Assembly (NCBI RefSeq): GCF_027924145.1
Contig: NZ_BRVP01000010.1
Coordinates: 62,001 to 126,000, forward strand
Direction of reading: 5' to 3'
DNA: 64,000 bases
Origin: Neptunitalea chrysea
GTDB taxonomy: Bacteria > Bacteroidota > Bacteroidia > Flavobacteriales > Flavobacteriaceae
This document shows positions 1 to 64,000 of the stretch, piece after piece; within the stretch, counting starts at the first letter, position 1; every line of letters begins with the position of its first letter. Made by a program: the position numbers and the translations under genes. The notes under the pieces are model-generated. The model made no database searches. It saw only the letters and a list, made by a program, of their open reading frames with translations, and was not told where the DNA came from.

Positions 1-2413
1 AGAAATCTAACTGACGTTGGAAAGAAACCTCAGCACCGTATACAACAGCATTATCTCCGTTTAATGGTTGGTAAACTTCATAACCTTCGTCATTCTCTGT
101 TACAAATGTATATGTAAAGTCACTGATGTTTTTAAAGAATACACCTCCCGATATAACCCCTACTGATTTGTAATAGTGTTCTGCCATAAAATCAAAGTTC
201 ATTGATCTAGCCGGATCTAAATCAGGGTTTCCTAAGATCAATTCTTCGTCTTCTCTATTCTCCTCAAGGAAAGGTACTAAATCTACATAGTTAGGTCTTG
301 CTAACGTATTAGTCCATGCAAAACGTAAAACAGTATTCTCAGAAGCATTTAATTTAAAATGTAATCCTGGCAAGATATTAGTATAACTGCTACTTCCTTT
401 TAACACCTCAGTACCAGCATAATCACCATCCTCATCAAAAATTATAGAATTTCCTGTACTCTCAATGTGTGTACTCTCCACACGAACACCAAACAATACA
501 TTTAATTTGCTCGATAATTTTTGATCTGCCATTACATAACCTGCATATACATTCTCTGTTACATCAAAGTTTGCTGTAAGGTATTCATCTGGTAAATCTT
601 CTCCTTCAAATAAATCGGTATCGTTTAAGTTTAACCCTCCTAAATATTCTGCTGTTGCAAAATACCCAGCTTGGTATTGGCTACCTGCTAAGAAATTAGG
701 ATCAGAATAATCTTTAGTAGTAACATCTGCCATTGTTTCCATTCCTGAAAGTGGCGAGTACTCAATAAAACCATTATTTCTATTCTTATTTTTAAATCTA
801 CCTCTTGTACCAAATTTAAATGTACCCTCTCCTTGACCAAATAAGTTAGCTGGTAATTCAAAGTTTGCAAACACATTCAAATCATCCTCTTCTGTATATT
901 GATTTTCTTCTGTAAGCTCACCAAATTCAAAGTTACCTAAAGCCAAATCGTCATCATAAACTGCTTTATATCTTGGGAATTCAGAATCAATAGTTCTAGC
1001 CACTAAAAATTCAGATTCAAACTCTATATAACGCTCATTCAAACGCTCTTCAGAAGCTTTCGCGTACGATGCCATCCAATCGAATTTCACACTACCAAAA
1101 AGGTGATTACCACCTAAAGTGTAGTTTTGCATACGCTGATCTTCTAAACGTCTGTTCTTGTTTCTATTGTTATTAATCCCTCCTTTTGTTTGACGCTTAG
1201 ACTCTGCTAAAAAGCTAGTTAAATTTCCATTTTCAACAGTAAAGTCATTTGGTCCAATATCTTCACCATCTAAAATTTCATACTCTACTCTATATCTATT
1301 TTCTCTATCATCTCTCCAATTATACATAGACTTGAAGAAAATAGTATTGTTATCATTAAACTTATAGTCAAAGTTTGCCGAAAAACTTCTTCTTACACGT
1401 TCAACTAAATACGTTCTTAATTCAAAAGTACTGTTATAAGGATTAACATCTACAGACTCTAAATTATCTTCGTCTCCGTTATTATATTCAAACTCATCAG
1501 ACCATTCTGCTTCAATGTTATCAGAACCAAAATCATTATCATTATAAGAAGCAGCAACCATCCATCCAAACTTACCGTTTTTAGTTCTGTCTCCTACTAA
1601 GAAAGACCCATTAACAATTGGCTTGTCTGTAATAAAGTTCATACCAGAACCCACAGTTGCAGCTAAACGAAACTTCTGAGGAGCCGAACGTGTAATTAAA
1701 TTTACAGAACCTCCTAATGCGTCACCATCCATATCTGGAGTAACCGCTTTATTAACTTCAATTGTCTGAATCATATCAGATGGGATAAGGTCCATCTGTA
1801 CATTTCTATTATCTCCTTCAGCAGAAGGAATACGGCTACCATTTAAGGTTACAGAGTTTAACTGAGGCGCTAAACCACGAATAATAATATTTCTTGCCTC
1901 CCCTTGGTCAACCTGCATTGTAATACCAGGAATACGCTTTACTGCATCTCCTATGTTAGAGTCAGGAAACTTACCAATTTGTTCTGTAGATACAACATTC
2001 GTAATGTTTGTATTGTTTTTCTGTGTATTTAAAGCTCTTGCTTGTCCGGCCAAACCAAACCCAATCACTTCCACTTCCTCAAGTTCTACATCCTGAGAAT
2101 TTAAAACCACCTCTACCGAAGTTGTTTGTCCGGCAGTTACTGTTGCAGAAACTTTTGTATCTGCAAAACCTAAATACTTTACTAAGATAGTATACGATCC
2201 TTCAGGCACATTTACTAAGGTAAACTTACCATCTTGGTTGGTAATAGCCCCTTTACTTAAAGAGGTAATAGATACCGATGCACCTGGTACATAAATACCA
2301 TAATCATCAGTAATAGTTCCTTGAATTGTTCCCTCTCCACTTTGTGCAAAACCGCAGAATAAGGCAACAAACCATGTTACAATAGCTAATTTTAAGCCGT
2401 TTGATTGTTTCAT
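1..2413 (-). CDS. TonB-dependent receptor, C-terminus missing at the window edge
   Basis: Outer-membrane active transporter; the substrate cannot be told. Translating leftward from an ATG at 2413 gives about 804 codons with no stop before base 1, so only the N-terminal part is present. The order is a signal peptide (ending near GFAQ), a carboxypeptidase-regulatory-like beta domain (about residues 28-110, GTIQGTITDDYG...), a plug domain (about 125-230, with IRGLAPQLNSVTLNG), then a beta-barrel. The barrel stretch AWTNTLARPNYVDLVP is typical of the large Xanthomonas/Caulobacter-type TonB receptor family. No SusD-like gene is adjacent on the visible side. A TPR/LuxR-type regulator lies upstream on the same strand, which suggests but does not prove regulation by it. 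Confidence 0.9.
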   Translation of the reverse strand, partial: MKQSNGLKLAIVTWFVALFCGFAQSGEGTIQGTITDDYGIYVPGASVSITSLSKGAITNQDGKFTLVNVPEGSYTILVKYLGFADTKVSATVTAGQTTSVEVVLNSQDVELEEVEVIGFGLAGQARALNTQKNNTNITNVVSTEQIGKFPDSNIGDAVKRIPGITMQVDQGEARNIIIRGLAPQLNSVTLNGSRIPSAEGDNRNVQMDLIPSDMIQTIEVNKAVTPDMDGDALGGSVNLITRSAPQKFRLAATVGSGMNFITDKPIVNGSFLVGDRTKNGKFGWMVAASYNDNDFGSDNIEAEWSDEFEYNNGDEDNLESVDVNPYNSTFELRTYLVERVRRSFSANFDYKFNDNNTIFFKSMYNWRDDRENRYRVEYEILDGEDIGPNDFTVENGNLTSFLAESKRQTKGGINNNRNKNRRLEDQRMQNYTLGGNHLFGSVKFDWMASYAKASEERLNERYIEFESEFLVARTIDSEFPRYKAVYDDDLALGNFEFGELTEENQYTEEDDLNVFANFELPANLFGQGEGTFKFGTRGRFKNKNRNNGFIEYSPLSGMETMADVTTKDYSDPNFLAGSQYQAGYFATAEYLGGLNLNDTDLFEGEDLPDEYLTANFDVTENVYAGYVMADQKLSSKLNVLFGVRVESTHIESTGNSIIFDEDGDYAGTEVLKGSSSYTNILPGLHFKLNASENTVLRFAWTNTLARPNYVDLVPFLEENREDEELILGNPDLDPARSMNFDFMAEHYYKSVGVISGGVFFKNISDFTYTFVTENDEGYEVYQPLNGDNAVVYGAEVSFQRQLDF

Positions 2414-2435
2414 TGTTAGTGTTTTTTGTTTTAAC

Positions 2436-2443
2436 CAAAATTA
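2436..2443 (-). promoter_or_regulatory. Candidate -7 element of the TonB receptor gene
   Basis: Reads TAATTTTG on the minus strand, matching the Bacteroidota TAnnTTTG -7 element, 23 bases before the receptor ATG. No correctly spaced -33 TTG was seen. Confidence 0.45.
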
Positions 2444-2574
2444 TGTATATCAATACATTAAGCATTAAAATTAAAAGCAACAAAAGAGAAACAATCCATT
2501 TTTTAAGAGAAACAACAAGGCAACAATTAAGATTTATTTACATTACACTAACAATAAAGAAAAAACAGCCATTT

Positions 2575-4155
2575 TTAGAAGTCTAACATGAAGTTAACAA
2601 GCTCTTGTTTCTGATTTATTGGTAATTTTTTTCGTAGCCTGTGTCTTGCTACTCTAACACTATCTGGAGTGACTCTTAAAACTGATGCAATTTCTTTACT
2701 AGATAAGTTAAGACGAAGCAACATAGCTAATCGTAACTCAGTAGAGGAAAGTTTATGATCTGTAGCAGCAGAAATATTTTTAATAAAGTCAGGATGTATA
2801 TCTTCAAAGAATTGCATAAACTCATCCCATTCTTCATCTTGCTCTAAAGACACCTCTAATTCCTTAGCCATTTCTTTAAGCTTAGATTGTACATCTATTT
2901 TAGATCTCGAAGACATATTTCTTAAGGTAGCAGCCACCTCAGATATAAGTTTGTTCTTTTGGGCTAAATTTAAACTATACTTAGAGAGTGTTACGGTTTT
3001 TAGCTGTATTTCATTTTGTAGATTCTGTTCTTCAATAGTTTTCTTTTCAATCTCAGCCTTCATGGTTCGTTCTTTATACTCTTGTATTTTCTGAGAAGCT
3101 TTACGCTTTTTAAACAGAAACACATATATAATAATACTAATACTAACCAATGTTAACAAGCCTAACCATAACAAGTTTTGTCTGGCTGTATTAACTTCGC
3201 TCTCTTGCATTAACAATTTAATCTGTGCTTCTTTCTGCTTGGTTTCATAAATTGTTTGAAGCACATTCATCTGATTAAAGTTAAGCGAGTAGAAAAGTTC
3301 CTCCCTAATTTCTTCGGCTTGTTTTAAATGTTCATAGGCATTTTTATAATCCTTCAAAAGTATATACGTTTTCGCCAAATCCTTATGAGCACTTTCAAGC
3401 TGATGCCCGTCATTAATACGTTCCGCCAATTCTTTTGCTCGTAATGTATAAGCTAAACCTTTTTGGTAATTACCGGTTTTTCTAAAAACATCTCCAAGAT
3501 TATTAAGAATATTAATCAGTAAATCGTTATCTGTATGTTTAGCCAATTCATAAGCACGCTGAAAATACATATGCGCCTTATCAAACTGATTTAGATCTTC
3601 ATATATACTACCTATATTTTCGTTTACTTGCGTTACACCTATATTGTCATTTAACGATGTAAATAAACGAAGACTATTTTGCTGCTCTATTAATGCTTTT
3701 GGGTAATCGCCCATTTTCTCATAGCAACCGCCCAATATTTCAGAAGTTTGTGCCTCGCCACGTATATATTTCAATTCACTACTTAATTTAGCAGCCTTTT
3801 TTAAATACAATTGAGCTTTAGCGTAATTTTTTAGAGATAGGTAAACATCGCCTAACCTATTCAAAACCTTCACCGAAATAGTATCTGGTTTAGTTAACGC
3901 CAAGGCTAAACTGTACTGATCTACAGCTTCTGTATAAATACCCGAGTAAAAATAAAAATCTCCTAAATCTAAATACTTGCTAATAAGCAACCTTTCGTCA
4001 TTTCCTTTTTTTGCTACTTCTAAAGCATCTTTATATGTATGGAAAAGCGAATCATTGGTTGCACTCTTTAAAAACCCAGAATAACTTTGAGCAGCAGCTA
4101 CACAGCTATAAAAAAAACTTATAACTAGTAGATATTGTAACTTTTTAATCAACAC
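2575..4155 (-). CDS. Membrane-anchored TPR protein with LuxR-type DNA-binding domain
   Basis: Likely transcriptional regulator of the Bacteroidota TPR-TM-HTH type. The 526-residue product has an N-terminal signal or anchor (VISFFYSCVAAAQS) and about six to seven TPR units (roughly residues 35-300, NLGDVFRKTGNYQKGLAYTL and similar). One transmembrane helix follows near 330-350 (GLLTLVSISIIIYVFLF), then a charged coiled coil. A C-terminal helix-turn-helix (about 455-515) contains LSSKEIASVLRVTPDSVRVA. There is no kinase or receiver domain. The start is GTG at 4155; no in-frame ATG lies between it and an upstream stop. The periplasmic TPR part probably senses a partner or signal. The TonB receptor lies 161 bases downstream on the same strand, making it the natural candidate target. 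Confidence 0.85.
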   Translation of the reverse strand: MLIKKLQYLLVISFFYSCVAAAQSYSGFLKSATNDSLFHTYKDALEVAKKGNDERLLISKYLDLGDFYFYSGIYTEAVDQYSLALALTKPDTISVKVLNRLGDVYLSLKNYAKAQLYLKKAAKLSSELKYIRGEAQTSEILGGCYEKMGDYPKALIEQQNSLRLFTSLNDNIGVTQVNENIGSIYEDLNQFDKAHMYFQRAYELAKHTDNDLLINILNNLGDVFRKTGNYQKGLAYTLRAKELAERINDGHQLESAHKDLAKTYILLKDYKNAYEHLKQAEEIREELFYSLNFNQMNVLQTIYETKQKEAQIKLLMQESEVNTARQNLLWLGLLTLVSISIIIYVFLFKKRKASQKIQEYKERTMKAEIEKKTIEEQNLQNEIQLKTVTLSKYSLNLAQKNKLISEVAATLRNMSSRSKIDVQSKLKEMAKELEVSLEQDEEWDEFMQFFEDIHPDFIKNISAATDHKLSSTELRLAMLLRLNLSSKEIASVLRVTPDSVRVARHRLRKKLPINQKQELVNFMLDF

Positions 4156-4453
4156 GAAACCTAATTGAATTAATGGGCTAAAGTCTTAAAATAATATTAA
4201 GCTAAAGTTAGCAAGCCGTCATTAAATGATTAAAATAAAAAAAACAACTTTCAGAAGCCCTCATAAATACAGGTGCTAGCGCCGTTTGTTAATAACCTTT
4301 TCAAATCTTTTGGCACTATATTTAAAAACAAACAGCAACAATTTATAATTTAACGCTTCCAAACTTAAAGCAGTTTACACTCTAACACTGCTTACCCATA
4401 CAACTGATATACATCAACTTACAAAAAAAAGTAACAATTAAAACAAAAGTGTA
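4156..4453. other. Divergent intergenic region before nrdB
   Basis: AT-rich spacer between the regulator and nrdB. I see no RNA gene and no clean TAnnTTTG element. CACTATAT at about 4314-4321 resembles one half of an NrdR box, but the second half is missing, so I do not call an NrdR site. Confidence 0.5.
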
Positions 4454-5428
4454 ATGGCTATTTTTGACAGAAGAATTAACTACAAACCATTCGAATACCC
4501 GGATGTATTACAATTTACAGAAGCTATCAATAAATCGTATTGGGTACACAGTGAAATTGACTTCACTGCCGATACACAAGACTTCCATTCTCACTTAAGT
4601 CAAGCAGAGCGTTCTGCTATCAAAAATAGTTTGTTAGCAATTGCACAAATAGAAGTTGCCGTAAAAACTTTTTGGGGAAACATCTATCTACATTTTCCAA
4701 AACCTGAGTTTAATGGCCTAGGAAGTACATTTGCAGAATGTGAATTTAGACACTCTGAGGCATATTCAAGATTATTAGAAGTCTTAGGACACAACGATGA
4801 ATTTGTTGACCTTTTAGAAGTTCCGGTAATTAAAGAACGTGTAGAATACCTATCAAAAGCACTTAAAGACGCCAACTCTCAAGACAACAAACAATATGTA
4901 GTCTCACTTATCTTATTTTCAATCTTAATAGAGAACGTTTCATTATTCAGCCAGTTTGCCATTATACTTTCGTTTACGCGTTTTAAAGGACTAATGAAAA
5001 ACGTGAGCAACATTATTGCTTGGACTTCTGTAGATGAGCAAATACATGCCAATGCTGGCATTTACCTGGTAAACAAGATAAAAGATGAATACCCTGATTT
5101 CTTTGACAATGACACCATGAATCATATTAAAGATACAGTTAAACACTCTTTAGATATTGAAAGCAAAATTCTAGACTGGATTTTTGAAGAAGGAGAGATT
5201 GATATCATCAATAAGACTGACTTACTAAACTTTATGAAGTTTAGAATTGATGACAGTCTTGAAAAAATAGGTATGGGCAAAATATACCATATAAGCGCCG
5301 AGGAATACGCCCCTTTACGTTGGTTTGAAGAGGAAGTATTTGCCAACAGTCTTGATGACTTTTTTGCCAAAAGACCTGTAGATTACACCAAACACGATAA
5401 GAGTATTACAGCACAAGATTTATTTTAA
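4454..5428 (+). CDS. nrdB: Ribonucleoside-diphosphate reductase, small (radical) subunit
   Basis: Class I ribonucleotide reductase beta subunit, which generates the radical used by NrdA to make dNTPs. All dimetal ligands are visible: E67, E97, H100 (CEFRH), E160, E195 and H198 (DEQIH). A tyrosine sits four residues after H100 (Y104), the position of the stable tyrosyl radical (E. coli Y122), so it should be a tyrosyl-radical enzyme. At 324 residues it is a core-length protein. It has no N-terminal ATP-cone, and an in-frame TAA at 4439-4441 excludes a longer N-terminus. nrdA follows after 18 bases, surely in the same transcript. Confidence 0.96.
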   Translation: MAIFDRRINYKPFEYPDVLQFTEAINKSYWVHSEIDFTADTQDFHSHLSQAERSAIKNSLLAIAQIEVAVKTFWGNIYLHFPKPEFNGLGSTFAECEFRHSEAYSRLLEVLGHNDEFVDLLEVPVIKERVEYLSKALKDANSQDNKQYVVSLILFSILIENVSLFSQFAIILSFTRFKGLMKNVSNIIAWTSVDEQIHANAGIYLVNKIKDEYPDFFDNDTMNHIKDTVKHSLDIESKILDWIFEEGEIDIINKTDLLNFMKFRIDDSLEKIGMGKIYHISAEEYAPLRWFEEEVFANSLDDFFAKRPVDYTKHDKSITAQDLF

Positions 5429-5446
5429 TTTAACCTCTATTGCCAT

Positions 5447-7141
5447 ATGATTACAAGAGAATTACCACTAACCAATGAAAACGACGTCTCATTAAGAGAA
5501 AAACTTTGGTGGAAAAACGATGAAAGTGAACAGATATTAAACAGGGGTTATTTATTAAAAGGAGAAACCGTTGAAGGAGCTATAGACCGAATTACCACCG
5601 CAGCGGCTAAACGCCTTTACAAACCAGAATTAAAGGAATCATTTCAGGAAATGATTGAACGTGGATGGATAAGCTTAAGTTCTCCTATATGGGCAAATAT
5701 GGGTACCGAAAGAGGGCTCCCTATATCATGTTTTAATGTTCATGTACCTGACCATATAGAGGGAATTACCCATAAATTAGGAGAAGTAATTATGCAAACC
5801 AAAATTGGGGGTGGTACTTCTGGTTACTTTGGTTCATTACGTGCTCGTGGTAGCGCTGTTACCGACAATGGCAAGAGTAGTGGTGCCGTAAGTTTTATGA
5901 AGCTTTTTGATACCGCCATGGATACTATTTCTCAAGGAGGTGTACGTAGAGGTGCCTTTGCCGCTTATTTAGATATTGACCACCCAGATATTGAGGAATT
6001 CCTAAAAATAAAAAACATCGGAAACCCTATCCAAAATCTTTTCTTTGCAGTATGCGCATCTGACTACTGGATGCAGGAAATGATTGACGGCGACATGGAT
6101 AAACGTCGTGTATGGGCTAAAGTACTTGAGAGTCGTCAACAAAAGGGGTTACCATATATTTTCTTTACAGACAACGTAAACAGAAATAAACCACAAGTTT
6201 ATAAAGACAAAGGAATGCAGATAAACGCAAGTAACTTGTGTTCTGAAATTATGCTGCCTTCTTCAATAGAGGAGTCTTTTATCTGTTGTTTATCTTCTAT
6301 GAATCTTGAATTATATGACGAATGGAAAGATACAGAGGCCGTAAAGCTTGCTATTTTCTTTTTAGATGCAGTTTTACAAGAATTTATTGCCAAAACAGAA
6401 GGCAATCATTATTTGGCTTCTGCTAACCAATTTGCTAAAAACCACCGAGCATTAGGCCTAGGTGTGTTAGGATGGCACTCATACCTACAAAAGAACATGA
6501 TTCCTTTTGAAGGTATGGAAGCCAAAATGAGGACTACCGAAATCTTTAAGCATATACGCGGTAAGGCCGATAAAGCAACCGAAGAATTGGCTAGAATTTA
6601 TGGCGAACCTGAAGTATTAAAAGGCTATGGTAGAAGAAACACCACTACCCTTGCTGTTGCGCCTACTACCTCTTCATCGGCTATTCTTGGGCAAACATCT
6701 CCAGGGATAGAGCCATTTAGCAGTAATTATTACAAAGCAGGATTATCTAAGGGTAACTTTATTCGTAAAAATAAATACCTTAAGAAATTACTAGAAGAAA
6801 AAGGTCTTGATAATGAGGATACCTGGAGAAATATTATGTTAGACGGTGGAAGCATTCAGAAAATAGACGGACTTACCGCCGAAGAAAAGGCGGTTTTTAA
6901 AACCTTTAAAGAAATCAGTCAAATGGAAATTATCCAACAAGCTTCTATTAGACAGAAATTTATTGATCAGGCGCAAAGTTTAAATATCAATATTCCGGCT
7001 ACTGTACCAATTAAAGATGTAAACAAACTTCTTATTGAAGCCTGGAAGCTTGGCATTAAAACGCTTTATTATCAACGTAGTCAAAGTGTTTCTAAAGAAA
7101 TGGTAAACAACCTTGTTCACTGTAGCAGTTGCGAATCTTAA
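5447..7141 (+). CDS. nrdA: Ribonucleoside-diphosphate reductase, large (catalytic) subunit
   Basis: Class I ribonucleotide reductase alpha subunit, reducing NDPs to dNDPs with NrdB. The active-site triad N263, C265, E267 lies in NASNLCSE. The redox pair is C95 (ISCFN) with C281 (CCLSS). The radical-transfer tyrosines are in TLYYQRS, and the C-terminal shuttle cysteines are in HCSSCES. At 564 residues it is short because the N-terminal ATP-cone activity domain is absent; the protein starts almost directly with the ten-stranded barrel region. It is co-transcribed behind nrdB and followed by a strong terminator. Confidence 0.96.
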   Translation: MITRELPLTNENDVSLREKLWWKNDESEQILNRGYLLKGETVEGAIDRITTAAAKRLYKPELKESFQEMIERGWISLSSPIWANMGTERGLPISCFNVHVPDHIEGITHKLGEVIMQTKIGGGTSGYFGSLRARGSAVTDNGKSSGAVSFMKLFDTAMDTISQGGVRRGAFAAYLDIDHPDIEEFLKIKNIGNPIQNLFFAVCASDYWMQEMIDGDMDKRRVWAKVLESRQQKGLPYIFFTDNVNRNKPQVYKDKGMQINASNLCSEIMLPSSIEESFICCLSSMNLELYDEWKDTEAVKLAIFFLDAVLQEFIAKTEGNHYLASANQFAKNHRALGLGVLGWHSYLQKNMIPFEGMEAKMRTTEIFKHIRGKADKATEELARIYGEPEVLKGYGRRNTTTLAVAPTTSSSAILGQTSPGIEPFSSNYYKAGLSKGNFIRKNKYLKKLLEEKGLDNEDTWRNIMLDGGSIQKIDGLTAEEKAVFKTFKEISQMEIIQQASIRQKFIDQAQSLNINIPATVPIKDVNKLLIEAWKLGIKTLYYQRSQSVSKEMVNNLVHCSSCES

Positions 7142-7167
7142 TTAGACATTATATTCTTATAAATAGC

Positions 7168-7201
7168 AAAGCGCATGAATTAAAATTCATGCGCTTTTTT
7201 T
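7168..7201 (+). terminator. Terminator of nrdB-nrdA
   Basis: Near-perfect hairpin: AAAGCGCATGAAT, a short loop, ATTCATGCGC, then a run of seven T, 27 bases after the nrdA stop. Confidence 0.9.
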
Positions 7202-7234
7202 ATATCACTTATAAATGAATACAACAACCGATTT

Positions 7235-7594
7235 TTAAAGTTTCAATACACGTACAGCGTTAAAAACTGCAAAGCTTTGATGTAATTCATCTACATTAAA
7301 TTTCTCATGATATTTACAGTGTTTTTCCTCTGCATACACACTACTAGAAACAACATAATTCGCTTCCTTACAAATTATAGCATCGTAATTCACTTCGTTG
7401 CTACTAGAAAAACACTCCTGAAGTCCCTTACCAACACGCACAGATACTTTTGAAATAGAATTAGCACCTGAAAACCTTCCATTACCCTCTTCCCAATAAA
7501 CATTAGAATCACTATTAGCGATACTTCTTTGCGAAAACGCCAAATAACCTAAAAAAAACAGAAAAACAAGTAACACTACTCTATTCCTTTTCAT
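7235..7594 (-). CDS. Small exported hypothetical protein
   Basis: A 119-residue product I do not recognise. It begins with a clear signal peptide (MKRNRVVLLVFLFFLGYLAFSQ), so it is probably periplasmic or surface-exposed. The mature part has three cysteines and no visible motif. The ATG at 7594 is chosen over a TTG one codon upstream. It stands alone between the nrdA terminator and the rpmA terminator, with no partner gene. Confidence 0.6.
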   Translation of the reverse strand: MKRNRVVLLVFLFFLGYLAFSQRSIANSDSNVYWEEGNGRFSGANSISKVSVRVGKGLQECFSSSNEVNYDAIICKEANYVVSSSVYAEEKHCKYHEKFNVDELHQSFAVFNAVRVLKL

Positions 7595-7710
7595 CAATTA
7601 ATCTTTTAAAGATTGTAAATATTAATTTTATAATTCTTTACACGATAAAAGTAAACCAAAACAAATAGATACATATACCACTTTTACGGTATATTTTAAG
7701 CTATAAAATA

Positions 7711-7742
7711 AAAAAGGCGTTCAGTAAAACTGAACGCCTTTT
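7711..7742 (-). terminator. Terminator downstream of rpmA
   Basis: Perfect hairpin AAAGGCGTTCAGT / ACTGAACGCCTTT with A and T runs on both sides. On the minus strand it follows rpmA by about 20 bases and could work in both directions. Confidence 0.88.
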
Positions 7743-7763
7743 CTATATAAAATCTTCTACAAA

Positions 7764-8024
7764 TTATGCTTCAAAAGGAACTATTGAAACATATGATCTG
7801 TTATTTCTCTTTTTCTCAAACTTAACAACACCGTCAACTCTAGCGTGTAAAGTATGATCTTTCCCCATGTAAACATTTTCACCTGGGTTGTGAGCTGTAC
7901 CACGCTGACGAACAATAATGTTTCCAGCAATAGCAGCTTGTCCTCCAAAAATCTTAACGCCTAATCGTTTCGATTCTGATTCTCTACCGTTCTTCGAACT
8001 ACCGACACCTTTCTTGTGAGCCAT
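7764..8024 (-). CDS. rpmA: 50S ribosomal protein L27
   Basis: Large-subunit protein near the peptidyl-transferase centre. The 86-residue product opens with [16 protein letters not shown] and contains the family signature [17 protein letters not shown]. There is no N-terminal propeptide of the Firmicutes type; the protein starts directly with MAHKK. It lies 26 bases downstream of rplU, the universal L21-L27 pair, and is terminated by the hairpin at 7711-7742. Confidence 0.98.
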
Positions 8025-8050
8025 GTCTTATACTTTTTTTAAGGGTTAAA

Positions 8051-8533
8051 TTAGCTTAACGCTTCAATTAATTCAGCTTTCTTCATTGAAGAATATCCTT
8101 CAATACCTTTTTCTTTAGCCATTTGCTTTAAATCTGCAACAGTTAATTTACTTAAATCTTCTGTTTCAGTAGCAGTTTCAGCTTTAGGTGCTTCTTCTTT
8201 TTTAGCAGCTTTTTCAGCTTCAGAAGCAGCTACACCTTCAATTACAATTTGAGTTAAAGCTTGTCTGTGACCGTTTTTAACCTTGTAACCTTTACGTCTC
8301 TTTTTCTTGAAAACAATAACCTTGTCTCCCTGTAAATGTTTTAAGACTTTAGCTTCAACCGAAGCACCGTCTATAGCCGGGGCGCCAATAGTAACCTTCC
8401 CTTCGTCGTCTAATAAAAGTACGTTATCAAAAGTGATATTTGCACCTTCTTCAGCAGACAAACGGTGTACATATACCTTCTGGTCTTTCGCAACTTTAAA
8501 TTGCTGCCCTGCTATCTCTACAATTGCATACAT
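8051..8533 (-). CDS. rplU: 50S ribosomal protein L21 with C-terminal SAP/Rho-N-like extension
   Basis: Large-subunit protein binding 23S rRNA. Residues 1-100 are the L21 core (MYAIVEIAGQQFKV, GHRQALTQIVIEGV). A Lys/Glu/Ala-rich linker (about 102-125) leads to residues 126-160, DLSKLTVADLKQMAKEKG and so on to KKAELIEALS. That stretch has the look of a SAP or Rho N-terminal helix-extended-helix nucleic-acid-binding motif. Standard L21 is about 103 residues, so the tail is an addition of roughly 57. A well-formed promoter precedes the gene (8574-8603). Confidence 0.96.
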   Translation of the reverse strand: MYAIVEIAGQQFKVAKDQKVYVHRLSAEEGANITFDNVLLLDDEGKVTIGAPAIDGASVEAKVLKHLQGDKVIVFKKKRRKGYKVKNGHRQALTQIVIEGVAASEAEKAAKKEEAPKAETATETEDLSKLTVADLKQMAKEKGIEGYSSMKKAELIEALS

Positions 8534-8573
8534 AATGTATCCGTTATTAAATTAGTTTATTAAAAAATGAGTG

Positions 8574-8603
8574 CAAATATAGTGCTAATTCATTAAATTA
8601 CAA
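8574..8603 (-). promoter_or_regulatory. Promoter of rplU-rpmA
   Basis: On the minus strand TTG (8603-8601), 19 bases, then TATATTTG (8581-8574): a full match to the Flavobacteriia TTG-N17-23-TAnnTTTG promoter, 41 bases before the rplU ATG. Confidence 0.8.
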
Positions 8604-9104
8604 ACAGTTTATACATTTTACCCCATTTTTTCAAAACTCTTTGTGTTCCAATTCATTTTTTCACGCTAGATTAACACCTAAGCTACTAAAATACTTAAAC
8701 TTACACCTTCTACAAATATAAATAATAACAGCGAAAATCATTGTGCAATACCGTAAAGTATCAGGTGGCTTAAACATGTTTACTCAATAATTGATATTAA
8801 ATGCTCCATGGGCTTGCCCCGAAGTAGTTTACTAACAAAAAGTACACAATACAATATGCAGCCGAAATAAATCCGTAAAAAAAATGGTATTTTTCTTTCT
8901 TTCCATAACTTTATACTCTGTTAAAAGCTCCCCACATTTTTAGTTGATTGTAAATCAACAATAAAAAAACAGCCAAATTCTTTTTTTATCAGTACTTTAA
9001 GAGATAAATGTTAAAAAAAGACCAGCAAATGCTAAAATATGTAACATTCATATTAATATTAACACATATACAGACTGAATATCATTGATAAAAACTTTAC
9101 AACA
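8604..9104. other. Divergent intergenic region rplU / M16 peptidase
   Basis: About 500 bases with no supported gene. It contains a perfect inverted repeat GTTGATTgtaAATCAAC at 8943-8959 and an isolated GC-richer hairpin at 8804-8825, listed separately. No obvious -7 element was found for the downstream M16 gene. Confidence 0.5.
8804..8825. repeat. Possible single REP-like palindrome
   Basis: CTCCATGGGCTTGCCCCGAAG folds as an imperfect hairpin around GGGCttGCCC and is more GC-rich than the surrounding spacer. It resembles the GGGGCAAGCCC cores of REP sequences mobilised by IS200-like transposases in Bacteroidota. This is recalled resemblance only, and no second copy exists in the window. Confidence 0.35.
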
Positions 9105-10430
9105 ATGAAAAGAAACTTACTGACACTTGCATCTGTGATGCTCATTGGAGGTGCCACACTTGCACAAGAAGTTCCTTATGAGGAATATGATCTAGATAAC
9201 GGACTTCACGTTATTCTTCATCAAGACAACACTGCACCGGTAATTACAGCCGGGGTTATGTACCATGTTGGCTCAAAAGATGAAGATCCAGGAAGAACAG
9301 GATTTGCTCACTTCTTTGAGCACCTTTTATTTGAAGGAACCGAAAATATAGAAAGAGGACAGTGGTTTGATATTGTTTCTTCACATGGTGGAAGCAACAA
9401 TGCAAACACCACTCAAGACAGAACATATTACTACGAAACGTTCCCTTCTAATAACTTAGAGCTTGCTTTATGGATGGAAAGCGAACGTATGTTACATCCT
9501 GTTATAAATCAAATTGGTGTTGACACTCAAAACGAAGTTGTTAAGGAAGAAAAAAGACAACGTATAGATAATGCACCATACGGAAAGGTAATTTACGGAA
9601 CTGGCATTAATCCGCATTTATTCGGAAAACACCCATACGGTAAATCGGTTATTGGTAGTATGGAAGATTTAGATGCTGCTCAGTTAGACGAGTTTATTGC
9701 ATTTAATCACAAATTCTACAACCCTAATAACGCTGTTTTAGTAGTAGCAGGTGATATTAAGATAGATGAAACCAAAAAAATGATTTCTGATTATTTTGGC
9801 ACTATCACTAACAACGCACCAAAACCAACCAGAACAGTAATTGAAGAAACACCTATTACTAATACTATAAAAGAAACTGAGTACGATTCGAACATTCAGA
9901 TTCCTTTAAAAATTTTAGCGTACAGAACTCCGGGAATGAAATCTAGAGATGCTTATGTATTAGATTATATTTCTACCTTATTAACAGGAGGAAAAAGCTC
10001 TAGAATGTACAAGAAAATGGTAGATGAGCAAAAAATTGCCATGCAGGTTTTAGCCTTCCCTAGAACTATGGAAGACTACGGAACTTATATTTTAGGCGCT
10101 CTACCTTTAGGCGATGTTTCTCTTGATACCTTAACAACAGCTATGGATGAGGAAATCACAAAATTACAGACAGAGCTTATTACAGACAGAGAATACCAAA
10201 AACTAAGAAACCAATTCGAAAATCAGTTTGTAAACTCTAACTCAAGCATTCAGGGAATTGCTAATTCTTTAGCTCGTAACTATATGTTATATGATGACAC
10301 TAGCTTAATCAATAAAGAAATTGAAATCTACAGAAGCATTACTCCTGAAGATATTAAGCGTGTTGCCAACGAATACTTAAAGAAAAACCAACGATTAGAA
10401 TTAGATTATCTAGCTGAACCAGCTCAGTAA
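9105..10430 (+). CDS. Exported M16 family zinc peptidase, catalytic subunit
   Basis: Insulinase/processing-peptidase-type metalloprotease. A signal peptide (MKRNLLTLASVMLIGGATLAQ) precedes a 441-residue protein made of two M16 repeats. The inverted zinc motif HFFEH is at residues 69-73 (H69, H73 ligands, E72 base), with the third ligand in the later NEVVKEEKRQ segment. It acts in the periplasm or at the outer membrane, probably on peptides. The partner gene starts 15 bases downstream and lacks the zinc motif, the usual layout for active plus inactive M16 heterodimers. Confidence 0.93.
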   Translation: MKRNLLTLASVMLIGGATLAQEVPYEEYDLDNGLHVILHQDNTAPVITAGVMYHVGSKDEDPGRTGFAHFFEHLLFEGTENIERGQWFDIVSSHGGSNNANTTQDRTYYYETFPSNNLELALWMESERMLHPVINQIGVDTQNEVVKEEKRQRIDNAPYGKVIYGTGINPHLFGKHPYGKSVIGSMEDLDAAQLDEFIAFNHKFYNPNNAVLVVAGDIKIDETKKMISDYFGTITNNAPKPTRTVIEETPITNTIKETEYDSNIQIPLKILAYRTPGMKSRDAYVLDYISTLLTGGKSSRMYKKMVDEQKIAMQVLAFPRTMEDYGTYILGALPLGDVSLDTLTTAMDEEITKLQTELITDREYQKLRNQFENQFVNSNSSIQGIANSLARNYMLYDDTSLINKEIEIYRSITPEDIKRVANEYLKKNQRLELDYLAEPAQ

Positions 10431-10445
10431 TTAAAAAATAACAAA

Positions 10446-12521
10446 ATGAGAAAAAGACTCACATTTATCATAGCAATATTAGTTGCCACAATGAGTGTAA
10501 ATGCACAAATAGACCGATCTCAAATGCCTGAACCAGGTCCAACACCATCTATCCATCTAGGGACTCCTGAATTATACACCCTTAGCAATGGATTAACCGT
10601 GTTATTTGTAGAAAACCACAAACTACCAAGAATTTCTATTAGCTTACAAATTAACAATACTCCGCATACAGAAGGTGACAAAGCCGGTGTTGGAAGCTTA
10701 ACTGCTTCTTTAATGGGTAACGGTACTACCAATATGTCTAAAGATGAATATAATGAAGAGGTAGACTTTTTAGGAGCCAGAATTAACCTTAGTGCTGAAG
10801 GTGGGTATGCACAAGCACTTTCTAAAAACTTTGAACGAATTACCGAGTTGATGGCCGATGGGGCATTAAATCCTAATTTTACTGAAGAAGAATTAGATAA
10901 AGAGCGCACAAAATTAATTGAAGGCTTAAAATCTGGAGAAAAAAGTGCTGCCGAAGTTTCTTCTAGAGTACAAGATGTACTTTTATACGGAGCAAACCAC
11001 CCTTATGGTGAATACACAACGGAAGAAACATTAAATAACGTAAGCTTAGCAGACGTAAAAAAATACTACAAAACCTATTTTGTACCACAAAATGCATATA
11101 TGGTTGTTACGGGTGATTTTCAGTTGAAGAAAGCTAAAAAATTTATTAAAAAGTATTTTGGCCCATGGTTATCTGCAAAAGCTCCTTCTATAACCGTACC
11201 GGAAGCGAATCCAATTCAGTATACTCAAATTGATTTTGTAAATATGCCAAATGCTGTACAATCTGAATTAGCAGTTGTGAGCCCTATTAAATTAAAGATG
11301 GCCGATGCAGATTACCCTGCAGTATTGGTAGCTAACTATATTTTAGGTGGTGCTTTTGGTAGTTACCTAAATATGAACCTTAGAGAAGAGCACGGATACA
11401 CATACGGAGCACGATCTAACGCTTCTCCAGATGAATGGACAAATGGTGAATTTAGTGCTACTACTAAAATTAGAAATGCAGTTACTGATAGTGCCGTAGT
11501 GGAAACTTTAAAAGAAATTAAACGTATTAGAGAAGAACTAGTTACAGATAAAGATCTTTCTAATGCAAAAGCCAAATATTTAGGAAACTTTATTATGGCT
11601 ACAGAAGATCCGAAAACTACTGCTCGTTACGCAGTGAACATTAAAACTAAAAATTTACCTGAAGATTACTACGAAACCTTCATTAGTAGAATTAATGCTG
11701 TAACTGCTGAAGATGTAAAACGTGTTGCCAACAAATATTTCCCATATAACAACCTAAGAGTAGTGGTTGTTGGCAAAGGTAGCGAAGTACTTTACACATT
11801 AGAAAAAATAGAATTTGAAGGTAAAACCATGCCGGTTTTCTATTTTGATAAATTCGGAAATAAAATAGACCGCCCTGTATTCTCTAAACCTATTCCGGAA
11901 GGTGTTACAGCTAAAACCGTTTTAACCGATTATATTGAAGCTATAGGCGGCATGGACGCTGTAAGTAAGGTTAAAACAATTATGATGACCGGAGAAACTA
12001 AAGTACAAGGAATGACCTTACAATTAGACATTAAAAGATCAGATAAAGGTCAATTGTCCCAAGCATTATCTTTAAATGGTAATGTAATGCAAAAACAAGT
12101 TATTAACGGAGACACGGGTTACATTGTATCTCAAGGTATGAAAAATGACTTAGAAGCGGAAGATTTGAAAAACGCCTCATATGAAGCATATCCAATACCA
12201 GAATATCAGTTATTAAACAATGACAACATTAAGCTAACAGCTATTGAAACATTAGACGGCAAAGACGTATACGTAGTTACTTTTAGTGATAATAAAACTT
12301 TCTACTATGATACCCAAACTCATTTAAAAGTCAGTAAAGTTGAAACTAACGAATTTAACGGTCAAGTTTACACTACAACTTTAACATTTAGTGATTACCG
12401 CGAAGTTGACGGAATAAAATTTCCATATATTTTTAAACAAACTACAGGTCCACAAGAGTTATCTTTTACATTAAAAGAAGTAAAAATAAACGAAGGAGTT
12501 TCAGATGCTGATTTTGAATAA
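10446..12521 (+). CDS. Exported M16-like non-catalytic subunit with extra C-terminal domain
   Basis: The 691-residue product starts with a signal peptide (ending at MSVNAQ). Residues about 35-440 form two M16 repeats but have no HxxEH motif where it should lie (after DKAGVGSLTASLMGNG). The HGYTYGARS substrate-binding segment characteristic of the non-catalytic half is kept. The last 200 residues or so, after FSKPIPEGVTAKTV, form an additional domain. Its beta-rich sequence recalls LolA-like or outer-membrane lipoprotein-sorting folds, but I cannot assign it. The close spacing to the active M16 gene supports a heterodimer. Confidence 0.9.
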   Translation: MRKRLTFIIAILVATMSVNAQIDRSQMPEPGPTPSIHLGTPELYTLSNGLTVLFVENHKLPRISISLQINNTPHTEGDKAGVGSLTASLMGNGTTNMSKDEYNEEVDFLGARINLSAEGGYAQALSKNFERITELMADGALNPNFTEEELDKERTKLIEGLKSGEKSAAEVSSRVQDVLLYGANHPYGEYTTEETLNNVSLADVKKYYKTYFVPQNAYMVVTGDFQLKKAKKFIKKYFGPWLSAKAPSITVPEANPIQYTQIDFVNMPNAVQSELAVVSPIKLKMADADYPAVLVANYILGGAFGSYLNMNLREEHGYTYGARSNASPDEWTNGEFSATTKIRNAVTDSAVVETLKEIKRIREELVTDKDLSNAKAKYLGNFIMATEDPKTTARYAVNIKTKNLPEDYYETFISRINAVTAEDVKRVANKYFPYNNLRVVVVGKGSEVLYTLEKIEFEGKTMPVFYFDKFGNKIDRPVFSKPIPEGVTAKTVLTDYIEAIGGMDAVSKVKTIMMTGETKVQGMTLQLDIKRSDKGQLSQALSLNGNVMQKQVINGDTGYIVSQGMKNDLEAEDLKNASYEAYPIPEYQLLNNDNIKLTAIETLDGKDVYVVTFSDNKTFYYDTQTHLKVSKVETNEFNGQVYTTTLTFSDYREVDGIKFPYIFKQTTGPQELSFTLKEVKINEGVSDADFE

Positions 12522-12540
12522 TTCTAAATAAAAATTACTT

Positions 12541-12570
12541 AAAAAGGATGCCTTGCGGCATCCTTTTTTA
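12541..12570 (+). terminator. Terminator of the M16 gene pair
   Basis: AAAAAGGATGCC ttgc GGCATCCTTTTTT: a perfect 12-base stem with T run, 20 bases after the stop. Confidence 0.9.
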
Positions 12571-12603
12571 TTATATACTATTCATATATATCTAAAAAAA
12601 CAG

Positions 12604-12611
12604 TATTTTTG
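12604..12611 (+). promoter_or_regulatory. Candidate -7 element of the HMA lipoprotein gene
   Basis: TATTTTTG matches TAnnTTTG, 21 bases before the ATG at 12633. It overlaps the TTG at 12609 that would open a longer frame, arguing for the downstream ATG. Confidence 0.5.
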
Positions 12612-12632
12612 AGCTATATTAAAAACTACAAA

Positions 12633-13106
12633 ATGAAAACTACGTTGTATTTATTAATGCTCCTTTTGTCTGTTAGCTTTACTTCATGTAACTCACAAAC
12701 AAAAGAAGTTACCGCTGCAAAAGAAACAAAAGTTTTAGCTGCAAACTTTGAAACTACCGAATTTAATATTGACGGTATGATGTGCCCAACTGGCTGTGCC
12801 GCTAATATTGAAAAAAAATTAAACACCCTTGAAGGTGTTAAACATGCTAAAGTTGATTTTGAAAACAAAAAGGCTGAAGTATCTTTTGATAGCACCAAAC
12901 TATCTTTAGAAGCTATTGCTACTACCGTAACAACCATTGGTGATGGTCATATGTACAAAGTATACAATATGGCTAAAACTGAAAAGACTGCTAAAGGAGG
13001 CTGTACTGAAAAGTGTAGTGCAGAAAAAAAAGCAAACTGTTCTGAAGAGAAAAAAGCAAATTGTACACCTGAGATGAAACAAGGGTGTTGTGCTAAAAAA
13101 ATGTAA
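12633..13106 (+). CDS. Heavy-metal-associated (HMA) domain lipoprotein with Cys-rich tail
   Basis: Putative metal-binding envelope protein. From the ATG at 12633 the product has 157 residues. A lipoprotein signal peptide ends at SFTSC (C19). An HMA ferredoxin-like domain covers about 43-112, and its metal loop reads GMMCPTGCAANIE. The two cysteines (C51, C55) are therefore separated by three residues, not the two of the classic GMxCxxC. The tail adds C124, C128, C136, C144, C152 and C153 with a repeated EKKANC unit. Copper or another thiophilic metal is likely; I cannot tell transport from scavenging. It stands alone between terminators. Confidence 0.85.
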   Translation: MKTTLYLLMLLLSVSFTSCNSQTKEVTAAKETKVLAANFETTEFNIDGMMCPTGCAANIEKKLNTLEGVKHAKVDFENKKAEVSFDSTKLSLEAIATTVTTIGDGHMYKVYNMAKTEKTAKGGCTEKCSAEKKANCSEEKKANCTPEMKQGCCAKKM

Positions 13107-13126
13107 TTAGCATTATATATAAAAAT

Positions 13127-13156
13127 AAAAAGAGGCGCAAATTGCGCCTCTTTTTG
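13127..13156. terminator. Shared terminator between HMA gene and gdhA
   Basis: AAAGAGGCGCAA / TTGCGCCTCTTT with A and T runs on both sides, sitting between two convergent genes and likely bidirectional. Confidence 0.88.
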
Positions 13157-13176
13157 TATACTTCTCTAACCTTATA

Positions 13177-14517
13177 TTATACCACTCCTTGTGCAAGCAT
13201 AGCATCTGCCACCTTAACAAACCCAGCAATATTGGCTCCTTTCACATAGTTTATATATCCATCTTCATCACCGTAAACAACACAGTTATCATGAATATTT
13301 TTCATAATTTCCTGTAACTTGTTATCAACCTCTTCCCTTGTCCAACTAATACGTAATGAATTTTGAGACATTTCTAAACCAGAAGTTGCCACCCCACCAG
13401 CATTAGATGCTTTTCCTGGTGCAAATAAAATCTTAGTCTCATGGAATTTATGAATTGCTTCAGGTGTAGAAGGCATATTAGCACCCTCGGCAACACATAT
13501 ACATCCATTGCTTAAAAGTGTTTCAGCAGCATCTCCATCTAATTCATTTTGCGTAGCACAAGGTAAAGCTACCTCACAAGCAATACCCCAAGGCTTTTCT
13601 CCCTTAAAGAATGTTGCGCTAGCATACTTATCTGCATACTCGCTAATTCTACCTCTCTTATTATTTTTAAGATCCATTACAAAAGCAAGTTTTTCAGCAT
13701 CAATTCCTTCTTCATCATATACATAACCAGAAGAATCTGAAAACGTTATAACCTTACCTCCTAACTGTAATACTTTCTCTGCAGCATACTGAGCTACATT
13801 ACCAGACCCCGAAATAACAACCGATTTACCGGCTATACTAGTTCCACTTCTTTGAAGCATATTTTCTGCAAAATAAACAGCTCCATACCCTGTAGCTTCA
13901 GGACGAATTAATGAACCACCCCAAGAAAGTCCTTTACCTGTTAAAACTCCGGTAAATTCATTCTTAATCTTTTTGTACATACCAAATAGATATCCTATCT
14001 CTCTAGCACCTACACCTATATCACCAGCAGGAATATCGGTATGCGGACCGATATGTCTACTTAGTTCTGCCATAAAATTATGACAGAAACGCATAATTTC
14101 AGCATCTGATCTTCCTTTCGGATCAAAATCTGAACCTCCTTTACCACCTCCCATAGGAAGCGTTGTTAAGCTGTTTTTAAATACTTGTTCAAAAGCAAGA
14201 AATTTCAAAATACTCATATTTACAGAAGGATGGAAACGCAATCCACCTTTGTATGGCCCAATTGCCGAGTTCATCTGAATACGGTACCCTCTGTTCACCT
14301 GTATTTCTCCTTTATCATCTACCCATGAAACTCTAAAGCTAATCGCTCTTTCCGGCTCAACCATACGTAAGAGAATGTTTTTACCATTGTAAATATCGTG
14401 CTCAGCAATATAATCAAGCACGGTTTCTGCAACTTCTTGTACGGCCTGAATAAACTCCGGCTCGTGTTGATTACGGGCTTTTACAAGCTCCATAAACGAT
14501 GCAACTTTCTGATTCAT
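13177..14517 (-). CDS. gdhA: NADP-type glutamate dehydrogenase
   Basis: Interconverts 2-oxoglutarate plus ammonia and glutamate; main ammonium-assimilation enzyme of the hexameric class. At 446 residues it matches the ~450-residue family. Visible motifs are PMGGGKGGSDFDPKG (catalytic lysine region), PAGDIGVGAREIGY, the Rossmann loop SGSGNVAQYA, and the C-terminal GGVATSGLEMSQNS. It is a single-gene unit with a -7 element at 14554-14561. An outer-membrane protein gene is transcribed divergently. Confidence 0.97.
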   Translation of the reverse strand: MNQKVASFMELVKARNQHEPEFIQAVQEVAETVLDYIAEHDIYNGKNILLRMVEPERAISFRVSWVDDKGEIQVNRGYRIQMNSAIGPYKGGLRFHPSVNMSILKFLAFEQVFKNSLTTLPMGGGKGGSDFDPKGRSDAEIMRFCHNFMAELSRHIGPHTDIPAGDIGVGAREIGYLFGMYKKIKNEFTGVLTGKGLSWGGSLIRPEATGYGAVYFAENMLQRSGTSIAGKSVVISGSGNVAQYAAEKVLQLGGKVITFSDSSGYVYDEEGIDAEKLAFVMDLKNNKRGRISEYADKYASATFFKGEKPWGIACEVALPCATQNELDGDAAETLLSNGCICVAEGANMPSTPEAIHKFHETKILFAPGKASNAGGVATSGLEMSQNSLRISWTREEVDNKLQEIMKNIHDNCVVYGDEDGYINYVKGANIAGFVKVADAMLAQGVV

Positions 14518-14553
14518 TTAGTTTTGGATTTAAAAATTCACAAAATATAGGTA

Positions 14554-14561
14554 CAAATATA
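14554..14561 (-). promoter_or_regulatory. Candidate -7 element of gdhA
   Basis: TATATTTG on the minus strand, 37 bases before the gdhA ATG. A TTG lies 15 bases upstream, slightly too close to the usual 17-23. Confidence 0.5.
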
Positions 14562-14714
14562 GATATATTTTAAATACAATTAAAAAAAATTGGGTAAATA
14601 TTAGGAATATAAGAATTTTAATATGTTCAAAATAACAAATTGGTATTTTCGACAATTGGATCATATTATCAGACGGAAGAACTTATATAAAAACACAATT
14701 GATTACAAATTTTA

Positions 14715-14722
14715 TATATTTG
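14715..14722 (+). promoter_or_regulatory. Candidate -7 element of the 262-residue outer-membrane protein gene
   Basis: TATATTTG, 22 bases before the ATG at 14745; the nearest upstream TTG (14699-14701) is only 13 bases away, so the -33 box is uncertain. Confidence 0.45.
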
Positions 14723-14744
14723 TAATTAGTTCACAACAAGAAAA

Positions 14745-15533
14745 ATGCAAATAAAAAAACAAATCTTTTTCCTACTTCTGCTATTCATCTTATCATTCAA
14801 TAAGATGTTTTCTCAATTTTCACATGAAATAGGAATTATAGCAGGTCCTACTGCATTTCAATCTGACTACGGTGAGGACAAAAACTTTGACAACATTAAA
14901 GGAAACATTGGGTACAGTGTAGGTATTGTTCATTACATGAACCTTGCATTAAACTCTGACTGTGACTGCTTTAATAGATACACCTATTTTAACGATCACT
15001 TCATGATTAGAAATGAATTGGTTTATATGAATGTAACGTTAGACCACTTTGGTAAATGGGTAGACCCTAGTTTACAATCGGAAGTAGCTAACAGTTTAAG
15101 AGCTATGCATGGCGAAGTAAATGTCATTGATTTTGGTACTCAATTAGAATATTACCCTATTCCTTTAAGAGAGTTTATAAGTGGTAACTATATATTTGTA
15201 CCGTATTTTGCTATGGGAACTCAGGCAAATTATTATTTCCCTTCAAATTATTCAGACTACGGTAATATTATTACACAAAACGAAGAGGTATTTTTACCTA
15301 AATATCAAAACGGACAAGTAAACAACGGAGCTAGAGTTGCTTTCTCAGCAACTGCTAACATTGGTATTAAAATAAAGCTTACAAGAGATTCTGATTTAAT
15401 GGTTGATATGCGTTATCAATTTTATTTCTCTGATTGGATAGAAGGAATGAAACCAGACCCTAGTATATATACGGAAAATCAACGTAACGATTCAGCCGTT
15501 ACCTTATCTCTAGGATATATTTTCTATCTATAA
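14745..15533 (+). CDS. Probable outer-membrane beta-barrel protein
   Basis: A signal peptide (IFFLLLLFILSFNKMFSQ) precedes a 262-residue protein rich in aromatic, alternating strands. It ends in VTLSLGYIFYL, the aromatic C-terminus of outer-membrane barrels. Glycine-rich opening strands (EIGIIAGPTAFQSDYG) fit the same fold. It resembles a conserved Flavobacteriia family of unknown function. It is transcribed divergently from gdhA; no functional link is shown. There is a DCDC cysteine pair near residue 72. Confidence 0.7.
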   Translation: MQIKKQIFFLLLLFILSFNKMFSQFSHEIGIIAGPTAFQSDYGEDKNFDNIKGNIGYSVGIVHYMNLALNSDCDCFNRYTYFNDHFMIRNELVYMNVTLDHFGKWVDPSLQSEVANSLRAMHGEVNVIDFGTQLEYYPIPLREFISGNYIFVPYFAMGTQANYYFPSNYSDYGNIITQNEEVFLPKYQNGQVNNGARVAFSATANIGIKIKLTRDSDLMVDMRYQFYFSDWIEGMKPDPSIYTENQRNDSAVTLSLGYIFYL

Positions 15534-15563
15534 TTTGGCTTACACTATTATATTATTCTTTTA

Positions 15564-15596
15564 CTCACATCATATTTACGATGTGAGACTACTCTT
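15564..15596 (+). terminator. Weak terminator after the outer-membrane protein gene
   Basis: CTCACATC atatttac GATGTGAG, an 8-base stem followed by an interrupted T stretch (ACTACTCTTTT). Confidence 0.5.
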
Positions 15597-15621
15597 TTAA
15601 CAGGTTATTCCTTTATAAAAA

Positions 15622-15661
15622 AGCAAAGCCAATTCTCGTTTAGTATAGAGAACTGGCTTTA
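15622..15661 (-). terminator. Terminator downstream of the lipoprotein gene at 15700
   Basis: On the minus strand AAAGCCAGTTCTC / GAGAATTGGCTTT pairs with one G-T wobble and leads into GCTTTTTT. Confidence 0.65.
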
Positions 15662-15699
15662 CGTAACTAAATAACCAACCAAAAACTATTTTAATATTT

Positions 15700-16653
15700 T
15701 TAAGTGTCAAGCTTTTTGAATTTGCTTGCATCAAACTTTTCATTATTTCTTTTAATTCTCAATTTCCCTCTAGACTCTTCCAATCCCTTGCCATTTTTAT
15801 TTTCTTTTAAGTATTGGATATAGCCTCTACCTCTAAACCTATATATTGTTCCAGAATACGGATGATACAACTCTATGGTTTCGTCATTTATAACGGACAA
15901 CTCAAAGTATTCATTGCCTAAATAATCATAATCTAATGTTAAAGCTTTATACTGGTAACTTCCAGACATATCTAACACTTCATAAATACCTTCATAATCC
16001 CAATACAACTGATTAATACTTGTACCTGGAGCATCTACAGAAGACAAGAAAGTATCTCCATTACCATCTGGCAAAAATGCTAAATAGTTCTCTTGGTCAA
16101 AATCATTCACAGCACCAGCCTGACTCGTATATATTTTTTCCCAAGCCTCATACTCTTGTAAAAAGTAATGAATGTTATCATAAAATAACATATCGTAATC
16201 AAAAGTAGCACGCTGATATCCATATAGTATAAAAGATGTATTTGTAGCATAATTATACAAACGTAACTTATTAGCAGCAAGTTGCTCTACAGTAAAGTTC
16301 CATACACCATCTATATCATGATCTAATTGTAAAGTGGTACCATATGCGTCATAATACCCAACATCAATACCATAACCGTTCCCATTCCCATTTGCACCAA
16401 TCCCCGATAAATTGTTGTTTGCATATAACACTCCGTTTCTAAATGAAATGGTAAAGGCTATTTGCATAAACGGAATCTCTCCATTAGCATCAGACTGATT
16501 AACATCTATATACCATAATTCGTACGAACGTGTTAACTCATCTAATGTAATGGTATCATCATAAAAATCATCTTCTATATAAGTCGTATTGGTACATGAA
16601 GAAAAAGTAAAAAGCATTACAGCTATTACCGATAGTAGTTTTATTGTTTTCAT
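15700..16653 (-). CDS. Hypothetical lipoprotein
   Basis: I do not recognise a function. The ATG at 16653 gives a 317-residue product with a lipoprotein signal peptide ending at FTFSSC; the longer frame starting upstream would bury this signal. The mature region begins with acidic residues. It continues as a Tyr/Asp-rich, strand-forming sequence (WYIDVNQ, GVWNFTVEQLAANKL), consistent with a lipocalin-like or beta-sandwich lipoprotein. The C-terminus is lysine/arginine-rich (GKLRIKRNNEKFDASKFKKL). Single-gene unit, convergent with the barrel-protein gene. Confidence 0.7.
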   Translation of the reverse strand: MKTIKLLSVIAVMLFTFSSCTNTTYIEDDFYDDTITLDELTRSYELWYIDVNQSDANGEIPFMQIAFTISFRNGVLYANNNLSGIGANGNGNGYGIDVGYYDAYGTTLQLDHDIDGVWNFTVEQLAANKLRLYNYATNTSFILYGYQRATFDYDMLFYDNIHYFLQEYEAWEKIYTSQAGAVNDFDQENYLAFLPDGNGDTFLSSVDAPGTSINQLYWDYEGIYEVLDMSGSYQYKALTLDYDYLGNEYFELSVINDETIELYHPYSGTIYRFRGRGYIQYLKENKNGKGLEESRGKLRIKRNNEKFDASKFKKLDT

Positions 16654-16770
16654 AAGCAGTTCAATTTCCGTGTTAATATACCAACCATAACTCAACTACT
16701 GTGCCATTTTTTTTCATAATTAGCTAACTAACTCATAAACAACACTTCATGTAATCCTATTTTTTTTAAG

Positions 16771-16778
16771 TAAATTTG
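16771..16778 (+). promoter_or_regulatory. Candidate -7 element of gpsA
   Basis: TAAATTTG, 24 bases before the ATG at 16803. It includes the TTG at 16776 that would open a longer reading frame, so translation should start at 16803. Confidence 0.6.
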
Positions 16779-16802
16779 AATATTCTATCTAATAATAAAA
16801 GT

Positions 16803-17804
16803 ATGGAAAACATTGTTAAAGTAGCAGTGATTGGAGGAGGAAGCTGGGCTACTGCAATTGTAAAAATTCTTTGCGAGAATTTAGATCAAGTAGGATGGTA
16901 TATGCGTAATACTAATGCTATTGAGCATATTAAAACCGAAAAACACAATCCAAACTACATAAGTTCTGTCGAATTTAATACAGACAAACTGAAGCTTACG
17001 AGCGATATTAATGAAGCTGTACAAGAGGCAGATGTTTTAATTTTTGCTATCCCGTCTGCGTTTTTGGAAAAAGAACTTTATAAATTAAATGTACCTCTTA
17101 ACGAAAAAATAATTTTTTCGGCCATTAAAGGTATTGTACCCGAAACCGGTCTTATTGTTGGAGAACATTTCCATAATATTTACGAGATTCCATTTGACCA
17201 TATTGGAGTTATAACAGGTCCCTGCCATGCAGAAGAAGTAGCCCTTGAAAGACTCTCGTACTTAACCATTGCTTGCCGCGATAGCAATTTGGCTAAAACG
17301 GTAGCCGATGCGATGAGCTGCGAGTATATTAAAACCAAAGTATCTGACGATATTATAGGGAGTGAATATGCCGCTGTACTTAAAAACATTTATGCCATTG
17401 CCGCAGGTATTGCCCACGGATTGGGGTATGGAGACAATTTTCAGAGTGTACTAATGAGTTGTGCTATTCGGGAAATGCGACGATTTATAAAACGTGTACA
17501 TAAAATTAAAAGAGACGTAAACAATTCTGCTTACCTAGGTGACCTTTTAGTTACAGGATACTCTGTATTTAGCAGAAACAGAATGTTTGGTAATATGATA
17601 GGCAAAGGATACACCGTAAAGAGCGCTATGCTTGAAATGAACATGGTTGCCGAAGGCTATTATGCGGCAAAAAGTGCCCATATGATTATCTCAAAACAAG
17701 ATTGTAAAAGCAAAACACCTATTATAAATGCAGTTTACAATATTTTATACGAAGGTAAAGACGCTAAGAAAACGTTTAAAAAATTAACAGATAAACTAGA
17801 TTAA
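16803..17804 (+). CDS. gpsA: NAD(P)-dependent glycerol-3-phosphate dehydrogenase
   Basis: Reduces dihydroxyacetone phosphate to sn-glycerol 3-phosphate for phospholipid synthesis. The 333-residue product opens with MENIVKVAVIGGGSWATAI, the GxGxxA dinucleotide-binding fold. It has ITGPCHAEEVALER and the catalytic-lysine segment AVLKNIYAIAAGIAHGLGYGDN. The start at 16803 is chosen because the promoter -7 element overlaps the alternative TTG start and because family members begin just before the Rossmann glycine motif. Monocistronic. Confidence 0.93.
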   Translation: MENIVKVAVIGGGSWATAIVKILCENLDQVGWYMRNTNAIEHIKTEKHNPNYISSVEFNTDKLKLTSDINEAVQEADVLIFAIPSAFLEKELYKLNVPLNEKIIFSAIKGIVPETGLIVGEHFHNIYEIPFDHIGVITGPCHAEEVALERLSYLTIACRDSNLAKTVADAMSCEYIKTKVSDDIIGSEYAAVLKNIYAIAAGIAHGLGYGDNFQSVLMSCAIREMRRFIKRVHKIKRDVNNSAYLGDLLVTGYSVFSRNRMFGNMIGKGYTVKSAMLEMNMVAEGYYAAKSAHMIISKQDCKSKTPIINAVYNILYEGKDAKKTFKKLTDKLD

Positions 17805-17842
17805 ATACAAATAACTCTCCGTTATATTCATTACTCTTTTTT

Positions 17843-17850
17843 TATCTTTG
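17843..17850 (+). promoter_or_regulatory. Candidate -7 element of ribF
   Basis: TATCTTTG, 17 bases before the TTG start codon at 17868, implying a very short leader. Confidence 0.5.
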
Positions 17851-17867
17851 AATAAAGAAATCTGAAA

Positions 17868-18806
17868 TTGCAATTAGTTAAATCAACTGAACATACAATA
17901 AAAGACCCTACCATAGTTACCATTGGTACTTTTGACGGGGTTCATTTAGGGCATCAAAAAATTATAGAACATTTAATTGGTGCCGCTACTATTACTGGTT
18001 ATAAATCGACCATACTTACGTTTTTTCCGCACCCGAGAATGGTGCTACAACAAGACAGCGATCTTAAACTAATTAACACCATTGATGAACGTATAGAACT
18101 TCTGGAGCAATCTGGTATTGATAGTCTATTTGTACATCCCTTTAGCAAAGAATTCTCAAGAATGAGCGCTGAAGAGTACGTGGAGAAACTACTAGTTCAA
18201 AAGATTAACGCAAAACGCGTGGTTATTGGCTACGACCATAGATTTGGTAGAAACCGAACCGCCAATATTGAACACCTTATTAAATACGGTGAAGCCTACA
18301 ATTTTGAGGTAGAAGAAATTACTGCAGAATTAGTAGACAATGTATCGGTAAGTTCTACTAAAATTAGAAAAGCACTTTTAGAGAAAGATATTGAAACTGC
18401 TAATACTTATTTAGGATACGATTTTTTTATTACCGGTACCGTTGAACACGGCAAAAAAATAGGCAAACAATTAAATTACCCTACAGCTAACATTCATATT
18501 AAAGAAAGCTATAAGCTTATACCACCAATAGGTGTGTATTTGGTATATAGCATGATTGATAATCAAAAAGTATTCGGAATGTTAAGTATTGGATATAATC
18601 CTACTATTGCAGACAATATTCCGAAGACTATTGAAGTTAACTATTTTGGTATCGACAAGGATTTGTACAATCAAAAACTTAAAGTATACTTTTTAGAACA
18701 TCTGAGAGGAGAAGAAAAATTTTCATCACTTGAAGATCTAAAACATCAACTAGGTTTAGATAAACAACAATGCTTATCTCTTATTGAACACAAATATGCT
18801 CAATAA
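17868..18806 (+). CDS. ribF: Bifunctional riboflavin kinase / FMN adenylyltransferase
   Basis: Makes FMN and FAD from riboflavin. The N-terminal adenylyltransferase domain has IGTFDGVHLGHQ (about residues 19-30) and VSSTKIRKALLE. The C-terminal kinase domain has GKKIGKQLNYPTANI and IPKTIEVNYF. Length is 312 residues, normal for the family. The start appears to be TTG at 17868: it places the conserved motif at the usual distance, and no in-frame ATG is suitable. An HTTM-type membrane protein gene overlaps its last 11 bases, so the two are probably co-translated. Confidence 0.94.
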   Translation: MQLVKSTEHTIKDPTIVTIGTFDGVHLGHQKIIEHLIGAATITGYKSTILTFFPHPRMVLQQDSDLKLINTIDERIELLEQSGIDSLFVHPFSKEFSRMSAEEYVEKLLVQKINAKRVVIGYDHRFGRNRTANIEHLIKYGEAYNFEVEEITAELVDNVSVSSTKIRKALLEKDIETANTYLGYDFFITGTVEHGKKIGKQLNYPTANIHIKESYKLIPPIGVYLVYSMIDNQKVFGMLSIGYNPTIADNIPKTIEVNYFGIDKDLYNQKLKVYFLEHLRGEEKFSSLEDLKHQLGLDKQQCLSLIEHKYAQ

Positions 18807-20112
18807 ATTCTTATTCAAACAAATAGACAATACAGCACTGATTGTTTTCAGAGTTGTTTTTGGGCTACTTATATTTTTAGAATCCGTAGGTGCTATTTTT
18901 ACCGGATGGGTTAAAAACGCTTTTATAACTCCCAACTTTACTTTTACTTTTATTGGTTTTGAATGGGTACAACCCCTATCGGGTTATGGTATGTATTATT
19001 ACTATGCCATTATGGGACTGTTTGGTTTTTTTGTAATGATTGGTTACAAGTATAAATGGAGTTTAGGTGGATTTACACTTATGTGGACCATTACCTATCT
19101 GATGCAAAAAACCAACTATAACAATCATTATTACTTGTTAATACTGCTTTGTTTAATTATGTTGGTGCAACCTGCACATAAGTACCTTTCTGTAGATGCT
19201 AAACAAAAGCCTGAAATTAAGTCGATAGCAATGCCTAATTGGTGCAAATGGCTTATTATTTTGCAAATGTGGATTGTATACACCTATGCATCTGTAGCTA
19301 AATGGTACCCCGATTGGTTAGACCTTTCTGTTATTAATGTAATGATGCAATCTAAAACAGACTATCCTATTGTAGGTAGCTTGCTACAATACAGATGGTC
19401 TCATGTATTTCTTGCGTATTCTGGTATTTTATATGACCTTCTGGTAATTCCATTATTACTATACAAACCTACCAGAAAATGGGCGTTTTTTGCTTCCATA
19501 TTTTTCCATCTTTTTAATTCGTTTGTATTTCAGGTGGGGATATTCCCTTACTTATCACTGGCATTTTCATTGTTCTTTTTTGAACCACAAACAATACAAC
19601 GCATCTTTTTAAAGAAAAAGCCTTTATATACAGGTGATGAAATACTATTACCTTCTTATTATAAAGTTATTAAATGGATAGGTGGAGCATACCTAGTCTA
19701 TCAAATTCTAATGCCTTTACGACATTGGGCAATAGATGGTAATGTATTGTATACCGAAGAAGGACACCGTATGAGTTGGCGAATGATGCTTAGAACCAAA
19801 ACCGGCTTTTCTAATTTTGTTATTGTTGACAAAAAAACAAAAGAACGAAAACGCATTAAAAAATCAGACTTCTTAACTAAAAAACAAGTGCGTATGGTAT
19901 CTACAAAGCCCGATTTTACATGGCAATTTGCGCAGTATCTGAAAAAAAAATACGCCAAAGAAGGGAAAGATATTAGCGTGTACGTTACTTGCAGAACAAA
20001 GGTAAATGGCGGAAAAACTAAAACCCTTATTGATCCTAAAGTAGATTTGGCAGCAACCCAGTGGAACACGTTTAAACACAACGCCTGGATTATGCCCTTT
20101 GAAAAAGAATAG
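18796..20112 (+). CDS. HTTM-domain membrane protein related to vitamin-K-dependent gamma-carboxylase
   Basis: A 438-residue protein with several membrane helices (for example VVFGLLIFLESVGAIF and YYYYAIMGLFGFFVMIGY). The segment VYTYASVAKWYPDWL (K169) matches the lysine motif of VKGC/HTTM proteins, in which this lysine is catalytic. In eukaryotes VKGC carboxylates glutamate; the role of bacterial relatives is largely unknown. The last 140 residues are soluble and lysine-rich. The ATG at 18796 overlaps the ribF end by 11 bases, suggesting translational coupling; the TTG at 18784 is less likely. A link to flavin metabolism is not demonstrated. Confidence 0.8.
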   Translation: MLNKFLFKQIDNTALIVFRVVFGLLIFLESVGAIFTGWVKNAFITPNFTFTFIGFEWVQPLSGYGMYYYYAIMGLFGFFVMIGYKYKWSLGGFTLMWTITYLMQKTNYNNHYYLLILLCLIMLVQPAHKYLSVDAKQKPEIKSIAMPNWCKWLIILQMWIVYTYASVAKWYPDWLDLSVINVMMQSKTDYPIVGSLLQYRWSHVFLAYSGILYDLLVIPLLLYKPTRKWAFFASIFFHLFNSFVFQVGIFPYLSLAFSLFFFEPQTIQRIFLKKKPLYTGDEILLPSYYKVIKWIGGAYLVYQILMPLRHWAIDGNVLYTEEGHRMSWRMMLRTKTGFSNFVIVDKKTKERKRIKKSDFLTKKQVRMVSTKPDFTWQFAQYLKKKYAKEGKDISVYVTCRTKVNGGKTKTLIDPKVDLAATQWNTFKHNAWIMPFEKE

Positions 20113-20142
20113 TTTTTTACACTTTAGTTTGCCTAATTACTT

Positions 20143-20150
20143 TAAATTTG
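20143..20150 (+). promoter_or_regulatory. Candidate -7 element of serS
   Basis: TAAATTTG, 57 bases before the serS ATG; no -33 TTG at the usual spacing. Confidence 0.45.
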
Positions 20151-20207
20151 CCACTATATAGAAACCGCATTGTACATAAACAATTGTAGAAATTTTAATT
20201 ATAAACC

Positions 20208-21479
20208 ATGTTACAAGTAGCATTTATTAGAGAACAGAAAGAGGCCGTTATTACAGGCTTATCTAAAAGAAACCTAAACGCCAAAGCAATGGTAGAAGAG
20301 GTTTTAATGTTGGATGAAGAAAGAAGAAGCACTCAATCATCCTTAGATAACACGTTAGCTGAATCTAATAAATTATCCAAAGAAATAGGAATGCTATTTA
20401 AAAGTGGTAAGGCTGCAGAAGCAAATGAGCTTAAAGAAAAAACAGCTACCTTAAAAGAAACTTCTAAAGAGCTTTCTGAAAAATTAAATGATACGGCTAA
20501 TGCGCTAACCGAATTATTATATAAAATACCAAATGTACCGCATGAAAGCGTACAAGCCGGAAAATCTGAAGAAGATAACGAAGAAATTTTTAGCGAAGGG
20601 GAAATTCCTAAACTAGGAGAAAAAGCTTTACCTCACTGGGAATTAGCTAAGAAATACGATATTATTGATTTTGAACTTGGAGTAAAAATTACCGGAGCAG
20701 GGTTTCCTGTTTACAAAGGGAAAGGAGCTCGTTTACAGCGTGCATTAATCTCATACTTTTTAGATAAAAATACAGCTGCAGGGTATAAAGAATACCAAGT
20801 ACCGCATATGGTAAATGAGACCTCTGGTTATGGCACCGGACAATTGCCTGATAAAGAAGGACAAATGTACCATGTAACAGCAGATGATTTATATATGATT
20901 CCTACTGCCGAAGTACCAGTTACTAACTTCTTTAGAGATGAATTAATTGCTGAGAGCGATTTTCCAATCTGCTGTACTGCCTATACGCCTTGTTTTAGAA
21001 GAGAAGCAGGTAGTTATGGGGCACATGTAAGAGGACTTAACAGACTTCACCAATTTGACAAAGTGGAAATTGTTAGAGTTGAACATCCTGAGAAATCTTA
21101 TGAAGCTTTAGACGGAATGGTAGCACACATAAAAGAGATTCTTAACGAATTAAAGTTACCATATCGTATTCTTAGACTTTGTGGAGGCGATACCGGATTT
21201 ACTTCTGCCTTAACATACGACTTCGAAGTGTTTTCTACAGCACAAGATCGTTGGCTAGAAATTAGTTCTGTATCTAACTTTGAAACGTATCAGGCAAATC
21301 GTTTAAAATTGCGTTATAAAGATAAGGAAGGCAAAAGCCAATTAGCACATACACTTAACGGTAGCTCTTTAGCATTACCACGTGTATTAGCTGGTATTTT
21401 AGAAAATTACCAAACCCCTGAAGGAATTAAGATTCCGGATGTATTGATTCCTTATACTGGATTTGACATTATCGAATAA
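20208..21479 (+). CDS. serS: Seryl-tRNA synthetase
   Basis: Class II synthetase charging tRNA-Ser. The N-terminal 110 residues form the tRNA-binding helical hairpin (Lys/Glu-rich coiled coil). The catalytic core contains motif 2 FRREAGSYGAHVRGLNRLHQ and motif 3 NGSSLALPRVLAGILE. Length 423 is standard. It starts with MLQVAFIREQKEAV, as expected for the family. Monocistronic, with a clear terminator. Confidence 0.97.
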   Translation: MLQVAFIREQKEAVITGLSKRNLNAKAMVEEVLMLDEERRSTQSSLDNTLAESNKLSKEIGMLFKSGKAAEANELKEKTATLKETSKELSEKLNDTANALTELLYKIPNVPHESVQAGKSEEDNEEIFSEGEIPKLGEKALPHWELAKKYDIIDFELGVKITGAGFPVYKGKGARLQRALISYFLDKNTAAGYKEYQVPHMVNETSGYGTGQLPDKEGQMYHVTADDLYMIPTAEVPVTNFFRDELIAESDFPICCTAYTPCFRREAGSYGAHVRGLNRLHQFDKVEIVRVEHPEKSYEALDGMVAHIKEILNELKLPYRILRLCGGDTGFTSALTYDFEVFSTAQDRWLEISSVSNFETYQANRLKLRYKDKEGKSQLAHTLNGSSLALPRVLAGILENYQTPEGIKIPDVLIPYTGFDIIE

Positions 21480-21500
21480 TTCGAAAAAAATACACCTATT

Positions 21501-21541
21501 AAAATCCGTACTGATATATGAAATCGTACGGATTTTTTTTA
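21501..21541 (+). terminator. Terminator of serS
   Basis: AAATCCGTAC, a 14-base loop, GTACGGATTT followed by a T run. Confidence 0.8.
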
Positions 21542-21567
21542 TTTAAGGCTACGGCTAAATTTTTGTG

Positions 21568-21575
21568 TATATTTG
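21568..21575 (+). promoter_or_regulatory. Candidate -7 element of the TPR protein gene
   Basis: TATATTTG, 22 bases before the ATG at 21598. Confidence 0.5.
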
Positions 21576-21597
21576 AATGTAGCAGATTGTTTGACTC

Positions 21598-23391
21598 ATG
21601 AAAAGACATTGGATATTATTTTTAAGTAGCTTATTTTTTACCCTTATTATTCACGCACAAAATAGCCAATTGGCATTACAGTATTTTGACGATGGGGAAT
21701 TTGATAAAGCACTTCCTTTATTTGAGCAACTATATAAAGATCAAAGCTACAATACTACATGGTTAACGTATTTAGCCAAGTGTCATCAGCAACTAGAACA
21801 GTATGAAGAGGCCAAACAATTATTTGTTAAACAAATAGAAAAAACCAAACGCAAGTTACCTCTTTTAGAAATTGAACTTGGGTATAATTACCTTTTACAA
21901 GATGATAAGGTAACAGCAAAAACCTACTTTAATAAAGCTATTGAATACGTAAAGGAAAAACCTGAATACGCAGGCACAATTGGTCATAGATTTCATTCTT
22001 ATTCGCTATTAGACGAAGCTATTGCGTCTTACACCTTAGGTATGCAATTAAACACGGCTCTTAATTATAGCTATGTATTAGCTACTATATACGGAGAACA
22101 AGGAAACATAGAAAAAATGTTTGATACCCTTTTATCCTATATGAAATCTAACATGAATCAGGAAACTCGAATAAAAGGAGCTTTTGCACAATTTATTACC
22201 GAAGACAGTTCTAACGAAAACAATAAAATACTTAGAATACTGCTATTAAAGAGATCACAAAACAATCCTGATGTTTTATGGAACCAAATGCTAAGCTGGT
22301 TGTTTGTTCAGCAAAAACAGTACAACATGGCCTTTATTCAAGAAAAAGCCATATATAGAAGAAATAAGGAATTGTCTTTAGACAGACTTACAGACCTTGC
22401 ATTAAGCGCAGAAGAAGATAATGAGAATGCTATTGCCATTGAGATATATTCTTTTATTATAGAGAAAAGTAGTTTTAAGGGAGCTGTACTCGAGGCCGAA
22501 TTAGCCATTATAGATTTACAAATTGCACAAAAAGAAATTCCTATTAAGGATATAGAAGAAAAATTTAATGATCTACTTAAAACATACGGAATGATACCAC
22601 AAACCGTACAACTACATATAGATTATGCACATTTTATAGCCTTTCTTAAAAACGAACCTCAACTAGCCTCAAGCCATTTAAAAAAGGTACTAAAGCTAAA
22701 CCTATCATTGCATGACGAGGCCTATATAAAAATGGAACTTGCTGATATTTTGGTATACGAAGAGCATTTTAATGAAGCGCTTATTTACTACTCTCAAATT
22801 CAAGCAAAACTTAAAAACGATGTAATGGCACAGAACGCACTATTTAAGGTAGCGCAAACAAGTTTTTATAAAGGTGATTTTACATGGGCAGAAAATCAAC
22901 TGAACATCTTAAAGCAATCTACATCGCAACTTATTGCTAATGATGCGCTTCAATTAAAATTATTAATATCAGACAATTCTTTAGACGACTCGCTTCAAAC
23001 TGCTTTAAAAATATATGCAAAAGCCGACTTACTCGCCTATCAAAAAAAAGATAATGAAGCTATTGCCTTACTAGATAAAATAGTAAAAAACCATAAAGGC
23101 GAAAGTATAGAAGATGAGGCCTTATTTAAGCAAGGCAAACTTTTTGAACAACAAGGCAACTATGAAAAGGCTATTACTAATTATGAAAAAATACTAGCCT
23201 TTTTTAATGATGATATTTTAGCAGATGACACCCTTTTTGCGCTAGCAAATCTATACGATAAGCAACTAAACAACCCAGAAAAAGCAAAAGAATATTACGA
23301 AAAAATAATTTTTAACCATCAGGATAGTATTTACTTTGTAGCAGCTAGAAAATCGTACAGAAGGTTACGAGGCGATCAGATAGGATCATAA
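21598..23391 (+). CDS. Exported tetratricopeptide-repeat protein
   Basis: The 597-residue product has a signal peptide (LSSLFFTLIIHAQ) and is all-helical with TPR-like repeats throughout. They are clearest at both ends (LALQYFDDGEFDKALPLFEQ; QGNYEKAITNYEKILAFF; NPEKAKEYYEKIIF). The C-terminal repeats resemble YbgF/BamD-type outer-membrane assembly scaffolds. It probably acts as a periplasmic protein-interaction platform; the partner is unknown. Its end overlaps the convergent marC stop by six bases. Confidence 0.85.
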   Translation: MKRHWILFLSSLFFTLIIHAQNSQLALQYFDDGEFDKALPLFEQLYKDQSYNTTWLTYLAKCHQQLEQYEEAKQLFVKQIEKTKRKLPLLEIELGYNYLLQDDKVTAKTYFNKAIEYVKEKPEYAGTIGHRFHSYSLLDEAIASYTLGMQLNTALNYSYVLATIYGEQGNIEKMFDTLLSYMKSNMNQETRIKGAFAQFITEDSSNENNKILRILLLKRSQNNPDVLWNQMLSWLFVQQKQYNMAFIQEKAIYRRNKELSLDRLTDLALSAEEDNENAIAIEIYSFIIEKSSFKGAVLEAELAIIDLQIAQKEIPIKDIEEKFNDLLKTYGMIPQTVQLHIDYAHFIAFLKNEPQLASSHLKKVLKLNLSLHDEAYIKMELADILVYEEHFNEALIYYSQIQAKLKNDVMAQNALFKVAQTSFYKGDFTWAENQLNILKQSTSQLIANDALQLKLLISDNSLDDSLQTALKIYAKADLLAYQKKDNEAIALLDKIVKNHKGESIEDEALFKQGKLFEQQGNYEKAITNYEKILAFFNDDILADDTLFALANLYDKQLNNPEKAKEYYEKIIFNHQDSIYFVAARKSYRRLRGDQIGS

Positions 23392-24012
23392 AAACTTAGA
23401 TACTCCAGCCAATATCATCTGTGCCGCTAACGACCCCACTACAAGCCCCATAATACGGTTAAAAACACGAAGCCCATTAACTCCTAAGCGCATTTTAATA
23501 TAAGGCATACGCCCTAAAATAAAGTAACTGGAAACACAACAAATAATAATTGCCACTGAACCACTAAGATAATGCTGCCAATCGGCCGCTACAACACTCA
23601 TATTTAAAACAGTAGTTATTAAACCAGGCCCTACGGCTACAGGTATTGCTAAAGGCACAATACTTATATCTTCACGCTGTCCGGCAGCTTCTTGTTCTTT
23701 AGTACTATGGTTTACTTTTTTTCCATGTCCCTGAACCATGTTAATACCCATTATTAAAAGTATTAACCCTCCAAAAACACGTAATCCATCAGGTGATACC
23801 CCTAAGAACTTAAATATATACTGACCAATAAAAAAGATAATAACTAAAGCAATTAAGATACTTTTACTAGCCTTATATGCAATCCCTTTAATCTCTTCAG
23901 CGGTAGTATCATCTTGTAATAAAGACAGCATAATTACCCCAACAGAAAGTGGGTTCATAATGGTAAATACTGAAATGGTATCTGAAAATATGAGCTTTAA
24001 TATCTCCAACAT
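23386..24012 (-). CDS. MarC family integral membrane protein
   Basis: A 208-residue inner-membrane protein with about six helices. Family features are FSDTISVFTIMNPLSVGVIML at the N-terminus and VPLAIPVAVGPGLITTVL in the middle. Members were once linked to multidrug resistance without firm proof; the function is unknown. The ATG at 24012 is chosen because family members begin just before the first helix; the longer frame adds a dubious 16 residues. Single gene, tail-to-tail with the TPR gene. Confidence 0.88.
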   Translation of the reverse strand: MLEILKLIFSDTISVFTIMNPLSVGVIMLSLLQDDTTAEEIKGIAYKASKSILIALVIIFFIGQYIFKFLGVSPDGLRVFGGLILLIMGINMVQGHGKKVNHSTKEQEAAGQREDISIVPLAIPVAVGPGLITTVLNMSVVAADWQHYLSGSVAIIICCVSSYFILGRMPYIKMRLGVNGLRVFNRIMGLVVGSLAAQMILAGVSKFL

Positions 24013-24200
24013 TGTTAATTTTAATAAAAATAAAAAAATTATACTATTACAAACCCACAACTCATTAAAAAAGTTGGCACCCTCTTAAAAAAAACCAATC
24101 TTAAACTAAAAATGATTATTTATTGATAAACCCGCAAATAATTAATAATATCTGTCAATAAAATTAAATTTTACATAAACTTCTTAGCCGTTTTATTTAG

Positions 24201-24208
24201 TAAGTTTG
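24201..24208 (+). promoter_or_regulatory. Candidate -7 element of the aldo/keto reductase gene
   Basis: TAAGTTTG, 23 bases before the ATG at 24232. Confidence 0.5.
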
Positions 24209-24231
24209 GACTCGCTAAATGATTAGAAAAA

Positions 24232-25224
24232 ATGAATTATAAACCTTCTGCTGAACGATACCAACAGATGACCTACAGACGCTGTGGTAAAAGTGGTCTT
24301 AAACTACCAGCACTGTCTTTAGGACTATGGCATAACTTTGGTAATACCACCAATTTTGAAAACAGTCAAAATATAGTATTTACCGCCTTTGATAATGGGA
24401 TTACACATTTTGATTTGGCTAATAATTACGGTCCGCCCCCAGGCAGTGCAGAAAAGAGTTTTGGTAAAATTTTGCATCACGATCTAGGAGGATACAGAGA
24501 TGAATTAATTATTTCTACCAAAGCCGGATACGGAATGTGGGATGGCCCTTATGGAGATTGGGGTAGTAAAAAATATTTAGTTTCAAGCTTAAACCAAAGT
24601 TTAAGAAGAATGAAGCTAGACTATGTAGATATTTTTTATCATCACCGTCCAGATCCTGATACACCATTAGAAGAAACCATGGCTGCACTAGATCTTATAG
24701 TCCGTCAGGGTAAAGCACTCTATGTTGGTATTAGTAATTATGGTCCTGAAAGAGCCGCCGAAGCTTTTAAAATATTAAAAGAAATGGGAACTCCTTGTTT
24801 AATACACCAACCTAAATACAGCATGTTTGTTAGAACTCCTGAAGAAGGACTACTAGATGTAATAGGTAAAAACAAAGTAGGATGTATTCCATTCTCACCT
24901 TTAGCCCAAGGTCTGTTAACAGACAAATATCTTAAAGGAATTCCTAAAGATAGCAGAGTAGCTAAAAGTGGTGTTTTTTTAAATGAAAGCCATATTACCC
25001 CTGAGATTATTGAAAAGATTAAAGAACTAAACTTGATAGCCCAAAAACGCGGACAAAAGTTAGCACACATGGCACTATCTTGGTTATTAAAAGATACAAG
25101 AGTAACCTCTGTACTTATTGGTGCAAGTAAACCAGAGCAAGTATTAGACTCTATAGAGTGTTTAGAAAACTTATATTTCTCTCCAGAAGAGTTACAATCT
25201 ATTGAAAAAGTTTTACTGTCTTAA
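24232..25224 (+). CDS. Aldo/keto reductase, YghZ/GpR-like
   Basis: NADPH-dependent carbonyl reductase with a TIM-barrel fold. The catalytic Asp/Tyr stretch FDLANNYGPPPGSAE is the hallmark of the E. coli YghZ (L-glyceraldehyde 3-phosphate reductase) group. The catalytic histidine region is DIFYHHRPDPDTPLEET, and the C-terminal cofactor loop is TSVLIGASKPEQV. Length 330 fits. A role in reducing methylglyoxal-type or triose aldehydes is inferred from the family. Monocistronic. Confidence 0.92.
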   Translation: MNYKPSAERYQQMTYRRCGKSGLKLPALSLGLWHNFGNTTNFENSQNIVFTAFDNGITHFDLANNYGPPPGSAEKSFGKILHHDLGGYRDELIISTKAGYGMWDGPYGDWGSKKYLVSSLNQSLRRMKLDYVDIFYHHRPDPDTPLEETMAALDLIVRQGKALYVGISNYGPERAAEAFKILKEMGTPCLIHQPKYSMFVRTPEEGLLDVIGKNKVGCIPFSPLAQGLLTDKYLKGIPKDSRVAKSGVFLNESHITPEIIEKIKELNLIAQKRGQKLAHMALSWLLKDTRVTSVLIGASKPEQVLDSIECLENLYFSPEELQSIEKVLLS

Positions 25225-25243
25225 ACAAAACTTTAAACCCATA

Positions 25244-25283
25244 AAAAAACCAGCGGATAGAAAAATCTATCCGCTGGTTTTTT
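25244..25283. terminator. Bidirectional terminator between two oxidoreductase genes
   Basis: AAAACCAGCGGATAG / CTATCCGCTGGTTTT with A and T runs on both flanks, between convergent genes. Confidence 0.92.
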
Positions 25284-25294
25284 ATATATGATTA

Positions 25295-26245
25295 TTAAGG
25301 TACTACTACAATCTTTCCTTTAGTAGAACCAGATTCTATCTGCTTATGAACCTCTTTTATTTCAAACAACGCTGCCTTTTGTGAAATATGTGGCACCAAG
25401 ATACCTTTCTTCAGCATGTTAGCTAAATAACAAAGCCACTCGTTATCAGGATGCATTAGTAGGGTATGCCCGTTCACATTCTTTTTAGTCACTTTCTCTC
25501 TAAAGACGTCAAATGAGTTAGATGGTACACATATAACATCACCTCCTGGTTTTGTTGTTTTTATGGCGTTGTCTATATTATCTAAGCCCACCAAATCTAA
25601 AACCACATCAAAAGCATTTTCATACGCATCGTAATTCACCGTCTTATAATCTATATGCGCATCCGCTCCCAAAGTATTTAGTATAAACTCTTTATTAGCC
25701 ATAGAAGAACTTGCTGTTACATGCGCTCCTACATACTTGGCATATTGTATAGCAAAATGGCCTACTCCACCTGCTCCAGCATGTATTAAAATAGTGTGCT
25801 CTTTCTTTAATTCAACCTTTTCTCTTAAGGCCTGTAATGCAGTTAAGGCAGCTATAGGACTACTAGCAGCCACTTCTGAAGATATATTTTTAGGTATTTT
25901 GAATAACGATTCTGTAGTACTATGCGTATATTCTGCATAAGTATTGCCAAAACCACTATCATTATTGGCTACTCCGTACACCCTGTCACCTATTTCAAAA
26001 TGGTTTACATTCTCTCCTTTCTTCACTACAGTACCCGCTACATCCTTCCCTAAAATAACCGGAAAATTAACATTCTTCAATTTTGCAGCAAATGCTTTTC
26101 CTTGTCTTGCCTTTGCATCTACCGGATTTATTCCAAAGGCTTCTACCCTCAGAACTACTTCATCTTCTTTTGGATCTGGCGCTGGAATATCAGCAATTTT
26201 TAAATTTTCAATCCCTCCAAATTCACTTAATAAAACAGCCTTCAT
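25295..26245 (-). CDS. Zinc-independent MDR-family NADP oxidoreductase (quinone-oxidoreductase type)
   Basis: A 316-residue medium-chain dehydrogenase/reductase. The N-terminal GroES-like domain (MKAVLLSEFGGIENLKI, NPVDAKARQGK) lacks the cysteine zinc ligands of alcohol dehydrogenases. The Rossmann loop is IHAGAGGVGHFAIQYAKYVGA. Such enzymes reduce quinones or alpha,beta-unsaturated ketones; the substrate here is unknown. Single gene, convergent with the aldo/keto reductase. Confidence 0.9.
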   Translation of the reverse strand: MKAVLLSEFGGIENLKIADIPAPDPKEDEVVLRVEAFGINPVDAKARQGKAFAAKLKNVNFPVILGKDVAGTVVKKGENVNHFEIGDRVYGVANNDSGFGNTYAEYTHSTTESLFKIPKNISSEVAASSPIAALTALQALREKVELKKEHTILIHAGAGGVGHFAIQYAKYVGAHVTASSSMANKEFILNTLGADAHIDYKTVNYDAYENAFDVVLDLVGLDNIDNAIKTTKPGGDVICVPSNSFDVFREKVTKKNVNGHTLLMHPDNEWLCYLANMLKKGILVPHISQKAALFEIKEVHKQIESGSTKGKIVVVP

Positions 26246-26312
26246 ATTATTAAAATGAAATTATGTATATTGATAACTCACAAATTACTGGAGTTTTTTC
26301 TATAAACCAAGT

Positions 26313-26320
26313 TATATTTG
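26313..26320 (+). promoter_or_regulatory. Candidate -7 element of the DUF4286-rsmA unit
   Basis: TATATTTG, 24 bases before the ATG at 26345. Confidence 0.5.
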
Positions 26321-26344
26321 CCATTCTAACAAATTTTAAGAAGC

Positions 26345-26656
26345 ATGTATATTTATAACGTAACCAGCAATATCGATAACTCAGTTCATGATGAATGGCT
26401 AAACTGGATGCAAGAAACACATATTCCGGATATGTTATCCACCGGAAAATTTACCGCAGCTCGTATAGTTAAAGTACTTGTAGAAGAAGAAATGGGGGGT
26501 GTTACCTATAGTGTACAATATACTACCAAAAACAAAGAAACACTTGAACTGTACTACGCTGAAGATGCCGATAGACTACGAAAAGAAGCTTTGCTAAAAT
26601 TTGCAGACAAGATGTTATCGTTCAGAACCGAGTTAGAAATTATAAGCGATCATTAG
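26345..26656 (+). CDS. DUF4286 family protein
   Basis: A 103-residue conserved Bacteroidota protein of unknown function (YIYNVTSNIDNSVHDEWLNWMQETHIPDML). The sequence suggests a small ferredoxin-like alpha/beta fold, and no catalytic motif is evident. It lies three bases upstream of rsmA, so they share a transcript; the pairing hints at a link to translation but no mechanism is visible. Confidence 0.85.
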   Translation: MYIYNVTSNIDNSVHDEWLNWMQETHIPDMLSTGKFTAARIVKVLVEEEMGGVTYSVQYTTKNKETLELYYAEDADRLRKEALLKFADKMLSFRTELEIISDH

Positions 26657-26659
26657 ACT

Positions 26660-27442
26660 ATGACAGACGTAAGGGCAAAAAAACACTTAGGGCAACATTT
26701 TTTAACCGACGAAAATATTGCCAAAAAAATAGCAGATAGTTTAACCTTAAAAGGGTATACTAATGTACTTGAAATAGGCCCAGGAATGGGAGTATTAACC
26801 AAATACCTATTAGAAAAACCCATTACAACCTACGTTATAGAAATAGATACCGAATCGGTTGAATACCTACAAACACATTATCTAAAATTATCGAACAGGA
26901 TTATTAGTAAAGACTTTTTAAAGTACGATATCAGCACCTATTTTAACGGTGAACCTTTTGCTATTATTGGCAACTTCCCGTATAACATCTCTTCTCAAAT
27001 TGTGTTCAGAACATTGGAAATGCGAGATCAAATACCCGAATTTTCAGGGATGTTTCAAAAGGAAGTGGCCGAACGTATTTGTGAAAAACCAGGCACTAAA
27101 GCCTATGGCATCTTATCTGTTTTAACACAGGCCTTTTACGAAGCCACCTACTTATTTACCGTTTCTGAAAAGGTTTTCAACCCACCTCCTAAAGTAAAAA
27201 GTGGAGTTCTTATTTTAAAACGTAAAGAAAATTACAAGCTCCCTTGCAATGAAAAAATGTTTTTTGCAGTGGTAAAAGCAGGCTTTAATCAACGTAGAAA
27301 AACCCTTAGAAATAGCTTAAAAAGCTTTATTAATTCTGATAATCTAAAAGAACATAGTATCTTTGGGATGCGCCCTGAACAACTAGGAGTGGAAGAGTTT
27401 ATAACTCTAACACAAATGCTCAGTACAGACACAAAGGAATAA
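26660..27442 (+). CDS. rsmA: 16S rRNA dimethyladenosine transferase
   Basis: KsgA-type enzyme that dimethylates two adjacent adenines near the 3' end of 16S rRNA (A1518/A1519 in E. coli). The 260-residue product has [18 protein letters not shown], the SAM loop [15 protein letters not shown], and the catalytic motif as [10 protein letters not shown] (NFPY in place of the E. coli NLPY). The C-terminal [12 protein letters not shown] is the usual helical end. Directly downstream of the DUF4286 gene. Confidence 0.96.
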
Positions 27443-27481
27443 ATAACCGATTATGTTTCCGCATAAGACGTACTAACAAAT

Positions 27482-27495
27482 TCGGGTTTACCCGA
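27482..27495. repeat. Short inverted repeat between rsmA and mgtE
   Basis: TCGGGT tt ACCCGA, a perfect 6-base stem, 16 bases before the mgtE ATG. There is no T run, so it is not a terminator. It could modulate mgtE expression; role unknown. Confidence 0.3.
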
Positions 27496-27511
27496 CATTA
27501 ATAAAACGCTT

Positions 27512-28867
27512 ATGACTCCATTTAAACTCAGTGACGAACTTATTGAGAAAATTGAAGCACTCATAGACTCTGACAGTAAGCATGACCTACTACAGATGCT
27601 TCATGATGTACACTATGCGGATATTGCAGAGATTATCAATGAACTGAATTTAGAGGAGGCCACCTACCTTATAAAACTCCTTGATAGTAAAAAAACATCG
27701 GATATTATTACCGAGCTCGATGAAGATGTAAGGGATAAAATTTTAAACAATCTTTCTTCCAAAGAAATTGCTAAAGAAATTGTTGAGCTTGATACCGATG
27801 ACGCCGCAGATATTATTAACGAGTTACCTGACGAAAGAAAGGAAGAGGTAATATCCTATATAGATGACCACGAACATGCCAAAGATATTGTAGAGCTTTT
27901 ACGTTATGACGAAGATACGGCAGGGGGGCTTATGGCAAAAGAACTGGTAAAGGTAAATGAAAACTGGACGGTATTAAATTGTGTTAAAGAAATGCGGGCA
28001 CAAGCAGAACATGTAACTCGCGTTCACTCTATATACGTGGTAGATGATAATGAAAAATTAATTGGTCGACTATCTTTAAAAGACCTGCTTACAGCCTCTA
28101 CCCGAAGTGCTATTAAAGATGTTTACATCACAAAAGTAGATTATGTGTCAGTTCATGATGATGCAGAAGATGTTGCTAGAATTATGGCAAAGTATGACCT
28201 TGAAGCCATACCCGTAGTAGATGAACTTGGCAGATTGGTTGGCAGAATTACCATTGATGATATAATTGACGTTATAAGAGATGAGGCCGAAAGAGATTAC
28301 CAAATGGCGGCAGGTATCTCTAAAGATGTTGAAGCTAAGGATAGTATTTTAAAACTTACCCGAGCACGTTTACCTTGGTTACTTATTGGAACCTTTGGTG
28401 GAATGATGGCTGCAAAAATTATCACTTCCTTTCAGCAAGGTATGGGTGATTATGTAATTTTATTAAGCTTTGTTCCTTTAATACAAGCTACTGCAGGGAA
28501 CGTAGGGGTACAATCATCGGCCATTATAGTACAAGGACTTGCAAATGATTCTATTGATGGACAAATACTGTCACGATTATTTAAAGAGTTCCTTCTGGGG
28601 CTTGTAAATGGAGGTTCCATTGCTTCTGTGGTATTACTTATAACACATTTTTTATTTGACACCCAATATGTTGTAAGCTTAACCATTGGTATTGCCATTA
28701 TATCGGTTATTATTATTGCGGCAATTATTGGTACTTTTATCCCTATTTTTCTTCATAAAAGAGGGATTGATCCGGCAGTGGCTACAGGGCCTTTTATAAC
28801 TACCAGTAATGATATTTTTGGAATTTTGGTCTACTTTAGTATTGCTAAATTAATCCTTGGGTTTTAA
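27512..28867 (+). CDS. mgtE: Magnesium transporter MgtE
   Basis: Mg2+ channel/transporter of the inner membrane. The 451-residue product shows the three-part family layout. An acidic helical N domain (about 1-130, many Asp/Glu) leads to a CBS pair (about 135-255, TRVHSIYVVDDNEKLIGRLS and YDLEAIPVVDELGRLVGRIT). Five membrane helices follow, starting at ARLPWLLIGTFGGMMAAK and including QATAGNVGVQSSAIIVQG. The N and CBS domains gate the pore by binding Mg2+ in characterised homologues. It lies 69 bases downstream of rsmA; whether it shares that transcript is unclear. Confidence 0.95.
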   Translation: MTPFKLSDELIEKIEALIDSDSKHDLLQMLHDVHYADIAEIINELNLEEATYLIKLLDSKKTSDIITELDEDVRDKILNNLSSKEIAKEIVELDTDDAADIINELPDERKEEVISYIDDHEHAKDIVELLRYDEDTAGGLMAKELVKVNENWTVLNCVKEMRAQAEHVTRVHSIYVVDDNEKLIGRLSLKDLLTASTRSAIKDVYITKVDYVSVHDDAEDVARIMAKYDLEAIPVVDELGRLVGRITIDDIIDVIRDEAERDYQMAAGISKDVEAKDSILKLTRARLPWLLIGTFGGMMAAKIITSFQQGMGDYVILLSFVPLIQATAGNVGVQSSAIIVQGLANDSIDGQILSRLFKEFLLGLVNGGSIASVVLLITHFLFDTQYVVSLTIGIAIISVIIIAAIIGTFIPIFLHKRGIDPAVATGPFITTSNDIFGILVYFSIAKLILGF

Positions 28868-28923
28868 TAGTTAACATCCTTAACATTGAACGTAATTTCA
28901 CGTTATCTTAACAGCAAACTTTG

Positions 28924-28931
28924 TACCTTTG
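28924..28931 (+). promoter_or_regulatory. Candidate -7 element of the D-2-hydroxyacid dehydrogenase gene
   Basis: TACCTTTG, 20 bases before the ATG at 28952. Confidence 0.5.
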
Positions 28932-28951
28932 TACTCTAAAAGAGTTATGTT

Positions 28952-29890
28952 ATGAAAATACTTCACTTAGACACTAACCACCCATTATTAATGGAGGGAT
29001 TGAACGCATTAGGGTTTGAGAATCATGAAGACTATCTATCCCCAAAATTAAAAGTTGCAAAAAAAATTCACGAATACGACGGTATTGTAATCCGTAGTCG
29101 TTTTGCTATCGATAAATCATTTCTAGAACATGCTACCAACCTTAAGTTTATTGCTCGTGTTGGTGCAGGTGTTGAGAATATTGATAGTGAATTTGCCAAA
29201 GAAAAAGGGATTACCCTTATTGCAGCTCCTGAAGGTAATAGAAATGCAGTTGCCGAACAAAATTTAGGGGTTTTACTTAGTTTAATGAATCATATTAAAA
29301 GAGCCAATCGTAAAGTCAGAAAAGGTAAATGGGAAAGAGAGCCAAACAGAGGAGAAGAACTGGATGGTAAAACAGTTGGTATTATAGGGTATGGATTTAT
29401 GGGTAAAGCTTTTGCTAAAAAACTGAGAGGTTTTGATGTAGAAGTACTTTGCTATGATATTAAAGAAAATGTAGGTGATGAAAATGCCACACAGGTTACT
29501 TTAAAGGAAATACAGCAAAAAGCAGATATTATTAGTATACATGCTAATATAAATCCAACCTCAGAAGGTATGATTGATGCTTCTTTCTTAAATGGCTTAG
29601 CAAAACCGATATGGTTTTTAAATACGGCCAGAGGTAAAATAGTAGTTACCGAAGACTTGGTAGATGCCCTTAAAAAAGGAATTATAAAAGGTGCTGGTTT
29701 AGACGTCCTTGAATATGAAAAAGTATCATTCGAAGAGTTATATGACGACGATGTTATGCCTGAACCATTAAAATACCTTACCAAATCATACGACGTGATT
29801 CTTACTCCGCATATTGCAGGGTGGACACACGAAAGTAATGTAAAACTTGCTGAAGTTATTTTAGATAAAATTAAATCAGAATTTTGTTAA
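28952..29890 (+). CDS. D-2-hydroxyacid / phosphoglycerate dehydrogenase-like protein
   Basis: NAD-dependent oxidoreductase of the SerA superfamily. The 312-residue product keeps the cofactor loop GIIGYGFMGKAFAKKL and the catalytic Arg (NTARGKIV), Glu (GLDVLEYEKV) and His (LTPHIAGWTHES). It is the short form without the C-terminal ACT regulatory domain of classic SerA. 3-Phosphoglycerate dehydrogenase is plausible, but no serC or serB is adjacent, so the substrate is not settled. A DUF1801 gene follows after 29 bases. Confidence 0.88.
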   Translation: MKILHLDTNHPLLMEGLNALGFENHEDYLSPKLKVAKKIHEYDGIVIRSRFAIDKSFLEHATNLKFIARVGAGVENIDSEFAKEKGITLIAAPEGNRNAVAEQNLGVLLSLMNHIKRANRKVRKGKWEREPNRGEELDGKTVGIIGYGFMGKAFAKKLRGFDVEVLCYDIKENVGDENATQVTLKEIQQKADIISIHANINPTSEGMIDASFLNGLAKPIWFLNTARGKIVVTEDLVDALKKGIIKGAGLDVLEYEKVSFEELYDDDVMPEPLKYLTKSYDVILTPHIAGWTHESNVKLAEVILDKIKSEFC

Positions 29891-29909
29891 TTTAGGGACT
29901 AAACCCTAA
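29891..29909. repeat. Small inverted repeat between two co-directional genes
   Basis: TTAGGG actaaa CCCTAA, starting immediately after the dehydrogenase stop. There is no T run. Possibly an RNA hairpin affecting the downstream DUF1801 gene. Confidence 0.3.
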
Positions 29910-29919
29910 TAACAAGATT

Positions 29920-30378
29920 ATGACATCTAAAGCAACCTCTCCAGAGGAATATATTTCAGAATTACCTGAGGACAGAAAATCAGCTATTATAAAATTACGA
30001 AAAACCGTACTCACTAACCTTCCTGAAGGCTTTCAGGAAGGTATGAGTTATGGTATGATTGGCTATGTTGTTCCTAAAAGCCTGTATCCTGCAGGGTATC
30101 ACTGCACTCCCCAACTACCCCTACCCTTTATGAGTTTTACTTCGCAAAAAAACTTTATAGCATTTTACCATATGGGCATGTATGCTAAAAAAGAGCTTTT
30201 AGATTGGTTTGTTACCGAGTATCCTAAGCATTGTAAATACAAATTAGACATGGGAAAAAGTTGTATCCGATTTAAAAAGATAGATGCTATCCCTTATGAA
30301 CTAATGGGTGAACTTGTTTCTAAGATGACTCCTAAAAAATGGATTGATATTTACGAAACCAACTTAAAAAGGTTTTAG
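29920..30378 (+). CDS. DUF1801 (YdhG-like) domain protein
   Basis: A 152-residue soluble protein of the DUF1801/YdhG family, recognised from its opening (SPEEYISELPEDRKSAIIKLRKTV) and the central FMSFTSQKNFIAFYHMGMY. Related folds include a frataxin-like iron chaperone (Fra), but the function here is unproven. It probably shares a transcript with the upstream dehydrogenase. Its stop abuts the remnant of a decayed gene on the other strand. Confidence 0.85.
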   Translation: MTSKATSPEEYISELPEDRKSAIIKLRKTVLTNLPEGFQEGMSYGMIGYVVPKSLYPAGYHCTPQLPLPFMSFTSQKNFIAFYHMGMYAKKELLDWFVTEYPKHCKYKLDMGKSCIRFKKIDAIPYELMGELVSKMTPKKWIDIYETNLKRF

Positions 30379-30605
30379 AAGCAGTAATTATATAATTTAA
30401 ACTTAGTTCAAGTCCTGCACTAGAGTTAAAAAAATAACTTAAATCAGGATTCAATCTAAGATCACCAAGACTCCCTGCTAATGCCATTGAATTCTGACTT
30501 GTATTTCACAGTTGAAAAACTTCCATCACCTCCTACAAGCCAGTTTCCTTTGCTAATTTGTGCGTTTATCGATAATGATAAAGTGAATACAAAAAGAAAA
30601 AACAT
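30379..30605 (-). pseudogene. Remnant of an outer-membrane beta-barrel protein gene
   Basis: Reading leftward from an ATG at 30605 gives a normal exported-protein start: hydrophobic MFFLFVFTLSLSINAQ, then ISKGNWLVGGDGSFS and VKYKSEFNG, a typical first strand of Bacteroidota barrel proteins. The frame is then lost near 30490. The sequence continues in a second frame as LAGSLGDLRLNPDLSYFF, NSSAGLELSLNYII, again barrel-like. It stops being recognisable where the DUF1801 gene ends. This indicates a frameshift plus a 3' deletion. The whole remnant is about 225 bases; intact relatives would be near 200 residues. Confidence 0.75.
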
Positions 30606-30651
30606 TTCAGACTAAATAATAGTATCTTTAACAAAACGTAATACATAAAGA

Positions 30652-31041
30652 ATGAAAAAAAGAGTAACAGGACTAGGAGGTTTCTTTTTTAAATCCGAAG
30701 ATCCAGACGCAGCAAAAGAATGGTATAAAACACATTTAGGACTAAATACAGATGCATATGGATGTACCTTTTGGTGGAAAGATGAAAACGGTAATGACTG
30801 CTCTACTCAATGGAGTCCGTTTAAAAAAGACACCGAGTACTTTAAGCCTAGCGAGAAACCATTTATGATGACCTTTAGGGTAGAAAACCTTGAAGAGCTA
30901 TTAACAGCTTTAAAAGAAGAAGGCGTTACTGTAGTAGGCAATATGGAAACCTATGAATATGGTAAATTCGGATGGATATTAGACCCTGAAGGAAATAAAT
31001 TAGAACTTTGGGAACCTATTGATGCCTCCTTTAAAGAATAG
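30652..31041 (+). CDS. VOC (glyoxalase/bleomycin-resistance fold) protein
   Basis: A 129-residue protein of the vicinal-oxygen-chelate superfamily. It opens with GLGGFFFKSEDPDAAKEWYKTHLGL and ends with GKFGWILDPEGNKLELWEP, the conserved last strand containing the metal-ligand glutamate. The substrate is unknown; many such small VOC proteins have no defined role. It is a single gene, next to the barrel-protein remnant. Confidence 0.88.
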   Translation: MKKRVTGLGGFFFKSEDPDAAKEWYKTHLGLNTDAYGCTFWWKDENGNDCSTQWSPFKKDTEYFKPSEKPFMMTFRVENLEELLTALKEEGVTVVGNMETYEYGKFGWILDPEGNKLELWEPIDASFKE

Positions 31042-31053
31042 AAAAACGTACAT

Positions 31054-32067
31054 CTATTTAGGTCTATAATCTAACGGTAGTGTTTCTTTAAAACGCATAC
31101 GCCCAATATACCCCCCAAACACCAAAGCATTACTTGGAGTGAAATTTCCATACGTATCAACAAAGAAACCACTTTTATCAACCTCTAATGCCGATTGCTT
31201 ATCTTTTTTATAAAGAATATCCCATTTAGGTTGGGTAGTTGAAATAAACTTAATATTTAAAGAATCTTTTACCGTAAAATAATCTTTTGGATTTACTTGA
31301 AACCTATTTTTAAACATTCCAAATTTTTGTTCTGTCAAGGTTTCACTTGCTAAAGATCTGATAAAATGAAGAACGGAACCGTAATACAACTTTTTTCGTC
31401 TTCTGGCATATTTACCAGCCCCCTTAGATGTATCTAAGAAGAAACTGCTACCTGAATAAAACACTCCTTTTAAATAAGACCTGTACAATGTATTTTGGGT
31501 ATACGTAGCTTCAAACTTCACTAAATTATAAGTAATCTCATACCCTAAATCTTTATTAATAATTTTTAATGGCTGAGAAGCATACGCCAATAATTTGCTA
31601 GACTTCATATTAAAAGTAACGGTAACTGCATCTACATTCTTTATCTCGCATACGCCTTCGTACCCTTCTCCTAAAAATTCTCTTTTAAAAACGGCTAACT
31701 TAGCCTCTCTAGAGAACGGATCGGCCTGCAATACAACTTCCTCTAAATCAAAAGACTTTTCCGATAAGTACACTTTAAAAATCTTCGCTTTATACGGATC
31801 ATCTATATGCTCCGAGTAATAACCAATATAACTTACAATAAGAGTGGCTGTTACTTTAGTTTTAGTAGTTAATTCAAAATACCCTTCAATATTACTAACA
31901 GTACCAATAGAAGTTCCGTCAAAGTAGATAGTAACCCCTTGCATTGGCTCAAGAGTTTCTTTATCGTACACATACCCTTTTATAGTTTGTGCTGGTAAAG
32001 CAACCACAAATAATAACGAAAAAAATAAAGAAAATAGAAGTGCTTTCTTATGTGCTAGCTGTATCAT
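31054..32067 (-). CDS. Exported carboxypeptidase-regulatory-like domain protein
   Basis: The 337-residue product has a signal peptide (LLFSLFFSLLFVVALPAQ). One CarboxypepD_reg-like beta domain follows (about residues 28-110, TIKGYVYDKETLEPMQGVTI, GYFELTTK). The C-terminal domain of about 220 residues is conserved in Bacteroidota but of unknown function. There is no TonB plug or barrel. Its first 20 bases overlap the end of the upstream acyltransferase gene, so it is in the same operon and may be translationally coupled. Confidence 0.82.
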   Translation of the reverse strand: MIQLAHKKALLFSLFFSLLFVVALPAQTIKGYVYDKETLEPMQGVTIYFDGTSIGTVSNIEGYFELTTKTKVTATLIVSYIGYYSEHIDDPYKAKIFKVYLSEKSFDLEEVVLQADPFSREAKLAVFKREFLGEGYEGVCEIKNVDAVTVTFNMKSSKLLAYASQPLKIINKDLGYEITYNLVKFEATYTQNTLYRSYLKGVFYSGSSFFLDTSKGAGKYARRRKKLYYGSVLHFIRSLASETLTEQKFGMFKNRFQVNPKDYFTVKDSLNIKFISTTQPKWDILYKKDKQSALEVDKSGFFVDTYGNFTPSNALVFGGYIGRMRFKETLPLDYRPK

Positions 32068-33883
32068 CTTTAAGATCGTTTTCCGGCATAAATTTACGTT
32101 CCAGTTCGGCCTGAAACTCTTCCATTACCGGCTTTACAGTGCTGTCTGGCAAATCGGCAATTCGTATATACATTAACCCATCTACCGAATTATTAAACAA
32201 CGGATCTACATTAAATGCCACAACTTTGGCATTTTGTTTAATGTATTTCTTAATTAACACCGGCAAACGTAATTCTCCCGGCTCTACCTCATCAATAATT
32301 TTATCAAATTTATTCAGGTCTGCCTTAGTTTCATCAAAAATAAAGTCCTTATCAGCATCTTTAAGCTTTACCTTAAATTCTTTTTTAGGCTTTATATATT
32401 GGGCTACATACGGATCATAGTAATTAGATTTCATAAACTCAATCATCAATGATTTAGAGAAATTAGAAAACTGATTACTAATACTCACCCCTCCAATTAA
32501 ATAGTTATGTTCCGGATGCCTTAAAGTGGTATGCACAATACCCTTCCATAATAAAAAGAGCGGCATTGGTTTTTGCTGATATTCTCTAATAATAAAAGCA
32601 CGTCCCATTTCTATAGACTCGCTCATCATTTTATATAGCTCAGGCTCAAACCTAAACAAGTCGTGCAAATAAAAACCTCTAATACCATGCTTTTCAAAGA
32701 TCAACTTTCCCAATCCCATTCTGTAAGCTCCAGCAATACATTTTGCATTGTCATCCCATAAAAATAAATGGTGGTAATACTCATCAAAACTATCAAGGTC
32801 AATTGCCTGATTAGTTCCTTCCCCTACTTCTCTAAAGGTAATTTCACGCAACCTTCCTATCTCCTGTAAAGCATTAGGCATATCTTCAGAAGCCGCCAAG
32901 AACACCTCGTAGTTTTTGCTCTTAAGTAATCTACATTCCTTTTTACGCAAACTATCTACCTCAACCTGCATAGCTTTTGTACAAATAGGGGTAATAATAT
33001 CTTTAGGCTGCTTATTCTTAGGCAACTTTAAACTTGTAGGTATTTGTTTTAATAAGCTATCTTTTTCATAAGCATTAGACAACACATAGGTCTTTCTTCT
33101 TAAAAAAGCTGTATAATCTCCTAAATCAGTAAATTCTTTTTGAGCGTCTACAGATATGGTTCTACCAATACGAACTTTGACAACACGTTTACTTTGCGTT
33201 AATAATTCTGAAGGTAATTTTGCTGTACGCAAAGTGTCACTTATTTTAGAAAGCCTATAAAAAAGCGGGCTGTTTTTAGCATGAAAATAAATAGGCACCA
33301 CAGGCACTTCAGCTTTTTTAATCAATTTTATACCTGCCTCTTCCCAAGGTTTATCTATAATAAGCTTCCCGTCTTTATAGGTAGACACCTCACCTGCAGG
33401 GAAAATCCCCAAAGGGTGTCCATCTCTTAAATGAGCAAGAGATTGCTTGAACCCTATTATGCTCGATTTCACATCCTTCCTATTTTCAAAAGGATTAACC
33501 GGCATTATAAACGAAATTAAGGGCTTTATTCTGTGTAATAAAAAATTAGCGATAATTTTAAAATCAGCACGTTGCTCTAACATTAATTTCAGTAGCAACA
33601 CACCATCTATACCTCCTAACGGATGGTTAGAAATAGTAATAAATGGACCATCTTTTGGCAAACGTTTTAAATCTTCTTCAGGAATTTCAAACTTGATATT
33701 AAACTCGTCTAGCAACGCATTTAAAAAATCAACCCCTTCCAAATGTTTGTGCCGATTGTAGATTACATTAAGTTTAGATATTTTAAGAACCTTCATAAGT
33801 AACCACCCTATGAACGTTCCTATAAATCCGTACTTATCTATATGTATTGCTTTTGCTACCTCTTTTGCTGTAACTAACCCCAT
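32048..33883 (-). CDS. olsF: OlsF-type fused acyltransferase (PlsC-like plus OlsB-like GNAT)
   Basis: The 611-residue product joins two acyltransferase domains. The N-terminal PlsC-like O-acyltransferase (about 60-290) has NHPLGGIDG, with H87 and D93 spaced as in this subgroup (H-x5-D rather than H-x4-D), and IFPAGEVSTY. The C-terminal GNAT domain (about 320-530) is of the OlsB/hemolysin type (FREVGEGTNQ, EMGRAFIIREYQ, LIGGVSISNQF). This architecture is that of OlsF, which makes ornithine lipids by N- and then O-acylation; enzyme activity here is inferred. Heads a two-gene operon with an exported CarboxypepD-like protein. Confidence 0.8.
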   Translation of the reverse strand: MGLVTAKEVAKAIHIDKYGFIGTFIGWLLMKVLKISKLNVIYNRHKHLEGVDFLNALLDEFNIKFEIPEEDLKRLPKDGPFITISNHPLGGIDGVLLLKLMLEQRADFKIIANFLLHRIKPLISFIMPVNPFENRKDVKSSIIGFKQSLAHLRDGHPLGIFPAGEVSTYKDGKLIIDKPWEEAGIKLIKKAEVPVVPIYFHAKNSPLFYRLSKISDTLRTAKLPSELLTQSKRVVKVRIGRTISVDAQKEFTDLGDYTAFLRRKTYVLSNAYEKDSLLKQIPTSLKLPKNKQPKDIITPICTKAMQVEVDSLRKKECRLLKSKNYEVFLAASEDMPNALQEIGRLREITFREVGEGTNQAIDLDSFDEYYHHLFLWDDNAKCIAGAYRMGLGKLIFEKHGIRGFYLHDLFRFEPELYKMMSESIEMGRAFIIREYQQKPMPLFLLWKGIVHTTLRHPEHNYLIGGVSISNQFSNFSKSLMIEFMKSNYYDPYVAQYIKPKKEFKVKLKDADKDFIFDETKADLNKFDKIIDEVEPGELRLPVLIKKYIKQNAKVVAFNVDPLFNNSVDGLMYIRIADLPDSTVKPVMEEFQAELERKFMPENDLKDDTAST

Positions 33884-33904
33884 CCAATTATTACATTATA
33901 CAAA

Positions 33905-33912
33905 CAAAGATA
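33905..33912 (-). promoter_or_regulatory. Candidate -7 element of the olsF-like operon
   Basis: TATCTTTG on the minus strand, 21 bases before the ATG at 33883. Confidence 0.5.
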
Positions 33913-33926
33913 GCAAAAAGCCATTG

Positions 33927-35177
33927 TTATCTTGAAACAATTTGTACAGTATCCTGTAAACGCTGTTTTAGAAGTATTTCTTTACCCTCTTCTATCTGTT
34001 GCAAAGCACTGCTATCTACATGTCTTACAGTGTATAAAGACACCTCTTCATAGCACTCAATCTTAAACTTTCCTTTCAGTTTATTTAACAATTCCTGAAG
34101 GGTATTAAACTTATTTTCTATACATACAGAAAAACTAATAGCCGAATTTTGGATTACATCTACCTTCATTTTAGCCTCATGTAAAAGTCTAAAAATCTCG
34201 CTGATATTGTCTTCAACAATGAATGAAAAATCTAAAGAAGATAGCGATAATAAAACCTGTCCCTTTTTAACAATAAAACAAGGAACCATAGGATCTAAAT
34301 CTTTTCCTTTACTTACAGTAGTCCCCGCTCCCGTAGGGTTTAAGAATGATTTTACATGTAAAGGAATCTCTTTACGTTGTAAAGGCTGTAACGTTTTTGG
34401 GTGAATTACTGAAGCACCATAAAATGCCAACTCAATAGCTTCATGATACGATATTTGATTTAATAGCTGTGTATTTTCAAAATAACGCGGATCGGCATTC
34501 AATACCCCAGGTACATCTTTCCAAATAGTTACACTCTCAGCATCTAAACAATACGCAAAAATAGCCGCAGTATAATCTGAACCTTCTCTGCCTAGGGTAG
34601 TAGTAAAGTTATTAGAATCACCTCCTAAAAACCCTTGCGATATATTAAGTACTTCTTTATTAACACCGCCAAAAATTTGTTCTTGAGTAGTTGTCCAATC
34701 TACTTTTGCATCGCGGTAGTTAGCATCGGTTTTTATTAACGTACGTACATCTAACCATGTATTTCTTATGCCTCTGTCTAAAAAGTAAAAATGTAATATG
34801 GTGGTAGACAATAGCTCTCCAAAACTCACTACCTGATCATACACATAACTATAGTTAGGCGATTTATTTCTATCTAGAAACGAAACCAATTCTGCAACAA
34901 GACCATCTACTTTATAAAAAACCGGATTTTCTTCATTCTTAAATAAGTCAATCATAATAGTATTATGGTAACTTTTTAATTCCTCAATACTTGCAGCAAG
35001 CTGTTCTTTGTTTTCAAAATAATTTTTAACCACCACCTCTAAAGCGTTGGTTGTTTTTCCCATAGCCGAAACAACTAGTAAGGTACCCTCATATCCTACA
35101 GTCTCAAGCACACTTACCACATTTCTAACTCCATCGGCATCTTTCACCGAGGCTCCTCCAAACTTAAAAATTCGCAT
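33927..35177 (-). CDS. lysC: Aspartate kinase (monofunctional)
   Basis: Phosphorylates aspartate, the first step toward lysine, threonine and methionine. The 416-residue product has the kinase start RIFKFGGASVKDADGV and TTLGREGSDYTAAIFA, then a C-terminal regulatory region from about residue 290 with ACT-like segments. There is no homoserine-dehydrogenase fusion. Its ATG overlaps the end of the upstream GNAT gene by 14 bases. The next pathway gene, asd, lies about 19 kb away, so the pathway is not clustered. Confidence 0.93.
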   Translation of the reverse strand: MRIFKFGGASVKDADGVRNVVSVLETVGYEGTLLVVSAMGKTTNALEVVVKNYFENKEQLAASIEELKSYHNTIMIDLFKNEENPVFYKVDGLVAELVSFLDRNKSPNYSYVYDQVVSFGELLSTTILHFYFLDRGIRNTWLDVRTLIKTDANYRDAKVDWTTTQEQIFGGVNKEVLNISQGFLGGDSNNFTTTLGREGSDYTAAIFAYCLDAESVTIWKDVPGVLNADPRYFENTQLLNQISYHEAIELAFYGASVIHPKTLQPLQRKEIPLHVKSFLNPTGAGTTVSKGKDLDPMVPCFIVKKGQVLLSLSSLDFSFIVEDNISEIFRLLHEAKMKVDVIQNSAISFSVCIENKFNTLQELLNKLKGKFKIECYEEVSLYTVRHVDSSALQQIEEGKEILLKQRLQDTVQIVSR

Positions 35178-35655
35178 GGTTCAATCTATTAATATAATTT
35201 TTTATTCCTTCTTCACTTAGCTGAACTACATCCCAGTCTCTTAACACCTTAGCTCCGTTACTTTTATAAAAATCTATGGCCGGCGTATTCCAATCCAACA
35301 CATTCCATTCAATTCGCTTAACACCTTCATTATATCCGTATTGTATCACCTCTGTTAACAATGCTTTTCCAATACCTTTTCCTCTGCAAGATTCTGTTAC
35401 AATAAGGTCTTCTAAATGAATAGTTTTACCTTTCCAAGTAGAGTATCTATAATAAAATAATGCCAAGCCTACTACCTGTTCTTTCTCTACAGCAACAAAA
35501 CTGATAAACGACGGATTTTCTCCAAAACCGTCAGTAATTAAATCCTCTACTGTTACTTCAACTGCATCAGGTTCTTTCTCAAATATAGCTAGCTCATTTA
35601 TAAGGTTATGTACCTGTTTCATATTATTTTTAGTCGCTAACCGAATCTCAAACAT
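35164..35655 (-). CDS. GNAT family N-acetyltransferase
   Basis: A 163-residue acetyl-CoA-dependent transferase. The acetyl-CoA loop is CRGKGIGKALLTEVIQYG, and the region TIHLEDLIVTESCRG is typical of diamine/spermidine acetyltransferase-like members. VEWNVL-type residues (RIEWNVLDWNTPAIDFYKSNGAK) complete the fold. The substrate is not known; polyamine or amino-acid-type amines are possible. It is translationally coupled to aspartate kinase (14-base overlap). Confidence 0.9.
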   Translation of the reverse strand: MFEIRLATKNNMKQVHNLINELAIFEKEPDAVEVTVEDLITDGFGENPSFISFVAVEKEQVVGLALFYYRYSTWKGKTIHLEDLIVTESCRGKGIGKALLTEVIQYGYNEGVKRIEWNVLDWNTPAIDFYKSNGAKVLRDWDVVQLSEEGIKNYINRLNHANF

Positions 35656-35675
35656 AATATTATAAATTAATGTTT

Positions 35676-35683
35676 CAAATATA
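35676..35683 (-). promoter_or_regulatory. Candidate -7 element of the GNAT-lysC operon
   Basis: TATATTTG on the minus strand, 20 bases before the ATG at 35655. Confidence 0.5.
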
Positions 35684-35781
35684 ACTAAAAGTTACATATT
35701 TAAGAATTTAAAATTCAGCGAAATCGTTATAGTGTCACATTTTTATCGATATTTGTATAGAACCACAACAAATAACTATAT

Positions 35782-36786
35782 ATGACTAAACGACACCAAA
35801 CGTTAGGAGAGTATATAATCGAGAATCAAAACTCGTTTAAGTACTCTTCAGGAGAATTATCCAAACTCATTAACGCTTTGCGATTAGCTGCCAAAGTAGT
35901 GAATCACGAAGTAAACAAAGCGGGCCTAGTTGACATATTAGGCGCCGCAGGCGAAGTAAACATTCAGGGAGAAAATCAACAAAAACTGGATGTTATGGCT
36001 AACAACATCTTTATTCAAACACTACGAAACCGGGAGATTGTTTGTGGTATTGCATCTGAAGAAGAGGATGATTACATCTCTATTAACAGTCATGATGACA
36101 ACCACCAAAACAAGTACGTTGTATTAATTGATCCGCTTGACGGATCGAGTAACATAGATGTAAACGTTTCTGTTGGTACCATTTTTTCTGTCTATCGACG
36201 TATTACACCAATAGGTACCCCTGTACAAATGGAAGACTTTTTACAACCAGGAAGAAATCAGGTGGCTGCAGGGTATATCGTTTATGGTACTTCTACCATG
36301 ATTGTATACACTACAGGAGATGGTGTAAATGGGTTTACCTTAAACCCTGCCATTGGTACGTTCTATCTGTCTAATCCAAATATGCAGTTCCCCGAAAATG
36401 GTAAAATCTACTCTGTGAATGAAGGAAATTATATTCACTTCCCTCAAGGAGTAAAAGATTATATTAAATATTGCCAGAAGGAAGAAGAAGACAGACCATA
36501 CACCTCTAGATATATAGGCTCTTTGGTTTCCGACTTTCACAGAAATATGATTAAAGGAGGTATTTACATGTACCCTAAGAGTTCTAAAGCAGAAGAAGGT
36601 AAATTACGTTTACTTTACGAATGTAATCCTATGGCCTTTTTAGCAGAGCAAGCGGGAGGTAAAGCTAGTAACGGGTATCAACGAATTTTAGATTTGCAAC
36701 CTACCGAACTACACCAACGAGTACCTTTCTTTTGCGGAAGCAAAAATATGGTTACCAAAGTAGAAGAGTTTATTCAAAACGCTTAA
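35782..36786 (+). CDS. fbp: Class 1 fructose-1,6-bisphosphatase
   Basis: Gluconeogenic phosphatase converting fructose 1,6-bisphosphate to fructose 6-phosphate. The 334-residue product carries the Mg2+-binding signature [13 protein letters not shown], the acidic EEEDDY segment, and the substrate-binding [12 protein letters not shown] and [17 protein letters not shown]. The length is typical. A GATATTTG sequence upstream nearly matches a -7 element. Monocistronic with a strong terminator. Confidence 0.97.
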
Positions 36787-36807
36787 GCGTGCTTTATTTT
36801 ATAAAAT

Positions 36808-36834
36808 AAAAAACCGGGAAATCCCCGGTTTTTT
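36808..36834. terminator. Bidirectional terminator fbp / TerB-like gene
   Basis: AAAACCGGG / CCCGGTTTTTT hairpin with A and T runs on both sides, between convergent genes. Confidence 0.88.
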
Positions 36835-36835
36835 A

Positions 36836-37267
36836 TTATCTGTTCATGTGCTTAATTTCTTCCTTAAAGGTATCCAAATCAACCCCCAAGTTTAATAGGT
36901 ACATTGCTTTTTTAACAATAAACTCCACATTACCCGGAGTAAACCCTAAGCCAATAGCCAAACGAATCATAATTTTCATTTCTTCTTCATCTGCTATATG
37001 ATCTACATATACCATTCTGGCTATGTCATATAAACGCTCTAACCTTGTCTCGTATAATACAGGTGGGTTAATATCATACAGCGCAGGGTTTTCTATAATT
37101 TCTTCTTTTTTTTCATCAGAAATTTCTAAGCGATGTGCAAGCCTATCAATAAAAGAGCGCTCTTCATCATTTATGAATCCATCTGATAAAGCTACTCGAA
37201 CAATCGCTGCAAAATGTGCTCGGTTTCGATCCCTGAAACCGGGTGAGTATAAGTCTGAAAATGCCAT
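36836..37267 (-). CDS. TerB-like (tellurite-resistance-fold) protein
   Basis: A 143-residue all-helical soluble protein matching the TerB fold: FAAIVRVALSDGFINDEERSFIDRLA and ARMVYVDHIADEEEMKIMIRLA, each with the acidic D-G-x-I-x-x-E-E-type loop thought to bind metal. No other ter genes are nearby, so tellurite resistance should not be inferred. Single gene. Confidence 0.85.
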   Translation of the reverse strand: MAFSDLYSPGFRDRNRAHFAAIVRVALSDGFINDEERSFIDRLAHRLEISDEKKEEIIENPALYDINPPVLYETRLERLYDIARMVYVDHIADEEEMKIMIRLAIGLGFTPGNVEFIVKKAMYLLNLGVDLDTFKEEIKHMNR

Positions 37268-37287
37268 TATCTAGTTTTTTAGTTTAA

Positions 37288-37295
37288 CAAAGATA
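37288..37295 (-). promoter_or_regulatory. Candidate -7 element of the TerB-like gene
   Basis: TATCTTTG on the minus strand, 20 bases before the ATG at 37267. Confidence 0.5.
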
Positions 37296-37376
37296 CACAA
37301 TCATCAATATTCCTTCTTTAAAAATAAATTTTCCTCTAAAAAATATCCTGCAAATTTGTTATATCTAATTCATTTC

Positions 37377-37398
37377 TATCTAAATTCTTATTTAGATA
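37377..37398. repeat. Inverted repeat in the TerB / lipoprotein spacer
   Basis: TATCTAAAT tctt ATTTAGATA, perfect 9-base arms, about 180 bases upstream of the sigma-54-like promoter. Possible activator site or RNA hairpin. Confidence 0.45.
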
Positions 37399-37579
37399 TA
37401 CCGTTGTTTCTTTAATTTATACAGGTGTTACCACCGTTCCTTTATATAGTATATAGGATATTAACGCTCATATTCCCGTACCCTAGAACCACCTCAAAAA
37501 TCATATGTTAAAATACTCATGAATATCTTAACATACCGCTTAATTTTTTAAAAAAACTTTAATAGTGACACCCTTTGGT

Positions 37580-37595
37580 TTGGCATTTATATTGC
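37580..37595 (+). promoter_or_regulatory. Sigma-54-like -24/-12 promoter
   Basis: TTGGCATTTATATTGC has GG-N10-GC with the TTGGCA and TTGC boxes of RpoN promoters. It lies about 100 bases upstream of the lipoprotein ATG at 37697. No TAnnTTTG element is seen for that gene. Bacteroidota commonly carry rpoN, but no rpoN gene is in the window. Confidence 0.45.
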
Positions 37596-37612
37596 GCAAC
37601 TTTATATAACGC

Positions 37613-37658
37613 AACTACTATTAGTAAAGCCTTCTAGTAGTTAGTCTCGATAATCGAG
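37613..37658. repeat. Two adjacent inverted repeats in the predicted leader
   Basis: AACTACTA (37613-37620) pairs with TAGTAGTT (37635-37642). Two bases further on, TCTCGATAATCGAGA (37645-37659) is a 15-base palindrome around a central A. Both would lie in the 5' leader if transcription starts near 37607. There is no T run. Confidence 0.55.
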
Positions 37659-37696
37659 AAATTTTAACTGAATTGTGAACTCTAAAATGGAAAAAA

Positions 37697-38212
37697 ATGA
37701 ATCGTAAAACCTTCATTTTAGCAGCTTTACTAACCGGTTTAGTAAGCTGTAATGCGCAACAAAAAAACGAAAGTACAACCAACCCTACCACTGCTGAAAA
37801 CACTACAAAGCAGGAAACACCAAAAGGTAACTGGACTGTAAACAAAGAGTTTGATGAAAATGGGAACTTAACTAGTTATGACTCTATCTACACTTACGGA
37901 TACAGTTCTGATGGTAACGACACGCTGCCGTTTAACAACAAAGAAGAAGTTATGAAACACTTTCAGCAGTATTTTGGTAACACCCAAATGCCTTCGCAAT
38001 TTATGAATCAGTTTTTTAGTGACTCGCTGGGAGTAAACGAAAATTTCTTTGACAAGAACTTCTTTAGCAATCGAATGTTTTCGGATGATTTTCAAAAACA
38101 AATTCAACAAATGGACTCGTTACGAAACTCATATCTCCAACAATATCAATCACAAATATGGGATAATAAAAAGCAAAATTCTAAGACTACAAATAAAAAG
38201 AATAAAGCCTAA
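37697..38212 (+). CDS. Hypothetical lipoprotein, Gln/Asn-rich
   Basis: Function not recognised. The 171-residue product has a lipoprotein signal peptide (FILAALLTGLVSC). A Thr/Asn/Glu linker leads to a conserved-looking middle (KGNWTVNKEFDENGNLTSYDSIYTYGYSS), then a Gln/Phe/Asn-rich helical tail ending in lysines. It is expected on the periplasmic face of a membrane. The upstream region is unusual (sigma-54-like promoter and stacked inverted repeats). A two-helix membrane protein gene follows about 100 bases downstream. Confidence 0.7.
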   Translation: MNRKTFILAALLTGLVSCNAQQKNESTTNPTTAENTTKQETPKGNWTVNKEFDENGNLTSYDSIYTYGYSSDGNDTLPFNNKEEVMKHFQQYFGNTQMPSQFMNQFFSDSLGVNENFFDKNFFSNRMFSDDFQKQIQQMDSLRNSYLQQYQSQIWDNKKQNSKTTNKKNKA

Positions 38213-38229
38213 TAAGGATATAAAATACT

Positions 38230-38262
38230 AGAGCCTCTCAATAAATTAAGAAGGCTCTGGTG
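38230..38262 (+). terminator. Weak hairpin after the lipoprotein gene
   Basis: AGAGCCT / AGGCTCT with a 15-base loop and only a broken T stretch; a possible weak terminator. Confidence 0.4.
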
Positions 38263-38314
38263 TTTAATTATTTAATAAATTAAAAAAGATTAATACCTTT
38301 CAAAAAATACATCT

Positions 38315-38518
38315 ATGAAAAAAACACACCTCATACTTCTCGTTTTATCTCTTATCTGTTTAATTATTGGCTATGTATGGAAATCAGAAAAAATATTTCG
38401 AATGGAAATTGATGGAACCAACTATACATTTCCGTACCAATTTATATTTCTATCGGCTGCCATTATACTAGCCTTTACTTTTTTAATGATGTCTATTGTA
38501 AGAATGTTTAAAAAATAA
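38315..38518 (+). CDS. Small two-helix membrane protein
   Basis: A 67-residue product with two predicted transmembrane helices (LILLVLSLICLIIGYVW and FIFLSAAIILAFTFLMMSI) and a short polar loop. The ends are positively charged. I recognise no family. It sits between the lipoprotein and the TspO-like gene, each separated by more than 100 bases, so co-transcription is uncertain. The signal-like composition and clean start make it probably a real gene. Confidence 0.6.
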   Translation: MKKTHLILLVLSLICLIIGYVWKSEKIFRMEIDGTNYTFPYQFIFLSAAIILAFTFLMMSIVRMFKK

Positions 38519-38673
38519 AATGCTTGGCTAAGTTATTTTGTATTAAATATCTTTATGCGAGTAATCCCTAATTCATAACGCATTTAAAGGTTATCTTACC
38601 GTAGTCTTAAAGAAAATCATCTAATAATTTTAAAAATGAATTGCTTTTGTTAATTTCAATAAAAAATAACATT

Positions 38674-39468
38674 ATGGCAAAGCGCTTAGCTATACTCAAT
38701 TTTCTATCAGTTATTGTAGCAATTTTTATTGGGTACTATACTCAAGCTATTCATTTAAACGGCAACACCATGGCTAGTTTAAGTACTGAGTATTACAACC
38801 TGTTTACTCCTGCAAATTATGCTTTTGCCATTTGGGGGATTATTTATCTACTGCTGGTTGTATCTTCTGTAAGTCATTTAATTCTTGTGTTTGGAAAAAA
38901 ACAAGAACCTAAATTTTTACTACAGTCAGGCTATTGGTTCTTAATTGCCAATATAGCAAATGCAACTTGGGTTATTGTTTGGCTATATGAACTTACCGGA
39001 ATTTCAGTTCTCGTAATACTTGTTCTATTATTTTCACTTTTAAAAATTGTTCAGAAAACCGGTATAGCCTTTGCTCCTAAAATAGCTCCCAATGTAAAAA
39101 GAATACACTGGGTTACTTTTAGCATATACAGTGGTTGGGTAGCGGTAGCCACCATTGCTAATATAGCAGCCTATCTGGTAAAACTAGGCTGGAACGGCAA
39201 TCCATTAAGTGAAGCTCAGTGGACTATTTTAATGATTACTATTGCCTATTGCATTAACATTATAATACTCTTTAGACGTAATATGATTGGCTTTGTAATA
39301 GTTGGTATTTGGTCGTTAATTGCTATTTACATGCGACATAAGGAATACGAAAAAGGTATTGCGTATACCGCTCTTGTGGAAGCGATAATTTTAGCCGCCA
39401 TGATTGTTTATCATCGCTTCTTAAAACAAAAAGGTAAATTACTTCAGGAAAAGTCTCCAAGTATTTAA
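38674..39468 (+). CDS. TspO/MBR-like (tryptophan-rich sensory) membrane protein
   Basis: A 264-residue integral membrane protein with about seven helices. LFTPANYAFAIWGIIYLLL and later conserved tryptophans (SGWVAVATIAN, GWNGNPLSEAQW) fit the large Bacteroidota branch of the TspO/MBR superfamily. Relatives bind porphyrins or act in stress signalling; the role here is unknown. The ATG at 38674 is chosen; the frame upstream opens only with TTG and adds an unlikely N-terminus. Single gene. Confidence 0.75.
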   Translation: MAKRLAILNFLSVIVAIFIGYYTQAIHLNGNTMASLSTEYYNLFTPANYAFAIWGIIYLLLVVSSVSHLILVFGKKQEPKFLLQSGYWFLIANIANATWVIVWLYELTGISVLVILVLLFSLLKIVQKTGIAFAPKIAPNVKRIHWVTFSIYSGWVAVATIANIAAYLVKLGWNGNPLSEAQWTILMITIAYCINIIILFRRNMIGFVIVGIWSLIAIYMRHKEYEKGIAYTALVEAIILAAMIVYHRFLKQKGKLLQEKSPSI

Positions 39469-39505
39469 TATCGATTATAGAATACATAATAGCCGGTTTT
39501 GGTTG

Positions 39506-39536
39506 TTGCTTGCCTAAACTACAAGTCTTATCTTTG
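39506..39536 (+). promoter_or_regulatory. Promoter of mfd
   Basis: TTG (39506-39508), 20 bases, TATCTTTG (39529-39536): a full match to the Flavobacteriia promoter, seven bases before the mfd ATG. Transcription would begin very close to or at the start codon. Confidence 0.7.
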
Positions 39537-39543
39537 CGGCAAT

Positions 39544-42500
39544 ATGAGTACTTCTACAATGCTTCAGAATTTTTTACAGTCTCCGCAAACGCAGAAACTG
39601 CAAAAGGCTATTGCCCAAACCGAACATAAAATACACTTAAAGGGTCTTACAGGTTCTTCTTTTTCTTTTGTTATTGCTACTATTTTTAAACAAACAGAAC
39701 ATCCGTTTCTATTATTGCTTAACGACAAAGAAGAAGCAGCCTACTATCTTAACGACTTAGAACAACTTTGCGGTGAAAAAAATGTAATGTTTTATCCTGG
39801 AAGTTATAGAAGACCTTACCAGATAGAGGAAACCGATAATGCCAATGTGTTACTGAGAGCGGAGGTTTTAAACCGAATGAACTCTCGTAAAAAACCGGTA
39901 ATTATTGTTAGTTACCCTGATGCCCTTTTTGAAAAAGTGGTAAGCAAGCAGGAACTAGATAAGAATACGCTTAAAATTAAGCTTAATGATAGTTTATCTC
40001 TAGATTTTGTGAATGAAATGCTCTTTGAATATCATTTCAAACGCGTAGATTTTGTTACAGAACCAGGTGAATTTTCAGTACGTGGAGGTATTGTAGACGT
40101 ATTTTCTTTTTCAAATGATTCACCTTATCGTATTGAGTTTTTTGGTGATGAAGTTGATAGTATTAGAACCTTTGATATAGAAACTCAATTATCTACCGAT
40201 AAGGTAACACAAATTACGATTATCCCTAATGTTGAAAATAAAGGACTAACTGAAGTACGTCAAAGTTTTTTAAAATACATTTCTAAAAACACTACGGTTT
40301 TCATTAAAAACCTAGATTTACTAAATGGCAGAATCAATAGTTTATTTGCAAAATCTGTTGATGCTTTTGATAAATTATCCGAAGATATAAAACATGCAAC
40401 ACCTGAGGAGCTATTTACATCTGCCGAGTTATTGAATAAGGAATTACTGTCCTTTACCATTGCAGAGTTTGGTCCAACCGCTTTTTTTAAGGCTGACACT
40501 TTTATAAATTATAAAATACAACCACAGCCCTCTTTTAATAAACAATTTGAACTACTGATTGAAAACCTTAACGATCAATATGAAGATGGGTATACTAACT
40601 ATATTGCCTGCGTAAGCGAACAACAAGCAAAGCGTTTTCATGATATTTTTGATGAAATGGATACCAAGGTACACTATACAACCTTTGTACTCTCCATGTT
40701 CCAAGGATTTATAGATACCGAAAACAAAATAGCCTGTTATACAGACCACCAAATATTTGAGCGTTATCACAAATTTAGCTTAAAGAGCGGCTATGCAAAA
40801 AAGCAAGCACTTACGTTAAAAGAGCTTACCAGTTTGCAAGTAGGAGATTATGTTACTCACATAGACCATGGTATCGGAAAATTTGCTGGGCTTCAGAAAA
40901 TTGATGTTGAAGGTAAAAAGCAAGAAGCTATAAAGCTAATTTATGGAGACCGTGATATTCTATATGTTAGTATTCACTCCCTACATAAAATCACCAAATA
41001 CAACGGAAAAGATGGGCAAGCACCAAAAATATATAAATTAGGTAGTGCTGCCTGGAAAAATCTTAAGAAGAAAACCAAAACCCGAGTTAAAGAGATTGCC
41101 TTTAGTCTTATTAACCTTTATGCGAAACGTAAGCTTGAAAAAGGGTTTCAGTATAAGCCCGACTCTTATTTACAACATGAATTAGAAGCGTCTTTCTTAT
41201 ATGAAGATACTCCCGATCAGAGCACGGCTACACAAGACGTAAAAACTGATATGGAAAGCGAACAACCTATGGATAGACTTATCTGCGGTGATGTTGGTTT
41301 TGGTAAAACAGAAGTGGCTATTAGGGCAGCATTTAAAGCGGTTGATAACGGAAAGCAAGTTGCCATATTAGTACCCACAACCATATTGGCTTTTCAGCAT
41401 TATAAGTCGTTTTCTAGCAGAATGAAAGACTTTCCGGTACGTGTAGATTATCTTAACAGATTTAGGACTGCCAAAGACAAAAAGGAAATATTAGCCGATT
41501 TAAAATCGGGGCAAATAGATATTGTAATTGGAACCCATCAACTAACCAATACTTCTATTCAGTTTAAAGACCTAGGTCTATTAATAGTAGATGAAGAGCA
41601 AAAATTTGGGGTTTCGGTTAAAGACAAGCTTAAAACGATTAAAGAAAATGTGGACGTTTTAACGCTAACCGCCACTCCTATACCACGTACCTTACAGTTT
41701 AGCTTAATGGCAGCAAGAGACCTATCGGTTATTAACACACCACCACCTAACAGATACCCAATAGACAGTCAGGTAATTCAATTTAATGAAGAGATTATAC
41801 GCGATGCGGTATCGTATGAAATACAACGAGGCGGCCAGGTTTTCTTTATTCATAACCGCATAGAAAACATTAAAGAGGTTGCCGGAATGATTCAACGTTT
41901 GGTACCTGACGCTAAAATAGGCATAGGACACGGCCAAATGGACGGTAAAAAACTGGAACAACTTATGATTGCCTTTATGAATGGTGATTTTGATGTTTTG
42001 GTAGCCACCACTATCATTGAAAGCGGATTAGACGTACCAAATGCCAATACCATTTTTATAAACAGCGCTAATAATTTTGGACTATCAGACTTACACCAAA
42101 TGCGCGGGCGTGTGGGTAGAAGTAACAAAAAAGCGTTCTGTTATTTTATAACACCTCCTTACTCGGCCATAACTGAAGATGCCCGTAAACGCATACAAGC
42201 ATTAGAACAGTTTACCGATTTAGGTAGTGGTTTTAACATTGCTATGAAAGACTTAGAAATTAGAGGTGCTGGTGATATTTTAGGTGGTGAGCAGAGCGGT
42301 TTTATAAACGAAATTGGATTTGATACCTATCAAAAAATTCTAAAAGAAGCCATTGAAGAGCTGAAAGAGAACGAATTTAAAGACTTATATCCTACAGATG
42401 AAGCTGATAAAACATATGTAAAAGAAACTCAATTAGATAGTGATTTTCAGATATTATTCCCCGATGATTACATTAACAACGTAACCGAGCGTTTACAACT

Positions 42501-42888
42501 ATACAACGACTTAAGTAATGTTGAGAATGAAGAACAACTAAAAATTTATGAGAACAATTTAATAGACCGATTCGGACCACTACCATCTCCCGCAAAAGAT
42601 TTATTAAAAAGCGTTCGCATAAAATGGATAGCCACAGAAATGGGGCTAGAAAAAATTGTGCTTAAGAAAAGTAAAATGGTGGGGTATTTTATTGCAGACC
42701 AACAAAGCAATTTCTACCAAAGCCCAAGATTTACCAAGGTAATGCACTATGTAAAAGAGTTAAGAGGAAAAGGCTCTATGAAAGAAAAGGAAACCCGAAA
42801 CGGTTTACGATTATTAATCTCCTTTGACAAGATTAACTCTGTTTCTAGGGCTTTAGAAATGATGGAAATATTTAAAAATATGATATAA
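39544..42888 (+). CDS. mfd: Transcription-repair coupling factor
   Basis: DNA translocase that removes RNA polymerase stalled at lesions and recruits UvrA. The 1114-residue product has, in order, a UvrB-like N-terminal part, the RNA-polymerase-interacting domain beginning VGDYVTHIDHGIGKFAGL, and a RecG-like helicase core. The core shows Walker A GDVGFGKTEVAIRAA, the DEEQ box in LIVDEEQKFG, TATPIP, and QMRGRVGRSNKKAFCY. The C-terminal domain follows from about residue 980. The start at 39544 is preferred because the promoter overlaps the longer TTG-initiated frame. Confidence 0.97.
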   Translation: MSTSTMLQNFLQSPQTQKLQKAIAQTEHKIHLKGLTGSSFSFVIATIFKQTEHPFLLLLNDKEEAAYYLNDLEQLCGEKNVMFYPGSYRRPYQIEETDNANVLLRAEVLNRMNSRKKPVIIVSYPDALFEKVVSKQELDKNTLKIKLNDSLSLDFVNEMLFEYHFKRVDFVTEPGEFSVRGGIVDVFSFSNDSPYRIEFFGDEVDSIRTFDIETQLSTDKVTQITIIPNVENKGLTEVRQSFLKYISKNTTVFIKNLDLLNGRINSLFAKSVDAFDKLSEDIKHATPEELFTSAELLNKELLSFTIAEFGPTAFFKADTFINYKIQPQPSFNKQFELLIENLNDQYEDGYTNYIACVSEQQAKRFHDIFDEMDTKVHYTTFVLSMFQGFIDTENKIACYTDHQIFERYHKFSLKSGYAKKQALTLKELTSLQVGDYVTHIDHGIGKFAGLQKIDVEGKKQEAIKLIYGDRDILYVSIHSLHKITKYNGKDGQAPKIYKLGSAAWKNLKKKTKTRVKEIAFSLINLYAKRKLEKGFQYKPDSYLQHELEASFLYEDTPDQSTATQDVKTDMESEQPMDRLICGDVGFGKTEVAIRAAFKAVDNGKQVAILVPTTILAFQHYKSFSSRMKDFPVRVDYLNRFRTAKDKKEILADLKSGQIDIVIGTHQLTNTSIQFKDLGLLIVDEEQKFGVSVKDKLKTIKENVDVLTLTATPIPRTLQFSLMAARDLSVINTPPPNRYPIDSQVIQFNEEIIRDAVSYEIQRGGQVFFIHNRIENIKEVAGMIQRLVPDAKIGIGHGQMDGKKLEQLMIAFMNGDFDVLVATTIIESGLDVPNANTIFINSANNFGLSDLHQMRGRVGRSNKKAFCYFITPPYSAITEDARKRIQALEQFTDLGSGFNIAMKDLEIRGAGDILGGEQSGFINEIGFDTYQKILKEAIEELKENEFKDLYPTDEADKTYVKETQLDSDFQILFPDDYINNVTERLQLYNDLSNVENEEQLKIYENNLIDRFGPLPSPAKDLLKSVRIKWIATEMGLEKIVLKKSKMVGYFIADQQSNFYQSPRFTKVMHYVKELRGKGSMKEKETRNGLRLLISFDKINSVSRALEMMEIFKNMI

Positions 42889-42916
42889 AAAAAGGCTGTT
42901 TTACAACAGCCTTTTT
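42889..42916. terminator. Bidirectional terminator mfd / metalloprotease
   Basis: AAAAAGGCTGTT / AACAGCCTTTTT directly after the mfd stop, between convergent genes. Confidence 0.88.
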
Positions 42917-42937
42917 CGTATATAAATATCTTATTTC

Positions 42938-45124
42938 TTAGTATTTAACCACCTTAAAATTAACTGTTGTTCCTGCGACATCCATTGCAAAGAAATACGT
43001 TCCTGCAGCAAACTTAGCCAAGTTTACATTAGCAGTAGTTAATCCCGGAAGTGCAGTATATAATAATTGTCCTGTAGTACTGTATACTTCAACCTTCTCT
43101 ATTTGTGAAGCTGCCGTAATAGAAACTTCTCCTGAAGTTGGGTTTGGATAATATGAAAAATCTACTTGTTCATTTTTGTCTAATCCAAAAGTCGAATCTA
43201 CACAAGAAACATTTGCTTCCCAACCTGCTGCAGTTGAATATGAATCGGGTATAAACTCAAAAGTTAATGCCCCATCTGCCGCTGTAGATGTGAATGTACC
43301 TGGATTACTTGATCCTGATAATCCACCAGGAGTTAACAAAGTAGAATTCGTATCTGATCCATCATAGATATACATAAAATCGTAATCCTCTTCAGTATTA
43401 AAACTAGTAAAGGTAACCTCAGTAGCCTTACCTGTTTGCTCTGGTGTAAAAGTTCTAATTACAGTCTCACTATTAACATATTGACCACTAGTTCCTCCTT
43501 GATCGGCAAACACAAAACCACTGCATACATCTCCGTTAGTTCCTAAAATGGTAATATTAGACGCTGGTGTAGCAGTTGAATTGGTACACACAGGACGTAT
43601 TCTAACTTTATAATACGTATTGCTTGTTAAACCATTTGCCACATAAGAATATCCTGTAACTGTAGAATAAGTTGCTAATGGGAAATTATACGGAGAAACA
43701 GCAACCTCAAATTGAGATTCACCTCCATAAGAATCCCATGTAATAGTTGCAGAAGTTTGAGTAATATTAGAAAATTGAACATTGTAAACTTGATTAACAC
43801 AAGGACTTGAACAATCACTACTTAAACAATTAGAACCATCAATAGTATTTATAATAACATTTGAAGGTTGGTTACCAAAACCAATGCTAAAATTAATACC
43901 AACTCCAGAAATTAAGTGACAATAACTCATAATAGAACCTGCATTTGGAATAGAACCCTCTGCACAAGAACCTTCACTATATCCTGCTTGTTGTCCACAG
44001 CCATCAATTGCGGTATTATCATTATTCCACACACAAGCATGGGTATGCCTAGAACCCAAAAGGTGACCAAATTCGTGAGTAATTACCTGAACCGTCCAAG
44101 AATAAGTTGGTACTGTACTATAATAATAGCTAACATCTGAATAGGCACGATTTTCTGAGGAACACAAACCATCAATAGTACTCGCAAGACCTCCTAATCC
44201 ACCTGAATCAATACCAACTAGCATTCCTAAGTCTCCATTAACTATATCTCTATTTTGGTAAAACAAACTTAGATTTTCACTAGAAGAAGTACCCGTAAAT
44301 GGGTCTGTAGAGGTCCAAATAAACATATCGTTTAAAGCTACTGTAATACCATCATTAGTATATAATGTTTGAACATTATTAAATACTGAGGTCATCCAGT
44401 TTGTGGTGGCTGTAACATCACTAGAGTTCTGAACATAAATATCATTATCTATTTCCAAATACAGAGTAACGCAGTTTGTAGTAGCTACATTAGCTGTACC
44501 TTCAATTTTATATCCTTCATGGTTATCAGTTTCTTTCCCGCCATTATCTTCAGTATGACACTCAAAATTAAGGCCTGTAACTAAATCCTGATCATCATAT
44601 ATAATGTATCCTGGTGTAGTCTTATCATTATCTAACTCCCCAACTACAATGTTCCCAACATTTTCTCCAGATAAAATACCATTCACCTCATTCGCAAAAA
44701 AGTTAAAAGAAACAACAGAAGTACTTTCTCCATTAATTACCCCTCTATAATATACTCCTGGAGTATAGTTAACATTCGTTTCTTTATCTGTATCAACATT
44801 AAAGTTATCTGTAAACAAATTAACCTTATAAAGTTTTGCTACAATATTCTGTTGAAGATAAGGTATCTCAATCTCAATAGTCTCATAAGCATTGGTAACA
44901 ATATCTGAAACTGCTGAAGTATTTAAGGTAGCATACACGGCCTCCGTAACTGCCTTTGAAGACTCTAAAGTCTCAACCGAAGCATCTACATTTAAAACAG
45001 AAAAATGCTTAAAATCAGCACCTGTTTTTTCCAACTCCTTAACTTTTTTAGCTATTTCTTGCTGTGCATTTGCAAAAAAAACAGCTCCAAAAATAAGGCA
45101 ACTAAATAGTAATATTTTTTTCAT
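42938..45124 (-). CDS. Secreted reprolysin-like zinc metalloprotease with T9SS sorting domain
   Basis: An extracellular protease of 728 residues. A signal peptide (LIFGAVFFANAQQ) and a propeptide-like region (about 21-210) precede the M12-type catalytic domain. Its zinc motif is HEFGHLLGSRH (H350, E351, H354, H360) and its Met-turn is SIMSYCH. A fibronectin-III-like domain (about 455-540) and a CUB-like domain (about 545-645) follow. A type IX sorting domain closes the protein (YPNPTSGEVSIT to the end). It is the first of three T9SS metalloproteases within 18 kb. Single gene. Confidence 0.92.
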   Translation of the reverse strand: MKKILLFSCLIFGAVFFANAQQEIAKKVKELEKTGADFKHFSVLNVDASVETLESSKAVTEAVYATLNTSAVSDIVTNAYETIEIEIPYLQQNIVAKLYKVNLFTDNFNVDTDKETNVNYTPGVYYRGVINGESTSVVSFNFFANEVNGILSGENVGNIVVGELDNDKTTPGYIIYDDQDLVTGLNFECHTEDNGGKETDNHEGYKIEGTANVATTNCVTLYLEIDNDIYVQNSSDVTATTNWMTSVFNNVQTLYTNDGITVALNDMFIWTSTDPFTGTSSSENLSLFYQNRDIVNGDLGMLVGIDSGGLGGLASTIDGLCSSENRAYSDVSYYYSTVPTYSWTVQVITHEFGHLLGSRHTHACVWNNDNTAIDGCGQQAGYSEGSCAEGSIPNAGSIMSYCHLISGVGINFSIGFGNQPSNVIINTIDGSNCLSSDCSSPCVNQVYNVQFSNITQTSATITWDSYGGESQFEVAVSPYNFPLATYSTVTGYSYVANGLTSNTYYKVRIRPVCTNSTATPASNITILGTNGDVCSGFVFADQGGTSGQYVNSETVIRTFTPEQTGKATEVTFTSFNTEEDYDFMYIYDGSDTNSTLLTPGGLSGSSNPGTFTSTAADGALTFEFIPDSYSTAAGWEANVSCVDSTFGLDKNEQVDFSYYPNPTSGEVSITAASQIEKVEVYSTTGQLLYTALPGLTTANVNLAKFAAGTYFFAMDVAGTTVNFKVVKY

Positions 45125-45199
45125 GATTTAAAACGATTCTTTAAAAAGATGTACAAAGCAAACTGTTTTGAAACTAAATTCAAAATTTTAACATGTTAA

Positions 45200-45859
45200 T
45201 TATAAACTTTTCAAATCCTTCATCACTTTAAAGGCTTTGTCTATTTGATCCTCGGCCACAATAATGGTAAACTCATTTGAAGTAGATATCACTTCGTTAA
45301 TAGTAATACCCTCCCAAGCCAAACGTTGAAAAATAAAATAATAAATACCAGGTGTAGAAACGTTATCCTCAGGTAACTTAACCGAAATAGATGATAAATT
45401 CTCTTGTTTCTGTGTATACTTCTCTAGCTTAAAAGTATCCTCAACAACAGTCTCCATAGTATTACTAACAACAATGTTTATTTCGTTAACACCTCTAGAA
45501 GAAGTATAAAACACATCTTTATTCTTATTAATTTCTCTTAAAAGTTGTGACTGACTATTTAATATAGATTCAGATACTAAAAAAGTATAATCTGTAAGTG
45601 AAGAACGTACTGTAATTTCTCCAATATTTTTTAATACCTTCAAAATTCTATGAGTAGCCCTAAATTCCATATCTGCAGAAAGACGTTTTAAGGCCATTAC
45701 TACGGCTCCGCTTCTAACTTCTTTACCCAAACCTTCCTGAATATCTTCCTTAATCACTCGAGATAATGATGTAAGGTTAATGATTCCTTGTGCCAGAGCA
45801 CTTTGTAAAAAAGGTTTCGACTTAATGTAATCTTCTACAACTGAGGATATTGTTTTCAT
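45200..45859 (-). CDS. ACT-domain protein with HTH-like N-terminus, putative amino-acid-responsive regulator
   Basis: A 219-residue soluble protein, often labelled aspartate kinase in this class although it has no kinase domain. Residues about 1-60 (SKPFLQSALAQGIINLTSLSRVIKE) look like a winged-helix segment. Two ACT-like alpha/beta units follow (about 95-160 and 165-215, for example GIYYFIFQRLAWEGITINEV). A perfect palindrome overlaps its own promoter, which would suit autoregulation. The ATG at 45859 is chosen; the longer frame runs back through the promoter. yraN lies upstream on the same strand, separated by this promoter. Confidence 0.7.
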   Translation of the reverse strand: MKTISSVVEDYIKSKPFLQSALAQGIINLTSLSRVIKEDIQEGLGKEVRSGAVVMALKRLSADMEFRATHRILKVLKNIGEITVRSSLTDYTFLVSESILNSQSQLLREINKNKDVFYTSSRGVNEINIVVSNTMETVVEDTFKLEKYTQKQENLSSISVKLPEDNVSTPGIYYFIFQRLAWEGITINEVISTSNEFTIIVAEDQIDKAFKVMKDLKSL

Positions 45860-45877
45860 AGATTTTGTTTTATGTCT

Positions 45878-45907
45878 CAAAAATAAAACATTTTGTTGTA
45901 AATACAA
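45878..45907 (-). promoter_or_regulatory. Promoter of the ACT-domain gene
   Basis: On the minus strand TTG (45907-45905), 19 bases, TATTTTTG (45885-45878): a full promoter match, 18 bases before the ATG. Confidence 0.75.
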
Positions 45908-45909
45908 CA
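45894..45909. promoter_or_regulatory. Candidate operator palindrome over the -33 box
   Basis: TGTTGTAAATACAACA, perfect 7-base arms around AA, covering the -33 TTG of the ACT-domain gene promoter. A repressor bound here would block RNA polymerase. Confidence 0.6.
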
Positions 45910-45922
45910 TTTTATTATTCTT

Positions 45923-46282
45923 TTAGAAGAAGTAAAATGCATCCTCTATATGATTAACAACTAGTCCGTCTTTTTGCTTTAAAATTGCTATTATATCAAA
46001 TCTAATCTCTACATCTAAATTATTTTGCTCTACATATTTATTTACAGCATTTATTAGAAATTGGATTTTACGTTTACTAACAAATTGCTCAGGATCACCA
46101 AAATACCCAGTACTTCTAGCCTTCACCTCTATAACCACCAACACTTCATTATCAAATGCCAAAATATCAATTTCAGCCTTTCCATATCTATAGTTACGAA
46201 AGGCTATTCTATAAGCTTTCCTCTTTAAATAGTTTACCGCCTCATCTTCCGCTAGTTTTCCAAAATCGTTATGTTCTGCCAA
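45923..46282 (-). CDS. yraN: YraN / UPF0102 family putative nuclease
   Basis: A 119-residue protein with a restriction-endonuclease-like PD-(D/E)xK core: GKAEIDILAFDNEVLVVIEVKAR supplies the Asp and the E-x-K. It is a broadly conserved family of uncertain function. The start appears to be TTG at 46282: the resulting MAEHNDFGKLAEDEAV matches the usual family N-terminus, and an in-frame stop lies upstream with no ATG between. It ends 13 bases before the operator of the ACT-domain gene. Confidence 0.9.
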   Translation of the reverse strand: MAEHNDFGKLAEDEAVNYLKRKAYRIAFRNYRYGKAEIDILAFDNEVLVVIEVKARSTGYFGDPEQFVSKRKIQFLINAVNKYVEQNNLDVEIRFDIIAILKQKDGLVVNHIEDAFYFF

Positions 46283-46334
46283 ATCAAAAGTGTTATTTGA
46301 TATTCATATTTAAATGCTGTAACATGTACAACAT

Positions 46335-46373
46335 ATAAAAAAAGGGGAACCGAAAATTACGGTTCCCCTTTTT
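46335..46373 (-). terminator. Terminator of the proCBA operon
   Basis: AAAGGGGAACCG / CGGTTCCCCTTT with A and T runs, 21 bases downstream of the proA stop on the minus strand. Confidence 0.9.
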
Positions 46374-46393
46374 ACATTTATAATAACATCAAA

Positions 46394-47593
46394 TTATTCA
46401 CGTATCTGCCCGTTACCAAACACATAGTATTTATTGGTAACCAACTGCTTTAATCCAAGCGGGCCTCTATGGTGTAACTTATCAGTACTAATAGCCAGTT
46501 CTGCACCAACCCCCATTTGTCCACCATCTGTAAATCTAGTAGATGCATTATGATATACAGCAGCACTATCTACTTGTTGCATAAATGCAAACGCAACTGT
46601 AGTATCTTCCGTCATAATTGTAGAAGAATGCCCTCCTGAATACGTATTGATCTTTTCAATAGCAGCATCTACATCGTTAGTCATGCCAATTACACATCGC
46701 ATAGCTAAAAACTCTTCATACCAAACAGCCTCATCTGCAATCACCTGATTTTTGGTTAATACTTTAGATACGTTATCATCTACCAATACAGTAACATTGG
46801 ACTCCTTCAAAATTGCATTTAACTCTTTAAGTTTTGCTTCAAGATCGGGTAAATCAGCATCAAACAAAATTTTATCTAATGCATTACAAGCAGAAATTTT
46901 ATGCGTTTTTGCATTTAAAATAACGTTCACCGTTTTATCCCAATCTGCATTCTTATGTACAAACAAGAAATTATTTCCTCTACCACTAATAAGTACAGCA
47001 CATTGTGCATGTTCTTTTACAAAAGCAATTAAACGCTCACCTCCTCGTGGTACAATTAAATCCAACTTCTGATCAGGATTTTTCAAAAATGCCTGTGTCT
47101 CATCACGGTTTAAGGTTAATAATTGAATCCAATCTCTCTCTAATCCATTTTCTTCTAAAGCAAGATGCCAACAATATACTAACTCCTTGTTGCTATGCAC
47201 CGCCTCTTTACCGCCTTTTAAAAGAATTTTATTATTTGCCTTAAACGCAAGAACCGCAGCTTCAATAGTAACATCAGGTCTAGATTCATAAATAATCATA
47301 ATAGTACCAAAAGGCGCCGTTTTATTAATCACTTTTAAACCATTAGCCAACGTAAGACTAGATATTTCTGTATCTACAGGATCATCTTGCTCCATTACTT
47401 CCGTAACCGCCTGTATCATTCCATCAACCTTTTTATCATTCACTACCAAGCGATCATACATAGCCTGATCATCTTTAGTAAATGCATCAAGATCTCTTTT
47501 ATTAGCGTCTATTATTTCCGCTCTACGATTGCCTAAAATGGTAATCATAGACTTTAAAACTTTATTCTTTATCGCTTTCGCCATCAATTTCAT
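46394..47593 (-). CDS. proA: Gamma-glutamyl phosphate reductase
   Basis: Second step of proline synthesis: NADPH reduction of glutamyl-5-phosphate to the semialdehyde. The 399-residue product of the aldehyde-dehydrogenase fold has IMIIYESRPDVTIEAA and the catalytic cysteine in THKISACNALDKIL. The C-terminal part reads NASTRFTDGGQMGVGAELAIST. It is the last gene of the proC-proB-proA operon, 21 bases after proB. Two ATG starts three codons apart are possible; the first is given. Confidence 0.95.
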   Translation of the reverse strand: MKLMAKAIKNKVLKSMITILGNRRAEIIDANKRDLDAFTKDDQAMYDRLVVNDKKVDGMIQAVTEVMEQDDPVDTEISSLTLANGLKVINKTAPFGTIMIIYESRPDVTIEAAVLAFKANNKILLKGGKEAVHSNKELVYCWHLALEENGLERDWIQLLTLNRDETQAFLKNPDQKLDLIVPRGGERLIAFVKEHAQCAVLISGRGNNFLFVHKNADWDKTVNVILNAKTHKISACNALDKILFDADLPDLEAKLKELNAILKESNVTVLVDDNVSKVLTKNQVIADEAVWYEEFLAMRCVIGMTNDVDAAIEKINTYSGGHSSTIMTEDTTVAFAFMQQVDSAAVYHNASTRFTDGGQMGVGAELAISTDKLHHRGPLGLKQLVTNKYYVFGNGQIRE

Positions 47594-47614
47594 ATCAATT
47601 CTATACTTTAGTTG

Positions 47615-48385
47615 TTAAGCTGTAAATTTTGTACCAACAGATTTTCCATGAACAATATCCAGGATAATGTTTTCATTCTTTCCATTAGCTATAAAAGTAG
47701 GGATGTTTTTCTTAGCTGTAGCCTTTGCAATATGTAGTTTAGAGGCCATACCCCCTCTACCTTCTGCTTCTCCTTTACGGTTCTCTGCTACATATTTCTC
47801 AACATTCTCAGCTACTTTTACGTTTTGAATAAGTTTGGTATCCTCATCTTCAGGGTGCCCGTCATATAAACCATCAGTATCGGTAAGCATAATCAATAAA
47901 TCAGCATTAATCAATTCTGCTACTAAACTTGCTAACTCATCATTATCAGTAAACATGCTACTGGTAAGCGATACAGCGTCGTCCTCATTTGCAATTGGCA
48001 CAACTCCTTCAGACAATAATCCCTCATAACAATTTACCATATTTTTTCTATGATCACCCGGATTAAAATCTCTTTTAGTAGCTAATACTTGAGCACATTT
48101 CATTCCATAATCATGAAAAATATTGTAATAAAGGCGCATCATTCTTGGTTGCCCAATGGAGCTAAACACCTGACGTCTCATAGCCTTATCACTTATAGTG
48201 CTTTCTCCAAGTACTTCTTTACCTGCAATTACAGAACCCGATGACACTAATACGGTCATTACGTTCTCTTCATATAATTGTGCTACTTGTTTTACCAAAT
48301 GTTCTAAAACAGGTCTTACAATTCTATTGTCTTTGTTGGTCATTACGTTTGTTCCTACTTTAATGACCACACGTTTATCGTACAT
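47615..48385 (-). CDS. proB: Glutamate 5-kinase without PUA domain
   Basis: First step of proline synthesis, phosphorylating glutamate. The 256-residue product is the amino-acid-kinase fold only (MYDKRVVIKVGTNVMT, VLVSSGSVIAGKEVLG, ANEDDAVSLTSSMFTDNDELAS, LLIMLTDTDGLYDGHP). It lacks the C-terminal PUA domain of the ~367-residue E. coli enzyme, as in many other bacteria. It is sandwiched between proC (6 bases) and proA (21 bases), forming one operon. Confidence 0.95.
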   Translation of the reverse strand: MYDKRVVIKVGTNVMTNKDNRIVRPVLEHLVKQVAQLYEENVMTVLVSSGSVIAGKEVLGESTISDKAMRRQVFSSIGQPRMMRLYYNIFHDYGMKCAQVLATKRDFNPGDHRKNMVNCYEGLLSEGVVPIANEDDAVSLTSSMFTDNDELASLVAELINADLLIMLTDTDGLYDGHPEDEDTKLIQNVKVAENVEKYVAENRKGEAEGRGGMASKLHIAKATAKKNIPTFIANGKNENIILDIVHGKSVGTKFTA

Positions 48386-48391
48386 GTTTTT

Positions 48392-49198
48392 CTATTTTTC
48401 TTTTCCTAATTCAACTGCTCTGTCAAAAGCGGCATAAGCAGCCTCTTTAATACGCTCTTTCACGTTATTATCTTCCATAGAATCTAATGCAGCTCTTGTG
48501 GTTCCTCCTTTAGAGGCAACTCTATCCATCCATGTATTAGGAGATAAATCAGATTGATTAAACAACTCTACTGCTCCATCAAAAGTTTGTGTTACTAACA
48601 CTTTTGAATCCCCCGATGAAAATCCCATTTTTAAGGCAGCTTCCATCATAGACTGCATAAAATAAAATACATAGGCAGGTCCACTACCAGAAATACCAGT
48701 AGAAGCATCTATATACTTCTCTGAACTTACTTTAAGTGATTTTCCTGTTGTATTTAAAAGACTCTCTACAGTAATTAATTCTAAACGAGAAACCTCTTTA
48801 CTTGCCGTAAAAGAAGTAACACCTTTACCAACTTGTGCCGGTAAATTTGGCATAGCTCTTACCACCTTAGTTATACCTAATGCAGTTTGCATTGTTTCTA
48901 TGGTAACACCTGCCATTATAGATATAATAATCTGATCTGGTAATACCATTGATTTCATCTTTGCAAATAATTCAGCACTATGAAATGGCTTTACCGCTAT
49001 AAAGATAATATCTGCTTTTGGCAAACAATCTTTAAGCTGATCATACACGTCAAAATGTTCAATTTTTTCTAATGATAATAATTTTTCTGGAGAATTATCT
49101 AAAATCATTAGATCTTTCTTTTTCAAGAATTTAGACTTAGACATAGCCTGGGCATAGGTGAGACCCATATTTCCTGCACCTATAACTAAAACTTTCAT
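48392..49198 (-). CDS. proC: Pyrroline-5-carboxylate reductase
   Basis: Last step of proline synthesis, reducing pyrroline-5-carboxylate with NAD(P)H. The 268-residue product has the Rossmann start MKVLVIGAGNMGLTYAQAM, the segment AVKPFHSAELF, and the C-terminal signature TGISGSGPAYVFYFMQSMMEAA and RVASKGGTTRAALDSM. It heads the operon proC-proB-proA, so all three enzymes of the pathway are made together. Confidence 0.96.
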   Translation of the reverse strand: MKVLVIGAGNMGLTYAQAMSKSKFLKKKDLMILDNSPEKLLSLEKIEHFDVYDQLKDCLPKADIIFIAVKPFHSAELFAKMKSMVLPDQIIISIMAGVTIETMQTALGITKVVRAMPNLPAQVGKGVTSFTASKEVSRLELITVESLLNTTGKSLKVSSEKYIDASTGISGSGPAYVFYFMQSMMEAALKMGFSSGDSKVLVTQTFDGAVELFNQSDLSPNTWMDRVASKGGTTRAALDSMEDNNVKERIKEAAYAAFDRAVELGKEK

Positions 49199-49898
49199 GT
49201 ATTAGTTTTTGAGTTAATATTAAATTATGGTGCAAAGTTGCCTAATTATAGGCCCTTATGCCAATTTTAACCATAGAGATTATTGACTCCTATCCTTTAA
49301 TCATAAATAAATTCTATACAAAAAGTAAGTAAAAATTTATTTTATCTATCGATTGAAGAGAAAAGAAACCTTGGTAGACCTTATACAGTATAGTCTAAGA
49401 AATTTTTAAAAATTCCAAAAAAATGAAATATAAATTTCATTTCCCATTACAAAAAAAGCACTCTTTTCCTATGTTAAAAAATGCTAACCAAATTTAAGAG
49501 AACGTTAAACAAGCAAATAATCCATCGATAAACTATACTATAAAGAATCTACGTTCTTAAAAAGAAAGATAAAAAATACAAATTATAACTGTAAATACAA
49601 CAAATAAAAACCGTATAAACGCAACCAAACTGTATTTAAAAAATTAACTAGAACGCAATAGTTTAACGGGTTTACAGATGAAAAATCAGTTTACCAAGCT
49701 TGACTCTCACAATACCTCTAATCCACAAATATTTTATTAATTTTTCAGTACAAAACTGATTTAATGACAATATGTTAAAAAAAGATTAAAAAAATAATTA
49801 TATGTAACAATCCTGTAATTTCACAGTCTATTATAAACGAGTAAAGTACTCAAAACAATAATTAAAAATCATTCATTAAATCAAATAAAATATTAATT
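49199..49898. other. 700-base gap before the ankyrin gene
   Basis: Very AT-rich. I found no open frame with protein-like features, no tRNA and no terminator hairpin. The last 150 bases probably hold the ankyrin-gene promoter and leader, but no TAnnTTTG match stands out. The proC promoter must also lie at its left end (CAAAGTTG near 49236 is an imperfect match). Confidence 0.4.
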
Positions 49899-50306
49899 AT
49901 GAAAAGAACAATTGCAACCTTCGTTTTAGCACTTAGTGCTTTAGTAGCTACTGCTACTGAATTACCAACTTTAGAAAAAGTAGATAATTCTGAAATTACA
50001 ACAAATACTGTATTAAACTCTGAATTAAATCCATTCTGTAAAGCGATCGTTTTAGGAAAAACAGATATGGTAAAACAGATGATTGAATTAGGAGAAAATA
50101 TTAACCAAAAGTGTTTGGGTAAAACTCCTGCTATGTATGCTGCACGCTACAATAAAGCAGAAATTTTAAGCTTGCTTATTACCAATGGAGCAGACCTTAC
50201 TATTCAATCGGATAAAGAACATTATACTGCAGAAAAATTTGCTAAATTATCTAGTGCTACCGAAACATTAGCCATTATAACAGCAGCTAAACAAGACGTA
50301 TTATAA
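49899..50306 (+). CDS. Small exported ankyrin-repeat protein
   Basis: The 135-residue product has a signal peptide (TIATFVLALSALVATATE). About two ankyrin repeats follow, the clearest being GKTPAMYAARYNKAEILSLLITNGADLTIQ. It is likely periplasmic and protein-binding. Such small secreted ankyrin proteins recur in Flavobacteriia; the partner is unknown. It has a long upstream gap and ends in a terminator shared with rsmI. Confidence 0.85.
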   Translation: MKRTIATFVLALSALVATATELPTLEKVDNSEITTNTVLNSELNPFCKAIVLGKTDMVKQMIELGENINQKCLGKTPAMYAARYNKAEILSLLITNGADLTIQSDKEHYTAEKFAKLSSATETLAIITAAKQDVL

Positions 50307-50318
50307 AGTTATATAACC

Positions 50319-50353
50319 AAAAAGTGATGTGTTTAAACACATCACTTTTTTTT
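50319..50353. terminator. Terminator shared by ankyrin gene and rsmI
   Basis: AAAAAGTGATGTG and CACATCACTTTTT form a perfect palindrome around TTTAAA. The rsmI stop codon lies inside the stem. Confidence 0.9.
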
Positions 50354-51013
50354 ACCTTCTACTACTATTACTATTTCTCCTTTAGGAGGTTTATTGTTAA
50401 AATGTTGAAGTACCTCGGTTACTGTTCCTCTAATAGTTTCTTCATGTAACTTACTTAACTCTCTGGAGACCGATATACGCCTATCTTCACCAAAATATTC
50501 TTCAAAATGTTGAAGTGTCTTGATTAACTTATGAGGCGACTCATAAAAGATTATAGTTCTTACCTCTTCAGCTAAAATTTGAAATCGAGTTTGTCTACCC
50601 TTCTTAACCGGTAAAAAACCTTCGAACACAAATTTATCGTTAGGCAATCCACTATTAACTAGAGCAGGTACAAAAGCTGTTGCTCCTGGCAAACACTCTA
50701 CTTCTATACTATTTTCTATACAAGCTCGCGTTACTAAAAATCCGGGATCTGATATCGCAGGAGTACCTGCATCACTTATTAAAGCTCCCGTTTCCCCTCT
50801 CTTTAAACGGGCTATAACGGTTTCTACTGTCTTATGCTCATTATGCATATGGTGACTATACATAGGAGTACCTATATCAAAATGTTTTAAGAGTTTCCCA
50901 GAGGTACGGGTATCTTCCGCTAATATAAAATCAGCTTCATTTAAAACTTTTATAGCTCTAAATGTCATATCTTCAAGATTCCCTATAGGAGTTGGAACAA
51001 TATATAACTTCAT
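50342..51013 (-). CDS. rsmI: 16S rRNA 2'-O-ribose C1402 methyltransferase
   Basis: Tetrapyrrole-methylase-fold enzyme that methylates the ribose of C1402 in 16S rRNA. The 223-residue product starts KLYIVPTPIGNLEDMTFRAI and contains FILAEDTRTSGKLLKHF, GTPAISDPGF and PGATAFVPALVNSGLP, all family hallmarks. It lacks the extended C-terminal domain of E. coli RsmI (286 residues). Its stop codon is embedded in the downstream terminator stem. The hypothetical gene at 51058-51849 lies 44 bases upstream on the same strand and may be co-transcribed. Confidence 0.95.
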   Translation of the reverse strand: MKLYIVPTPIGNLEDMTFRAIKVLNEADFILAEDTRTSGKLLKHFDIGTPMYSHHMHNEHKTVETVIARLKRGETGALISDAGTPAISDPGFLVTRACIENSIEVECLPGATAFVPALVNSGLPNDKFVFEGFLPVKKGRQTRFQILAEEVRTIIFYESPHKLIKTLQHFEEYFGEDRRISVSRELSKLHEETIRGTVTEVLQHFNNKPPKGEIVIVVEGKKK

Positions 51014-51057
51014 ATTACAATAACGCTCTAAATACTTGTTTAAGAATTTGGCTCTTA

Positions 51058-51849
51058 TTAGTCAAATTTCTTTTCAATAATAGCATAGAAACGCGTTTCA
51101 TATTCTTCTTTACCATCCCAATTATTATAATCTGGTTTTACCATTTGTTCTATAAATGTTTGAGCCTCTACAAAGGAAGTGGCTGTATTTAATTGAGAAA
51201 TAACTCTATTATAGTCATCTGAATTACCTCCAAACAAATGTTTTACAAACCCTATTCTATCATTTAATCCTATCTGAATACCATGTCTAAACGCTCTGTC
51301 ATTTAAAGATTTTGACAATTTACTTACTTTTGGTTCCTCTACTACAGGTTTACTCACAACAGGTTCAGGTATCTTCGCTTCTTTAACTTCCTCCTGAACA
51401 GGTTCAGAGGGTGTTTCCTCAACTTTAGGTTCTTCTTTTACCACAAAAGAAGCTTGTTCTTTTTTTACAAACATAGCTTCCGAACTAAAACCAGATAAAA
51501 TATCGTCTAATGTTTCTTCTTTATGATCTTTCTCGGGCATTTCTTCTACCATCCCTTTAATGGTATCCATTAATGGCGACACAATATCTTCTTCATTAGG
51601 GTTACTTTCAGGAACTTGTTTATTGTTAGTCATTACATTACCCGCCATTTCTTCAAACTTCTCAATCACCTCATTCTTACCAATTGTTGGCTGCACAGCT
51701 CCAAAATGCTCCTCAACAAACTTCAAAACCGTAAGTTTCTCATATAATTTTTGGGTTTCCGTCAGCAAGGCATCAATATCTTCTTTCCCCTTTAATTTCA
51801 ATACTTTATGAGCAATACTAATTAATTCTGACTCTAATTTCTTTTTCAT
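51058..51849 (-). CDS. Conserved hypothetical protein, coiled-coil plus Pro/Glu-rich linker
   Basis: Function not known. The 263-residue product has no signal peptide. The helical N-terminus ([20 protein letters not shown]) is followed by a long low-complexity Val/Pro/Glu/Lys stretch (about 150-200). The compact C-terminal domain ([29 protein letters not shown]) looks conserved. The ATG at 51849 is used; the longer frame crosses the divergent promoter region. tdk is transcribed divergently, and rsmI follows 44 bases downstream. Confidence 0.75.
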
Positions 51850-51887
51850 ATTTAAAATTTTAAGCAAATTGCTTCTTAACTTTTTGA

Positions 51888-51895
51888 TAAATTTG
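51888..51895 (+). promoter_or_regulatory. Candidate -7 element of tdk-alr
   Basis: TAAATTTG, with a TTG 16 bases upstream (51869-51871). The ATG at 51956 lies 60 bases downstream. The element falls inside the longest reading frame, so the shorter tdk start is correct. Confidence 0.55.
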
Positions 51896-51955
51896 CATAA
51901 GCTTATTAGCTTTACAAAAAAGCAAGCTGACAGCTTTAGACCTGAAAAGTACAAA

Positions 51956-52618
51956 ATGTTTCTCGAAAATACTGTTAATCACAAAGAACAATTTGGTTGG
52001 ATAGAAGTTATATGCGGATCCATGTTCTCGGGGAAAACCGAGGAACTTATTCGTAGACTAAAACGTGCCCAATTTGCTAAACAACGTGTTGAAATTTTTA
52101 AACCTACCGTAGATACTCGTTATGACGAAGAAATGGTAGTTTCTCACGATGCTAACGAAATACCTTCTACTCCGGTACCAGCCGCAGCTAATATTAGATT
52201 ATTGGCCGATGGCTGTGATGTTGTAGGAATTGATGAAGCTCAGTTTTTTGATGATGAAATCGTAGCTGTTTGTAACGATTTAGCCAATAGTGGTATACGT
52301 GTTATTGTTGCCGGATTAGATATGGATTTCAAAGGAAATCCGTTCGGACCAATGCCTGCACTTATGGCCACTGCCGAATACGTTACTAAAGTACATGCGG
52401 TATGTACCAGAACCGGAAACTTAGCACACTACAGTCACCGTAAATCAAGCAACGATAACTTGGTATTGTTAGGTGAAACTGAAGAATACGAACCGCTAAG
52501 TAGAGCTGCTTTCTACAAGGCCATTCTAAAGGAAAAATTAAATAAGATGGAAGTAAAAGATGCTAATGAAATACTTCCGAAAAAAGATCTAGAAAACAAA
52601 AATGCCGAAGGCGAATGA
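51956..52618 (+). CDS. tdk: Thymidine kinase (TK1-type) with degenerate zinc site
   Basis: Salvage enzyme phosphorylating thymidine. From the ATG at 51956 it has 220 residues, with the P-loop [14 protein letters not shown] (about 21-34) and the catalytic Glu in GIDEAQFF (E94). TK1 enzymes normally bind a structural zinc through four cysteines. Here only C150 (HAVCTRTGN) remains; the others are T153, S182 and A185 (YEPLSRAAF). The substrate loop is otherwise intact, so it should be active. The alr start overlaps its end by 17 bases. Confidence 0.94.
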
Positions 52619-53708
52619 AACGATTCTCGAAATAGACCTTACTGCTCTTAAACATAATTATGAGCACTTACGATCTAAACTACAACCAAATACTAAGTTT
52701 TTAGCTGTAGTTAAAGCTTTTTCCTATGGTAACGATTCGGTACCCATTGCACAACACTTAGAGAAATGCGGAACAGATTATTTTGCCGTTGCCTATACCA
52801 GTGAAGGTGAAGAGTTAAGAAATGCCGGAATTAAAAAACCGATTCTTGTATTACACCCTCAAAAAATAAATCTGGAGACCATCATAAATCGCTGTCTAGA
52901 ACCCAGTATATATTCCCAAAAAACGTTACTCGAGTTTATTGAAACAGCAAAACGAAAAAACCAAACCAATTACCCGATTCATCTAAAGTTTAATACTGGA
53001 TTGAATCGATTGGGTTTTGATAAACAAGACCTTCCTTTTATTACTGAAACACTTTCAGGAACAACAGCGGTTAAAGTTGTTTCGTGCTTTTCTCATTTGG
53101 CGGCTTCAGAAGATTTAACCGAAGATGCCTTTACAAAATCTCAAATAGCTTTATTTAAAGATATTACCAGTAACCTTATTCCAAAACTGGGATACACCCC
53201 CATTTTACACCAATGCAATACTTCAGGAATATTAAACTACCCACAAGCCCATTTTGATATGGTACGGAGTGGTATAGGTATATACGGATTTGCTAACGAC
53301 CCTAAATATCAACCAGATCTTATTCCTATTGCCTCGCTTAAAACAGTTATCTCTCAGATACACGAGTTACAGCCTGGCGATAGTTTAGGCTACAACCGCG
53401 GACTCATTACTAATAAGGTTATGAGAACTGCCACCTTGCCTATTGGTCATGCCGACGGACTTACCCGTATTTATGGAAAAGGAAAAGGCTTCGTTTTTAT
53501 AAACAATCAAAAAGCTTATATAGTAGGAAACGTATGTATGGATATGGTAATGGTAGATGTTACCCATATTGATTGCGAAGAGGGTGATGAAGTTATTGTA
53601 TTTGATAAAATTCATACAGCAGAAGCTTTAGCCGAGGCCGCCGAAACCATTTCTTACGAATTAATTACCGATTTATCTAAACGAATAAAGAGAGTTTTTT
53701 TAATATAA
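52602..53708 (+). CDS. alr: Alanine racemase
   Basis: PLP enzyme making D-alanine for peptidoglycan. The 368-residue product has the cofactor lysine in [13 protein letters not shown] (K38), the [13 protein letters not shown] barrel strand, and [10 protein letters not shown], where the catalytic tyrosine is expected. The C-terminal beta domain contains [13 protein letters not shown]. There is no MurF fusion. Its start lies inside the last codons of tdk (17-base overlap), indicating translational coupling. Confidence 0.94.
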
Positions 53709-53892
53709 TATTTCAGATGCTTTAGATTTATTTTAAGATCCGCATATTTTTTGTTAATTTTAATCTAGTCACAGAATGCTAGGTATGGCACTTTTAAGAG
53801 ATTTACTAAAAAACAAATCATAAGGAGGCACATCTTCTATGTTAAAATACGCCGTGTAACCGCTACACTGCATAATTGTTAAGTTTCACTAA

Positions 53893-53920
53893 ACCGCTCA
53901 CTATCGAGCGGTCTTTTTTT
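53893..53920 (+). terminator. Terminator downstream of alr or of a short RNA
   Basis: ACCGCTC actatc GAGCGGT followed by C and eight T. It lies 184 bases after the alr stop, unusually far, so it may terminate a separate short transcript. Confidence 0.85.
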
Positions 53921-53988
53921 ATAAAAGTAACTTTTTGTTATATTTTTATAAAATTGCTTTTTTTACAAAACCCAATCGCTATAATACG

Positions 53989-53996
53989 TACATTTG
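53989..53996 (+). promoter_or_regulatory. Candidate -7 element of asd
   Basis: TACATTTG, 23 bases before the ATG at 54020. Confidence 0.5.
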
Positions 53997-54019
53997 TATA
54001 GATTAAAAAAATAAACATC

Positions 54020-55009
54020 ATGAGAGTAGCTGTTGTAGGCGCTACCGGAATGGTAGGCGAAGTAATGTTACAAGTATTAGCAGAACGTAATTTCCCGGTA
54101 ACAGAGTTGTATCCTGTTGCCTCTGAGCGCTCTGTAGGTAAAGAAGTAGTATATAGCGGACAACCTTATAAAGTAATTGGTTTGGCAGACGCCGTGGCTT
54201 TAAAGCCAGATATTGCCATCTTTTCTGCTGGTGGAGATACCAGTTTAGAATGGGCTCCTAAATTTGCCGAAGTAGGTACTACGGTTGTAGACAACTCTTC
54301 TGCATGGAGAATGGATCCGAGCAAAAAATTGGTAGTTCCAGAAATTAATGCAGGCGAATTAACCAAGGAAGATAAAATTATAGCAAACCCTAATTGTTCT
54401 ACCATTCAAATGGTACTAGCATTGGCTCCTTTACACCGTGCTTATAAAATGAAACGTGTAATTGTTTCTACCTATCAATCTGTTTCTGGTACCGGAGTAA
54501 AAGCGGTACAACAATTGGCTAATGAAGAACAAGGTGTTAAAGGAGATATGGCGTACCCTTATCCTATTTATAGAAATGCATTACCGCACTGCGATGTATT
54601 TTTAGATAACGGATACACGAAGGAAGAAATGAAATTGGCTAACGAGCCTAAAAAGATATTATCAGACGATTCATTTTCTGTAACCGCTACCGCTGTTAGA
54701 ATACCTACTGCTGGTGGACATTCTGAATCTGTAAACGTAGAGTTTGAAAATGATTTTGAACTTAGCGAAGTTCGTAAATTATTAAGTGAAACCCCAGGTG
54801 TTATTGTACAAGACAATACTGATACTAACACGTACCCAATGCCAATTTATGCACACCAAAAAGACGAGGTTTTTGTAGGTAGATTACGTAGAGATGAAAC
54901 CAACCCAAACACCCTGAACATGTGGATTGTAGCAGACAACTTACGTAAAGGAGCTGCAACCAACGCCGTGCAAATTGCCGAATATTTAGCAGCTAACGAT
55001 CTTTTATAG
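54020..55009 (+). CDS. asd: Aspartate-semialdehyde dehydrogenase
   Basis: Second step of the aspartate pathway (lysine/DAP, threonine, methionine). The 329-residue product has the NADP loop VAVVGATGMVGEVMLQVL, the catalytic cysteine in IIANPNCSTIQMV, and the general-base histidine in IPTAGGHSESV. Length and motifs are standard. Monocistronic with its own promoter and terminator; aspartate kinase lies elsewhere in the window (33.9-35.2 kb). Confidence 0.97.
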   Translation: MRVAVVGATGMVGEVMLQVLAERNFPVTELYPVASERSVGKEVVYSGQPYKVIGLADAVALKPDIAIFSAGGDTSLEWAPKFAEVGTTVVDNSSAWRMDPSKKLVVPEINAGELTKEDKIIANPNCSTIQMVLALAPLHRAYKMKRVIVSTYQSVSGTGVKAVQQLANEEQGVKGDMAYPYPIYRNALPHCDVFLDNGYTKEEMKLANEPKKILSDDSFSVTATAVRIPTAGGHSESVNVEFENDFELSEVRKLLSETPGVIVQDNTDTNTYPMPIYAHQKDEVFVGRLRRDETNPNTLNMWIVADNLRKGAATNAVQIAEYLAANDLL

Positions 55010-55047
55010 TAGTTTCAATAGTTTTCTTAAAAAAACAAAGCATTAGT

Positions 55048-55078
55048 AAAACCACTTCATTTATGGAGTGGTTTTTTT
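55048..55078 (+). terminator. Terminator of asd
   Basis: AAAACCACT / AGTGGTTTT hairpin followed by a T run. Confidence 0.85.
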
Positions 55079-55350
55079 ACCTCCTGTCCTAACGAAATTA
55101 CAACCCCCAACTTCTCTAATAAAAATACTCATGAAAAGCATTGGTTCAAATTTGAATAATTAACCACATCTATTATCAGTCCATTCTATTTCTTCATTCC
55201 ACAAACGACACCACTCCTTTTATAATAGAGCTAACCTCAATAGCCTTTACATTAACAGTACAACTATTTTTTACTCATCCAATACACATATAGTAACATT
55301 CCTATTCTATAAACTTTATACCACCTTGTCAAACTTCATTAAAAGATATA

Positions 55351-55381
55351 AAAAACCCCGGTAACTTGTTACCGGGGTTCT
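55351..55381 (-). terminator. Terminator of the 894-residue metalloprotease gene
   Basis: AACCCCGGTAA / TTACCGGGGTT with a T run on the minus strand (AAAAAA on plus at its left). Confidence 0.88.
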
Positions 55382-55404
55382 TAATACCTTATAAATTGAA
55401 CGAT

Positions 55405-58089
55405 TTACTGAATCACAATTTTCTTAGTTTCTTTACTCTGACCATCAGAAACATTTAGCAAATACACCCCTTTAGTTACGTTATCCAAACTAATAATCTG
55501 GTTAAAGTCACCAGCATTGGTGTAATTGTTAGTAAATACATTTCTACCTCTAATATCAAATACATCAACGGTAATATCCTTAGCAGAAGTACTCATTAAA
55601 TGAATTGAAAAATTACCATTATTAGGGTTAGGATATATATCAAATTCAGAAATTGAATTAAAGTTATCATTTTTAGCAGTAGCACTTTGAGAACATAATT
55701 CAAGCGTCCAGCTATTTATCTGACCCGTATCTCCATTATAATAATCTGCGGCTAGCATAGTCCATTGTCCTACAGAAGTAGTTCCGTTAAAATCAGCTAA
55801 ATTACCATAAGGCGCAAACGTACCTGTTTGAGGATCATTACAAGTAGCTCCACTTAAACTCTGTCCGTCATCATCAAAAGTAACTGTAAATCCATCCTCT
55901 CCATTACAATATCTTCCCCATAAATATACCTGATCATCATTAGGGTTATTAAGAGCAATCACCAAATCCTGAATATAGCTATGAGTCGCATCTACAGTAA
56001 CATTCACATCGGTAATATTAATATCATCAGCAACGGTTACGTTATTACTAACAACGGTACCAGGTACATTAGCCCCTGCCCCATCAGGAACAGATAATAC
56101 TGTGTTATTTGTGTATGTGTAACAAGTACTTACTACAGAATATCCTATAGCAAAATCTACCGGATTAATATCATAATAAATATTTCCTGTTGGCTTTACC
56201 ATTACTCTACAGTATGGGGCTGCAACATTTGGTACTATAATATCGGCCGAACCATCATTTGATGTACCCGATAATAATACGATATCATAATTATATCCCC
56301 CATCCGTAGAAAGTAAAATGTCTACTGTTGAAGACCCAGGTAAATTGCTAGCTCCATTAACATCCCATGTTATGGTACGTGTTTCGCCTTGGTTCCAAGA
56401 TATTCCGCTGGTAGCCTGAGATGTAACATTAAAAGGCCCTGCAAAACCACTCACACTAACTACCATATCATCTCTATTGGTTTGCCCACCCATAATGGTT
56501 TGGTTATCTCTAACCGTACAAGCAAAATTTAATGTTCTTGCAGTACTAGGGGTAACTTCCCAGATTGGCACTAAGTTATCGGCTAAAACCGCATCTAAAC
56601 TAGGCATGTAACGTTTTGGAGAAGAAACCGGTGAATTCGATCTGTAATTAGGACCAGAATTGCTACTAGCAACTGGTGGTTGTGTAGAAATAGCAGTATC
56701 TGTCTGCTCCCAACAATACGTTAACGCATCACCATCTGCATCAGAAGCGGTAGCTTCTAAAATGTATGGTGTACTTTTTGGTATTGTATAATTGTTCCCT
56801 GCACTTATAGTTGGCACGGTATTCCCATTAGCCGTGTTGGTAGAACATGTAGCAACGTTTGTAACACAAGCTTTCATTTCTGCAATGCTAACGGCATGGA
56901 AATGGTCGTCAGAGTTGTTCTGAACATTTGGAGCACAGATACCCGCATATGCCATAATTGTACTACCACTTCCGGGCTCTACAGCAGTAGCACTGTTTCT
57001 ATTACCGCTACATGAATTATTGAAGGTATGATGTGCACCAAACTGGTGTCCCATTTCGTGCGAAACATAGTCTATATCATACGTGTCTCCAACAGGTGCA
57101 GAAGACCCCGTAATTCCTCTAGCTTTGTTTGCTGTACAAGGCACATTCAATTGTGCTAATCCACCACCACCGGTACTTACTGTATGCCCTATATCGTAAT
57201 TAGCCGTTCCAATATAAGAGTTAATAACAGCCTGACTCTCGTTAATTAATGCTGATGCATTATCATTGGTAAAATTATCGGAGTTAACAAAAATAACATC
57301 TTCGTTATTAGCAATTAATTCCATTGTAACCGCCATATCTCTTTCATAAATACCATTCACTCTAGTCATGGTAACCACCATTGCCGCTAATACAGCAGCT
57401 TTTTTCTCTGCTAAAGTACCAGAACTCACCCCGGCAGCATCAATGTGATAAGCAGCATACTCAATAGTACATGCCATTGCTAATCTATAACTTCTAAAGG
57501 TACTATCATCCATAGTTGGAGCGCTAGTTTCATTAGCTCCCATAACTTTAGCCCCTGAACTTACATTTCCTTCTACTAAACATTCAAAGTTTCTATTTTC
57601 GAATAATGCCGATTTTTTATAGAAAATATAGTTGTTTAAATCCTTAGTATAAGTATCTATATAACTTACTCCCTTCTCCGTAAAAAACATAGCATGTAAA
57701 CCAAATTGGGTAACACTAAAACGTACACTGTTTTCCGGATTACTAATACTTTGCCCTACATAAGAATCTAACCCAGGAAACTTGGCAGCTAATTCTGGAG
57801 CTACTACTGGTGCATTGTAAATTACAAAGCTTTCTAACTGATTTTTAGCAACCGGAAAATCTATAATAACGGCAGAACTAAGACCAGAATTACGCAATGG
57901 TGCTGCAACTAATGTTTGCTTTAACTGTGTTAAATTTAAGTGATAAAGTTGATAGGAAATAGGCATCGCTATTCTATCCGATTTCTCAAGATCTGACATC
58001 TTGCTTTCCTCAGTTGGATTCCATAGACCTTGTCCAAAGCCTGCAAAAAACATACTGCTGAGTATTAAAAAAAGTAGAGTTTTTCTCAT
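55405..58089 (-). CDS. Secreted reprolysin-like metalloprotease with P-domain and T9SS sorting domain
   Basis: An 894-residue extracellular protease. A signal peptide (LILSSMFFAGFGQ) and an N-terminal prodomain (about 20-195) precede the catalytic M12-type domain. Its zinc motif is HEMGHQFGAHH (H344, E345, H348, H354) and its Met-turn STIMAYAG. A beta-sandwich region (about 435-650) follows. Then comes a proprotein-convertase-type P-domain (about 660-810, TDVNVTVDATHSYIQDLVIAL, SWTLELC). It ends in a type IX sorting domain (IYPNPNNGNFSIH to the end). Single gene, divergent from another T9SS protease. Confidence 0.93.
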   Translation of the reverse strand: MRKTLLFLILSSMFFAGFGQGLWNPTEESKMSDLEKSDRIAMPISYQLYHLNLTQLKQTLVAAPLRNSGLSSAVIIDFPVAKNQLESFVIYNAPVVAPELAAKFPGLDSYVGQSISNPENSVRFSVTQFGLHAMFFTEKGVSYIDTYTKDLNNYIFYKKSALFENRNFECLVEGNVSSGAKVMGANETSAPTMDDSTFRSYRLAMACTIEYAAYHIDAAGVSSGTLAEKKAAVLAAMVVTMTRVNGIYERDMAVTMELIANNEDVIFVNSDNFTNDNASALINESQAVINSYIGTANYDIGHTVSTGGGGLAQLNVPCTANKARGITGSSAPVGDTYDIDYVSHEMGHQFGAHHTFNNSCSGNRNSATAVEPGSGSTIMAYAGICAPNVQNNSDDHFHAVSIAEMKACVTNVATCSTNTANGNTVPTISAGNNYTIPKSTPYILEATASDADGDALTYCWEQTDTAISTQPPVASSNSGPNYRSNSPVSSPKRYMPSLDAVLADNLVPIWEVTPSTARTLNFACTVRDNQTIMGGQTNRDDMVVSVSGFAGPFNVTSQATSGISWNQGETRTITWDVNGASNLPGSSTVDILLSTDGGYNYDIVLLSGTSNDGSADIIVPNVAAPYCRVMVKPTGNIYYDINPVDFAIGYSVVSTCYTYTNNTVLSVPDGAGANVPGTVVSNNVTVADDINITDVNVTVDATHSYIQDLVIALNNPNDDQVYLWGRYCNGEDGFTVTFDDDGQSLSGATCNDPQTGTFAPYGNLADFNGTTSVGQWTMLAADYYNGDTGQINSWTLELCSQSATAKNDNFNSISEFDIYPNPNNGNFSIHLMSTSAKDITVDVFDIRGRNVFTNNYTNAGDFNQIISLDNVTKGVYLLNVSDGQSKETKKIVIQ

Positions 58090-58248
58090 TATTGTAGTTT
58101 TATAAAATGTAAATATCGTTATTATTTTTATAAATTAAAATCATTTAATTGTTATTCAAATTAGATTATTAGTAGACGTTTTATTCTTATTCGTATATTT
58201 TCTGCAACGTATATATTAAAAAGTTAAAGTTTTTTTAATATAATCTTT

Positions 58249-58256
58249 TATATTTG
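58249..58256 (+). promoter_or_regulatory. Candidate -7 element of the M43-like protease gene
   Basis: TATATTTG, 30 bases before the ATG at 58287. Confidence 0.5.
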
Positions 58257-58286
58257 CCATAATCTATAAACTATTAATCCATCCTT

Positions 58287-60419
58287 ATGATGAAAAGAAT
58301 TACTATTATGACGGGTGTTCTTTTTTTCTTTATTGGTTTGTCCGTTCAAGCCCAAGAAAAAAAAGCACTACCTAAAAAATCGAAAGGAGAGCTTGTATTA
58401 TCTGAGGAAAATCATGCTCGTAAAGAGACAGGAGCACTCGTAAGATGCGTTTCGACTGAAAATGAAGCAAAACTTCAAGAACTTTATCCTAAAAGATTTT
58501 CTACTGAAGAATTTGAAAATTGGTTAGCCCCTAAGGTTAACGCAATGAAGCAAAAACTTGCTGCCAAACAAATCGATGGAACCGCTAATGTTAATACTGT
58601 AATTAATATTCCTGTTGTTGTTCACGTAATACATGACGGAGATGCAGTAGGATCAGGTGAAAACATTTCATTAGCTCGTGTACAGTCTCAAATTACCGTT
58701 TTAAACCAAGACTACAGAAGAGAAACTGGTACTCCTGGGTACAACACCAATGCTGTAGGTGCTGATGTTGAAATAGAATTTTGTTTAGCACAAACTGCTC
58801 CTGACGGATCATTAACAAATGGAGTTGACCGTGTAAACCTTTCTGGATACACTTGGAACAATAGTAATTGTGAAAATATTTTAAAGCCACAAACTATATG
58901 GGATCCTACCCAATATTTTAATATTTGGATTTGTGAATTTGGTGGTGACTTAAGTTCTATTCTTGGATACGCTCAATTCCCGTCGAACTCTGGCTTAGGT
59001 GGTTTAAATACTAATGGGGGTGCTGCGAGTACTGATGGTGTTATTTTAGACTGGAGATGTTTTGGATCTTCTGATTATGTTACTGGTAATTACTACTCTA
59101 CTTACGACAAGGGTAGAACATTAACTCACGAAATTGGACACTGCCTAGGATTAAGACACATTTGGGGAGATAATACGACTTGTAGTGTGAACTCAACAGA
59201 CAGCGGACAAGATTATTGTCCTGATACTCCTGCTGCAGCCGGTTCTAATTTCAATTGTACAACTGCAGATAGTTGCCCATCTGATGCAGGTAATGACATG
59301 ATTGAAAACTACATGGACTATACCCCTGATACTTGTATGAATATTTTTACACAAGATCAAAAGACACGTATTTTAGCTGTATTAGCTAACTCTCCTAGAA
59401 GAGTTGAACTACTTAGCTCAACAGTATGTAATGCTCCAAACCCTGAAGATTATGATGGTAAAGTAGAAGTTAATTCTTTCGAATATACCATATGTAGCAC
59501 AACCCTTACTCCTGAAATTACACTTACCAACTTAGGTAACAACGATCTTACTTCAGCAGTACTTAATTACTATGTAGATAGTAATACACCTACTACCTAC
59601 AACTGGTCTGGTTCTCTTGCTTATGGCGCATCTGAAGTTATTACTATGCCAACTATTTCTGCTCCTGATAACAATCAACACACCTATTATGTTACGATTA
59701 CCTCTGTTAATGGCACTTCGGATATGGTTGCTTCTAACGATTCAAGTAACAGCACGTTCCAAATAGAATCTGCTATTGTAGATGTTTCATCCGTAATAAC
59801 ATTAGACATTCAATTAGACCCATGGGGATCTGAAACTACATGGCAATTATACGATCCTAGTGGAACCATCGTATATTCAGGAGGAAGTTATTCAAATGGT
59901 AGCGTAACTGAAAATCCTTTTACAGGTACTTATACTTTCGTTTTATCTAGTCCTGTAAATGAGACGTTCAACCTATCAACACTAGGTTGCTACACATTCT
60001 CTATTCAAGATTCATATGGAGATGGTATTTGCCCTTATGGAACTCTTGGATACCCAGAAGGTGATGGTTACTACTCGTTATCTGCTGATGGAGTAGAATT
60101 TTTAACCGGATGTGATTATGAATATGGTGAAGATGTAAACTTTAAGCTATACGATGCTCTGAGTACTAAGTCTTTTGGTTTAGATGCAATTACACTATAC
60201 CCTAACCCAGCTGGTAACACTTTAAACATTAGCGTTGGTAGCAATGAGTTACCAGAAAACTATAGTATTTACAATACTTTAGGACAACAAATAATGGCTA
60301 AAGCTATTTCTAACGAGCAAGATTTACAAATTAACACTAGCCAATTTGCTACTGGTGTTTATATAATTAAAATTGCAAGCGGAGATGAGTCTGTTGCGCT
60401 TCAGTTTGTTAAAAAATAA
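58287..60419 (+). CDS. Secreted M43 (pappalysin-like) metalloprotease with T9SS sorting domain
   Basis: A 710-residue extracellular protease. A signal peptide (GVLFFFIGLSVQAQ) and a propeptide with a conserved N-terminal cysteine region (VRCVS) precede the M43 domain. Its zinc motif is HEIGHCLGLRH (H281, E282, H285, H291), followed by IWGD, and the Met-turn is NYMDYTPDTCM, as in cytophagalysin/ulilysin. A CARDB/Ig-like domain and a carbohydrate-binding-looking beta domain (about 390-620) follow. A T9SS sorting domain closes it (LYPNPAGNTLNIS to the end). Confidence 0.93.
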   Translation: MMKRITIMTGVLFFFIGLSVQAQEKKALPKKSKGELVLSEENHARKETGALVRCVSTENEAKLQELYPKRFSTEEFENWLAPKVNAMKQKLAAKQIDGTANVNTVINIPVVVHVIHDGDAVGSGENISLARVQSQITVLNQDYRRETGTPGYNTNAVGADVEIEFCLAQTAPDGSLTNGVDRVNLSGYTWNNSNCENILKPQTIWDPTQYFNIWICEFGGDLSSILGYAQFPSNSGLGGLNTNGGAASTDGVILDWRCFGSSDYVTGNYYSTYDKGRTLTHEIGHCLGLRHIWGDNTTCSVNSTDSGQDYCPDTPAAAGSNFNCTTADSCPSDAGNDMIENYMDYTPDTCMNIFTQDQKTRILAVLANSPRRVELLSSTVCNAPNPEDYDGKVEVNSFEYTICSTTLTPEITLTNLGNNDLTSAVLNYYVDSNTPTTYNWSGSLAYGASEVITMPTISAPDNNQHTYYVTITSVNGTSDMVASNDSSNSTFQIESAIVDVSSVITLDIQLDPWGSETTWQLYDPSGTIVYSGGSYSNGSVTENPFTGTYTFVLSSPVNETFNLSTLGCYTFSIQDSYGDGICPYGTLGYPEGDGYYSLSADGVEFLTGCDYEYGEDVNFKLYDALSTKSFGLDAITLYPNPAGNTLNISVGSNELPENYSIYNTLGQQIMAKAISNEQDLQINTSQFATGVYIIKIASGDESVALQFVKK

Positions 60420-60448
60420 ATAATTGTAGTTTTAAAACTACATAATGC

Positions 60449-60480
60449 AAAAAGCCCGTTCTATTGAACGGGCTTTTTTA
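60449..60480 (+). terminator. Terminator of the M43-like protease gene
   Basis: AAAAGCCCGTTC tatt GAACGGGCTTTT plus T run. Confidence 0.9.
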
Positions 60481-60503
60481 TTCATACTATCTCTTCCTAT
60501 TTA

Positions 60504-60899
60504 TTATTTACACAAAACACCTTCAACATCCATTAAAGGTAATGGTATCATAACATGTTCATTTACAGTATTTTTTCTAAAAATATATTTCTTTTCAAAA
60601 AGTTTGCCTTCTGCAAAAAAAGTAACATAAAACTCGTTTGTAAGTTTTAGCACCTCTTCTTGCACTAGTTCTATTTTTGCATATTCCTTAGGTTCCACTT
60701 TCTCTATTAGATATCTAAAAGTAGCAGTCTTGGTTTCTCCATCATATCCCTTAGAAACAATTAAACACGTTTCTATAGGTTGGTCTGTATCGTTTATTAT
60801 ATAGGCATTCCAGTTCTTACCTAAAAATTCTTCATTCCATTCATGTGCAATAGCTACATATACTCCCGATACTTTTGGTATTTCAATATCCTTTTTCAT
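60504..60899 (-). CDS. Conserved hypothetical protein downstream of pheS
   Basis: A 131-residue soluble protein with no recognised motif (KKDIEIPKVSGVYVAIAHEW, NAYIINDTDQPIETCLIV). In Flavobacteriia such small proteins next to pheS are sometimes mislabelled as PheS; it shares no synthetase sequence. The ATG at 60899 is used rather than a TTG three codons upstream. It lies 84 bases downstream of pheS with a hairpin between, so it may be partly co-transcribed. Confidence 0.7.
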   Translation of the reverse strand: MKKDIEIPKVSGVYVAIAHEWNEEFLGKNWNAYIINDTDQPIETCLIVSKGYDGETKTATFRYLIEKVEPKEYAKIELVQEEVLKLTNEFYVTFFAEGKLFEKKYIFRKNTVNEHVMIPLPLMDVEGVLCK

Positions 60900-60921
60900 A
60901 TGTTTCAACTTAAAATTTTAT

Positions 60922-60951
60922 ACAAAAAAACCATCTACTTTCGCAGATGGT
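60922..60951 (-). terminator. Hairpin between pheS and the downstream small gene
   Basis: On the minus strand ACCATCT gcgaaagt AGATGGT followed by seven T; a terminator that may only partly stop pheS transcription. Confidence 0.65.
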
Positions 60952-60983
60952 ACAATTTATAATGAATTATACGATTTAAAAAT

Positions 60984-62003
60984 TTATAAAGCGGACTTAA
61001 ACTGTTCTAGAAAACGAACATCATTTTCGTAAAACATTCTAATATCACCTATCTGATACAACAACATTGCTATACGCTCAATCCCCATTCCAAATGCAAA
61101 ACCAGAATATTCTTTCGCATCTATACCACAATTCTCTAATACATTAGGATCTACCATACCGCATCCCATAATTTCTAACCATCCGGTACCTTTGGTAATA
61201 CGGTAGTCTATCTCATTATTTAATCCCCAATAAATATCTACCTCTGCACTCGGCTCAGTAAACGGGAAATAAGAAGGACGTAAACGTATTTTAGACTTAC
61301 CAAACATCTCTTTTGTAAAGTATAAAAGCGTTTGTTTTAAATCTGCAAACGAAACATCTTTATCTATATACAATCCTTCAACCTGATGAAAAATACAGTG
61401 AGAACGTGCAGAAATAGCTTCGTTTCTAAATACTCTACCAGGAGAAATGGTTCTAATTGGCGGTTTGGTATTTTCCATATAACGTACCTGTACAGAACTT
61501 GTATGCGTACGTAACAATACATCTGGATTTGTTTGTACAAAAAAGGTGTCCTGCATATCTCTAGCAGGGTGGTACTCCGGCAAGTTCAATGCCGTAAAGT
61601 TATGCCAATCATCTTCTACTTCAGGTCCCTCAGAAACATTAAAACCAATATTCGAAAAAATTTCAATAATCTGGTTTTTAACTAAAGAAATAGGATGTCT
61701 AGAACCTAATGCAATAGGCTCTGCCGGGCGTGTTAAATCGCCATAACTTCCTTTATCTTCCTCTTTATTTTCAAGTACCTCACGAATTTCGGTAACCTTC
61801 GCCTCTGCTTTATTTTTTAAAGCATTGATGGTTTGTCCAAATTCCTTCTTCATTTCGTTAGGAACATTTTTGAACTCAGCAAAGAAATCATTCAATATTC
61901 CTTTCTTTCCTAAATATTTAATTCTGAAAGATTCAAGCTCTTCCTTTGCCTTTGCCTCAAATTTTTCAACCTCGGCTATATGCTCCTTAATTTTATCAAT
62001 CAT
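60984..62003 (-). CDS. pheS: Phenylalanyl-tRNA synthetase alpha subunit
   Basis: Catalytic subunit of the heterotetrameric synthetase charging tRNA-Phe. The 339-residue product has the N-terminal coiled coil. Class II motifs are motif 2 [20 protein letters not shown] and motif 3 [16 protein letters not shown], and the [10 protein letters not shown] strand is present. pheT is not adjacent; in Bacteroidota the two subunits are often unlinked. A -7 element lies at 62023-62030. Confidence 0.97.
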
Positions 62004-62022
62004 AGCTTTAACTTATGGAAGG

Positions 62023-62030
62023 CAAATTTA
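62023..62030 (-). promoter_or_regulatory. Candidate -7 element of pheS
   Basis: TAAATTTG on the minus strand, 19 bases before the pheS ATG. Confidence 0.5.
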
Positions 62031-62378
62031 ATAATTTTTTTGTGTACACCTCCTTATACACAAACAATCTGTCTAAAATAGATTAATTTATAGCTGCTCC
62101 TAACTTGGATAGCTCGGTTTAAGTCAATCCCCATTCTACTATAATATAAAGGCTTAAAAAAGAGCTCTTACAGTGAAGTCAAAAAAAGAATTTATAAGAA
62201 TTGTGTTTTTAAACTTGGTTCATCCAATCTCAATTATCGAGTAAAGTCTTACTCATTAAAATATATATTTTCAAAGACAACTATATTAAATACCAATCTT
62301 ATTAAAATCCTAAAGAAATAAACACATCCTAATTAAAAATAAATTTTACAATAAGCTACATAACCACTTATAGTAATA
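62031..62378. other. Spacer between pheS and the SGNH-like gene
   Basis: About 350 AT-rich bases. A 23-codon minus-strand frame (MGIDLNRAIQVRSS...) was seen but has no supporting feature. No hairpin with a T run was found for the SGNH-like gene to its right. Confidence 0.4.
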
Positions 62379-63278
62379 TCAGGACTTTTTAAGTAAATCT
62401 ATTATTTCTTGAGTAAAACGAGTTGCTCCCTGCTTATTCATATGCGTTCTGTCTTTAAAAAGTTCAACATGTTTCAAATAATATTCATCCTTTGAATAAT
62501 CTAAAAACGGAACTTCAAATTCCTTACACATATCTCTACATAATTCTAACGAGTATGATTTTTTGAATTCGTAGTAATTTGGAGAACAAACAACTACTAT
62601 ATCTATATCATTATCCTTTGACAATTTAAGAAACTCTTTAAATGATTCTATTTTATTAGGATCAACCTCATAATATTCTTTAACAGGAATAGAATCAAGT
62701 GTACCTTTATACACCTTATTTATAGGGGAATATCCATTTAAATTCTTTTTACTATCCTTAGCAACATTTCCTTTCATTATAGTTAAAATCAAAGAATTGT
62801 ATGGATAAATACTAGATATCAATTTATACCTTTCAAAATAGGAACGCATTAATATAATATCCTCTAATTCAGGATGTGTATCATAATAAGGCAACAGAGT
62901 AGCTAACCTATCGTAATCACTTTGATCATATTCAAAAGTACCCGAAAAATCAAGAACTACCTTTTTAGGAGTATATCTAGCTAAAACCGACTTTAATGCA
63001 GCTGTTTGGTAAAAAATAAAATGCCCATCCAGCCCGGTATTATAAGTCGTCAACCCTAAAGAATCAGCTATCATATTAGCATCATAATGATGATGACCCC
63101 TTGAAGTTCCAAAAATTAAAACATCTTCATTTGTTTCTTCTAATGTATATGTTATATGCCCTAGATGTGAAGACTTCTTAGTCTTTCTATAAAAATATTC
63201 CAGTCCAGTTCCAATCAAAAAATCACATATAAAAATAGCAACTAAACCTATAAAAATTGTAATCAAGTACTTTTTCAT
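62379..63278 (-). CDS. Membrane-anchored SGNH/DltD-like protein partnering an MBOAT acyltransferase
   Basis: A 299-residue protein with one N-terminal anchor helix (LITIFIGLVAIFICDFLIG) and an extracytoplasmic domain. LIFGTSRGHHHYD resembles the SGNH block with its serine, and the C-terminal DRTHMNKQGATRF supplies the Asp/His pair. This layout is that of DltD/AlgJ-type proteins that receive or transfer acyl groups brought across the membrane by MBOAT proteins. The MBOAT gene lies 9 bases upstream in the same operon. Target polymer unknown. Confidence 0.8.
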   Translation of the reverse strand: MKKYLITIFIGLVAIFICDFLIGTGLEYFYRKTKKSSHLGHITYTLEETNEDVLIFGTSRGHHHYDANMIADSLGLTTYNTGLDGHFIFYQTAALKSVLARYTPKKVVLDFSGTFEYDQSDYDRLATLLPYYDTHPELEDIILMRSYFERYKLISSIYPYNSLILTIMKGNVAKDSKKNLNGYSPINKVYKGTLDSIPVKEYYEVDPNKIESFKEFLKLSKDNDIDIVVVCSPNYYEFKKSYSLELCRDMCKEFEVPFLDYSKDEYYLKHVELFKDRTHMNKQGATRFTQEIIDLLKKS

Positions 63279-63287
63279 ATCACCTAT

Positions 63288-64000
63288 CTAAAATTGAAAA
63301 TATATAAATTGTCCTCCATCAAACACCCCTATTAATAAGATAAGCATCACCAAACCCAAATACCATGCACCTTTTGCTATTTTCTTAGGTTTTAGACGCT
63401 GTTCAAGTAAAAACTCATCATAAGTGTCTTTACCAAGTAAAACCACTAATCCAATTATAGCAAAAACAAATCCTTTCTCATCACCCATAAAAAATTTCCC
63501 AGGCGCGGTAAATGTTCTGCTAATCGCAGTAATAGCATCTGACATACTATTGGCTCTAAAAAAAATCCATGAGAAACATATGAGCACAAAATTGGTCGAA
63601 ATATTAAAAAGATAAACAAAAACATTTTTAACGTTCTTACTAGGTTTGATGTTTAAAATACTATAAACAATTTGATAAATACCATTAACACCTCCCCATA
63701 TAACAAACGTCCAGTTAGCACCATGCCATAACCCACTCACCAAAAATGTGATAAATAAATTGTAATACTTTCTTGTTTTAGAAACTCTGTTACCTCCTAA
63801 AGGAATATACACATAATCTTTAAACCAAGTAGATAATGATATATGCCAACGTCTCCAAAATTCAACTGGAGTTTGCGCAAAATAAGGCCTTTTAAAGTTG
63901 GTCATAAGATCAAATCCCATAATTTTTGCACATCCAATAGCAATGCTAGAATATCCTCCAAAATCACAATAAATTTGAAAAGCAAAAAATATAGTCCCTA
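63288..64000 (-). CDS. MBOAT family membrane O-acyltransferase, N-terminus beyond window
   Basis: Integral membrane acyltransferase of the AlgI/DltB type that moves acyl groups across the membrane for polysaccharide or teichoic-acid-like modification. The frame stays open to the right edge, so the start is outside. The visible part begins TIFFAFQIYCDFGGYSSIAIG, followed by FWRRWHISLSTWFKDYVYIPLGG and the catalytic-histidine motif SGLWHGANWTF, then four or so membrane helices. Directly followed by an SGNH-like partner. What is acylated cannot be told from here. Confidence 0.92.
   Translation of the reverse strand, partial: GTIFFAFQIYCDFGGYSSIAIGCAKIMGFDLMTNFKRPYFAQTPVEFWRRWHISLSTWFKDYVYIPLGGNRVSKTRKYYNLFITFLVSGLWHGANWTFVIWGGVNGIYQIVYSILNIKPSKNVKNVFVYLFNISTNFVLICFSWIFFRANSMSDAITAISRTFTAPGKFFMGDEKGFVFAIIGLVVLLGKDTYDEFLLEQRLKPKKIAKGAWYLGLVMLILLIGVFDGGQFIYFQF

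Follow-up and report, generated by a model that had tools for sequence, protein, structure and literature searches.

The classical examples of sigma-54 promoters that have an activator site upstream are those of genes controlled by NtrC or PspF, and in E. coli the heat-shock and envelope-stress responses are run by other factors. The closest described system to the locus analyzed here is that of Flavobacterium psychrophilum, in which transcription starts were mapped and a -24/-12 motif was designated SM4; the sigma-54 targets given in that report include GroESL, Lon, DnaK, GrpE-DnaJ, HtpG, ClpB, Skp, the gliding operon, and several lipoproteins, and one promoter, that of the gliding operon, was studied by reporter mutagenesis (PMC9723704). 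Sigma-54 control was also predicted to be enriched over heat-shock genes in Flavobacteriia, with COG0071 (the small heat-shock protein), GroES/GroEL, GrpE, DnaK, and the protease group COG0466 among those placed under sigma-54 (PMC12316311). In Bacteroidota, some of the response to heat shock and envelope stress appears to be run by sigma-54.

Here, we analyze a lipoprotein gene contained in a 64,000-nt stretch of Neptunitalea chrysea DNA (the window); its gene content and a related locus in Winogradskyella agree with a place in the Flavobacteriaceae. The locus resembles the SM4 system in its -24/-12 promoter, and the SM4 targets include genes for protein quality control and for envelope stress as well as several lipoproteins or exported proteins. 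In F. psychrophilum, lon is a sigma-54 target (PMC9723704), and a site of this type also lies upstream of lon in the genome of the window. It differs in that the printed selection of SM4 targets, to which the comparison was confined, names no hsp20 and no operator (PMC9723704). The other study, which is a prediction by orthologous groups, names in the portion considered no such lipoprotein, no hsp20–lipoprotein pair, and no activator site (PMC12316311). A search of open-licence papers gave no account of TGTCA-N3-TGACA as an operator, of this family of lipoproteins, or of a pairing between it and hsp20. In common with the classical NtrC and PspF promoters, the locus has a -24/-12 element and an upstream palindrome, here at about -87, and the genome encodes AAA+ activators.

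Mapping in F. psychrophilum placed protein-quality genes under sigma-54 (PMC9723704). Control of this kind is thus already known, and the lipoprotein family and the operator appear to be new members of it. The same 5'-end RNA-seq mapping in a flavobacterium makes outdated a remark in the initial annotation of this DNA, that RpoN promoters have hardly been mapped in the class (PMC9723704). What the present data would add is an uncharacterized lipoprotein family that joins the sigma-54 stress set and is linked to Hsp20 in many genera, together with an operator whose helical phasing allows the missing activator and its signal to be sought directly.

The lipoprotein and its family

The lipobox LVSC of the predicted protein was read from the sequence at residues 15–18 (Table 1). 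A search with this single protein matched 9 of 60 genomes, and a search with an alignment matched 107 of 397 genomes of the same family, with the genome of the window included in both counts. Among 69 aligned members, which are the window protein and 68 of 88 usable references (alignment A3), C18 is conserved in at least 90% and Q21 is invariant. Profile searches gave zero matches over the cut-off in Pfam (ten members scanned) and in NCBIfam (three members scanned), and nothing usable for the lipoprotein in PHROGs; the best hit of a PDB profile search (E 0.031) covered N-terminal positions 1–48 only. The structure model was of low confidence (mean pLDDT 66.7, pTM 0.32). It contains strands at residues 44–52 and 58–67 and a long C-terminal helix, and the conserved residues at about 42–67 are predicted to form a beta hairpin.

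Table 1. Positions of the features of the lipoprotein locus (window coordinates) and of one related locus
Feature	Position	Strand	Description and basis
Divergent TerB-domain gene	36836..37267	-	PF05099, E 2e-07
Upstream inverted repeat, AT-rich	37377..37398	.	9-nt arms 37377-37385/37390-37398
32-bp palindrome TATGTTAAAATACTCATGAATATCTTAACATA	37504..37535	.	Candidate activator (enhancer) site; 1 of 2000 dinucleotide-shuffled spacers reached the same quality
Sigma-54 -24/-12 element TGGCATTTATATTGC	37581..37595	+	Pattern match, conserved ahead of the operon, rpoN in genome
Imperfect 15-bp tandem duplication	37586..37615	+	Overlaps the -12 element
Transcription start (predicted)	37607	+	Placed 12 nt beyond the GC doublet, as is usual for sigma-54
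First stacked inverted repeat	37613..37642	.	8-nt arms 37613-37620/37635-37642, 14-nt loop
Second stacked inverted repeat TCTCGATAATCGAGA	37645..37659	.	Core CTCGATNATCGAG is a dispersed genomic palindrome
Lipoprotein gene	37697..38212	+	171 aa, signal peptide, lipobox LVSC (Cys18); ORF translation
hsp20-like gene of G187 (L189)			Operator 1501-1514, sigma-54 site 1588; lipoprotein locus is L081

Evidence for a sigma-54 promoter upstream of the lipoprotein gene

The initial annotation had pointed out an RpoN-type GG-N10-GC signature in the spacer ahead of the gene, and the sequence TTGGCATTTATATTGC, at positions 37580–37595, indeed has this exact spacing. In sigma-54-dependent promoters, transcription usually starts about 12 nt after the GC. 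The pattern TTGGYAYN5TTGC occurs once in the 64-kb window, compared with a mean of 0.14 in shuffled sequences, 13 of 100 of which contained at least one match. The genome search that had been suggested recovered rpoN as well as other GG-N10-GC sites, but the strict pattern was matched 14 times genome-wide versus 9 times by the reversed pattern, and because of this ratio the match on its own proves little. The genome-wide search was too noisy to serve as proof, and it was dropped for this purpose.

The near-equality of these counts, as well as the placing by a script of 10 of the 14 genomic sites within open reading frames of at least 140 amino acids, would be expected if GG-N10-GC were a chance match and the gene were transcribed by a housekeeping sigma factor. 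This explanation is opposed by the lack of any TAnnTTTG on the plus strand of the spacer, which bears out an earlier statement that the gene does without this element; the one at 37295–37288, on the minus strand, belongs to the divergent TerB-domain gene. It is further opposed by the conservation of the site in relatives. For this comparison, 90 loci encoding the lipoprotein family were assembled from the best 80 further matches (E ≤1.1e-20), nine earlier ones with the window's own among them, and L011, while weaker matches were left out entirely, as were the two pieces in G071 and the short contig of G194; L066, in which the lipoprotein frame is broken by stops, was counted for promoters and kept out of the protein alignment. 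In the 300 nt ahead of the operon head, TGGYAYN5TTG[CAT] was present in 70 of these 90 loci, which share ancestry and do not count as independent events, versus 0 for the reversed pattern and 1 for the opposite strand. In 100 composition shuffles of the 90 loci, matches averaged 0.34 and never exceeded 3, and the background in unrelated loci was 4 matches per 157,014 strand-bases.

The pattern was found in 41 of the 45 loci headed by hsp20 and in 29 of the 45 headed by the lipoprotein gene, so that 16 of the 20 loci lacking the strict site are lipoprotein-headed. Allowing one mismatch recovers a site within 200 nt in ten of these 20, in two of the ten at unusual distances only, and gives 0 for the reversed control. 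The last base of the -12 element among the 70 promoters is T in 31, C in 20, and A in 19. The spacing between TGG and the start codon varies little, at 78–83 nt in 33 of 41 hsp20-headed loci and 41–67 nt in 25 of 29 lipoprotein-headed loci. The congener G001 retains the site as TTTGGCATTTATTTTGAG, with GA replacing GC at -12, despite a different upstream gene, which also speaks against a chance match.

It is this conservation, and not the pattern match alone, by which the promoter was judged to be real. The GG-N10-GC site is very probably the sigma-54 promoter of the lipoprotein gene, and its being a chance match is hardly credible. The earlier proposal of a specially regulated lipoprotein is supported, and the GG/GC boxes, whose lack of conservation in relatives the initial annotation had named among its grounds for refutation, hold up in 70 of the 90 loci.

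Within the stretches examined, hsp20 was found upstream of the lipoprotein gene on the same strand in 45 of the 90 loci, and one of these hsp20-type proteins was confirmed as PF00011. The two genes are presumably co-transcribed. In the genome of the window, the single hsp20 gene has TGGTACAAGATTTGT upstream, with TTGT at -12, which was noticed by eye, and TTGGCATAACTATTGC is located 144 nt upstream of lon (L023: 1501-1516), whose product we take to correspond to COG0466. Sigma-54-type sites are common to the lipoprotein gene, this hsp20, and this lon, where the comparison concerns gene order and promoter type only.

RpoN and candidate activators

The genome encodes one RpoN (PF04552, E 5e-52; TIGR02395, 399.9 bits versus a cut-off of 277.35) and four strong PF00158 sigma-54 activators. 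Six more PF00158 rows were weak (20.9–34 bits, cut-off 20.2); because these scores are near the cut-off and PF00158 matches were found in all 14 control genomes, only the four were counted. One activator consists of Sigma54_activat and a Fis-type HTH and has no receiver domain (L121: 3785-8882, minus strand). It precedes lptE (PF04390) and groES (PF00166) on one and the same strand, and nearby genes, named by eye, resemble miaB, a TPR-like protein gene, secG, and groEL. This protein is a candidate for the activator of the stress regulon. An activator–LptE pair is also listed for F. psychrophilum, under a different promoter type, SM5 (PMC9723704).

Operators in relatives and a putative activator site in the window

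The sequence TGTCA-N3-TGACA was found upstream of 27 of the 70 promoters, compared with a mean of 0.0 in 20 shuffles; 18 of 41 hsp20-headed and 9 of 29 lipoprotein-headed loci have it. The center of this operator is located 39–41 bp (9 loci), 83–84 bp (2 loci), 91–95 bp (4 loci), or 103–105 bp (12 loci) upstream of TGG. The steps between these spacings are close to whole helical turns, and 1.5% of random sets of four spacings were equally phased.

A stricter form of the operator, TGTCAWNWTGACAT, was found at 24 distinct places in 23 of the 27 operator-bearing genomes, versus 11 and 13 matches for the two strands with the reversed control in the same 27 genomes, by our own summing of the counts. 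The total number of TGTCAWNWTGACAT matches is thus at the level of chance, but their position is not, as one place is the lipoprotein/hsp20 promoter in 22 of the 23 genomes; the 27 genomes were picked for having the operator at this promoter, and the informative part is the scarcity elsewhere. Of the two other places, the one in G073 is inside a coding frame with no sigma-54 site, and the one in G187 precedes an hsp20-like gene that stands apart from the lipoprotein gene and has a sigma-54 site itself. These two genes of G187 fall on separate contigs, and each has both the operator and a sigma-54 site. As judged from these genome sequences, where the operator is present it is nearly private to the hsp20/lipoprotein promoter.

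The relatives' operator was not found in the window promoter with a matrix (13.5% of shuffles matched the best score). Exact TGTCAN3TGACA has no place in the genome of the window (control 3 per strand) and one in the congener, by unrelated genes. The hsp20 promoter of the window's genome contains a degenerate match at 93 bp, equaled by 1 of 200 shuffles, and the lon promoter of this genome has no operator match (40.5% of shuffles score equal).

The window promoter is instead preceded by a 32-bp palindrome, overlooked by the initial annotation, in which 14 of 16 arm positions are complementary. To our knowledge, it matches no known operator. Its arm motif, TGTTAAN16TTAACA, occurs at 2 places in the genome, versus 3 per strand for the reversed control, and the second place does not have a palindromic interior; the motif has no occurrence in the congener (reversed control 1 per strand), from which the palindrome is also absent in the alignment. 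In the whole window there are six even palindromes of such quality, the one at 37504–37535 included. A perfect 32-bp palindrome, AAAAAGTGATGTGTTTAAACACATCACTTTTT, was observed at 50319–50350, and it is perhaps a two-way terminator.

Long symmetric operators are a typical feature of dimeric repressors as well. The palindrome could be the operator of a repressor or of some other regulator not connected with sigma-54, perhaps one for the TerB gene, or it could be fortuitous; its sequence is unlike the operator of the relatives, and the five other palindromes in the window are as good. Its location, however, favors the lipoprotein promoter: the sigma-54 site is 45 bp away, and the TerB gene and the TAnnTTTG of that gene are both at a distance of over 200 bp. 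The center of the palindrome is 61.5 bp upstream of TGG, at about -87, which is in phase with the operators of the relatives; 2.6% of random positions were equal in this test, which was post hoc and used spacing classes chosen by us. Moreover, the layout TGTTA-N18-TAACA resembles TGTCA-N18-TGACA of L037, L039, L060, and L061, although other gaps are commoner in the family (N3 in 27 loci, N26 in 9, N46 in 7, and N38 in 5). The shared helical phase is suggestive only, given that the sequence differs. We regard the repressor operator or fortuitous palindrome as rather unlikely, and the palindrome as a likely activator site.

A model of activation

The explanation that we consider probable is that the lipoprotein gene is a sigma-54-dependent stress gene with an activator acting at the palindrome, and that the lipoprotein is made together with protein-quality genes. 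RNA polymerase containing RpoN would bind TGGCAT-N5-TTGC (37581–37595) and wait as a closed complex, until an AAA+ activator on the palindrome at 37504–37535 (about -87) contacts the polymerase, hydrolyses ATP, and opens the promoter. The transcript would begin near 37607 and encode the lipoprotein, whose production would go along with that of the protein-quality genes hsp20 and lon. The inducing signal may be protein misfolding or envelope stress, and the lipoprotein may have a supporting role on the envelope side. The parts of this mechanism to which the sequence comparisons lend support are the promoter, by its conservation and its sharing with hsp20, the protein factors, by the presence of RpoN and activators, and the upstream site, by the phasing of the operator; the occupancy of the palindrome by the activator, the identity of this activator, and the start site are what we infer.

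More tentatively, the circuit might be a small dedicated stress circuit of the Flavobacteriaceae, a reading that we consider less likely than not. One activator would then control essentially one output, a cytoplasmic small heat-shock protein with a lipoprotein, through the nearly private operator TGTCA-N3-TGACA, which both members of a split pair can keep; in the lineage of the window, the operator would have been replaced by a longer palindrome in the same phase, and Hsp20 would have the lipoprotein as its partner at the envelope.

Inverted repeats in and near the predicted leader

The two adjacent inverted repeats and the upstream repeat with 9-base arms, which the initial annotation had described, are all present (Table 1), and the first stacked repeat falls in the predicted 5' UTR. 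Two adjacent hairpins within a predicted leader of 90 nt could be thought to form a regulatory RNA, such as an attenuator, a thermosensor, or a riboswitch-like element, that controls the lipoprotein. When the region 37607–37697 was folded, as had been proposed, it was mildly more stable than shuffled sequences, but the effect was small (z = -1.92), and 7 of 200 shuffles folded equally well. Zero Rfam families were detected in the window. Repeats of such sizes are also common in shuffled sequences, as 1000 mononucleotide shuffles of the spacer with the same arm and loop limits contained repeats with arms of 7, 8, and 9 in 166, 250, and 30 cases, respectively.

In the genus-level comparison, which consists of two genomes, that of the window and that of the congener G001, the repeats were not conserved. 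The alignment has a 49-column gap opposite the first repeat and the beginning of the second; what is left of the second repeat aligns with unlike sequence that does not contain the palindrome. The core of this smaller repeat, CTCGATNATCGAG, is present at 14 places in the genome of the window, this one included, and at 6 in G001, 4 in G007, and 53 in G022; it is absent in 11 of 20 genomes searched, and the reversed control gave 0 in all 20. Forty copies were inspected (L145-L184), namely every one in the genomes of the window, G001, and G007 and 16 of the 53 in G022, and 36 of the 40 are outside frames of at least 70 amino acids. In most inspected copies the core is preceded by TTA and followed by AT, and the longer form ATTTAAATGCTCC occurs mainly in G022. 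The window copy keeps the core and has diverged flanks; it likely belongs to this dispersed set of palindromes. A copy of CTCGATNATCGAG with one mismatch was also noticed in the window at 62229–62241.

With no counterpart of the repeats in the single congener used for comparison, and with the core recurring at 14 genomic places, the structured leader that had been proposed is left unsupported. A structured regulatory leader was rejected on the grounds of this non-conservation, the fold z-score, the Rfam result, and the frequency in shuffles, and we consider it very unlikely that the hairpins control the lipoprotein; conspicuous as they are, their being a new RNA switch is now unlikely. The simplest reading of the alignment is that the leader segment is an insertion or expansion which spared the promoter and the ribosome-binding region. 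The distance from TGG to ATG is 116 nt in the window versus 67 nt in G001, and the usual promoter-to-start distance suggests, on the basis of this one congener, a gain in the lineage of the window rather than a loss in the congener.

Other sites

Two further sites were noticed. The sequence TTGGTATATATTTTGC (L032: 1516-1501, minus strand) is located about 110 nt upstream of a tmRNA gene (1005–1405, minus strand, ARAGORN), and it may be due to chance. In the window, TGGCACAGTAGTTGA was found at 16706–16692 on the minus strand, 53 nt upstream of a likely ATG (16653), a spacing within the range of the family studied here. The gene behind it is lipoprotein-like (15700–16695, minus strand), and it is a possible second sigma-54 target.
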